In this document: one piece after another, positions 1 to 35,539 of the stretch | Numbering within the stretch: position 1 is the stretch's first letter | How the letters are laid out: each line of letters starts with the position of its first letter | The notes under the pieces: generated by a model | What the model was told of the DNA's origin: nothing | Seen by the model: the letters and a program-made list of their open reading frames with translations, nothing else | Database searches by the model: none | NCBI GenBank assembly: GCA_029977205.1 | Contig: JAPOLI010000001.1 | Span: 1-35,539, forward strand | Origin: a bacterium | GTDB lineage: Bacteria; Actinomycetota; Thermoleophilia; Miltoncostaeales; Miltoncostaeaceae | Length of the DNA: 35,539 nt | Reading direction: 5' to 3' | Program-made: the position numbers and the translations under genes

Positions 1-149
1 TCCATGTCTGTCGCCGCCAGCTCGACCGTTCCCTCCTCGGCTCGCAGGAGCACGTTGGCGAGAACGGGGATGGTGCCCTTGCTCGACGCGGCACGAGACG
101 CAAGCGCCAGGCGGGAGGCCAGTTCATCTCGGGGACACGTAAGGCGCAC
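1..149 (-). CDS. dnaN: DNA polymerase III sliding clamp, beta subunit (5' end only)
   Basis: This is the first 49 codons of the beta clamp, the ring that tethers the replicative polymerase to DNA. Reading the minus strand from a GTG at 149 gives VRLTCPRDELASRL, then a segment ending in TIPVLANVLL and ELAATDM. This is the N-terminal alpha-helix, beta-strand and 'T-I-P-(V/I)-L-(S/A)-N' signature of DnaN, so the family call is firm although the gene runs off the left edge. The GTG fits the family's normal N-terminus exactly. No Shine-Dalgarno sequence precedes it, but a -10-like TACTCT lies 6 nt upstream, which suggests leaderless translation. It sits downstream of dnaA and the oriC spacer in the usual dnaA-oriC-dnaN order. 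Confidence 0.93.
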   Translation of the reverse strand, partial: MRLTCPRDELASRLALASRAASSKGTIPVLANVLLRAEEGTVELAATDM

Positions 150-155
150 GCCGTC

Positions 156-161
156 AGAGTA
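156..161 (-). promoter_or_regulatory. Predicted -10 of a leaderless dnaN promoter
   Basis: The minus strand reads TACTCT, followed by 6 nt and then the dnaN GTG. This TANNNT hexamer at that spacing would place the transcript start on or next to the start codon. No good -35 element is visible. This is inference from pattern and spacing. Confidence 0.45.
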
Positions 162-211
162 CCGGCCAGCCAGACGGGTGTGCCCGCCACGGATGTCGTG
201 CCCGGTGACAA

Positions 212-266
212 CGACGTAATAGAAGAAGGAAAAGTTAGTAGAGGCGGTAGTAGGTGCTGTGGATGC
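212..266 (-). promoter_or_regulatory. Predicted origin unwinding element (DnaA box plus DnaA-trio-like repeats)
   Basis: On the minus strand a DnaA box (GCATCCACA, 266-258) is followed by a short spacer GCAC. Then come CTA CTA (253-248), CCG CCT, and CTA CTA (241-236), all in the same triplet phase, followed by a pyrimidine-rich, AT-rich run to about 212. This matches the layout of the Bacillus subtilis basal unwinding system: DnaA box, GC-rich spacer, then trinucleotides read as 3'-GAT on the complement. It lies on the dnaN side of the origin, as in Bacillus. The middle two triplets do not fit the trio consensus. Confidence 0.55.
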
Positions 267-312
267 CGGGGATGACACTGTGTTACCGCCGCGTAAGGAA
301 CACTTTTTCACC

Positions 313-321
313 TGTGGATGA
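313..321 (-). promoter_or_regulatory. DnaA box
   Basis: TGTGGATGA on the plus strand, so TCATCCACA on the minus strand, an 8 of 9 match to TTATCCACA. It lies inside the dnaA-dnaN spacer. Confidence 0.65.
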
Positions 322-361
322 ACTGTGGGTGGTTGGGGGGAACAGCCCGACCCACCAACAC

Positions 362-370
362 CTGTCCACA
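362..370 (+). promoter_or_regulatory. DnaA box
   Basis: CTGTCCACA, one base from the actinobacterial consensus TTGTCCACA. Confidence 0.6.
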
Positions 371-434
371 GGCGAAAAGCGCCTCTGGTAGCGGAGTGGG
401 AGTGGTGTGGAGGAACACGCCCGCGACCCACAGG

Positions 435-443
435 TTGTCCACA
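435..443 (+). promoter_or_regulatory. DnaA box (actinobacterial consensus)
   Basis: TTGTCCACA, identical to the preferred DnaA box of Streptomyces and Mycobacterium origins and 8 of 9 to the Escherichia coli consensus. It is the best box in the spacer. Confidence 0.75.
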
Positions 444-511
444 CCTAATCCCCAGATATGCGGGGCGTTTCCCACATAGCGGGATACCACAGGAAAAGTC
501 GCTCGGAGCGG

Positions 512-531
512 GCCCGGCGCCCAACCCGGGC
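512..531 (-). terminator. Possible dnaA terminator hairpin
   Basis: GCCCGG (512-517) and CCGGGC (526-531) form a 6-bp stem with an 8-nt loop, about 45 nt past the dnaA stop. On the minus strand a short TTTT run follows only about 15 nt later, so this is a weak candidate. Confidence 0.25.
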
Positions 532-575
532 ATGGGGCGGGCCCGACACCGCCACGGCGGGGCCCTGAAGGGGGG

Positions 576-1997
576 TCAGCCCGAGATGGACGGGCGCGAC
601 GTCGCGCCCGTAAGCGAGGACGTCAACGCGGTGACGGCCGCGTACACATCACCGCCGTCGGCGAGCTGAGTTGTCACCTTCTGCACTGCATAGATCACAG
701 TGGTGTGGTCACGGCCCCCGAATGCCCGGCCTATTGCGGGGAGGGAGGAGTCGGTGAGCTCCCGCGACAGATACATGGCCACCTGGCGCGGCACAACGAT
801 GCGCTTGGTGCGCTTCTCGCCGACGAGGTCGTCGATGCTCACCGAGTAGTGGCGCGCCACGGCCTCCTGGATGAGGTCGATGCGCACCTCGCCCTCGCCC
901 GCCGGGAAGAGGTCGGTCAGGACCTCCTGCGCCAGGTCGACGGTGACGGGACGCCCGGAGATGGACGAGTGGGCGACCACACGGATGAGCGCACCCTCAA
1001 GTTGCCGCACGTTCGTCGAGACACGGGCGGCGATGAACGAGAGCACCTCGGGGTCGCGTATCTGGTAGCCGTCGGTCTGCACCCTCTTGCGGAGGATCGC
1101 GATGCGAAGCTCCAGGTCGGGGGGCTGGACATCCGTAATCAGGCCCATCTCGAACCGCGACCGGAGCCGGTCCTCAAGGGTCTTGATCGCGCTTGGCGGG
1201 CGATCGCTCGAGATGACGATCTGCTTGCCGTGCTCCTGGAGCGCGTTGAAGGTGTGGAAGAACTCTTCCTGGGTCTGCTCACGCCCCTCGAGCATCTGGA
1301 TGTCGTCGATGAGGAGGACGTCCGTGCCGCGATACCGGTCCTTGAAGGAGCGGATCCCCCCGTCGCGCAGCGCGTTGATGAACTCGTTGGTAAAGGTCTC
1401 CACAGACACGTACCGCACGGCAAGGCCGGGGTGGTTGTCGGTGACGTAGTGCCCGATTGCCTGGAGGAGGTGGGTCTTGCCGAGACCGACGCCACCGTAG
1501 ATGAAGAGCGGGTTGTAGGCGCGCGCGGGCGTCTCCGCCACGGCGAGCGCCGCTGCGTGGGCGAAGCGGTTGCTCGGTCCCACCACGAGCGCGTCGAAGG
1601 TGAAGCGGGACTGCAGCCGGGTGGACGCGTCCGCCGGCGACGCCGGCGCGGGCGGCTCGATGCGCGGCGGCTCGGGGGCCACGGGCGGGGTGTGCCCATC
1701 AGGTGACGGCACCTCTGCCGGTCCGACGACCTCGACCACCACGGCCACGTCGTGGCCGATGACCTCGAACAGCGCGTCGCGCACGAGGGAGTCGTAGCGC
1801 TGGACGATCCACCCGCGCGCGAACTCGGTCTCGACCCCGATGCGGAAGCCCCCATCCTCGAGGCCAAGCGCCCGCGCCCGCTCGAAGGTCAGGCTGTAGG
1901 TGGCGCTGTTCAGCGCGCCGCGCAGGCGATCCAGGACCTGCTGCCAGATGGACGCAAGCTGCTCCGCGTCCTGGATGATCGGAACGGACGCGCTCAT
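576..1997 (-). CDS. dnaA: Chromosomal replication initiator protein DnaA
   Basis: DnaA is the AAA+ ATPase that binds DnaA boxes and opens the origin. The 473-residue product has every expected part. Domain I (about 1-90) is followed by a Pro/Ala-rich domain II linker (about 92-125). The AAA+ domain III has Walker A GGVGLGKT at 168-175 and Walker B LLIDD ending at 222. Domain IV carries the DNA-binding signature GRDHTTV at 438-444. The length is typical. The ATG start overlaps the stop of the upstream GHKL-ATPase gene by one base (TGATG), so the two are probably translationally coupled. DnaA boxes flank the operon on both sides, which suggests autoregulation. Confidence 0.98.
591..610. repeat. 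20-bp perfect palindrome at the dnaA 3' end
   Basis: CGGGCGCGACGTCGCGCCCG is a perfect inverted repeat with no spacer. It lies within the last dozen codons of dnaA, facing the origin. It could fold in RNA or bind a dimeric protein; no function is known. Confidence 0.5.
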
Positions 1998-2725
1998 CAG
2001 AAGAGGGTGGCGACGATTGCGGCGCCGCGCTCGGTGAGGACACGACCGCCATCAGCGAATCGCACGACAAGACCCCGGTGCTCGAGCATCACGAGTTCGC
2101 GACCGACCTCGCCGAGGGGAAGCCCGAGCTCGCGGGCCATGGTTTCGGGATGCGCGGGGGCCATCTCCAGGAGGAGGGCCAACAGGCTTCGTTGGACATC
2201 GTTCGGGTGGCCGGGCGCCCCCTCGAGCATGGGCGCCGGCGGGGCGTCGACCGTGATGGTGACCACGGCTCCCCCGCCCAGGTTCTCCTCGATCTCCAGC
2301 GCACCGCCCTCGGCCGCGACGAGGCCCGACGCCAGGGCGAGGCCCGATCCGCAGCCGCGGACGACCGCGCGAATGGCCTCGTCCGCACTCGTGTAGCCCG
2401 GCTCCAGTGCCCGGCGGGCGTCGGCGATCCCCGGCCCGCTGTCCGACACGCGGACGGTCCGGCCCGCGTCGAGCACGGTCACGAGCGCGTCGCGGAAGTC
2501 GGCGTGGATGAGATTCTCGATCACTTCGCGCAGCGCGAGCGGCGGCACCGAGGACTCCTGCGCGACGACAGAGAAGGTCGCCTCGATCACCGCCGCCGGA
2601 GCGATGTCGCGGATCTCGGTGACTGCGGGCGGCTCGAGCGCCGCGCGGTGCACGGCGACCCGCACCACGTAGGTGCTGCCTGCGGCGTGCAGCGACGCCA
2701 GGCTGTCCGGGACTTCCGTGCTCAT
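1997..2725 (-). CDS. GHKL-type ATPase with C-terminal winged-helix domain, coupled to dnaA
   Basis: I do not recognise a named gene. The 242-residue product has a histidine-kinase-like (GHKL) ATP-binding fold. The N-box helix REVIENLIHADF (66-77) carries the Glu-Asn pair, the G1 box is DSGPGI (95-100) and the G2 box is GCGSGLALASGL (124-135). No phospho-acceptor His domain, membrane segment or receiver is visible, so it is not a standard sensor kinase. Residues about 178-242 read as a winged helix-turn-helix (alternating Leu-rich helices, then RGLVVRFADGGRVLT), so DNA binding is likely. The ATG at 2725 was chosen because the upstream extension is poorly conserved-looking. The gene precedes dnaA and overlaps it by one base. 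A regulatory or topological role at the origin is inference; a metabolic role is not excluded. Confidence 0.8.
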   Translation of the reverse strand: MSTEVPDSLASLHAAGSTYVVRVAVHRAALEPPAVTEIRDIAPAAVIEATFSVVAQESSVPPLALREVIENLIHADFRDALVTVLDAGRTVRVSDSGPGIADARRALEPGYTSADEAIRAVVRGCGSGLALASGLVAAEGGALEIEENLGGGAVVTITVDAPPAPMLEGAPGHPNDVQRSLLALLLEMAPAHPETMARELGLPLGEVGRELVMLEHRGLVVRFADGGRVLTERGAAIVATLF

Positions 2726-2736
2726 AGGGGCGCGGG

Positions 2737-2742
2737 ACGCTA
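2737..2742 (-). promoter_or_regulatory. Possible -10 for the GHKL-dnaA operon
   Basis: The minus strand reads TAGCGT (TANNNT), 11 nt before the ATG at 2725. The nearby DnaA box at 2780-2788 would sit just upstream of such a promoter. There is no clear -35. Confidence 0.3.
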
Positions 2743-2779
2743 CCAACGGGGAATGGCCGGAAACGAGCGTTCGGGGGGC

Positions 2780-2788
2780 TGTGGAGAA
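2780..2788 (-). promoter_or_regulatory. DnaA box upstream of the dnaA operon
   Basis: TGTGGAGAA on the plus strand, so TTCTCCACA on the minus strand, an 8 of 9 match. It lies about 55 bp before the first gene of the dnaA operon. Confidence 0.6.
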
Positions 2789-2883
2789 ACGGGGCACCTA
2801 TGAGCGGGAAAAACGCGTCGCCCCCGGGAGAGGCTCCCCGACGACGCGGCACTCAAAAGCCCCATATGCAGGATAAACATCAG

Positions 2884-2892
2884 TTATCCACA
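2884..2892 (+). promoter_or_regulatory. DnaA box, perfect consensus
   Basis: TTATCCACA, a full 9 of 9 match to the classical DnaA box and the best match in the window. Confidence 0.8.
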
Positions 2893-2895
2893 GGT

Positions 2896-2915
2896 ATCTC
2901 CACACCTGTGGAGCA
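2896..2915. promoter_or_regulatory. Inverted pair of DnaA-like boxes
   Basis: ATCTCCACA (2896-2904) and TGTGGAGCA (2907-2915) face each other. Their CTCCACA/TGTGGAG arms form a perfect inverted repeat with a 2-bp centre. Each is 7 of 9 to the DnaA box. The pair lies 3 bp from the perfect box. Confidence 0.5.
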
Positions 2916-3047
2916 TTTCGCCGATCGACTGGTCAAAAAGGCCCCCTCGGCGGGTTCGCAATACCGCGCAGAGGGCCCCCCGCCGCGGCTACGCAACCCC
3001 GCCGCAGCGCCGGCGCGGGTGGCCCGGGCCCACCGCCCGCCCTTTGG

Positions 3048-3053
3048 TAGTGT
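3048..3053 (+). promoter_or_regulatory. Possible -10 for the rpmH operon
   Basis: TAGTGT (TANNNT), about 65 bp upstream of the rpmH start. No convincing -35. A transcript from here would have a leader that includes the AAGGAG ribosome-binding site. Confidence 0.3.
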
Positions 3054-3101
3054 TCCCGCGTCGTGCGCCGTGTTCGAGCGGCGCGAAGTCCAGCCGCGTC
3101 C

Positions 3102-3107
3102 CAAGGA
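3102..3107 (+). promoter_or_regulatory. Ribosome-binding site of rpmH
   Basis: AAGGAG ends 11 nt before the GTG at 3119. It supports this GTG over the upstream TTG at 3044 as the start. Confidence 0.6.
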
Positions 3108-3118
3108 GCAGCAGGCGA

Positions 3119-3253
3119 GTGAAGCGCACCTATCAGCCGAACACGCGGAAGCGCAGCAAGACCCATGGCTTTCGCAAGCGCATGTCCACTCGCGCTGGCC
3201 AGGCGATCATCAAGCGGCGCCGCGCGAAGGGCCGCGCCCGCCTCTCCGCCTAG
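3119..3253 (+). CDS. rpmH: 50S ribosomal protein L34
   Basis: L34 is a small basic protein of the large ribosomal subunit. The 44-residue product begins [18 protein letters not shown] and continues through [18 protein letters not shown] to KGRARLSA, essentially the whole family signature at the usual length. The start is GTG, supported by AAGGAG upstream. It opens the rightward series rpmH-rnpA-yidD-yidC-khpB-rsmG, the classical order beside dnaA in many bacteria. Confidence 0.97.
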
Positions 3254-3265
3254 GCCGCTGGCCCC

Positions 3266-3643
3266 GTGCCGGACGGCGCCGCCCCACGAGGCAGGCGCAG
3301 CCGGATCACCCGATCCGGCGACTTCGACTCCGTATACCGCCGCGGCACATCAGCCGCGGGGCGGCACCTCGTGGTCTATGCCTTCAACCGGGGAGGCGAT
3401 GATCCCGCGCGGCTCGGGCTGTCCGTGGGGAAGCGCGTCGGTGGCGCCGTGGAGAGGAACCGCGTGAAGCGGGTCCTCAGGGAGGAGTTCGCGCGGATCT
3501 CCGCGGGGCTCGCGGCCGGCACCGACTACGTGGTCATCGCCCGGCCGGGCGCGCATGAGTACATCGAGGAGCGCGGGGCGGGGGCGCTTGGCGAGCGCCT
3601 CGAGGAGCTCGTCGGCAGGGCGGCCCCGGCGGCCGCGGCGTGA
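3266..3643 (+). CDS. rnpA: Ribonuclease P protein component
   Basis: RnpA binds the RNase P RNA and helps it remove 5' leaders from pre-tRNA. The 125-residue product carries the N-terminal RITRSGDFDSVYRRG segment and the signature RNRVKR at 64-69, followed by VLREEF. The start is GTG at 3266, 12 nt after rpmH. No later start leaves the conserved N-terminus intact. Its last codons overlap the yidD start (GTGA). The C-terminus is Ala-rich and probably disordered. Confidence 0.95.
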   Translation: MPDGAAPRGRRSRITRSGDFDSVYRRGTSAAGRHLVVYAFNRGGDDPARLGLSVGKRVGGAVERNRVKRVLREEFARISAGLAAGTDYVVIARPGAHEYIEERGAGALGERLEELVGRAAPAAAA

Positions 3644-3873
3644 AGGCCGTTGCTCTCAGCCTGGTGCGCGCGTATCAGCGCACCATCTCGCCGTTGTTCC
3701 CGCGCCGCTGCAAGTACTACCCGACGTGCTCCGACTACGCCGTGCAGTCCATCCAAATGTATGGTGTGAGCAGGGGTTTTGTGCTTGCCGGGTGGCGACT
3801 CCTGCGCTGTAATCCATGGAGCAGGGGCGGGGTGGACTACCCGGCCGACCAGACACTCTTCGGGGCGCGATGA
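3640..3873 (+). CDS. yidD: Membrane protein insertion efficiency factor YidD
   Basis: YidD is a small amphipathic protein that assists YidC-dependent membrane insertion. The 77-residue product shows the family hallmarks: RAYQRTISPLFPRRCKYYPTCS near the N-terminus, then LLRCNPWSRGGVDYP, with the three conserved Cys residues. The GTG start overlaps the rnpA stop (GTGA) and its own stop overlaps the yidC ATG (ATGA), so it is translated as part of one chain. Confidence 0.96.
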   Translation: MKAVALSLVRAYQRTISPLFPRRCKYYPTCSDYAVQSIQMYGVSRGFVLAGWRLLRCNPWSRGGVDYPADQTLFGAR

Positions 3874-5042
3874 ACCCGCTCGACCTCCTCGAGGCACCAC
3901 TTCGCGCTGTCCTGGACTTCTTCCACGGCGTCGGCTTCACCTGGGGCTGGGCCATCGTGATGCTGACCCTTGTCGTCCGCCTCCTGCTCCTCCCCCTCTT
4001 CGTGAAGCAGTACAAGTCGGCGCGGCGCCTGCAGGAGGTCGCGCCGCAGATGAAGGAGCTGCAGCGCAAGTACAAGGGGAACAAGAAGAAGCTGCAGGAA
4101 GAGATGATGGCGTTCTACAAGGAGAACGACGTCAACCCGTTCGGCTCCTGCCTGCCGCTCCTGCTCCAGGCGCCGGTCTTCATCGCGCTCTATTACACGC
4201 TGCGCAGTCAAGACTTCTCGGACGGCACCGATGTGTCGTTCATGTACGTCATCCCGGACGTATCGAAGCTTCTGACGGACATCGGCTGGGCCGTGATCCC
4301 GCTGATCATCGTCTATGCGGTCTCCCAGCTCATTTCCTCGGAGCTCTCGGCCACGGCGAACATGAGCAAGAACCAGCGCTGGCTCATGCGGCTGCTGCCC
4401 ATCGGCATCGTCTTCTTCATCTTCCAGTTCCCCGTTCCGGCGGGTCTGGTCATCTACTGGGCCACCACCAACCTGTGGACCGCCGGCCAGCAGCTCGTGC
4501 TCAAGCGCCGCATCGAGGCCGACATCGAGGCCAACGGCGGGACCCTCATCACGCCGCGGTCCAGCGATGACGACGACGCAGACACGGCTGACGATGCGGC
4601 GACGGAGGACTCCGCCGATGCCCCGGCAGAGGTGGCGGGCGCTGTGGCTGCGGTGGCCACCGAGGACGTCGAGGTTCGGACGAAGGCGCTCCCGCGGCGA
4701 CGCCGACGCAAGAAGGGCGAAAACGCCGATGCCAACGGGGTATCCGGCACCGCCACGGAAGGCGCCGACGCCACGGCTGTGCCGCCTCCGCCCCCGGGAA
4801 GCGCGCCTGCCGCAGATGAGGCCGACAACGCGGACAGCACGCCCGCTGATGACGCGGGCCCTGCGGATAACGCTGCCGGTGATGGCACCGACGGTGCCGA
4901 TGGCGCGCCTGCCGTGCAGGAGGCAGCCCAGGGCGCAGCGGGTGAGGGGGCGAAGAAGAAGCGCAAGCCACCATCGCGCAAGAAGGTCAAGGGCGGGCCT
5001 GGGCGGCCCGCCAGCCGCAAGCCACCGAAGAGGCGCAAGTGA
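3870..5042 (+). CDS. yidC: Membrane protein insertase YidC/Oxa1 with long charged tail
   Basis: YidC inserts and folds membrane proteins, alone or with SecYEG. The 390-residue product is of the short Gram-positive type. The first hydrophobic segment (about 24-44) holds the groove Arg at 37, a Lys-rich cytoplasmic hairpin follows (about 45-88), and further membrane segments end near 210. From about 221 to the end is a 170-residue tail: first Asp/Ala-rich, then Pro/Ala-rich, then a strongly basic end (KKKRKPPSRKKVK). Basic YidC tails can contact ribosomes, but this one is unusually long and low in complexity. The ATG at 3870 was preferred over 3816 because it overlaps the yidD stop. No lipobox or signal peptide is apparent. 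Confidence 0.95.
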   Translation: MNPLDLLEAPLRAVLDFFHGVGFTWGWAIVMLTLVVRLLLLPLFVKQYKSARRLQEVAPQMKELQRKYKGNKKKLQEEMMAFYKENDVNPFGSCLPLLLQAPVFIALYYTLRSQDFSDGTDVSFMYVIPDVSKLLTDIGWAVIPLIIVYAVSQLISSELSATANMSKNQRWLMRLLPIGIVFFIFQFPVPAGLVIYWATTNLWTAGQQLVLKRRIEADIEANGGTLITPRSSDDDDADTADDAATEDSADAPAEVAGAVAAVATEDVEVRTKALPRRRRRKKGENADANGVSGTATEGADATAVPPPPPGSAPAADEADNADSTPADDAGPADNAAGDGTDGADGAPAVQEAAQGAAGEGAKKKRKPPSRKKVKGGPGRPASRKPPKRRK

Positions 5043-5506
5043 GCGAGGATGCCGGCCGTGAGGCCCTTCTGGAAGTCGTGCGTGCCGCGGTCGCGGGACT
5101 CGGCGTGGACGCGGAGGTCATCGTCGAGGACGGTGATGAGAACGGCCTGATCGCCCGCGTCGAGGGGGAGGGCCTCGACCCCATCATCGGCCGGGACGGT
5201 GAGGTGCTGGACGCCGTGCAGGTCCTCGCCGCCCAGGCGGTGCGCCGTCACCCGGGTGGGCAGCGCCGGGGCGTCCTCGTGGATGCGGGCGACTACCGCG
5301 CGCGGCGGGCGGAGCTGCTCACACGCCTCGCCCACAAGGCTGCGGACGAAGCGGTGGAGTACGGCGAGGAGATCGAACTCGAGCCCATGAGCGCCCTTGA
5401 CCGGCGCACCGTGCACATGGCACTCGCCGATCGCGCCGATATCGAGACGCGCAGTGAGGGCGAGGATCCCCGCCGGCGCATCGTCGTGGTGCCCGCCGCC
5501 TCCTAG
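5039..5506 (+). CDS. khpB: KH/R3H RNA-binding protein KhpB (Jag)
   Basis: KhpB (Jag) binds RNA and, with KhpA, affects cell-wall growth and division in Gram-positive bacteria. The 155-residue product has a KH domain with the GRDG loop in the first half. An R3H domain follows, with DRRTVH supplying the Arg-x3-His motif, ending in RRRIVVVP. The Jag N-terminal domain is absent, as is common in short actinobacterial versions. The GTG start overlaps the yidC stop (GTGA). The gene ends just before two parS sites. Confidence 0.92.
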   Translation: MSEDAGREALLEVVRAAVAGLGVDAEVIVEDGDENGLIARVEGEGLDPIIGRDGEVLDAVQVLAAQAVRRHPGGQRRGVLVDAGDYRARRAELLTRLAHKAADEAVEYGEEIELEPMSALDRRTVHMALADRADIETRSEGEDPRRRIVVVPAAS

Positions 5507-5513
5507 CGGGGGG

Positions 5514-5529
5514 TGTTTCACGTGAAACA
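5514..5529. promoter_or_regulatory. parS centromere site 1
   Basis: TGTTTCACGTGAAACA, a perfect match to the 16-bp ParB-binding parS consensus. It is embedded in a longer perfect palindrome spanning 5510-5533 with GGGG/CCCC arms. In RNA the extended palindrome could also act as a hairpin after khpB. Confidence 0.96.
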
Positions 5530-5548
5530 CCCCGACCCGCGGTGACCG

Positions 5549-5568
5549 CCCGTTTCACGTGAAACGGG
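5549..5568. promoter_or_regulatory. parS centromere site 2, overlapping the rsmG start
   Basis: CCCGTTTCACGTGAAACGGG is a 20-bp perfect palindrome with the 14-bp parS core; only the two outer bases of the 16-mer differ. Its centre is 37 bp from that of site 1. The GTG inside the core is the best start codon of rsmG. Confidence 0.9.
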
Positions 5569-6260
5569 TCGCCGACCGCATCGTCGAGCGCAGTGCCGGG
5601 TGCGGTGTGGATGTGGACCCCCGCGCGGCTCAGGCGATCGCCGAGGTGCTCGAGGCGATGCTCCGTGAACCACAGAACCTCTCCGCGGTGCGCGATCTCG
5701 ACCAGGCGGTATGGGTGCACGCGGTCGACTCCCTGAGCGCCCTTCGCGTTCCTGCTGTCGCCTCGGCTGCGGGAATCGCCGATATCGGCTCGGGGGGCGG
5801 CTTTCCGGGGATCGCCCTCGCCGCCGCCCTGCCAGATGTTCCGGTTACCCTCGTGGAGAGCGAGCGGCGGAAGGCCGACTGGCTGCGCAGGGCCTCCGCG
5901 CCGTTCCCTAATGTGCGCGTCGTGGCGGATCGGAGCGAGGCCCTCGCACAGGTGGAGCGGGATGCATTCCCGGTGGTGTGCGCCCGCGCGGTGGGCTCGC
6001 TGCCCGTCGTTCTGGAGCTCTCGGCGCCGCTCGTTGCCCCCGACGGCCATGTCGTGGCCTGGCGCGGCAAGCGCGAGGCGGACGACCACGCGACGGCGTG
6101 TGCGGCCGCAGATGTACTGGGGCTATCCCCGACCCCTGACATCAATGTCACACCGATTCCCTCTGTGAGCAGGTACTTTTCGGTGTGGAGAAAGACCGGC
6201 CCCACTCCCGCGCGGTACCCCCGACGCCCTGGCATGGCCGCCAAGCGCCCCATCGCATGA
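5559..6260 (+). CDS. rsmG: 16S rRNA (guanine(527)-N(7))-methyltransferase RsmG
   Basis: RsmG (GidB) methylates G527 of 16S rRNA using S-adenosylmethionine. The 233-residue product has NLSAVRD at 40-46, the SAM-binding loop IADIGSGGGFPG at 73-84, and the late ARAVGSLP motif. The C-terminus, SVWRKTGPTPARYPRRPGMA, is typical. The GTG at 5559 keeps the normal N-terminal helix but lies inside parS site 2 and has no clear ribosome-binding site. GTG codons at 5607 and 5613 are alternatives that would shorten the helix. The stop overlaps the parA ATG (ATGA). Confidence 0.94.
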   Translation: MKRVADRIVERSAGCGVDVDPRAAQAIAEVLEAMLREPQNLSAVRDLDQAVWVHAVDSLSALRVPAVASAAGIADIGSGGGFPGIALAAALPDVPVTLVESERRKADWLRRASAPFPNVRVVADRSEALAQVERDAFPVVCARAVGSLPVVLELSAPLVAPDGHVVAWRGKREADDHATACAAADVLGLSPTPDINVTPIPSVSRYFSVWRKTGPTPARYPRRPGMAAKRPIA

Positions 6261-7018
6261 TCTATGCGGTGGCCAACCAGAAGGGCGGCGTCGGCAAGAC
6301 GACCACAACGGTGAACGTGGCCGCGTCCATCGCGGCCGCCGGTCACCGCGTTCTGCTCGTTGATGCCGATGCGCAGGCCAACGCGACGAGCGGCGTCCTC
6401 GGGGGCGAGCGCCCCGACCCCGACGCCGCCACCACGGCCGATGTGATGCTGGACGGGGTGCCCCTCCGCGATGCACGTATCGCCACCGTGGTTCCGCGCC
6501 TCGACCTGGTCCCGGGCGGCGCGGACCTCGCGGCCGCCGCCGTCGAGCTCGTGAGCCGGGACGGGCGCGAGGGACTCATGCGCACGGCGCTGGCGCAGGC
6601 CTCGGTGGAGTACCGGTACGTGTTCATCGACTGCCCGCCGTCGCTCGATCTCATCACCGTCAACGCCCTCGTCGCCGCCGATCGCCTGATCGTCCCGGTG
6701 CAGTGTGAGTACTACGCGCTCGAGGGCCTCTCGCGGCTCATGGAGACCGTGGCTGAGGTGCGCGCGCGGCTGAATCCGGACCTTGCCATCAGCGGACTGC
6801 TGATGACGATGCACGATCCCCGGACGCGCATCAGCGGCGAGGTCGTCACCGAGGTGCGCACGCACTTCCCGGGCCTGGTGCTCGACACCGTGGTGCCCCG
6901 CAACGTCCGGGTGACTGAAAGCCCGTCCTTCGGCGAGCCGGTCGTGCGGTACGACCCGCACTGCGCGGCTGCCGAGGCATACCAGCACGCATCGAGGGAG
7001 GTCATGGCACGTGGCTGA
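6257..7018 (+). CDS. parA: Chromosome partitioning ATPase ParA (Soj)
   Basis: ParA binds DNA when ATP-bound and moves ParB-parS complexes during chromosome segregation. The 253-residue product starts MIYAVANQKGGVGKTTT; the deviant Walker A KGGVGKTT is at 9-16. It continues with LLVDADAQANAT and FIDCPPSLDLITVNAL, both ParA/MinD signatures. It has no N-terminal HTH, so it is the short chromosomal type. The ATG at 6257 overlaps the rsmG stop and removes an unlikely 24-residue extension. It overlaps parB by 8 nt and lies close to two parS sites. Confidence 0.97.
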   Translation: MIYAVANQKGGVGKTTTTVNVAASIAAAGHRVLLVDADAQANATSGVLGGERPDPDAATTADVMLDGVPLRDARIATVVPRLDLVPGGADLAAAAVELVSRDGREGLMRTALAQASVEYRYVFIDCPPSLDLITVNALVAADRLIVPVQCEYYALEGLSRLMETVAEVRARLNPDLAISGLLMTMHDPRTRISGEVVTEVRTHFPGLVLDTVVPRNVRVTESPSFGEPVVRYDPHCAAAEAYQHASREVMARG

Positions 7019-7916
7019 GAGAAAGCCGTCCCCGCGGTTGGGTCGCGGTCTGTCGACGCTGCTGGGAGACGCCCCGGTGGCGGTCGTGCCGGCAGCCGGT
7101 GCGCCACCACCGTCCACCGCCTCCGGCGAGGGTCTTCGCACCATCGGACTCGACCGGATTCGCCCGAATGCAGCGCAGCCCCGCAAGCGGATTGACGAGC
7201 AGGCCCTGCAGGTGCTCGCCGACAGCATCGCGCGCACCGGCCTGCTGCAGCCGGTGGTCGTGCGCGAGCTCGGCGGCGGCGACTACGAGCTCATCGCCGG
7301 TGAGCGCCGGTGGCGTGCGGCCGGCATGGCGGGCCTGGAGGAGGTTCCGGCTGTCGTGCGCGACGCCGACGAGCGCCAGCGCCTCGAAGCCGGCCTCGTC
7401 GAGAACCTCGTGCGCCAGGACCTCGATCCGATCGAGACGGCGCAGGCACTCGCCGTGCTGGTCGAGGACTTCGGCCAGAGCCAGGCCGACGTCGCCCGCG
7501 GGGTCGGGCGAAGCCGCTCGTCCGTGGCCAACCTCATCCGCCTCCTCGAGTTGCCGGACGACGTCCAGCAGATGCTCGTGGACGGGCTGCTCACCGAGGG
7601 GCACGGTCGAGCCATCCTCATGGCCGATGGTGCGAAGAAGCGCCGCGCGGTTGCAAAAACAGCATATGAGCAGGCACTTTCCGTTCGGGACACCGAGGCG
7701 CTCGCCCGTGCGGCCGCCGAGGGCCCTTCCCCGTCCGGCAGGCCGCGCCGCCCCGCGCCCGCGATTGCCGACGAGGCGATCGACGCCTTCGCAGGCGCGT
7801 TCGATGCGCCGGTCACGGTGCGCGCGGCGGCGAAGGGCCGCGTGATCGTGCAGATCGTCTTCGATGATGATGCCGCGGCCGCTGCCGCGGTGGATCGCCT
7901 CGCCCAGCTGCCGTAA
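7011..7916 (+). CDS. parB: Chromosome partitioning protein ParB (Spo0J)
   Basis: ParB is a CTP-dependent clamp that loads at parS and spreads along DNA. The 301-residue product has the CTP-binding motifs GERRWRA (97-103) and ENLVRQDL (131-138), then a helix-turn-helix at about 156-182 (SQADVARGVGRSRSSVANL). A Pro/Arg-rich linker leads to a C-terminal dimerisation region (about 258-301). The N-terminus, RLGRGLSTLLGD, fits the ParA-stimulating peptide of this family. The GTG start overlaps parA. Confidence 0.97.
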   Translation: MAERKPSPRLGRGLSTLLGDAPVAVVPAAGAPPPSTASGEGLRTIGLDRIRPNAAQPRKRIDEQALQVLADSIARTGLLQPVVVRELGGGDYELIAGERRWRAAGMAGLEEVPAVVRDADERQRLEAGLVENLVRQDLDPIETAQALAVLVEDFGQSQADVARGVGRSRSSVANLIRLLELPDDVQQMLVDGLLTEGHGRAILMADGAKKRRAVAKTAYEQALSVRDTEALARAAAEGPSPSGRPRRPAPAIADEAIDAFAGAFDAPVTVRAAAKGRVIVQIVFDDDAAAAAAVDRLAQLP

Positions 7917-7964
7917 CGGGGCGTCTCGGCTCCGCCGCCGGGGCGACTGCGTGGGGGAGGGGCA

Positions 7965-8038
7965 TGGGCGATCCAGGACTCGAACCTGGGACCTCATCCT
8001 TATCAGGGATGCGCTCTAACCACCTGAGCTAATCGCCC
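7965..8038 (-). tRNA. tRNA-Ile (anticodon GAU)
   Basis: The minus strand folds as a cloverleaf. The acceptor stem GGGCGAT/ATCGCCC has 7 bp and an A discriminator. The D-arm contains AGCTCAGGTGG, the anticodon loop CTGATAA is closed by CATCC/GGATG, and the T-arm contains GGTTCGAGTCC. The anticodon GAT reads Ile codons AUC/AUU. The 3' CCA is not encoded. It stands alone, outside any rRNA operon visible here. Confidence 0.97.
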
Positions 8039-8081
8039 GCGGCGCGGGACCATAGCAGCGAAGCAGCGCCCACCCCCCGTC

Positions 8082-8087
8082 TATGAT
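8082..8087 (+). promoter_or_regulatory. Predicted -10 of a leaderless promoter
   Basis: TATGAT, then 6 nt, then the ATG of the DUF151 gene. This is a near-ideal -10 hexamer, and no ribosome-binding site is present. The transcript would start at or next to the ATG. Confidence 0.55.
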
Positions 8088-8093
8088 CGCCCC

Positions 8094-8576
8094 ATGCAGG
8101 AGATGGTCATCTACGGGGTCAGCTTCGACATGGTCGGCAAGCAGCCGATCGTGCTGCTCAAGACAGTCGACGGGAATCGCTTCCTGCCGATCTGGATCGG
8201 GCATGCCGAGGCGGCGGCGATCCTCATGAAGTTGCAGGACACCGACTCGCCGCGCCCGATGACGCACGACCTCATCACCGAGATGATCGACGGCCTGCAC
8301 GCCGAGGTGTCGCGCATCACCGTCACCGAAATGCGCGACAACACCTTCTACGCGCTCATCCACCTGAGCACGCCCGGGCCCGACGTGGAGATCGACTCGC
8401 GGCCGAGCGACGCCATCGCCGTCGCGGTGCGTACCGGCGCACCGATCTTTGCCGCCGAGGACCTGCTGGACGAGAACGCCATCGAGTTCGAGCACGAGCC
8501 CGAGGATGACGAGGACATGGTCGAGAAGTTCAAGGAGTTCCTCGACCAGGTGACCCCGGAGGACTTCGCCGACTGA
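8094..8576 (+). CDS. Bifunctional nuclease family (DUF151) protein
   Basis: The 160-residue product matches the DUF151/BFN family throughout. It has the N-terminal VSFDMVGKQPIVLLKT, then the FLPIWIGHAEAAAI signature, LITEMIDGL, and ALIHLSTPG with SRPSDAIAVAVRTGAPIF. An acidic tail follows. Some members have been reported to have RNase and DNase activity; others have unproven roles. The ATG is fixed by a strong -10-like hexamer 6 nt upstream. It is probably monocistronic and ends before a GC-rich hairpin shared with the convergent chorismate mutase gene. Confidence 0.92.
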   Translation: MQEMVIYGVSFDMVGKQPIVLLKTVDGNRFLPIWIGHAEAAAILMKLQDTDSPRPMTHDLITEMIDGLHAEVSRITVTEMRDNTFYALIHLSTPGPDVEIDSRPSDAIAVAVRTGAPIFAAEDLLDENAIEFEHEPEDDEDMVEKFKEFLDQVTPEDFAD

Positions 8577-8581
8577 GGCAC

Positions 8582-8611
8582 CGCGCGCCGGGCCGCACGC
8601 CCCGGCGCGCG
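8582..8611. terminator. Hairpin between convergent genes
   Basis: CGCGCGCCGGG (8582-8592) and CCCGGCGCGCG (8601-8611) form an 11-bp perfect stem with an 8-nt loop. It lies between the ends of the DUF151 gene and the convergent chorismate mutase gene. Neither side has a T-tract, so it would be a non-canonical, probably bidirectional terminator. Confidence 0.55.
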
Positions 8612-8666
8612 ACGGGTAGCCCTGCACCCCGCTGTACGACGCTGCCGAGCGCGGAGCGCCGCGGGG

Positions 8667-8957
8667 TCAGGCCGCGGTTTCCCGCTTCGTCAGCTCGAGG
8701 ATGTGCCCGTAGATCTCCGTGAGGCCCTCATCGGAGATCGGACCCGCGTTCGCGCCCGTCAGGTACCGCATCATCCACTCCTCACGGGAGTGGTCGACGA
8801 ACGCCATCCCCTTCCCCTCCTTGTAGGAGCGCAGCCTGGTCACGAGGGCCACCCGCTGGTTGAGGGCCTGCAGGATCTTGAGGTCGTTGTCGATCACCTG
8901 GTCCCGCATCTGGCGGATCACGACGTCCTCGGTGGTGGAAGCAGGGTCATTCGGCAT
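8667..8957 (-). CDS. Chorismate mutase, AroQ type, stand-alone
   Basis: Chorismate mutase converts chorismate to prephenate on the way to Phe and Tyr. The 96-residue product is a lone AroQ domain. Arg18, Arg35, Lys46, Asp55, Arg58 and Glu59 keep the exact spacing of the E. coli active-site residues (R11, R28, K39, D48, R51, E52). The last helix is short and diverged, so the final active-site position is uncertain. There is no signal peptide or fused dehydratase or dehydrogenase. The ATG at 8957 has a -10-like TAGGGT 6 nt upstream. Confidence 0.88.
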   Translation of the reverse strand: MPNDPASTTEDVVIRQMRDQVIDNDLKILQALNQRVALVTRLRSYKEGKGMAFVDHSREEWMMRYLTGANAGPISDEGLTEIYGHILELTKRETAA

Positions 8958-8963
8958 GCCGAA

Positions 8964-8969
8964 ACCCTA
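8964..8969 (-). promoter_or_regulatory. Predicted -10 of a leaderless promoter
   Basis: The minus strand reads TAGGGT, then 6 nt, then the chorismate mutase ATG. Spacing is the same as for the DUF151 and dnaN starts. There is no ribosome-binding site and no clear -35. Confidence 0.45.
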
Positions 8970-9017
8970 TCCCAGCGTCCTGTGCTGCTGGCCCGTGCAC
9001 CCCGAGGGGTCTAGCCT

Positions 9018-9341
9018 GTGGTGGCTGTGTTCGACCTCTCGCCCATCCAGCTCATCATCGTGCTCGTGATCGCCGTGCTCGTGCTCGGCCCGGCAAAGCT
9101 CCCGCAGTTCAGCCGCGCCGTGGGCAAGGGCATCCGCGACTTCAAGGGAGCGATCAGCGGCGACGGCGACGGCGGCGCGGAGCCCGCTCCTCCGCCGCCG
9201 ACCCCTGCGGCCCAGGCCGCGCCGGTCACCACCGCCACGGCTGGCGCACCCGAGCAGCCGTCGGCCGCCCCGGACGTCCTGGATGGGATCGTGGTGAGCG
9301 GTGACGCTCCGCCGGGCGACCAGCCGGGCGCGCAGGGGTAG
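9018..9341 (+). CDS. tatA: Twin-arginine translocase subunit TatA
   Basis: TatA oligomers form the pathway by which folded Tat substrates cross the membrane. The 107-residue product has one N-terminal membrane helix (LIIVLVIAVLVLGP), the hinge FSRAVGKGIRDFKGA amphipathic helix, and a Pro/Ala-rich tail. The start is ambiguous. GTG at 9018 has GAGGGG 8 nt upstream, but GTG at 9027 gives the family-typical start (VFDLSPIQ) and would suit the TAGCCT at 9012-9017 as a -10. TatC follows directly, so the unit is a minimal TatAC system; no TatB is visible here. Confidence 0.92.
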   Translation: MVAVFDLSPIQLIIVLVIAVLVLGPAKLPQFSRAVGKGIRDFKGAISGDGDGGAEPAPPPPTPAAQAAPVTTATAGAPEQPSAAPDVLDGIVVSGDAPPGDQPGAQG

Positions 9342-9345
9342 GACC

Positions 9346-10140
9346 ATGGGTGGCCTCTTCGGGCGGCTTGGCGTGCGCCGGGTCGATCCCGACGACAAGC
9401 TGAGCGTCGTCGAGCACCTGAGTGAGCTTCGCCGGCGCCTGTTCATCGCCGTGCTCGCATTCGTCGTGGCCTTCGCGGTGCTCTACGCGTTCAACGAGTG
9501 GCTCCTCGACGTCCTGCTCGACCCGCTCGCCCCCGAGTACCGGCGGCTGCTCGCCCTCTCGCCGACCGAGCCCTTCCTCGTGATCCTCAAGGTCGTCGCC
9601 GGCGCCGCCCTGCTCGTCGTCCTCCCGGTGCTGCTCTACCAGCTGTACGCCTACGTGGTGCCGGCGATCGGCGAGCAGACGCGCCGCCGGATGCTGGTGA
9701 TCGTGGCGGGCGTCTCCGGCTTGTTCATCGCGGGCGTGTTCTTCGTGTACTTCCTCGTGCTGCCGGTTGCCCTTCAGTGGCTTCTCGGGTTCGCCGGAAA
9801 CGACTTCCAGATCGCGCTCCGGGCGGATGAGTACTTCTCGTTCGCCCTCACCATCATGCTGGCCGGCGGGCTGGTGTTCGAGGTGCCGGTGGCGATGCTG
9901 GTCCTCGCCCGGATGGGGCTGGTCACCGCCCAGCAGTTCCGGCGGGGGTGGCGGTACGCGATCGTGATCATCGCCTTTATCGCGGCCATCCTCCCGGGCG
10001 GTGATCCGCTCAGCATGCTGCTGCTGATGGTCCCGCAGATCCTCCTCTACGGGGTGGGCATCTGGTTGGCCTCGGTCTTCGGCCGACCGGCGCCGTGGAC
10101 CCGCGGCGAGTCGGCGCCAGCGTCCGAGACCCCAGCCTGA
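9346..10140 (+). CDS. tatC: Twin-arginine translocase subunit TatC
   Basis: TatC is the receptor that recognises twin-arginine signal peptides. The 264-residue product has the cytoplasmic N-terminal motif EHLSELR at 23-29 and six predicted membrane segments. It also has the conserved region after the first periplasmic loop (TEPFLVILK, then LLYQLYAYVVPAI). The ATG at 9346 lies 4 nt after the tatA stop with purine-rich GGGGTAGGA before it; an upstream in-frame start at 9301 would add an unlikely Arg-rich extension. Confidence 0.96.
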   Translation: MGGLFGRLGVRRVDPDDKLSVVEHLSELRRRLFIAVLAFVVAFAVLYAFNEWLLDVLLDPLAPEYRRLLALSPTEPFLVILKVVAGAALLVVLPVLLYQLYAYVVPAIGEQTRRRMLVIVAGVSGLFIAGVFFVYFLVLPVALQWLLGFAGNDFQIALRADEYFSFALTIMLAGGLVFEVPVAMLVLARMGLVTAQQFRRGWRYAIVIIAFIAAILPGGDPLSMLLLMVPQILLYGVGIWLASVFGRPAPWTRGESAPASETPA

Positions 10141-10159
10141 CCGCCGTACGGCCTGGTCC

Positions 10160-10184
10160 CCGGGCATCGGTAGCGGGTGCCCGG
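10160..10184. terminator. Hairpin between convergent tatC and ABC ATPase genes
   Basis: CCGGGCA (10160-10166) and TGCCCGG (10178-10184) form a 7-bp perfect stem with an 11-nt loop, midway between two gene ends. No T-tract follows on either strand. Confidence 0.4.
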
Positions 10185-10191
10185 CAGCAGG

Positions 10192-11127
10192 TCATTCCTC
10201 GCCCGGCGTGCCCTCGCGAAGCGAGTGGCCCGTGAGCATGATGAAGAGGTCCTCGAGGGTGGCCCGCCGCTCGGCGATGAGCGCCCACTCGATGCCGCTT
10301 GCATCCGCCCGTGCGCGCAGCGCATCGGCGCTGTCGCCGAAGGCCAGCACCACATCGCCCGCCACCACGTGGCGGGGGCTCACGGCCGCGGCGAGTTCCG
10401 CTGCCCGGGAGCGCTCGCACCGCAGTTCGAGCACCTCGGCGCCCACCTCATCGCGCACGAGCGCCGCAGGCGTGCCCTCACGGACCACCTCGCCGTGGTC
10501 GAGCACCACGAGGCGATCGCACAGGCGCTCGGCCTCATCCATGTAGTGCGTGGTGATCACCACTGAGGTCCCGCGTGCGCGCAGATCGCGTAGTCGTTCC
10601 CACACCAGGCGCCGTGCCTGGGGGTCCAGCCCCGTCGTGGGCTCGTCCAGGAGGATCAGGTCGGGCTCGTTGATGAGGGCCCGGGCGATCTGCAGACGCC
10701 GCTGCATGCCCCCGGAGAGCTTCACCACGGTGTCCCCCGCGCGGGCGTCCAGATCGACGAACCGCAGGAGCCGGTCGGCGCGCTCCCGCGCGTGCTCCCC
10801 GGGTATGCCGAAGTAGCGCGCGTACACGAGCATGTTCTCGAGCACCGTGAGCTCCAGGTCGAGATTGACCTCCTGCGGCACCACGCCGAGGCGTGCCTTC
10901 AGGTCACGCGGGTCGCGCTCGGGGTCCATGCCGAGCACCGTGAGCTCACCGCTGTCGCGCGGCGAAAGACAGGCCAGCATCCGCATGGCGGTGGTCTTGC
11001 CTGCCCCGTTGGGACCCAGGAAGCCGAAGCACTCGCCCCGCCGGACGTCGAGGTCGATGCCATCCACGGCGACGCGGGCGCCGTATGCCTTGCGCAGGCC
11101 GCGTGCGCGCACGGCGGAACCGGCCAC
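10192..11127 (-). CDS. ABC transporter ATP-binding protein (NodI/ABC-2 type)
   Basis: The 311-residue product is a single nucleotide-binding subunit of an ABC-2-type exporter. It has Walker A GPNGAGKTT (38-46), signature LSGGMQRR (137-144), Walker B LILLDEP (157-163) and switch His184. The C-terminal extension ends LEDLFIMLTG, as in NodI, DrrA and NatA subunits. No ABC-2 permease gene is seen in the window; the next gene downstream is convergent tatC. The GTG start lies 7 nt after the UDP-xylose synthase stop, so the pair is probably cotranscribed. Substrate unknown; a surface glycan or lipid is plausible from context only. Confidence 0.92.
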   Translation of the reverse strand: MAGSAVRARGLRKAYGARVAVDGIDLDVRRGECFGFLGPNGAGKTTAMRMLACLSPRDSGELTVLGMDPERDPRDLKARLGVVPQEVNLDLELTVLENMLVYARYFGIPGEHARERADRLLRFVDLDARAGDTVVKLSGGMQRRLQIARALINEPDLILLDEPTTGLDPQARRLVWERLRDLRARGTSVVITTHYMDEAERLCDRLVVLDHGEVVREGTPAALVRDEVGAEVLELRCERSRAAELAAAVSPRHVVAGDVVLAFGDSADALRARADASGIEWALIAERRATLEDLFIMLTGHSLREGTPGEE

Positions 11128-11134
11128 GGGGCGT

Positions 11135-12076
11135 CTAGGCCCGGGCGGTGTGCGCGGCCGTGGTGCCGTCGAGCGTCATCCGCAGCCCGTCGGCCAGCCC
11201 GATCGTCGGCTCCCAGCCCAGGACCGTGCGGGCGCGCGTGATGTCGGGCTGGCGCACCGCGGGGTCATCCTGCGGCAGCGCCTCATAGACGATCTTTGAC
11301 GACGAGCCGGTCGCCTCGAGCACTGCCTCGGCCAGCTGGAGGATCGTGTACTCGTCCGGGTTGCCGATGTTCACCGGCTCGTGCTCGTCGCTGTTGATCA
11401 GTCGCACAAGGCCCTCGATGAGGTCGGTGACGAAGCAGAACGACCGCGTCTGGCTGCCGTCGCCGAAGACGGTGAGCGGTGTTCCCTCACCCGCCTGGCG
11501 GAGGAAGGTCGGGATCGCGCGGCCGTCCTTGGGGCGCATGCGGGGCCCGTAGGTGTTGAAGATGCGCACGATGTGCGTGTCGACGCCCTGCTGGCGGTGG
11601 TACGCCATGGTGAGCGCCTCGGCGTAGCGCTTGGCCTCGTCGTACACCCCGCGCGGTCCGATGGGGTTCACGTGCCCCCAGTAGTCCTCGCGCTGCGGGT
11701 GAACCTGTGGGTCACCGTAGACCTCGCTGGTCGAGGCGAGCAGGAAGCGCGCGCGGTGCTTCTTCGCCAGCCCGAGCGCGTTGTGCGTTCCGTAGGACCC
11801 CACCTTGAGCGTGTGAAGAGGCAACCGCAGGTAGTCGATGGGGCTCGCGGGTGATGCCAGGTGGAACACCTCATCCAGCGGCTCGTCCACCTCGAGATGG
11901 CGTGTCACGTCGTGCTCGACGAAGACGAAGTCGTCCGACCGGATGTGCTCGATGTTCTCAAGCGTGCCGGTATCGAGGTTGTCCACGCAGATCACGCGGC
12001 GGCCGTCCGCCAGGAGGCGGTCGCAGAGGTGGGAGCCGAGGAAGCCGGCTCCACCGGTGACGAGGGACGTGGGCAT
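11135..12076 (-). CDS. UDP-glucuronate decarboxylase (UDP-xylose synthase)
   Basis: The enzyme oxidises and decarboxylates UDP-glucuronate to UDP-xylose, using bound NAD. The 313-residue product is an extended SDR with the glycine motif GGAGFLG at 8-14 and catalytic Tyr145/Lys149 in YDEAK. It carries the subgroup signatures [39 protein letters not shown] and [10 protein letters not shown], which fit UXS better than UDP-glucose epimerase or dTDP-glucose dehydratase. It presumably feeds xylosyl units to the neighbouring polysaccharide locus. No UDP-glucose dehydrogenase gene is seen here. Confidence 0.93.
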
Positions 12077-12084
12077 CGGCGGGA

Positions 12085-12090
12085 AGGCTA
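12085..12090 (-). promoter_or_regulatory. Possible -10 of a leaderless promoter
   Basis: The minus strand reads TAGCCT, 8 nt before the UDP-xylose synthase ATG. The 69-nt gap to the upstream gene and the lack of a ribosome-binding site allow an internal promoter here. Confidence 0.35.
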
Positions 12091-12145
12091 GTGCAGGCGG
12101 CCCGCGCGGGCGGCACCGCCCGAGGCGCTCACGTGGCGGATGACA

Positions 12146-13213
12146 TCACGCGTTGCCGGCGATGGCTGTCGCCACGGCTTCGGCGGTGCTCGGGTTGCGG
12201 ACCGTCCGCGACGCTCCGGCACCCTTGATCACGTAGGACGGCGTCGCCCCGATCCGGTCCTTGCGGGCCTGGCGACGGATCGAGTTCAGGCGCGAGTACA
12301 GGCGCTTTGTCGTGGCATCCCGCAGGAATCGGGTGCGGGAGAGCTTGCAGGTCTTCGCCACCCCGCGGAGCACCGTCGGGTTGATCCAGTCGCCACCACG
12401 CCGGGTGCGGAGGTTCGCCACCTGCGCGGTGACGCACCAGGTGCGGTTCTGCCGGGAGGCGGCCAGCACCGCCAGGGCCGCCTCGATGCTGTTGGTGTCC
12501 TTGCGCGTCACCACGGGCTTGAAGGTGATCTTCGCCGATCGATCGGCCGCGATGCGCTCGAGCAGTGGCGCAGTGACGCTCAGGTAGGTGGCGGCGTCGG
12601 AGGGGTCGGAGAGGTCCATGTAGATCGCCACCTTCACCGGGCCGGACCCGGCGGTGAGGCCTCTCACGGGCAGTCCCTGCGGCACCGTCGGGACCCCTGT
12701 GCTTCCGCTTCCACTGCCGCCGGCCTCGCTCCCGGCACCGCTGCTGCGGCCCGCACCCGAGGGCGATGTGCTGCTTCCCCCTGATCCTGCGGCGCTGCCG
12801 GGCGATGCCGACGCTGCTCCGTCACCCGTGACGGGGTTCGTGGGGCGCGCGCCACCACCCGACCCGGACGGGCCCGATGGCCGACCTGCGTTGCCGCCGC
12901 CTCCGGATGGCCTGCCGGGGTTGTCCGGACGTCCCACCACGGGCGCGACAGGCGTCGCCGGCTCCGCGGGTGGCCTCAGGATGGGGTTTGAGCCCGGCCG
13001 CCCACCATTGCCATTGCCATTGCCGTTGCCGTTGCCGCCACCGTGTGAACGGTCGCTCGGCCCATTGGCGGCAGCCTGATGGTCAGGCCCGCCGGCGCCC
13101 TGGGGAGGGGCGCTCAGCGCAGCGCCAGAGGCCACGAGCAGGGTCGCGCTCGCGACCGCGCCGGTCACGGCACGTCGAAGGAATCCGCTCTCCACGCGAC
13201 GACTATGACGCAC
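12146..13213 (-). CDS. Secreted DsbA/thioredoxin-fold protein lacking a CxxC motif
   Basis: The 355-residue product has an N-terminal Sec-type signal (basic start, then AVASATLLVASGAALSA) and a Gly/Ser/Asn/Pro-rich linker (about 36-190). The C-terminal domain (about 192-355) looks DsbA-like. Its first strand, KVAIYMDLSDPSDAA, corresponds to where a CPxC motif normally stands, and IGATPSYVIKG (321-331) gives the cis-Pro loop. The active-site cysteines are absent; only Cys260 and Cys289 remain and could form a structural disulfide. A binding or scaffold role is more likely than thiol oxidation. GTG at 13213 is the only start before an in-frame stop at 13232-13234, apart from a GTG at 13195. Confidence 0.7.
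   Translation of the reverse strand: MRHSRRVESGFLRRAVTGAVASATLLVASGAALSAPPQGAGGPDHQAAANGPSDRSHGGGNGNGNGNGNGGRPGSNPILRPPAEPATPVAPVVGRPDNPGRPSGGGGNAGRPSGPSGSGGGARPTNPVTGDGAASASPGSAAGSGGSSTSPSGAGRSSGAGSEAGGSGSGSTGVPTVPQGLPVRGLTAGSGPVKVAIYMDLSDPSDAATYLSVTAPLLERIAADRSAKITFKPVVTRKDTNSIEAALAVLAASRQNRTWCVTAQVANLRTRRGGDWINPTVLRGVAKTCKLSRTRFLRDATTKRLYSRLNSIRRQARKDRIGATPSYVIKGAGASRTVRNPSTAEAVATAIAGNA
13005..13034. repeat. Hexanucleotide tandem repeat
   Basis: Five 6-bp units, CCATTG three times and then CCGTTG twice, encode a Gly-Asn run in the linker of the secreted DsbA-fold protein. Copy number could vary in frame by slippage. Confidence 0.8.
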
Positions 13214-13300
13214 GAGGGTGGAAAATCCCGCTCAGCGCGTAAATCGCACACAATCTCCTTACACGCCATGAAACGCACTGAATCGACGTCGGAGGGGGCG

Positions 13301-14038
13301 TCAGATGCGGGCGACGGGCGCCGGAGAAGCCTCCCGTCGAGGCGGAGCCGCACCCCGGCGGGTGGCCTGCCCGAGCACCATCCATGAAATGCGGGCGAGG
13401 TGTGCTGGCCCTGCCATTCCGGCATGCATCGAGCGCCCGTCGCCTGCGCACATCGACACCGGGATCTCAGAGATGTGAAAGCCCGCTCTATGCAGGTGAA
13501 TCAGTAGGCTTGTCTCCGTCAGGCCCCCCGGGAAGCCCTCATCGGCGATCCGTGCCGCCAGAGCCGGGCGCAGCGCCCGGAGGCCGGAGGTGGGATCGGT
13601 GAGATGCAGTCCGCCGACCTCACGCGCCATCCAGCGGCACGCCGCCATTCCGGCCCGCCGGAGAGGCGGGATCCGGTAGCCCGGGGACGGGCCGATGAAG
13701 CGTGAGCCCAGCACCAGGTCCTTGCCATGCAGCGCGCGCGCCAGCCGTGGCAGGTCGGGTGCCCGATGCTGGCCATCGCCGTCCATCTGCAGGACCACAT
13801 CCACCGGGTCCGCAAGCGCGTGGCGGTACCCGGCGCGCAGTGCCCCCGCATACCCGGCATGGGTATCCAGGCGGAGCACCTCGGCGCCCGCGGCGCGGGC
13901 GCGAGCGGCGGTGCAGTCGCGTGAGGCATCGTCGACCACGATCACGCGGGACCCGGGCATGGCCGACCGCGCACCGCGCACCACGCCGTCGATCGCTGTG
14001 CCCTCGTCGCGCGCCGGTATGACGATCGCCGCGTTCAT
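13301..14038 (-). CDS. Family 2 glycosyltransferase (polyprenyl-phosphate sugar synthase type)
   Basis: GT2 enzymes of the DPM1 group move a hexose from a nucleotide sugar to polyprenyl phosphate on the cytoplasmic face. The 245-residue product starts MNAAIVIPARDEG and has the VIVVDDASRDCT motif. The metal-binding MDGDGQH lies at 85-91, followed by LVLGSRF and a DPTSGLRAL segment. No membrane segments are evident, so it is the soluble, DPM1-like form. The ATG at 14038 overlaps the GT39-like gene (ATGA). Together they could form a donor-synthase/transferase pair: this enzyme makes the lipid-linked sugar and its neighbour uses it. Confidence 0.9.
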   Translation of the reverse strand: MNAAIVIPARDEGTAIDGVVRGARSAMPGSRVIVVDDASRDCTAARARAAGAEVLRLDTHAGYAGALRAGYRHALADPVDVVLQMDGDGQHRAPDLPRLARALHGKDLVLGSRFIGPSPGYRIPPLRRAGMAACRWMAREVGGLHLTDPTSGLRALRPALAARIADEGFPGGLTETSLLIHLHRAGFHISEIPVSMCAGDGRSMHAGMAGPAHLARISWMVLGQATRRGAAPPRREASPAPVARI

Positions 14039-15630
14039 CGCGGAGCACGATACGTGACGGGGCGGGGTGTCCACCGCCAGATCGTGGCATCGCCCACCCG
14101 TGCCACCGGCTGCAGGTCGGCACCGGCGCTCATGCGCTCCACGGCACGCTCGACCACCCCCCAGTTCGACGGCCAGCCGCGGGTCGGCGTGATGGGCCCG
14201 GTCACGATGTAGCCGCCGCGATACGACGCGGGGTCCGGCAGGGGCTCGAGCCTGCGCGCCTGCGCGCGCTCGGCCTCATCCAGATAGGCCGGGTCCACAT
14301 CCCGGCGGACGGTCAGTCGGTCCCGCGCGAGGAACGTGTTCAGCTTGGCCCACCAGGTGTAGTCGGCTGCCAGCACCTGCCCCGGGGGCATCTCCCGGAG
14401 CACCCCGGTGACCTCCGACACCAGGACCACGTTGTGATCGCGGGTGCCGCCGTTGATGCGTGGCTGCGCCACCAGCACCGTGCCGATGGCGATGGCGGGT
14501 ACCAGCAGCGGACTGAGCCTGCCGTCGAGCGCGATCGCGATGAGCAGCGCCGCCGGGATCGTGAGCAGGGTCAGGAACCGGACGGGCTTGTCGACGCTGA
14601 GCAGGGTGCCGAACTCGAGGTAGACGGCGCCCCACGCGAGCCAGGCCGCAGGCAGGATGGCGGCGCTGCAGCGCCGGCGGATCGCGACGGCGATCGCGAC
14701 GAGCACGAGCGGGAGCGCCAGCAGCAGTGGTGACCGGGGGTCAATCGCCTGCGTGACCAGCTGCGTGATGTACGCGGTGGTCGCCCCCCAGCCCTCGACG
14801 GGCGACCGGAAGGATCCCGCTCCCGCGGTGGCAGTCAGCGGCCATAGCGGCCGCCCGTCGAGGGCGAATACCGCCATGAGGGCGAGGGGAACGATGGCCA
14901 GGCCGGCCAGGACGGCGCCGATGCGTGCCCACGCCATGCGCAGCGCGGGCCAGGCGGCCATCACGACCACGGGAAGCATCACGAGGGCCACCTCGCGCGC
15001 CGACCACGCGACACCGATCGCAAGCCCTGATCCGCCGAGCCACCACGGGACGGCGCGATGGTCGGCGCGCCTGGCACGCAGGGCCGCCCAGACCCCGAGC
15101 GCGATGAACAGCGGCATGACCGCGTCGGGGCGCAGGCGCGTGGCCCAGAGCACCTCCAGCGGCGCCACCGCGACGATGCCTGCGGCCACGAGGGCGGGGC
15201 GACGCGCTGCGAGCTCCCGGGCCACGAGGAACGTCGCAAGGATGCACAGAAGCGAGCATGCAAGCGGCCATGCGACGGCCGAGTAGTCGTCGGCTCCCGC
15301 GATACGGAACAGCAGGGCCACGGGCCACAGGAAGGCCGCCCGCGCACCAAACCACTCGGCCTCTCCATCCGGGAGCATTCCGTGTGCGAGGTTCTGCGCG
15401 ACGGCCGCATAGCGTGCGTCGTCGGCCCCCAGCGCGAACTCCAGTCCGCCGAACGCGTAGAGGCGCAGCGCGAGCCCGAGCGCCATGAGCGCCGCGACGG
15501 CGAGCGCGGTCTGGGCACGCACGCCGCGCGCGGCATCACCTGCGCGCCGCGCCCCCTGACCGATGCGCCTCGCTGCGCGGCTCCGGAGGCCCTCCGGTCG
15601 CGCGAGGGGATCGGGGGGCCGCGTGGTCAC
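14035..15630 (-). CDS. GT39/ArnT-like membrane glycosyltransferase
   Basis: The 531-residue integral membrane protein has an Arg-rich N-terminus followed by about ten hydrophobic segments and a C-terminal extracytoplasmic domain (about 430-531). The first extracytoplasmic loop carries GADDARYAAVAQNLAHG with the acidic pair Asp70-Asp71, as in PMT/ArnT-type enzymes that use polyprenyl-phosphate sugars. The open frame extends far upstream across MurJ, but the true start is the GTG at 15630, which overlaps the MurJ stop (GTGA). The acceptor (protein, lipid or glycan) cannot be deduced. Confidence 0.85.
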   Translation of the reverse strand: MTTRPPDPLARPEGLRSRAARRIGQGARRAGDAARGVRAQTALAVAALMALGLALRLYAFGGLEFALGADDARYAAVAQNLAHGMLPDGEAEWFGARAAFLWPVALLFRIAGADDYSAVAWPLACSLLCILATFLVARELAARRPALVAAGIVAVAPLEVLWATRLRPDAVMPLFIALGVWAALRARRADHRAVPWWLGGSGLAIGVAWSAREVALVMLPVVVMAAWPALRMAWARIGAVLAGLAIVPLALMAVFALDGRPLWPLTATAGAGSFRSPVEGWGATTAYITQLVTQAIDPRSPLLLALPLVLVAIAVAIRRRCSAAILPAAWLAWGAVYLEFGTLLSVDKPVRFLTLLTIPAALLIAIALDGRLSPLLVPAIAIGTVLVAQPRINGGTRDHNVVLVSEVTGVLREMPPGQVLAADYTWWAKLNTFLARDRLTVRRDVDPAYLDEAERAQARRLEPLPDPASYRGGYIVTGPITPTRGWPSNWGVVERAVERMSAGADLQPVARVGDATIWRWTPRPVTYRAPR

Positions 15631-17177
15631 CGGCGCCGCGAGAAGGACAGGTTGCGAAGCGATGAGCGCGCATCGGCGAATTCCCGCGGCGCGAGCGTGC
15701 GGGCACACACCACGAACACGATCCCGCCCACCAGCGAGACCACGGCGAGCCATGCGAGCGCACCCGCGAACGTGCCCGTATCGGTCGGCATGAGGAAGGC
15801 GGGAATCAGTGCGACCGCTCCTGCAACGATCCCGGCCGCGAGTATCCGCCCCTGCTGGCGCGCCAGCATGCGGAGCGACAACTGCGGGGTGCGCCGCCGG
15901 AGGAACCACAGCGTGATCGCCGTGTTGACGTAGATGGCGATCGCGCTGGCCAGGGCGAGCCCGGCCTGCTGGAGTGGCCCCAGGAATACCAGGTCGAGGC
16001 CGATCGTGAGGACCACCGTGATGATGGTCGCCACCATGATCTCCCGCGCGTGGTTGCCCGCCGAGAGGGTGCGGTTCAGGAGGTATCCGATGAACGCCCC
16101 CCAGACGGCGATGCCGTAGAAGGCCAGGGGTGCGGAGATCTCGGCGACGCATGCGGCGTCGCACTTCCCGCGTCCGAACGTGACCTGCGCGATCTCGCTC
16201 GCGCCGATGGCGATAAGGATGGAGATGGGGATGGCCACGAGGGCGAGGATGCCCGCGGCGCGGCGGAAGGCATCGACGCCCTGGTCCTTCCGGGACTCTG
16301 CGAAGTAGCGCGCGATCAGCGGGAACAGCGGTGTGAGCAGGGGAAACAGCAGCACAGTGCGCGGCGCCGAGCCCAGCGCGCTGGCGAACGACAGCGCGGC
16401 GTTGCGCCCGGCCTCGAGCGACGAGGCGAAGAGCTTGTCGGTGAAGGAGTTGACCTGCTGCAGCAGTGAGGCGGCGGCGACGGGGATCGCGAGCATGGCG
16501 ACCGACCCCAGGCGGGGATGGGCGAACGCGACCCGCAGGCCGCCGCCCGCCCGCGACTCGCGGATGAACTGGGGCAGCTGCAGGACGACCTGGAGCACGG
16601 CGCCGAGCGTGACGCCCCAGGCCGCCGCCGTGATGCCCAGCGTGCCCGCGCCGAGGATCACGCCGACGAGGATTCCGGCGTTGAAGGCCACGCCGACCGC
16701 GGCAGGCCCGGCGAACCGCCCGTGCACCTGGAGGATCGCCGTGAACATCGCCGAGAAGCCCTGCAGCATGAGCGCCGGAGCCATCACGCGCAGCAGTTCC
16801 GCCCCGATGGCCGTGCGCTCCGGCCCCATGTCGAAGAACCACATGAAGAACTCGGGGAAGATCGCCACGATGCCGGTGACGATCACCAGGCCCATGCCGA
16901 TCCATCCGGCGATGGCCCAGAGCAGGCCCCATGCGCTCTCCGCGCCGTTCTGCGCGCGCTCCTGCTGGAAGATCGGAATCATCAGCGTGGTGAGCACGTA
17001 GAGCAGGACGGCCGCCACGGTGTTCACCACGAAGAGCGCGTTGACCAGGGCGTCGGTATCGGCCGTGGCGCCGTAGACACCGGCGAGGACGATCTCGCGG
17101 ACGAAGCCGAGAACCCGCGAGAGAATCCCGAAGAGCGCGACGACGGCGGCCGCGCGCGCGACCTGCCGGATGCTCAC
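15627..17177 (-). CDS. murJ: MurJ/MviN-type lipid II or polysaccharide flippase
   Basis: The 516-residue product is a MOP-superfamily flippase with about 14 membrane segments. It begins SIRQVARAAAVVALFGILSRVLGFVREIVLAGVYG, the MviN N-terminal signature, and later has the family-typical FNAGI, LPQF, FASSLEAG and PLIARYFAE segments. MurJ flips lipid II for peptidoglycan synthesis. Placed between Wzz-like and glycosyltransferase genes, this copy may instead, or additionally, flip the lipid-linked polysaccharide repeat, because no separate Wzx gene is seen. The start is GTG at 17177, overlapping the propeller gene's stop. No C-terminal kinase-like domain is present. Confidence 0.92.
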   Translation of the reverse strand: MSIRQVARAAAVVALFGILSRVLGFVREIVLAGVYGATADTDALVNALFVVNTVAAVLLYVLTTLMIPIFQQERAQNGAESAWGLLWAIAGWIGMGLVIVTGIVAIFPEFFMWFFDMGPERTAIGAELLRVMAPALMLQGFSAMFTAILQVHGRFAGPAAVGVAFNAGILVGVILGAGTLGITAAAWGVTLGAVLQVVLQLPQFIRESRAGGGLRVAFAHPRLGSVAMLAIPVAAASLLQQVNSFTDKLFASSLEAGRNAALSFASALGSAPRTVLLFPLLTPLFPLIARYFAESRKDQGVDAFRRAAGILALVAIPISILIAIGASEIAQVTFGRGKCDAACVAEISAPLAFYGIAVWGAFIGYLLNRTLSAGNHAREIMVATIITVVLTIGLDLVFLGPLQQAGLALASAIAIYVNTAITLWFLRRRTPQLSLRMLARQQGRILAAGIVAGAVALIPAFLMPTDTGTFAGALAWLAVVSLVGGIVFVVCARTLAPREFADARSSLRNLSFSRRR

Positions 17178-18415
17178 CGGACCGGTTTCATCCCGTAGAG
17201 CGTGCGGACCCCGGTCAGCACCAGGAGGTCCGTGATTCCCGTCGCGGGCGTGTAGCGACCGTCGGGGAACGCGAACACGCGCTTGCCGGTCTTTGCATCG
17301 AGCGCGAACGTGCGCCCGTCCTTGGGCTGCTTGGCGAGGGTCGAGAACCACACGAGGTCGCCGATGACCGTTGCGGAGCCGCTGATGCGCTCACCGGCGT
17401 CAAAGGTCCAGCGCACGCCCCCCGTGACCGCGCTGAGGGCGTAGAGCTTGTGGTCGTACGAGCCGACGTAGACGGTCTGATCCGATATCGCGGGGCTGGA
17501 GTACGCCCAGTCGCCCAGCACCCTTACCCAGGCAACCTCGCCGGTGTGGCCGTCGAGGGCGATGACGCGCCCGTTGACGTTGCTCGCATAGATACGGCCG
17601 TATGCCACCGCGGGGTTGCCGTAGAACGCACCGGGGCCCGAGATGAAGCGCCCGGGGCTCGTGGTGCGCCAGCGGATGCGACCCGTCCGGGCCGAGAATG
17701 CCGTGATGCGGCCGCCATAGTCGCCGGCGATCACGTACGGCCCGAATTGCGTGAGGCTCGACTTGACCTCGCCCGTGGCCCGCGCAGTCCATATGAGCCT
17801 GCCGGTGCGGACGTCCATGCAGAGGATGAGCCCGCCGAGCGTGCCGACGTACACCCGGTTCCCGATGACGAGTGGAGACGACTCAGACGCCGTGCCGACG
17901 TCCCGGCGCCAGATCACCCGGGAGTCCTTCTGCGCCATCGTCTCGACGTAGCCGTTGATCGTGGTGAAGATCACCATGTCCCCGGCGATCGCCGGGGACG
18001 ACGCCGACCGTCCGGTGAGGCGCCGCCGCCACACCACCTCGCCGCTCGCCGCGTCGATCGCGAATGCCTTCCGTCGGTTCGTCCCGATGAAGAGACGCCC
18101 GTCGTTGATGACCGGCGGGAATTCGAGCAGCGACTCCAGGTCGAGGGTCCAGGCCCGCCTGTACGGGGGCGGCAGGGAGAGGGCGGGGTTGGCCCGAGCG
18201 CGCTGGCCGTCGTATCCATACTCGGGCCACTGGTCGGTGCGGAACGTGCGCGCCGGGCGGTCCCCGGACTCGAAGCCCTGGGTCGTGCCCAGCTGGTCGC
18301 CATCGTCCAGGCCACCGGCGATGAGCACGTACCCGATGAGCGCGAGCGCGACGAGGCCCAGGACCGTCGCGATGGTCCAGGCGAGCGCGCGCTCCGACCG
18401 CGGGAGCATCGCCAC
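17174..18415 (-). CDS. Membrane-anchored PQQ-type beta-propeller protein
   Basis: The 413-residue product has one N-terminal membrane segment (about 12-33) and then an extracytoplasmic propeller. At least six blade repeats are visible, for example INDGRLFIGT, DMVIFTTINGYVETM, NRVYVGTLGGLILCMD, QTVYVGSYDHKLYAL and DLVWFSTL. The 'G-x-V-x-W' closures resemble BamB and PQQ-dependent enzymes. No PQQ or metal catalytic residues are evident, so a scaffold role is more likely than oxidation. It lies between Wzz-like and MurJ genes and overlaps MurJ (GTGA), which suggests a part in polysaccharide assembly or export. The start is GTG at 18415; an ATG two codons later is equally possible. Confidence 0.85.
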   Translation of the reverse strand: MAMLPRSERALAWTIATVLGLVALALIGYVLIAGGLDDGDQLGTTQGFESGDRPARTFRTDQWPEYGYDGQRARANPALSLPPPYRRAWTLDLESLLEFPPVINDGRLFIGTNRRKAFAIDAASGEVVWRRRLTGRSASSPAIAGDMVIFTTINGYVETMAQKDSRVIWRRDVGTASESSPLVIGNRVYVGTLGGLILCMDVRTGRLIWTARATGEVKSSLTQFGPYVIAGDYGGRITAFSARTGRIRWRTTSPGRFISGPGAFYGNPAVAYGRIYASNVNGRVIALDGHTGEVAWVRVLGDWAYSSPAISDQTVYVGSYDHKLYALSAVTGGVRWTFDAGERISGSATVIGDLVWFSTLAKQPKDGRTFALDAKTGKRVFAFPDGRYTPATGITDLLVLTGVRTLYGMKPVR

Positions 18416-18427
18416 AGCGCCGCCCGG

Positions 18428-19219
18428 CTAGGCGGGCCCGGCCGCGCGCCGGATGCCGCCGCTCGTGGCCAGGGCGATGACGATGCCGATGAGGAAGCCG
18501 ATGATGGCGCCGGTGATGGCTTCGCGCGCCCGGTTCGAGGTGCTCGTGGACGACGCCGCGCTCCTCGCGAGGGTGACGATCGAGGGGGCCTCGATCTGCT
18601 CGGCCCGGGCGAGCTGCAACTCCGACAGCGTGAGCACCTCGCGCACATCCGTGAGCTGGTTCAGCGTGGCCGGGTCGGGTGAGCGACGGGCCAGCGCCTG
18701 GAGGCGGATCTCCTCGGCGCGCATCCGGCGCACCTGCGTCTGCAGCGTGGTGCGCACGGCGTCGTATCCGGTGCTCGCGCTGGTGAGCGTTGCATCGGCG
18801 TAGGCATTCGAGAGGCGGATGGCCTCATCACGCGACGGCATGGATGCGGCGAGGCTCGCGATGGCGGGCTGGTTGTTGGCAGCGGCACCGGGCGCACGGG
18901 GCACGTTGATGTCGGTGTGGGAGCGCACGGCCGAGGGCGTCATGCCGGTGGCCTTCGCCACGGCTCCGACCACGTCGTCCCCGTTCAGTACCACGGCGGC
19001 GGTCAGGGGATTGGTGCCGGGCGTCGATGCGAGGTTGCCCACCATCGTGGTGGCCTGCCCCAGGTAGACCTTCGACGTCGCCGTGTAGGTGGTGTCCTGG
19101 GTGAATGTGAGCGCGAAGGCCACGAGTCCGGCGACCACCGTGACGGCGACGACGATCCACTTGCCGCGCCAGATGGCGCTCCAGATGCTGCCGAGTGTGA
19201 TCTCGCCATCAGATGCCAC
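18428..19219 (-). CDS. Wzz-like polysaccharide co-polymerase
   Basis: Wzz-type proteins set polymer length in Wzy-dependent pathways. The 263-residue product has membrane segments at about 21-38 and 235-255. Between them lies an extracytoplasmic region with long helices (about 120-220, YDAVRTTLQTQVRRMRAEE and TLSELQLARAEQ). The N-terminal ITLGSIWSAIWRGKW and TYTATSKVYLG strand fit the Wzz domain. No tyrosine-kinase domain is fused. The GTG start overlaps the upstream ATP-grasp gene by 11 nt. Confidence 0.87.
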   Translation of the reverse strand: MASDGEITLGSIWSAIWRGKWIVVAVTVVAGLVAFALTFTQDTTYTATSKVYLGQATTMVGNLASTPGTNPLTAAVVLNGDDVVGAVAKATGMTPSAVRSHTDINVPRAPGAAANNQPAIASLAASMPSRDEAIRLSNAYADATLTSASTGYDAVRTTLQTQVRRMRAEEIRLQALARRSPDPATLNQLTDVREVLTLSELQLARAEQIEAPSIVTLARSAASSTSTSNRAREAITGAIIGFLIGIVIALATSGGIRRAAGPA

Positions 19220-20237
19220 CGCTCACCGCCTCCTCGCGACCCGTCGTGGGCCGCAACTGGTCCCCATCCCGCACGAGAACGTGCTCGGACAGGAAGCGTG
19301 TCATCACCACGCCCGCCCTGTGTGTTCCGAGTCGGGGCGCGACGTCCTCCCCCGCCGCGAGGGCGAGTATGAGGGACGGGTAGTCGCCACCTGCGGCAAC
19401 GGGAAGCGGGAACCCGCCGCCGAAGCGGGTGTTGATGTCCGTGACGCCGAGGATGCGCCCATCCTCGCGAAAGCACTGGATGGTGCATGGGCCCACCAGG
19501 CCCAGCCCCTCGACCACCGCGGCACCGAGTTCCACGAGCTGCGGGTCGTCGAGTGTCTCGCCCTTGATCTGCTCGCCACCCTTGCTCTGGTACATCGCCC
19601 GTGGGATGGCGCCGATCGCCGTGCCCTCGAGCGACCCCAGGCAGTCGATGCTGAACTCCTCGCCCGGCAGCGCCTTCTGCAGCACGCTGGCCACGGGCGT
19701 GCGCGACAGGTGGAAGTCGAGCTCCTCCTGGTCGGCGCACCGGTGGATCCAGCGGCCGGCGAACCCGATGCGTGGCTTGATCATGATCGGGTAGGGCAGT
19801 GAACCGCGGTCTGTTCCCTCTGTGGGCCAGGTGGGCGGCGAGGGAAGCCCCGCTGCCTCGAGGGCCACGTGGCAGAGCCACTTGTCCTGGCATGCGGCTG
19901 CCACCTCGGGAGCGGGCAGGAACACCGTCCCCCCGGCGTCCGCGACCTCAGGTGCTGCCTCAGCGAGGACGACCGGGTCAAGATCGGTGAGGGGCAGGAC
20001 AGCCCCGACGCCCTCTCGTGACACCACGGCGGCAACCGCCGTGCCGTAGCCGGGATCGTCCACCGCGGGGAGGTCCACGACGAGGTCGGCGCTCACCAGC
20101 GAGGGTGAGAGCGGGTCGAGGTCACTCACCAGCACGCGGCCGCCCTCGCCACGGCGCGCCAGGGCGTCCTGGAAGGCGCGGACGATGTCCACGCGCTGGC
20201 CCGAGCACGTGAGCAGGACCGACCTGTGCTCAGCCAT
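19209..20237 (-). CDS. ATP-grasp ligase (CarB-like), copy A
   Basis: ATP-grasp enzymes join a carboxylate to an amine or thiol through an acyl-phosphate. The 342-residue product has a Rossmann-like N-domain (MAEHRSVLLTCSGQRVDIVRAF), the ATP Lys in MIKPR (152-156), and the metal-binding strand VTDINTRFGGG (265-275). In that strand Asp267, Asn269 and Arg271 replace the usual E-x-N-x-R pattern. Similar proteins occur in capsule and exopolysaccharide loci, and the substrate is unknown. The ATG at 20237 overlaps the sugar-transferase gene by 8 nt. It could add an amino acid to a sugar, but that is inference. Confidence 0.85.
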   Translation of the reverse strand: MAEHRSVLLTCSGQRVDIVRAFQDALARRGEGGRVLVSDLDPLSPSLVSADLVVDLPAVDDPGYGTAVAAVVSREGVGAVLPLTDLDPVVLAEAAPEVADAGGTVFLPAPEVAAACQDKWLCHVALEAAGLPSPPTWPTEGTDRGSLPYPIMIKPRIGFAGRWIHRCADQEELDFHLSRTPVASVLQKALPGEEFSIDCLGSLEGTAIGAIPRAMYQSKGGEQIKGETLDDPQLVELGAAVVEGLGLVGPCTIQCFREDGRILGVTDINTRFGGGFPLPVAAGGDYPSLILALAAGEDVAPRLGTHRAGVVMTRFLSEHVLVRDGDQLRPTTGREEAVSGGI

Positions 20238-20913
20238 CCCCGCTCCCGGCCAGATCGAACCCGCCCTGCTCTCCACGGTACTGCCCGTCCCCACGCACGA
20301 CCACGCGGACGGTCTCGGCCAGGATGCGCAGGTCAAGCGCCAGGCTCCACTCGTCCACGTAGCGCACGTCGAGCGCGATGCGTTCGGACCACGGGATAGC
20401 GGCGCGGCCGCGCACCTGCGCCATGCCGGTGATGCCCGGCTTCGCCAGCAGGCGCCGCCGCTGCTCTGCGTCGTAGTGCGCCACCTGCCCGGGCACCGTC
20501 GGCCTCGGCCCCACGATGCTCATGTCGCCGCGGATCACGTTGAGGAGCTGGGGCAGCTCATCAAGCGAGAGCCGCCGGAGCACCCGTCCGGCGCGCGTGA
20601 TCCGGGCATCGCCCTCCATCACCCGCAGGCCGGAGCCCCGGCCCTCGGCCCCATCCTCCATCGAGCGGAACTTGAGGCAGGTGAAGGGGCGCCCGAACGC
20701 CCCCACGCGCCGTTGCCGGAAGATCGCCGGACCGGGCGAGTCGAGCCGCACCCATGCGGCGACCCCCGCCATCACGGGGGCGAGCAGGATGGTGGCGGGG
20801 ACCGCCACGGCGAGGTCGAAGGCGCGCTTGGCGCTGCCGCCCACGGCGGCTTGGGGCACGGTGTCCTGCACGTCCGGCCCACGGTAGCGGAGGGTGGTGG
20901 CGCGGGGCATCAT
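20230..20913 (-). CDS. Undecaprenyl-phosphate sugar-1-phosphate transferase (initiating)
   Basis: The enzyme transfers a sugar-1-phosphate from a UDP-sugar to undecaprenyl phosphate, the first step of the lipid-linked repeat. The 227-residue product is the short, single-domain bacterial sugar-transferase type. It has a membrane hairpin at about 33-55, SPGPAIFRQ (59-67), KFRSM (81-85), the catalytic Asp118-Glu119 in LSLDELPQL, SIVGPRP (132-138), and KPGITGMAQVRGR (148-160). The sugar cannot be read from sequence. Two adjacent ATGs (20913 and 20910) both overlap the upstream stop; the first is preferred. Confidence 0.94.
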   Translation of the reverse strand: MMPRATTLRYRGPDVQDTVPQAAVGGSAKRAFDLAVAVPATILLAPVMAGVAAWVRLDSPGPAIFRQRRVGAFGRPFTCLKFRSMEDGAEGRGSGLRVMEGDARITRAGRVLRRLSLDELPQLLNVIRGDMSIVGPRPTVPGQVAHYDAEQRRRLLAKPGITGMAQVRGRAAIPWSERIALDVRYVDEWSLALDLRILAETVRVVVRGDGQYRGEQGGFDLAGSGDG

Positions 20914-22139
20914 CGTGCCCCTGCGGCGAGGTCGTCGACGAGTCCCACGAACCGGTCGGCGAGCCGTGCGCGGTCGAAGTGTGCAAGCGCGTACTCCCGT
21001 CCCGCACTGCCCATGGCGCTGGCGGCAGCGCGGTCCGCTGCTGCTGACCGGATCGCCGCCGCCATGGCCGCGGGGTCCTCGGGCGGCACGCTCCACCCGC
21101 AGGCGGCGTCGTCGATCACGCGGGTCAGCTCCCCCTCGGGCGCGGCGGCGAGGATCGGCCGTCCGGCGGCCAGGTAGTCGAAAACCTTGTTCGGGAGCGC
21201 GCCGGCGAACAGCGGGTGGTCACGATACGGAAGGAGGCACAGGTCTGCGCGTGCGAGGTATGCGGGCACCTCGCGCTTGGGAACCGGATCGATGAAGGCG
21301 ATGTTCGTGAGGTTGATGTCGCGTGCCTGTTCCTGCAGCGCCTCCTTGCGGTCACCGGCGCCGACGAGCACGACACGGATGCCCGGGTCGTCCTGCAGAA
21401 GGCCCGCGGCGGCGATCACCGTCTCGAGCGAGGAGTACGCGCCGTGCGCGCCCACGAACATCGCGACGAATGCATCGTCCGGCACGGGCAGCACGGCGGG
21501 CTCGGGGGACGATGGGACCACGTCGAGGTCGACGCCGTTCGTGATGAGGCTCACCTTGCCGGCGGGGACAACGCCCGAGCGGATGACCCCTTGCCGGATG
21601 CCCTCGGTGAGCGCCACGATGCGGTCGGCGCGCCGATAGCAGTAGTGCTCCATGCGCGTGAGGGCCCCGATGATCCGGGGGTTCGTGAACATGCCCATGA
21701 CCACCGCCGATTCCGGCATGAGGTCGCGCACCTCGAGCAGGAACCGCGAACGCCGGGCCTGCGCGACGCCGGCCGCTGCGGCCGCAGCGGGCAGCTGCGG
21801 GGAGGATGCCACCACCACGTCCGGCCGCGGGAGGCGCAGTTCGGCCAGGGCCGACCAGAGGGTGAACGTGGCGTAGTTCGACATGCGCGAGCGCCGGTCT
21901 CCGCCGTAGCCCGGGGTCGCGTAGGTGCGTACCACGTGCAGGCCATCCTCCTCCGTGTGCACGATGCGCTTCCCGCGGTACTCCTCGGGGATCGTGCGGC
22001 CCTTGTGCTGCACGTAGGAGGTGACCACCGTGACGTCGTGCCCCGCGCGGGCGAGTGCGCGGCAGTGCTGCCAGTGGCGCACGCCACCGGGCTCATCGCC
22101 GCTCACGAAGTACTGCGACACGTAGAGGACGCGCGCCAT
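20910..22139 (-). CDS. GT4 glycosyltransferase (WbuB-like)
   Basis: The 409-residue product is a GT-B enzyme of family 4. The N-terminal domain starts VLYVSQYFVSGDEPGGVRHWQHCRALARAGHDVTVVT, and LLEVRDLMPESAVVMG is typical of the WbuB group that adds N-acetyl-fucosamine-type sugars. The C-terminal domain has NGVD, FVGAHG and ALPNKVFDYLAAGRPILAA (about 314-332). It lacks a classical EX7E pair at that position, as in other WbuB-like enzymes. It probably adds the second or third sugar of the repeat. It shares TGATG with the next upstream gene. Confidence 0.92.
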   Translation of the reverse strand: MARVLYVSQYFVSGDEPGGVRHWQHCRALARAGHDVTVVTSYVQHKGRTIPEEYRGKRIVHTEEDGLHVVRTYATPGYGGDRRSRMSNYATFTLWSALAELRLPRPDVVVASSPQLPAAAAAAGVAQARRSRFLLEVRDLMPESAVVMGMFTNPRIIGALTRMEHYCYRRADRIVALTEGIRQGVIRSGVVPAGKVSLITNGVDLDVVPSSPEPAVLPVPDDAFVAMFVGAHGAYSSLETVIAAAGLLQDDPGIRVVLVGAGDRKEALQEQARDINLTNIAFIDPVPKREVPAYLARADLCLLPYRDHPLFAGALPNKVFDYLAAGRPILAAAPEGELTRVIDDAACGWSVPPEDPAAMAAAIRSAAADRAAASAMGSAGREYALAHFDRARLADRFVGLVDDLAAGAR

Positions 22140-24505
22140 CAGTCGAGCAGCTCGGCGTAGAACGACGTGAGCGCGCCCGCCTCGTGCTCGAACGACAGGC
22201 CCTCGAGGAATGCCCGCCGCCCCGCTTGGCCCATCTCACGCGCCATGTCCGGGTCCAGGAGCAGTTGCCGGATGGCCGCGGCGTGTGCCGCGGGATCCGC
22301 GGCGGGCACCACGATTCCGCAGCCGGCGTCGCGCACGATGGCGGCCATGTGGGGCAGGTCACTCGCCACCACCGGGCGCGCCATGGCCATGGCCTCCACC
22401 AGCTTCGTGGCCACGGTGCGGTCGTAGTTGCCGTGGGGCTGCATTGGCGTCCAGGCCACCGATGCGCGTGCGAGCAGGCCGGGTATCTCGGAGTGGTCCA
22501 CCATGCCGATGTGCTCGACGCCCGGCGGCAGCTCGCCGAGGTCACCGGGGCCGGCCAGTACCAGGTGCGCACCGGGCACGTCCACCTGCGGGAATGCCTC
22601 GAGCATCACGTGGAGTCCCCGGTTCGGTCCGAGGCCCCCGACGTAGAACACCATCCCGCCCTCGGGCTCCCCTTCACCCGTGAACTCCGTCGCGAAGGGC
22701 CCGTTCGCGACACTCACCGATCGGCAGCCGTCAACGGCGAATCGGGCTGCGAGGTCCGCATTGGCCGTCACCACGCCGTCGAGCCGCCGGCCCGCCGCGC
22801 GCTCTGCGCCCGACGCGATCATCGCCGCAGGGCGACGAAGTGGTGCCGGGATCCATCGCTTTGTGCGGACGGCCGCACCCAGGTACTCGTGAGCGTCGTA
22901 GATCACCGGCCTGCCGGTGGTGCGACGGAGCCAGAGCGCCTGCAGCAGGAGCTCGGGGTCGTGCACGTGGTAGGCGTCGGCGTCGATCTCCCGCGCGCGG
23001 CGGGCCAGCTGCCAGCCCGCCCGCGCCCGATCCGCCCGGCGCACCGGCTCCTCGGGTGCCAGCACCGACGCGTGGGCGCCGGCCTCCGTCAGCGCCCGGA
23101 CCTCCTTGTGGAAAATGCGCACATCACGTGGCTGGTGCACGGTGGTCAGGTGCACGATCCGCCTGCCGTCGAGTCGCGCGCCCGCGGGACGATCGGGTTC
23201 CGCGATGGGACCCATCGAAGCTCCGCGTGCGCTGAGCTCGTCGAGCAGGTCCTCCCACAGCTCTGCGTACCCCGGCGCACGCTCATCGGCGAGGTAGGTG
23301 TTGTGGAAGAGGAGCCCGACCGCGCCCCCGTATCGGCGCGTCGCGTCGAGCACGCGCAGGGCCCGCTCGCGGGCCTCGTCGGCGGACAGACCGAGGTGCG
23401 AGTGAAGGGTGGTGTCCATGACGGCGAGGGGCACGAGAGTGATGCGCGCCGCGCGCTCCTCGCCGACGAGCCAGGGGCGGAACGGCCGGGCGTATCCCGC
23501 GGCATAGCCCGGGCGCTCGCTGAACCCGATGGTGGCGTCGTACTCGAGGCCCACGCGCTCGACGCGCCGGGGCGTGTCGTGGTACCGGAACCGGAGGTAG
23601 TGGAAGCGAATGCCGCGGATGTCCCCGGCTTCCTCGCGGAGCACGTCGAGCTCCTCCCGGAGCGCATCCTCGGACTCCGACGATGCGAAAGCCCCGTGGA
23701 GGGCCACCTCTGATCCGTTCGCGTGCACCGCCGCCGCCAGATTGCGCCGCTCGCGCTCGTAGGTGCGCCGGGGCGTGCCGTCGAGGGGATGCCGGTTTCG
23801 TCCGATGAGGAAGACGGTCACGCGAAGGCCGCGGCGCCAGGTGGTCTCGAGCAGGTCGGGGATGTTGTCCCAGGGGTCATGCCCTGCGAGGTCCGTGAGC
23901 GCCCGGTGCCGCCGCCGCTTCACCATGCCCGCAATCCGGCGCGGCGTGCGCCGCCGGATCCGGTCGATGTCGTGGGTGAGGAAGACCGTCCACCCCGTGG
24001 GCGCGGGCAGGCCGAGCACGGTGCGAACCGCCGCGAGGTACCCCTCGACCGCGGGGTCCTCGATGTCGAGGCCGTCCATGACGGCGAATGCGCTTCGGGC
24101 GAACGGGAGCCGGCCGAAGCGGTCGCGGTCCGCAACGCGATACTCGTCCCACCGGGCCAGGAGGTAGAAGGCCGAGGCGACGATGTCCCCGGGGATCGGT
24201 TCGTCCGGGGCCACCGGGGGGAAGAGCAGCGTCAGCCCCCCGGCGTGGTGCACCGCCTCTCCGGGGAACGCCCCGGGCCCCTCGAAGAAGGCCTGGGCGT
24301 CGTCTTGAAGGGGTATCCACGCACCCTCGTCCGGGGGCTCGGGGGCGTAGGTGATGGCGACGTCGCCCGTGTCCTCCACGAACTCCGGGTGCCGGCCGAG
24401 GCCCTCGGCGAGGGTCTCGAGCACCCAGCGCGCGCGGGGCAGGAACGCCGGACGGCAGCCGCTGATGCGGATGCGAAGCGGCGCGGGATCGGCGGCGGTG
24501 CTCAC
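22139..24505 (-). CDS. Polysaccharide deacetylase-GT4 glycosyltransferase fusion
   Basis: The 788-residue product joins two enzymes. Residues about 1-440 resemble the DUF7033 plus NodB-type deacetylase family: THDID (177-181) supplies the Asp/His pair, LHGAF (269-273) the metal His, and RFHYLRF (300-306) the family's Arg-His-Tyr motif. Residues 449-788 are a complete GT4 enzyme: VHLTTVHQPRDVRIFHKE, YHVHDPELL, VIYDAHEYLG, FYVGGLGPNRG and KLVEAMAMARPVVASD (701-716). No membrane segment or signal peptide is seen, so both halves should act in the cytoplasm, most likely on a nucleotide- or lipid-linked sugar. The GTG start overlaps the ATP-grasp gene (GTGA). No frame break separates the halves; the fusion is continuous. 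Confidence 0.9.
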   Translation of the reverse strand: MSTAADPAPLRIRISGCRPAFLPRARWVLETLAEGLGRHPEFVEDTGDVAITYAPEPPDEGAWIPLQDDAQAFFEGPGAFPGEAVHHAGGLTLLFPPVAPDEPIPGDIVASAFYLLARWDEYRVADRDRFGRLPFARSAFAVMDGLDIEDPAVEGYLAAVRTVLGLPAPTGWTVFLTHDIDRIRRRTPRRIAGMVKRRRHRALTDLAGHDPWDNIPDLLETTWRRGLRVTVFLIGRNRHPLDGTPRRTYERERRNLAAAVHANGSEVALHGAFASSESEDALREELDVLREEAGDIRGIRFHYLRFRYHDTPRRVERVGLEYDATIGFSERPGYAAGYARPFRPWLVGEERAARITLVPLAVMDTTLHSHLGLSADEARERALRVLDATRRYGGAVGLLFHNTYLADERAPGYAELWEDLLDELSARGASMGPIAEPDRPAGARLDGRRIVHLTTVHQPRDVRIFHKEVRALTEAGAHASVLAPEEPVRRADRARAGWQLARRAREIDADAYHVHDPELLLQALWLRRTTGRPVIYDAHEYLGAAVRTKRWIPAPLRRPAAMIASGAERAAGRRLDGVVTANADLAARFAVDGCRSVSVANGPFATEFTGEGEPEGGMVFYVGGLGPNRGLHVMLEAFPQVDVPGAHLVLAGPGDLGELPPGVEHIGMVDHSEIPGLLARASVAWTPMQPHGNYDRTVATKLVEAMAMARPVVASDLPHMAAIVRDAGCGIVVPAADPAAHAAAIRQLLLDPDMAREMGQAGRRAFLEGLSFEHEAGALTSFYAELLD

Positions 24506-25671
24506 GAGGCCCTCCGGCGAATCATGCGGCGCACCTGGCCGATGCCGGGCAGGGGGTCGCTGATGGACATGACGCCATCCACCACGGGCGGACGGAGGCT
24601 CGATGCCGCCGCACCGCGGCCCCAGCGACGCCCGCGTACCTCGGTGGCCGTCGCGGGGAGGTGGCGCGCCGACAGCACCCAGCGCACGTCACTGCGATGG
24701 CCCTCCGGCCATTCGCGCGGCCGTCCTGCGGCGTCGAGGTAGGCGGCCAGCGGGATGTTCACGCCGACCTCGGTCGCGAGGGAGATCCACAGCCACGACC
24801 GCGGGTTGACCTCGATGAGGTAGTCGCGGCCGTCGCGCGGATCCCTCTTCACCTCCACCTGCGAGATGCCGTGGAAGCCCATCTCGTCGAGCAGCGCGTG
24901 GCACCGGCCGGCCAGGCCGGGGTCCCACCACGCCTCGGCTGCGCGCGCGGTGCCGAACCCCGGCGGCCACTGCCGCAGCTTGTGGCCGGTGAACGAGGCG
25001 AGGGGCCGCCCCGCGGCGTCGCGGTAGGAGCCCAGCGTCCAGAGGGCGTCATCTCCGCCGGGGATCACCTCGCACACCTGTGGCTGGTGATGCGCGCATC
25101 GCTCCCACTGGCGACGCAGCTCCTCGGCGTCCTCGGCCTCGAGCACCTGCCGGCGGAATGCGCGCCGGAAGCCCGCCGGATCGACGCGTGGCTTGAGGAT
25201 GACCGGGAAGCGCATCTCGCCGGCCGCGGCCGCGAGGTCCGCCTCGTCCCCGGGCTCGACCGTCGCCGGCACGGGGAACCCGATGCGCCGCGCCGCGGCG
25301 TGCTGCGCCGACTTGTCCAGGTACGGCTGCAGGTGGTGCCACGGGCTCCACGGCATGTCGAACCAGCGCGCCAGCCGCTCCTCGTGCGGCCCGATGGCCT
25401 CAATGGCCTCGTCGTGCGTCGGGAACAGCACCCCGCGCGCCGACAGTGATGAGCCGAGCACGTCGAGTTCGTCGACGAAGGCCGCGGGCTCGGCGACCGG
25501 ATCCGGCAGCACGACCTCCGCGGAGTGACGGGAGCGAAGTCCCATCGCACGGGGGTCGTGGTCGGTTGCCATCACCGGCACGCCCTCGGCGGCAAGCGAC
25601 CGGATGATCCCCAGGGCGTTTGCGCCGGATGCCTGGAGCACCACGGCGACCCTGTCGCCGGTCGTGCTCAC
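24502..25671 (-). CDS. ATP-grasp ligase, copy B
   Basis: The 389-residue product has a Rossmann-like start (VAVVLQASGANALGIIRSLAAEGVPVMATD), a substrate-binding region around YLDKSAQHAAARRIGFPVPAT, the ATP Lys in VILKPR (147-152), and IEVNPRS (286-292) with Glu287, Asn289 and Arg291 for metal binding. Its organisation resembles D-aspartate-ligase or RimK-like amide-forming enzymes, but no family can be assigned firmly. The GTG at 25671 overlaps the GT4 stop (GTGA); an upstream extension is unlikely. Sitting directly before the deacetylase-GT4 fusion, it could acylate the amine that the deacetylase exposes. This is a hypothesis. Confidence 0.84.
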   Translation of the reverse strand: MSTTGDRVAVVLQASGANALGIIRSLAAEGVPVMATDHDPRAMGLRSRHSAEVVLPDPVAEPAAFVDELDVLGSSLSARGVLFPTHDEAIEAIGPHEERLARWFDMPWSPWHHLQPYLDKSAQHAAARRIGFPVPATVEPGDEADLAAAAGEMRFPVILKPRVDPAGFRRAFRRQVLEAEDAEELRRQWERCAHHQPQVCEVIPGGDDALWTLGSYRDAAGRPLASFTGHKLRQWPPGFGTARAAEAWWDPGLAGRCHALLDEMGFHGISQVEVKRDPRDGRDYLIEVNPRSWLWISLATEVGVNIPLAAYLDAAGRPREWPEGHRSDVRWVLSARHLPATATEVRGRRWGRGAAASSLRPPVVDGVMSISDPLPGIGQVRRMIRRRAS

Positions 25672-26864
25672 CCTGCGATGACCTCGGCGTACACCTGCTC
25701 CATGCGCCGGGCATTGGCGGCCCATGTGTACTCGGCCTCTGACCTGCGGAGGGCCTCGGCGCCCATGCGCTCGCGAAGCGCCGGGTCGTCGAGCACCGTG
25801 GCGAGGGCGGTTGCCAGCCCGCCGGCGTCATGCGGCTGCACGAGCAGGCCGGTCACGCCGTCGTCCACGATCTCGGGGGTGCCGTCCACGGCGGTCGCCA
25901 CCACGGGGAGCCCGCATGCCATCGCCTCGCACACCACCGTGGGAAGGCCTTCCGAGAGGGATGGGAGCACGAAGACATCACCCGCGGACATCACCCAGCC
26001 GACCTCGTCGTGCAGCACCTTGCCGAGCCATGTGATGCGGTCCGCCACGCCGAGCTCCGCCGCGCGCTGCTCCAGCGGCTCGCGCAGCCCGCCGATGCCG
26101 GCCATCACGAGGCGGGGTGCCCCGCTCGCGCGCGCGGCGAGGATCCCCATCGCCTCGATGAGGGTGTCCACCCCCTTGCGCGGTACGAGCTTGCCGACGT
26201 ACGAGATGACGGGGCCCTCGGGCGGGAGTCCGATGCGCGCCCGGGCCTCCGCGGCGTCGCGCGGCATGAAGACCGCCGCGTCGGCTCCGTTGGGCACGAC
26301 GGTGATGGGGCGGCGCGGCCGCGCGATGGCATCGGTCGCATCCCCGATGGCGCGGCTCACGGTGACCACCGCGTCGAGCGTCTGTATGGCCTCGGCCACG
26401 CGCATGCGGGACTTCGCCCCCTGGGCCGGGATGTCGAGCACGTCGGCGCGATGGGCGGTGCCCACCACCGGCACGCCGAGCTCGTGGCCCACGCGCGCCG
26501 CGGCCCAGCCATCGGGCACGACCATGTGCGCATGGATCACGTCGATGGGCCACTCGGCGTGGATGGCGCGCACGGTGCGCCGTATGCCCAGCAGGAAGGC
26601 GTCGGCGTTCCGGTGCCCGAGCCGCCCGCCGGGCAGCGTGAGCTTGCGCGGGTAGTTGACCGTGATGCCCTCGACCTCGTCCGTGGCCACCACCTCGCGA
26701 TATGCGGACCACCGGCCAAGTCCCGGCGGTGCCCACCCCTTAGGCGAGACGACCCGCACGTCGTGCCCGCGGTCGCGCAGCGCCTTCACCTGCTCATGCA
26801 CGAAGATGCCGTTCGTCGGGTTGACGGGGCTCGGGTACATGTGGCTGATCATGAGGATCCTCAT
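25668..26864 (-). CDS. GT4 glycosyltransferase
   Basis: The 398-residue GT-B enzyme starts MRILMISHMYPSPVNPTNGIFVHEQVKALRDRGHDVRVVSP. It contains VIHAHMVVPDGWAAA and VVPNGAD, then YVGKLVPRKGVDTLIEAM, and the EX7E motif at Glu305 and Glu313 (SEGLPTVVCEAMACGLPVVAT). The sugar cannot be predicted. The ATG at 26864 overlaps the upstream Wzy-like gene (ATGA). Confidence 0.93.
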   Translation of the reverse strand: MRILMISHMYPSPVNPTNGIFVHEQVKALRDRGHDVRVVSPKGWAPPGLGRWSAYREVVATDEVEGITVNYPRKLTLPGGRLGHRNADAFLLGIRRTVRAIHAEWPIDVIHAHMVVPDGWAAARVGHELGVPVVGTAHRADVLDIPAQGAKSRMRVAEAIQTLDAVVTVSRAIGDATDAIARPRRPITVVPNGADAAVFMPRDAAEARARIGLPPEGPVISYVGKLVPRKGVDTLIEAMGILAARASGAPRLVMAGIGGLREPLEQRAAELGVADRITWLGKVLHDEVGWVMSAGDVFVLPSLSEGLPTVVCEAMACGLPVVATAVDGTPEIVDDGVTGLLVQPHDAGGLATALATVLDDPALRERMGAEALRRSEAEYTWAANARRMEQVYAEVIAG

Positions 26865-28318
26865 GGGATGCGCCCATCCGGACCCGCGCGCCGGGCCAGC
26901 ACGATCGTGGTGAGGCACAGGCCGAAGGTGATCCACATCGGGGCGAAGTGGATGGCCGACGATGGCCCGAGGCTGCCTGCCAGGAACCCGAGCAGCGCGA
27001 GCGCCCCGGCCAGGCCCAGGTAGCGCAGCCAGGGGTCATGGGTGCGTCGCGCGACCCGGATGTTGCCCACGAACATGTAGACGTACAGCCACGCGTAGAG
27101 GAACAGCCCGACGATGCCGGTATCCACCAGGACCTCGAGGGTCCAGTTGTGCAGGTTGGCCACGCCCTCGTAGCCCTGCTTCTCGCGCACCCGTACCTCG
27201 GCATTGCCGGCCCCGACGCCGGCACCGCCCGATGAGGTCGCGAGGTCGACTCCGGTGCCGAGGAGCGAGGACCGCACGCCGCCGGATCCGGACTGGGTCT
27301 GCACCTGGGCCACAAGCGTGCCGAAGTTGAGCTTCGCCACGGCCTGCTCGGGGATGGGGACGATGCCGGCGCCGAAGAGGGACGGGATGATCAGCACCGC
27401 CGCAGCGCCCACCACCACGACGCCGGCGACGAACGCGCGCCGCATGGCGGGGTCGAGGCCGAGGACCACCAGCATGCCCAGGAGGATGATGCCGGTCGCG
27501 AGCAGGTTGGCCTTCGAGCCGGTGAACAGGATGAGCGCGATGGCCACGATGCCCCCGCCGATGCCCAGGATGCGCAGGCGCAGGTCCCGGGAGATCACGG
27601 GGATCACCAGCAGGTAGGGGAGCGTCAGCGCGAGGTAGGTGGCGAAGTTGTTCTGGTTGCCGAAGAACGACGTCGCGGCGAACGCCCCCAGGCGGCTGGT
27701 CAGGGCACTGGCCGGGAACTGGACGCCGAGGAGCGTCTCCGCCACCGCGCCGAGCACCGATGCGATGAACGTGACGCCGAGCGCCCCGAGGACCCACATC
27801 AGACGCCTGCGCGACGACGCCGCCACAGGGATCGCCAGCATCAGGCTCGTCATCAGGAACAGGAAGATGGTCCACCGCAAGGCATCGGTGGTCGAGGTGG
27901 CCCAGAGCGTTGACGCCAGGGCGAACGCGACCCAGCCCCCCGCGATGCCCATGGGCACCCCGAGGCCATCCGGGACAGGGATGCCGCGTCCCAGGAGGAG
28001 CCACGCGGCCATCCCGATGATGATCAGCCCGGCCACGACCCGGAAGGCGAAGACCTCTCGCGCCCCGGGGAGCGCGAGGTTGGGGCCGATGATCGCGGCG
28101 ACCATCGCGACGATCACTGCCGCCCGGCCGAGCGAGGGCAGGGAGGTTCCCCCGAGCAGCACGACGGCCAGGAGCGCCACCGCGAGCGCGAGGCCCGGAA
28201 TCGGCGCGTAGACCGCGAGGGCCCCGGCACCGAGGGCGGCGAGGAGGGCGGGCACCACGGCGCGGATGCCGGGCCCCCCGGACGCGCCGGAGTCCCGCAG
28301 CGAGGTGGGTGCCGACAT
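26861..28318 (-). CDS. O-antigen ligase/Wzy-family polymerase, copy A
   Basis: The 485-residue membrane protein has about 11-12 hydrophobic segments with a large extracytoplasmic loop (about 310-390). The loop ends in NLHNWTLEVLVDTGIVG, where His390-Asn391 matches the conserved H-N of the Wzy_C/WaaL domain. FFGNQNNFATYLAL and TGSKANLLATG are also typical. In a bacterium without LPS, Wzy-type polymerisation or transfer of a lipid-linked glycan is the more likely function. The 38-nt gap before it (28319-28356) breaks the otherwise continuous overlaps. Confidence 0.9.
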   Translation of the reverse strand: MSAPTSLRDSGASGGPGIRAVVPALLAALGAGALAVYAPIPGLALAVALLAVVLLGGTSLPSLGRAAVIVAMVAAIIGPNLALPGAREVFAFRVVAGLIIIGMAAWLLLGRGIPVPDGLGVPMGIAGGWVAFALASTLWATSTTDALRWTIFLFLMTSLMLAIPVAASSRRRLMWVLGALGVTFIASVLGAVAETLLGVQFPASALTSRLGAFAATSFFGNQNNFATYLALTLPYLLVIPVISRDLRLRILGIGGGIVAIALILFTGSKANLLATGIILLGMLVVLGLDPAMRRAFVAGVVVVGAAAVLIIPSLFGAGIVPIPEQAVAKLNFGTLVAQVQTQSGSGGVRSSLLGTGVDLATSSGGAGVGAGNAEVRVREKQGYEGVANLHNWTLEVLVDTGIVGLFLYAWLYVYMFVGNIRVARRTHDPWLRYLGLAGALALLGFLAGSLGPSSAIHFAPMWITFGLCLTTIVLARRAGPDGRIP

Positions 28319-28327
28319 CGGGGCGGC

Positions 28328-28333
28328 ACGATA
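28328..28333 (-). promoter_or_regulatory. Possible internal -10
   Basis: The minus strand reads TATCGT, 9 nt before the ATG of the Wzy-like gene. It lies in the only inter-gene gap of any size inside the chain, so an internal promoter is possible. Confidence 0.3.
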
Positions 28334-28356
28334 GCAGCAGGGGCCCGAAATCCCCG

Positions 28357-29433
28357 TTACGCAGGGACTCCCGAGGCATGTCGCAACACATCGAGGACCG
28401 CATCGGCCTCGTGCGCCAGCGAGTGGGCCATCGCCGCGTCGCGGCAGGCGGTCGGCGAGGGCGGGGCGTCGATCATCCGCGCGAGCGCGGCGGCGATCGC
28501 CGCGTCATCCCGGGGATCCACGATGGCGCCTGCGACGCCGTCGGGGACCACCTCGCGCAGGCCCCCCACCGATGTCCCCACGACCGGCCTTCCGCTGGCC
28601 ATGGCCTCGAGCGCCGCGACCCCCAACGGCTCCACCAGGCTCACCTGCGCCACCACGTCCGCCGCGGACATCCAGTCGACCACCCCCGCGTTGGGAAGGG
28701 TTCCGGTGCGCGTCACGCCGGCGTCCACCCCCAGTCGCCGGGCCTCGGCATCGACGGCACCCGCCAGCGGCCCGTCACCCACGAAGGCCAGGCGGGCATC
28801 CGGGTGATCCGCCGATCGCATGCGTGCGAAGGCGCGCACCAGGCCGAGAGGGTTCTTGCGCTCGGTGAGTCCGCCCACCGCCAGCACGAGCGGGGCGTCT
28901 GCGGGTATCCCGAGGCGCGACCGGGCCGGTCCGGGGTCGGCGACCGTGAACCGGCGGTCATCCACCCCCATGCTGATCACCTCGAGGCCCCGCGGCGGCA
29001 GGCCCTCCTGGCTCATGCGCGATGCCAGCCAGGTGCTCACGCAGATGGTGGACCGAGCGCCCCGTACCCCGGGCGCGGAGAGCCGTCGCACGGCGCCGCG
29101 CCCGAGGTTCGCGACGTCGCCCCCGTGGGCGGTCACGACCCATGGCGTGCGCGATGCGCCGCCCGCGATGGCCGCGATGAGGCCGGTGGGGAACAGGTAG
29201 TGGGCCCAGATCACGTCCGCGCGGCGCGCGCGGGCAATCGCCCGCGCCGTGAGCCCGGCGTACTTGGCTGGCGTGCGAAGGCGCCCGGAGGCACGCGTGC
29301 GGATGACCACCCGGTCCACCTGCGCCCCGCGATCCTCGAGGGCATCGCACATGCGCTCGATGAATGCCCCGTAGTCGGGTGCCCCGGGACCCGGGTACAT
29401 GTTCGACAGGCACATCACGCGCAGCCGGCTCAT
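28357..29433 (-). CDS. GT4 glycosyltransferase
   Basis: The 358-residue GT-B enzyme begins MSRLRVMCLSNMYPGPGAPDYGAFIERMCDALEDRGAQVDRVVI. It contains WVVTAHGGDVANL, VISMGVD, AVGGLTERKNPLGLVRAF and the EX7E pair Glu268/Glu276 (EPLGVAALEAMASGRPVVGTS). Such enzymes act on a lipid-linked acceptor at the membrane. It overlaps the upstream Wzy-like gene (ATGA). Confidence 0.92.
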   Translation of the reverse strand: MSRLRVMCLSNMYPGPGAPDYGAFIERMCDALEDRGAQVDRVVIRTRASGRLRTPAKYAGLTARAIARARRADVIWAHYLFPTGLIAAIAGGASRTPWVVTAHGGDVANLGRGAVRRLSAPGVRGARSTICVSTWLASRMSQEGLPPRGLEVISMGVDDRRFTVADPGPARSRLGIPADAPLVLAVGGLTERKNPLGLVRAFARMRSADHPDARLAFVGDGPLAGAVDAEARRLGVDAGVTRTGTLPNAGVVDWMSAADVVAQVSLVEPLGVAALEAMASGRPVVGTSVGGLREVVPDGVAGAIVDPRDDAAIAAALARMIDAPPSPTACRDAAMAHSLAHEADAVLDVLRHASGVPA

Positions 29434-31001
29434 GCGCCTGGCTCCGCGATTGCGTCATGTGGATCCGAGCCCCGGGGATCCCCACCCGGTCGCGTGGCGG
29501 GCATCGCCACGACGAGGGCTGCGAGTCCGGCTGCCAGCACCCAGGTGTAGGGGTCCTCGAACAGGGCCGAGTAGAGGAGCGCATGGACGAAGATCCCGAT
29601 GAGCCCGCCAAGCATCGTGGCGCCCGGCACGCCGACATCCTCGTCACGGTCACGGGTGGCACGGATTCCCACGAGGACGGCGATGACGCACAGCCAGATG
29701 AACAGGGCGAAGCCGACGGCGCCCTCCTCGCTCAGGATCGTGACCGGCGCGTTGTGGGATATCACCACGCGCGTCCGGCCGCGCTCCTTCGTCGACAGGG
29801 ACGCCGAGTAGTCGGTGGCGAACGATCCGAGCCCACCGCCGGCCACCGGATGCTCGAGGAAGATGTCGACGCCGCCGCCGACGAGGTCGAACCGGCCCTC
29901 GCTCACCCTGTCGAGGCGCTCGGTGGATGTGAGTGCTGAGCGGACCTGGCTCGATGTGGCGACGGCCACCCCGGTCCCCACCACCGCCATGATGACCGCC
30001 GTGAGCAGGGTCTTCCGCCATCCGAACATGCGGAGCGCCATGACCAGCAGTCCCGCCATCAGCATGAGGGCACTCGACCGCGAGAACGTCAGCACCAGGG
30101 CGGCCGCATCAATCGCGGCCACCGCGCCGCATGCGAGGAGCACGCGTCCGCTGTCGCGCCGCATCCAGGCGACGGCAACGGCGATCAACAGCGCCAGCGC
30201 CAGGTACCGCCCCAGGATGTTCGGGTCGTAGAAGATGGAGTTGACCCGGAAGAAGCGGCTGTAGACGTTGTTCTGCATCAGGCGGTGGTTCCAGAGCACC
30301 TCGCGCGCGGCGTACTCGCCGATGGCCAGCACGGCCACGGGCACGGACATCGCCAAGGTCGTGAGCGCCAGCGTCCGGAGCGCCCTGCCCTCGCGCCAGA
30401 TCGCGACCACCACGAGGTACAGGAGCACGAAGGGGATCCAGAAGAACGTGGCCTTGACCGCGCCCTCGCTGCTGTCGGAGGACCACGCAATGGACACCAG
30501 CGTGAACCCCACGAACAGCATGAGGGGAAGATCGAGCGGCGTCGTGGGCCAGATGCGTTCGCGCGTGTCGGCGCGTTCCATCCACCAGAGCACCGCCAGC
30601 CCCAGCACGATCACCGCGTACAGCGGGAGAAGCAGGTTGGCGTCATCACCCCCGACCGACAGCGGGATGCGCACCGGCAGGGCGAGCCCGAGGAGCAGGA
30701 ACCACGTCCACGGGCGCATCGCCACCACGCGTCCGAGCGCCAGGAGGACCGCCAGGGCCAGGAGCACGCCGAGCACGCCCACCGCGAGCCCGGCGGGCGA
30801 CGACAGCCGGTCGGTCAGCGAGTCGGGCACCAGGGTGCCGGCCATCACCACCCACCCGATGAGCAGGGTCGCCAGCCCGGCGAGGCGTCGTCCGCGGTCG
30901 GGCAGCCGCGCCCAGGTGGCCAGCGGGGCCGGGGCCAGCATCATCGCCAGGCCGACCGTGGCCACGATGGCCGCTGCGATGCGGATGCCCTCGGCGCTCA
31001 T
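29430..31001 (-). CDS. O-antigen ligase/Wzy-family polymerase, copy B
   Basis: The 523-residue product has about 12-13 hydrophobic segments and a large loop ending ISHNAPVTILSEEG, where His416-Asn417 matches the Wzy_C domain. SIFYDPNILGRYLALAL and VLTFSRSSALMLMAGL are other family features. It differs clearly from copy A, so this is not a recent duplication. Two such proteins can mean one polymerase plus one ligase that attaches the finished chain; which is which cannot be told. The ATG at 31001 overlaps the FlgD-like gene (ATGA). Confidence 0.9.
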   Translation of the reverse strand: MSAEGIRIAAAIVATVGLAMMLAPAPLATWARLPDRGRRLAGLATLLIGWVVMAGTLVPDSLTDRLSSPAGLAVGVLGVLLALAVLLALGRVVAMRPWTWFLLLGLALPVRIPLSVGGDDANLLLPLYAVIVLGLAVLWWMERADTRERIWPTTPLDLPLMLFVGFTLVSIAWSSDSSEGAVKATFFWIPFVLLYLVVVAIWREGRALRTLALTTLAMSVPVAVLAIGEYAAREVLWNHRLMQNNVYSRFFRVNSIFYDPNILGRYLALALLIAVAVAWMRRDSGRVLLACGAVAAIDAAALVLTFSRSSALMLMAGLLVMALRMFGWRKTLLTAVIMAVVGTGVAVATSSQVRSALTSTERLDRVSEGRFDLVGGGVDIFLEHPVAGGGLGSFATDYSASLSTKERGRTRVVISHNAPVTILSEEGAVGFALFIWLCVIAVLVGIRATRDRDEDVGVPGATMLGGLIGIFVHALLYSALFEDPYTWVLAAGLAALVVAMPATRPGGDPRGSDPHDAIAEPGA

Positions 31002-31990
31002 CCGCGACCCCGGAATCCGATCAGGGCCTGGCGGTCGGATCCAATCGCCGCCAGGAGCCACACATCGGCAGGGCGGGTGCGGTCGGGGATCGTGATGCGG
31101 GTCGTCGAGGCGGGTCCGGTGACCGAGTAGCCCAGCTGGTCGCCCAGCACGGGCTGATCGGCCCGCCCGCCCGGGGAGCCGAGGCGCTGGCGAAGGGTCA
31201 GGGTCACCTGCGGGTCACCGGCACCCTGCACGGCCACGCCGACCTCTCCGCCCGAGGACGGCGCGGCGGGCACCGGTCGGGCCACGAGGTGCCCCACCCA
31301 GCAGGTGCGCGCGTCGGAGAACGTGTTGCCCTGGTCATCACGGGCCGCCACCTCGACCACCTGGAGGCCGGGCGGCACCAGATCCCCGTCGGTGTCCCGT
31401 CCGCGCCAGTTCCAGGTGGTCGCACCGCGGGCGCCGAGCGTGCGGGGACCCGCCGTCACCTGCGTTCCGGTGACCGCGAATCGCACGGTGACAGGCTCGC
31501 CCGGGGCGCTCACGGTGGTTCGGCACGCGAGGGCCGCGCTCTCGACGGTGACCCGGGGGCGCGGCGCGGTGGTATCCACCACCAGCTTCCGGCTCTTCGC
31601 GAACCGCTTCTCACCCGCCTGGGCCTTGAGGTCAACCGCATAGACACCGTCCGGCACCCGGCGGCCACTCGGGTCGGTGCCATCCCAGCGCACGGCGAGG
31701 GTGCGGCTGCGCACCGTGCGATCGCTATCCGTGAGCTCTGCCAGGAGCCTGCCGTCAGTGGGGTCCGTGATCGTGATGGACACCTTGCTGGGCTCGCTGA
31801 GCCGGATTGCCACCACGGCCTGGCTGCGCCCCTCATCGGTGCCCGGGCTGAAGGCACGCGTGGCGACGAACCGGGTGATGATCGGTGGGGGCGTGGGGAA
31901 GGCGAACGGCAGGACGAATACGCCGAAGGCCACCAGCACGAGGGCGATGATGCCGCCCGCGATGACGCCGCGCCGCCCTTCCGTGGGCAT
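30998..31990 (-). CDS. Membrane-anchored protein with FlgD-type Ig repeats
   Basis: The 330-residue product has one N-terminal membrane helix (about 9-30) and an extracytoplasmic region. Two FlgD_Ig-like units are visible: RWDGTDPSGRRVPDGVYAVDL (starting at 101), and a second with NWRGRDTDGDLVPPGLQVVEV (starting at 194). A final domain (about 230-330) is unassigned. Cys residues near 156 and 220 could pair. It is not flagellar: no flagellar genes are present. A wall-associated or complex-stabilising role is inferred from its place between a methyltransferase and a Wzy-like gene. It shares TGATG with the methyltransferase gene. Confidence 0.75.
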   Translation of the reverse strand: MPTEGRRGVIAGGIIALVLVAFGVFVLPFAFPTPPPIITRFVATRAFSPGTDEGRSQAVVAIRLSEPSKVSITITDPTDGRLLAELTDSDRTVRSRTLAVRWDGTDPSGRRVPDGVYAVDLKAQAGEKRFAKSRKLVVDTTAPRPRVTVESAALACRTTVSAPGEPVTVRFAVTGTQVTAGPRTLGARGATTWNWRGRDTDGDLVPPGLQVVEVAARDDQGNTFSDARTCWVGHLVARPVPAAPSSGGEVGVAVQGAGDPQVTLTLRQRLGSPGGRADQPVLGDQLGYSVTGPASTTRITIPDRTRPADVWLLAAIGSDRQALIGFRGRG

Positions 31991-32763
31991 CAGGGGAGGG
32001 GCCGGAAGCCCAGGACGATGTAGAAGCCGAAGCGACCGAGCGGCGTTCCGGAGGCCCGGCGCTCGAGGTTCCGTACGGAGTCGTAGCGGTAGACGCGGCC
32101 GATCTGCGATCCCACCTTGCCGCCGGGGCGGAAGAAGATGCCGCGCTTGCTCACCGGCACCATCCCTGCCGCGGCGGCGTGCGACTCCAGGTCCACCCAG
32201 GTCTGCCAGTTGTCGATGGGCGCGAGGCTGAGGCGGATCCCGGGTACGCCCTTCTCGGCGAGCCAGCGCCGGGCGCCGGGGAGGCTTCGGCGGTTCGGCG
32301 TGGAGATGACGAGTAGCGCGCCGGGCGCCATTCGGTCGCGCAGCGCGCGCAGGCAGCCGCGGGGATCCTCGAGGTGCTCGAGCACGTCGGTGAGGCAGAC
32401 GAGGTCGAACGGCCCCTCGGGCGGCTCGTACGCGCTGCCCACGTGGGCATCGAGGCGATCCGCGGCGCCGATGTCGGCAAGGCGCGTGCGCGCGATCTCC
32501 ACCGACTCGGGTGAGAGGTCGATGCCCACCCCGGAATATCCCCGGCGGGCGAGCGCCTCGAGGAGGAATCCACCACCGCAGCCGACGTCCAGCACGCGGC
32601 CCCCGGGCCCCGGCCCATAGGCGTCGATTGTCGCGAGCACGCAGGAGATCCGGCTCTGGAGGTGCCAGTTCTGCTGCTCGACCGCGCGCAGGTGGGGTGC
32701 GATGCGGTCGTAGTAGGCCCGGACGTCGTCGAGCTTTTCATCCCCCCGTGCGTCGTCGGTCAT
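31990..32763 (-). CDS. Class I SAM-dependent methyltransferase
   Basis: The 257-residue product has the SAM motif VLDVGCGGGFLLEAL starting at 57, GIDLSPESVEIAR, and CLTDVLEHLEDPRGCL. The order resembles UbiG/COQ3-like and glycan-locus methyltransferases. The C-terminal part has no recognised domain. It could methylate a sugar hydroxyl or end-cap the chain, but the substrate is not readable. The ATG at 32763 overlaps the glycosidase stop (ATGA); the 43-residue upstream extension is discarded because it lies inside the glycosidase gene. Confidence 0.9.
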   Translation of the reverse strand: MTDDARGDEKLDDVRAYYDRIAPHLRAVEQQNWHLQSRISCVLATIDAYGPGPGGRVLDVGCGGGFLLEALARRGYSGVGIDLSPESVEIARTRLADIGAADRLDAHVGSAYEPPEGPFDLVCLTDVLEHLEDPRGCLRALRDRMAPGALLVISTPNRRSLPGARRWLAEKGVPGIRLSLAPIDNWQTWVDLESHAAAAGMVPVSKRGIFFRPGGKVGSQIGRVYRYDSVRNLERRASGTPLGRFGFYIVLGFRPLP

Positions 32764-33878
32764 GGGGCCCACGTCGCGGGCCGCGGCGTCCCGGCGACCT
32801 GCGCCTGGAACTGCGCCCAGGCCGGCTTCGGCGACAGGTTGCCGCGCAGGAGCCCGCCGGTCCAGAAGGGGTTGTCGCTCACGTTGAACCACATGGCCAC
32901 CTCCACGCGCGGGTACCGATTGGCTGCGCGCACGGTGTCCACCAGCCAGGCCGCCTGCTGGGCCTCGCTCACGAAGTAGCGGTGGTAGCGGTTGTAGGAG
33001 GTGTGATAGCCGGTCTCCGTCACGTATATGGGCGCGCCGCTGCGCAGCCTATCCACCAGCTTCGTGATCTGCGGCACGGTCCTCCACGACGGCACGAAGT
33101 ACGCCTTGAGCGGAGGACCGATGGGGTACAGGTGGAAGCTCGCGGCATCGATGGGGACGCGCTGTCGGATCATCTCCTGGAAGAAGGTGATGGTGCCCAC
33201 AGAGGAGTCGGCCTTGTCGCACGCGGAGCCACCCACGGGGCCGGTCACGCCGCCCACGACGATCGACTGGGGGCTGACTGCCTTGATCTTTCCGTACGAC
33301 GCCGCGAGCAGCGCGGAATATGCGCGTGCGGACTGCATGACGTACCGCTTGCCCTGCCGTCGGCATTGCGGGAACCAGAACGTGCCGATATTGGGCTCGT
33401 TCCAGACCTCGATGCGCTTCACGAGCGGCAGCGTGCCGCCGGCACCGTCCGGCCATGTGCCGTTGTAGCGGCGCGCGATGGCGGCGGCGAAGGAGGAGCC
33501 ATCCGCCGCGCGCGGCGCGGCATTGGTCGCACCCGAGCGTGACGCCCATGCCGGAGTCCAGTAGAAGGTGAACATCGGCGTGATGTCCCGGGCGACCAGC
33601 CCGCGCACGATCTGGTCGTAGCGGGCCCAGTCGTACGCGGGGTCTGCGGGATTGGTCGGGTCCGCGGGCTTCGTGGGCGCCACGTACTTCCAGATCACGT
33701 CGACCCGCGTCACCTTCGTGCCGCTCGACTTCAGCAGGTCGAGGCGTGCATCGAGTGCAGCGCCCGAGAGGTTGTGCAGCTGGTCGTCCTGCACGGCGAG
33801 CACCGCCCCGTGCGCCGGGATCGCCGCGAGGCCGCAGGCGGCGGCGAGAGCGATCATCAGCATCCGCAGGTACCTCAC
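32760..33878 (-). CDS. Secreted clan GH-A glycoside hydrolase
   Basis: The 372-residue product has a signal peptide (MLMIALAAACGLAAIPAHG) and a TIM-barrel glycosidase domain. The acid/base Glu161 is in VWNEPN, and the nucleophile Glu288 is in YVTETGYHTS, the usual clan GH-A pair. Segments FTFYWTPAWA and IDAASFHLYPIG support the GH39/GH5-like group. It could trim or release the polysaccharide or lyse a wall glycan during export. The GTG at 33878 overlaps the upstream secreted gene (GTGA); the longer frame upstream is not real. Confidence 0.88.
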   Translation of the reverse strand: MRYLRMLMIALAAACGLAAIPAHGAVLAVQDDQLHNLSGAALDARLDLLKSSGTKVTRVDVIWKYVAPTKPADPTNPADPAYDWARYDQIVRGLVARDITPMFTFYWTPAWASRSGATNAAPRAADGSSFAAAIARRYNGTWPDGAGGTLPLVKRIEVWNEPNIGTFWFPQCRRQGKRYVMQSARAYSALLAASYGKIKAVSPQSIVVGGVTGPVGGSACDKADSSVGTITFFQEMIRQRVPIDAASFHLYPIGPPLKAYFVPSWRTVPQITKLVDRLRSGAPIYVTETGYHTSYNRYHRYFVSEAQQAAWLVDTVRAANRYPRVEVAMWFNVSDNPFWTGGLLRGNLSPKPAWAQFQAQVAGTPRPATWAP

Positions 33879-34930
33879 CGCACCCTCCCGGCGATTCGCA
33901 CCTCGGTCGTGCGCACCGTCTTGGTGCGTCCCTTCACCTTCGCGGTGCGCGATACCCGCTCGAAGACGGCCACGCGGGTGCCGTTGGTGGCGATCGCCGC
34001 GATCGGGCCCCGGGCATCCGTGACCTTGCGGGCCCTGCCCCCGCGGCTGGTGAGGACAGCGCGCCCGGCGCCGATGACGACGGCGCGCCCACCCGCGCCC
34101 ACCTGGGGTCGCACGCTGCCCCGCCACAGCACCTTCACCGCGCCTGATGCGGCGTCGGTGCGGGTCACGCGATAGCCGCCCCTGCGCACCACGGAGACGA
34201 TGAAGCCCGGCACGGCGCGCACCTCCAGCACGCGTCCGCCCTGGGCGGCCTCGCGGATGCCGTCGACCCCGCCGTCGGACGGCGTGCCCCAGCGCACAGT
34301 CGTGCCGCCGACATCGGCCCACGCGGCGATCCCGCGACCGACCGACGCCAGGCGAGGGCCGGGGCGTCCGGGGATCTCCGCCACGGTCACGCGCTCGGCG
34401 CTCTCCACGGGGTCCGCAGATCCGAGCACCGCACCGCCCGCTCCACCTGGCGCGGCGGCGATCCACCGCACGCGCGCGCCATCCAGCCCCGCTCCGTAGG
34501 GGTGCGGCGCCGCACCGTCACCGTCGCTCGAGAGGACGACCTCCGTGCCGCCCGTGCTGCAGCACCACGTGACCGGACCGGCGAACTGGGCACCTGAGGC
34601 GGTGAGCACGAATCCACGCGCGACCCCGGTCGCGCGGATTGCGGCTCCCGTGATCGGGCCCGCGCTGGTGCGCACCGCGACCGGGCCGGTGACGCCCCGG
34701 ATGCGGGTACCCGACACCCGGGCGCGTGCGGCATCGGTGCGCCAGTACGTGAAGGTCCTGGTCTTCGCGACCTGGGTGTCCGACCACACGAGGGTCGGGC
34801 CCGCCATGTCGGCGGTGATCGTGCCCCAGTTGCCGATCCTCACCGCGCCCGACGCCGATGTGGCGCCGGCGGCGAACGCCACGAGCGCACCGCCAGCCAG
34901 CACGGCGATCAGTCGGGGATGGCACCTCAT
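33875..34930 (-). CDS. Secreted hypothetical protein, repetitive beta-rich
   Basis: I do not recognise a family. The 351-residue product has a signal peptide (LIAVLAGGALVAFAAGATSASG) and a low-complexity, strand-rich body with frequent Gly, Val, Arg and Thr. Motifs such as GRGIAAWADVGGTTVRW and GPIAAIATNGTRVAVFE recur in a way that suggests propeller blades. A vicinal Cys pair (TWCCST) is seen. It precedes and overlaps the glycosidase gene (GTGA), so the pair may act together outside the cell. Confidence 0.72.
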   Translation of the reverse strand: MRCHPRLIAVLAGGALVAFAAGATSASGAVRIGNWGTITADMAGPTLVWSDTQVAKTRTFTYWRTDAARARVSGTRIRGVTGPVAVRTSAGPITGAAIRATGVARGFVLTASGAQFAGPVTWCCSTGGTEVVLSSDGDGAAPHPYGAGLDGARVRWIAAAPGGAGGAVLGSADPVESAERVTVAEIPGRPGPRLASVGRGIAAWADVGGTTVRWGTPSDGGVDGIREAAQGGRVLEVRAVPGFIVSVVRRGGYRVTRTDAASGAVKVLWRGSVRPQVGAGGRAVVIGAGRAVLTSRGGRARKVTDARGPIAAIATNGTRVAVFERVSRTAKVKGRTKTVRTTEVRIAGRVR

Positions 34931-35539
34931 GCCAGCGCGCTCCCGGCACGTGCCCCGGCGCGGATGGCCACGACGGCGTCGCGGAGGAGCGCCTCGCTTG
35001 CCGCTGCGCGTGCGGGGTCGGCGAGGGGCGTCATGTTCGTGAGCTGGACGTGGTCGGCGCCTGCCGCCTGGATGCGCAGCACCTCCTGCGCGATGTCGTC
35101 GGGCGTACCGTGGATCACCGTTCCGAGGAGGACCTCGTCCGGCACGGCCGCGGCCAGGGCGAGGGCGTCTTCGCGGCTCACGGACGTCGGCATGAATGAC
35201 GTGAGGCCGAATGCACCGTCCCCGAGCGGATGCCGCGCGCCCACGGCCTCGTAGGCCTCGGACGGGCGCGTGAGGGCGATGAAGCGCATGAGCAGGGATC
35301 CCAGGATCACCGCGCGGGCCTCATCGGCGTCGTCTGCGACGACGACCCGGCAGTAGGCGCCGGCCGTGACGCTGCCCTCTGCGCGACCCGCGGCCCGCTC
35401 GGCATCGCGCACCTGCTCCAGCATGCCGCGATAGGCGTCGGAATCCGTCGTCAGCGGCAGCCAGCCATCACCGAGGCGCCCGGCCAGGGCGAGGCCGCGG
35501 GGCCGGTGGGCGGCGACCCAGATCGGCGGCGGGAGGTCG
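34927..35539 (-). CDS. Luciferase-like (LLM) F420/flavin-dependent oxidoreductase, 5' truncated
   Basis: The visible 203 C-terminal residues read in frame to the right edge, where the window cuts the gene; its start lies beyond 35539. Segments PIWVAAHRPRGLALAGRLGDGWLPL, then GTPDDIAQEVLRIQAAGADHVQLTN, are typical of the bacterial luciferase-like family. In actinobacteria many members use F420, which supports the lineage guess, but the cofactor cannot be proved here. It overlaps the secreted hypothetical gene (ATGA), so it is the first visible gene of the polysaccharide chain; a functional link is uncertain. Confidence 0.88.
   Translation of the reverse strand, partial: DLPPPIWVAAHRPRGLALAGRLGDGWLPLTTDSDAYRGMLEQVRDAERAAGRAEGSVTAGAYCRVVVADDADEARAVILGSLLMRFIALTRPSEAYEAVGARHPLGDGAFGLTSFMPTSVSREDALALAAAVPDEVLLGTVIHGTPDDIAQEVLRIQAAGADHVQLTNMTPLADPARAAASEALLRDAVVAIRAGARAGSALA

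Follow-up and report, generated by a model that had tools for sequence, protein, structure and literature searches.

The dnaA gene of a Miltoncostaeaceae bacterium is preceded by a gene that joins a GHKL ATPase domain to a winged helix (wHTH), and genes of this type are found as a single copy before dnaA in at least three phyla, with an intact ATP site and a tail of the DNA-binding type. Because a single copy is fixed in this position across at least three phyla, with the ATP site intact and a wHTH of the regulator type, the best reading of the protein is that it regulates the dnaA operon, the origin or both in an ATP-dependent manner. That it is an ATP-dependent DNA-binding regulator, encoded at the head of the dnaA operon and next to a DnaA-box array, has about an even chance of being correct. 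A gene locked before dnaA provides a direct genetic handle on the regulation of DnaA beyond the usual model organisms.

The gene and its linkage to dnaA

The DNA analyzed here (the window) is the whole 35,539-nt stretch of contig JAPOLI010000001.1 from assembly GCA_029977205.1 (Miltoncostaeaceae); the features under discussion are listed in Table 1. Two Pfam profiles pass the gathering cut-off with the GHKL-wHTH protein, HATPase_c at E=3e-9 and DprA_WH at E=6e-6, and no specific NCBIfam model reaches its cut-off for this protein. The first-pass annotation, made from the sequence alone, had the stop codon of this gene and the start codon of dnaA share the pentanucleotide TGATG, which is indeed the case: on the minus strand, one A serves both as the end of the TGA and as the beginning of the dnaA ATG.

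Table 1. Features of the dnaA region in the window.
Feature	Position	Strand	Remarks
dnaA	576..1997	-	TIGR00362, E=1e-158, full length; ATG from 1997; start overlaps the GHKL-wHTH stop by 1 nt
GHKL-wHTH gene	1997..2725	-	ATG at 2725, TGA 1999-1997; 242 aa; gene 1 of the dnaA operon
Winged helix, residues about 175-242	2000..2203	-	AlphaFold2; conserved R209 in the recognition helix (204-216), R228 in the wing; IclR/TrmB/MarR homology
Disordered linker, residues about 161-174	2204..2245	-	Low pLDDT
GHKL ATPase domain, residues about 17-160	2246..2674	-	AlphaFold2; includes a family-specific N-terminal beta-hairpin
G2 box G124-x-G-x-G128	2342..2356	-	G124, G128 100%; G126 99%
G1 box D95-x-G-P-G99	2429..2443	-	D95, G97, G99 100%; P98 99%
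N box E67-x-x-E-N71-L-x-H74-A75	2501..2527	-	Catalytic-type Glu and Mg-binding Asn; N71, H74 100%, E67 99% of 147 homologues
Promoter-like element TTGGTAGCGT	2737..2746	-	TTGGTA identical in all 13 congener loci, minor differences beyond it
DnaA-box-like TTCTCCACA (box 4)	2780..2788	-	TCCACA core invariant
Conserved non-DnaA-box element TTTTTCCCGCTC	2802..2813	-	Between boxes 3 and 4; conserved in the genus, looser in the family
DnaA box TGTGGATAA (box 3)	2884..2892	-	Exact TTATCCACA
Palindromic DnaA-box pair TCCACAGGTGTGGA (boxes 1 and 2)	2899..2912	-	Arms unchanged across the 13 congener loci and retained in most of the family
rpmH	3119..3253	+	Divergent neighbor beyond the DnaA-box array; tblastn and synteny in the family

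Among 158 distinct homologues, 150 directly precede dnaA in the same orientation, 8 are at the end of a sequence (several of these represent chromosomes apparently opened at dnaA) and none is elsewhere; homologues scattered away from dnaA, which would have spoken against the first-pass reading, are not what these counts show. In the window's family and in two further families of the same class, every homologue is directly 5' of dnaA. A scan of a genome collection yielded 80 loci, with titles from Thermoleophilia, Miltoncostaeales, Coriobacteriia, Anaerosomatales, Armatimonadetes/ANGP1 and Clostridia MAGs; dnaA comes next in 78, and the remaining two sequences end there. The added loci (40 from Actinomycetota, 20 from Bacillota and 10 from a phylum of the CSP1-3/ANGP1 type) show the linkage wherever the sequence suffices.

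At E<=1e-15, the gene is present in 157 of 396 genomes of Actinomycetota, 38 of 43 genomes of the second phylum (CSP1-3/ANGP1 type) and 26 of 249 genomes in the phylum of a Clostridia MAG, with a single copy in nearly all carriers at this threshold; the few second rows per genome are mostly one gene split by its linker. Plasmid and phage collections contain no match to the GHKL-wHTH protein. Cultured carriers presumably include Eggerthella lenta (G380) and Rubrobacter xylanophilus (G099). The distances between the GHKL proteins correlate moderately with those between the DnaA proteins (Pearson 0.57, Spearman 0.30), and the GHKL tree mostly groups the taxa as expected, with 8 group changes compared with a minimum of 5 and with 60 after shuffling.

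Four congeners (G004, G010, G011 and G019) have neither a dnaA nor a GHKL-wHTH match, and true loss of the gene is rejected because the dnaA match is missing as well, which points to a recurrent assembly gap at the origin. Other families of the window's class, by contrast, have dnaA but no homologous ORF upstream of it (rpmH, where found, is 180-320 nt from dnaA), so that an assembly artefact is rejected for them. That these related families manage without the gene counts against the regulator reading, and so does M. tuberculosis, which is not known to carry it. Four loci from MAGs titled 'Bifidobacterium breve' and 'Acidobacteria bacterium' (L042, L044, L049, L040) are 76-91% identical to the window protein and have the same dnaA synteny; their titles look wrong.

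Domain layout and ATP site

The AlphaFold2 model of the window protein (pLDDT 85.8) comprises a confidently modelled GHKL domain, in which a beta-hairpin and one helix precede the N-box helix, a winged helix of three helices and, between the two domains, a disordered linker, and the structure model of a Bacillota homologue has the same predicted fold. Structure prediction, which had been suggested as a check on the wHTH, produces the folds of both the ATP site and the wHTH, and the C-terminal winged helix is supported by the DprA_WH match in addition to the model. Every member of two sets of the family (34 of 34 and 26 of 26) has a match to HATPase_c (PF02518). In Coriobacteriia-like homologues, the two domains are separated by very long linkers rich in Pro and Gln (L139, L140, L142, L145, L146, L158 and L159), with the wHTH still kept behind them.

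Residue conservation was counted over 147 homologues from three phyla, in which N71, H74, D95, G97, G99, G110, G124, G128, G141 and G152 are invariant. The ATPase boxes, described as intact in the first-pass annotation, are near-invariant across phyla in all three of the N, G1 and G2 motifs, and together with the modelled GHKL fold they make up an ATP site. The N box follows the pattern E-h-h-E-N-h-h-H-A, with the spacing of MutL and GyrB rather than that of histidine kinases, and its region is matched by MutL entries. In MutL and GyrB, the N-box Glu is the general base, and in MutL, GyrB and Hsp90, ATP binding dimerizes the GHKL heads; the E-x3-N arrangement is also that of SpoIIAB-type serine kinases.

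The MutL-type N box, along with the single copy and the near-universal presence in one phylum (38/43), would suit a structural accessory of replication or repair, a MutL-like ATP clamp or a helicase-loading aid that is placed in the dnaA operon for stoichiometry and is not a regulator. MutL, GyrB and Hsp90 share with the GHKL-wHTH protein the E-x3-N N box with its catalytic-type Glu but carry a transducer domain after the GHKL domain, where the present protein has the disordered linker and a wHTH of the transcription factor type, and many relatives do without the gene; we consider this explanation quite improbable.

Sensor histidine kinases have HATPase_c in common with the protein but differ in having HisKA/DHp, a sensor or membrane part and another N-box spacing. 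Neither HisKA/DHp nor receiver domains are matched in the window protein (Pfam) or in scans of the whole alignment, consistent with the initial view that the protein lacks a phosphorylation domain. The best general domain matches do include histidine-kinase ATPase domains, as would be expected of a degenerate kinase remnant that came to lie beside dnaA by chance. Within the window's genus, however, pN/pS is 0.21 in the GHKL domain and 0.12 in the wHTH, the most constrained segment, against 0.56 in the linker; given this constraint, the near-invariance of the catalytic residues over phyla and the linkage to dnaA in 150 of 158 homologues, the remnant was rejected as extremely improbable.

The winged helix

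Across phyla, the wHTH has the consensus SLSTAYRDLxxLE in the recognition helix, followed by GKRxLT in the wing, and outside the window's clade it bears a classic IclR/TrmB-like recognition helix. Pfam HTH_IclR is matched in 17 of 26 and TrmB in 14 of 26 family members, and this domain is also matched by solved structures of repressors that bind DNA, of the MarR and ArsR types; the winged-helix fold is seen in both models, that of the window protein and that of the Bacillota homologue. The recognition helix of the window's clade (GEVGRELVMLE) departs from the consensus, and the net charge of the wHTH averages about -1.5 in this clade and is 0 to +1 elsewhere. A net charge near zero is unusual for a strong DNA binder and calls for caution on DNA binding. 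Of the DNA-binding C-terminus that had been proposed, the winged helix and its homology to IclR, TrmB and MarR stand; since the window clade's own wHTH is near-neutral in charge, DNA binding in this clade is argued from the homology to the wHTH of other phyla.

Relation to known systems

The first-pass annotation knew of no named protein with this layout at dnaA, and none was found in the libraries or the open-access papers searched; papers on a GHKL-wHTH layout at dnaA are absent from the open-access literature covered. In a Foldseek search, the best match of both models is PDB 3lmm (E about 6e-7), which spans the GHKL domain and the wHTH. This structure, which we take to be DIP2311, combines a Schlafen/AlbA_2-like domain with GHKL and wHTH domains in the same GHKL-then-wHTH order. 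The window protein is about half as long, with a different arrangement of the domains (rmsd 11-15 Å), and the AlbA_2 domain has no Pfam match in it or in the family scan. We know of no linkage of the DIP2311-type family to dnaA. To our knowledge, none of the known controllers of DnaA (Hda, YabA, SirA, Soj, SeqA, DnaD, MtrA, DiaA), with which a role at DnaA or oriC is the presumed common ground, is a GHKL ATPase, and none of them is among the Pfam and NCBIfam matches shown for the GHKL-wHTH protein.

The anti-sigma kinases SpoIIAB and RsbW likewise have a stand-alone GHKL domain with E-x3-N and no phosphoacceptor, and this invariant arrangement, together with a weak similarity to SpoIIAB (TIGR01925, 19.3 bits compared with a cut-off of 135, not a full-length family match), brings up the main rival explanation, in which the protein acts directly on DnaA, either phosphorylating it as a kinase of the RsbW/SpoIIAB kind or sequestering it as an ATP-gated binding partner, with the wHTH binding protein. 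A stoichiometric partner would be expected to keep such immediate co-expression with dnaA, as is conserved here, and the slightly acidic wHTH of the window's clade also favors this explanation. Unlike SpoIIAB and RsbW, however, the GHKL-wHTH protein has an extra wHTH, with a helix of the DNA-reading type in most lineages, and no STAS partner gene; in particular, no STAS-type substrate gene lies between its gene and dnaA.

The GHKL-wHTH gene never occurs together with the DnaA-binding regulator YabA in the Bacillota genomes compared (G430, G444-G535 and further gene-positive ones), which would also be in line with action on the DnaA protein: YabA is found in 0 of 26 gene-positive genomes versus 44 of 80 gene-negative genomes (n=106; Fisher p=7e-8). 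This pattern depends on phylogeny, with 0-1 informative pairs. Functional replacement of YabA was not upheld on the DnaA tree, where each of the two traits follows lineage and too few independent pairs are left. Direct action on DnaA appears unlikely, though it is the strongest of the competitors.

Homology of the wHTH to MarR, IclR and TrmB regulators, and the fact that regulators often come first in the operons they control, are compatible with a simpler role, that of a local transcription factor that senses ATP or another ligand and autoregulates the operon without itself taking a direct part in origin initiation. A precedent is CapK/CapS, GHKL and HTH regulators that are encoded upstream of the operons they control (PMC13373217). 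CapK has the order HTH-STAS-GHKL, senses single-stranded DNA and acts on a separate STAS-wHTH repressor, in defence operons (PMC13373217). It differs from the GHKL-wHTH protein in its STAS domain, which has no Pfam match in the latter, and in its CapS partner; here the downstream gene is dnaA. Conservation over phyla solely at dnaA would be unusual for an ordinary autoregulator, and with a fixed-spacing DnaA-box array between rpmH and the gene, promoter and origin are hard to separate, so that a purely local role is distinctly unlikely.

The region upstream of the gene

The palindrome formed by DnaA boxes 1 and 2 has the pattern TCCACA-NN-TGTGGA, and most of the family retains the spacing of ~107 nt between boxes 3 and 4 despite variation in the intervening sequence. 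Comparable arrays of DnaA boxes precede the gene in many other lineages. The array at 2780-2912 and its counterparts in loci L004-L029 are a candidate oriC or DnaA operator of Miltoncostaeales. DnaA-box-like repeats are also present downstream of dnaA (435-443 and 468-476, within 400-575), and either intergenic region could therefore be the origin.

As a site for the wHTH, the conserved element TTTTTCCCGCTC, or TTTTTCCCGC, is a speculative candidate. There is a single exact copy of TTTTTCCCGC in the 1.71-Mb assembly. Because look-alikes are found upstream of dnaA in two genomes of the same class that lack the gene (L189, L193), and other phyla showed no such element, it could instead be part of the origin, and its status as a certain operator was not upheld.

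The element TTGGTAGCGT, a putative promoter, ends 11 nt before the ATG, which suggests a leaderless transcript that starts at the GHKL-wHTH gene and also carries dnaA. The divergent putative promoters of rpmH (3044-3053, plus strand) and of GHKL-dnaA (2746-2737, minus strand) have the same element, TTGGTAG[C/T]GT.

Proposed mode of action

For the ATP-dependent regulator favored here, we infer ATP hydrolysis, dimerization, DNA binding, a target site and an effect on dnaA or initiation; it is the position of the gene that points to control of replication initiation. Mg-ATP would bind in the GHKL pocket and bring the GHKL heads together as a dimer, as in MutL, GyrB and Hsp90, and hydrolysis via E67 would reset them. 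Through its pair of tethered winged helices, the dimer would engage a site within the region of the origin or the operon promoter, transcription of GHKL-dnaA would follow the ATP state, perhaps along with the assembly of DnaA on the adjacent boxes, and translation of dnaA would follow that of the preceding gene across a minimal gap or none.

A more far-reaching version is tentative, and we regard it as somewhat doubtful: the proteins would form a new, widely conserved class of initiation controllers, ATP-gated GHKL clamps with tethered winged helices that sense ATP or, much as CapK does, single-stranded DNA at the opening origin. Across much of Actinomycetota, a phylum of the CSP1-3 type and some lineages of Bacillota, they would set both the supply of DnaA and the firing of the origin, and they might do so instead of YabA.

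Translation of dnaA

From the TGATG overlap, it had been proposed that production of DnaA depends on translation of the upstream gene. The overlap itself is not conserved: among 13 congener loci, the 1-nt overlap occurs only in the window genome, and the other 12 have a stop-NNN-start arrangement (3-nt gap); in the whole family, the estimated gap between the two genes is 9 nt at the median and extends from -37 to 365 nt. The coupling nevertheless fits another feature of these loci. At the dnaA start, none of the 13 congener loci has a Shine-Dalgarno sequence as judged by the energy of the anti-SD duplex, which is 0 to -1.9 kcal/mol in all 13, compared with a mean of -3.4 kcal/mol at random sites and -7.5 kcal/mol at rpmH. 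Given this lack, coupled or re-initiated translation of dnaA is still plausible in the genus despite the non-conserved overlap. Constructs for the expression of dnaA from the carrier groups may need the upstream gene. In one locus (L020), dnaA appears frameshifted in the assembly, with two overlapping tblastn pieces (2230-2991 and 2969-3556).
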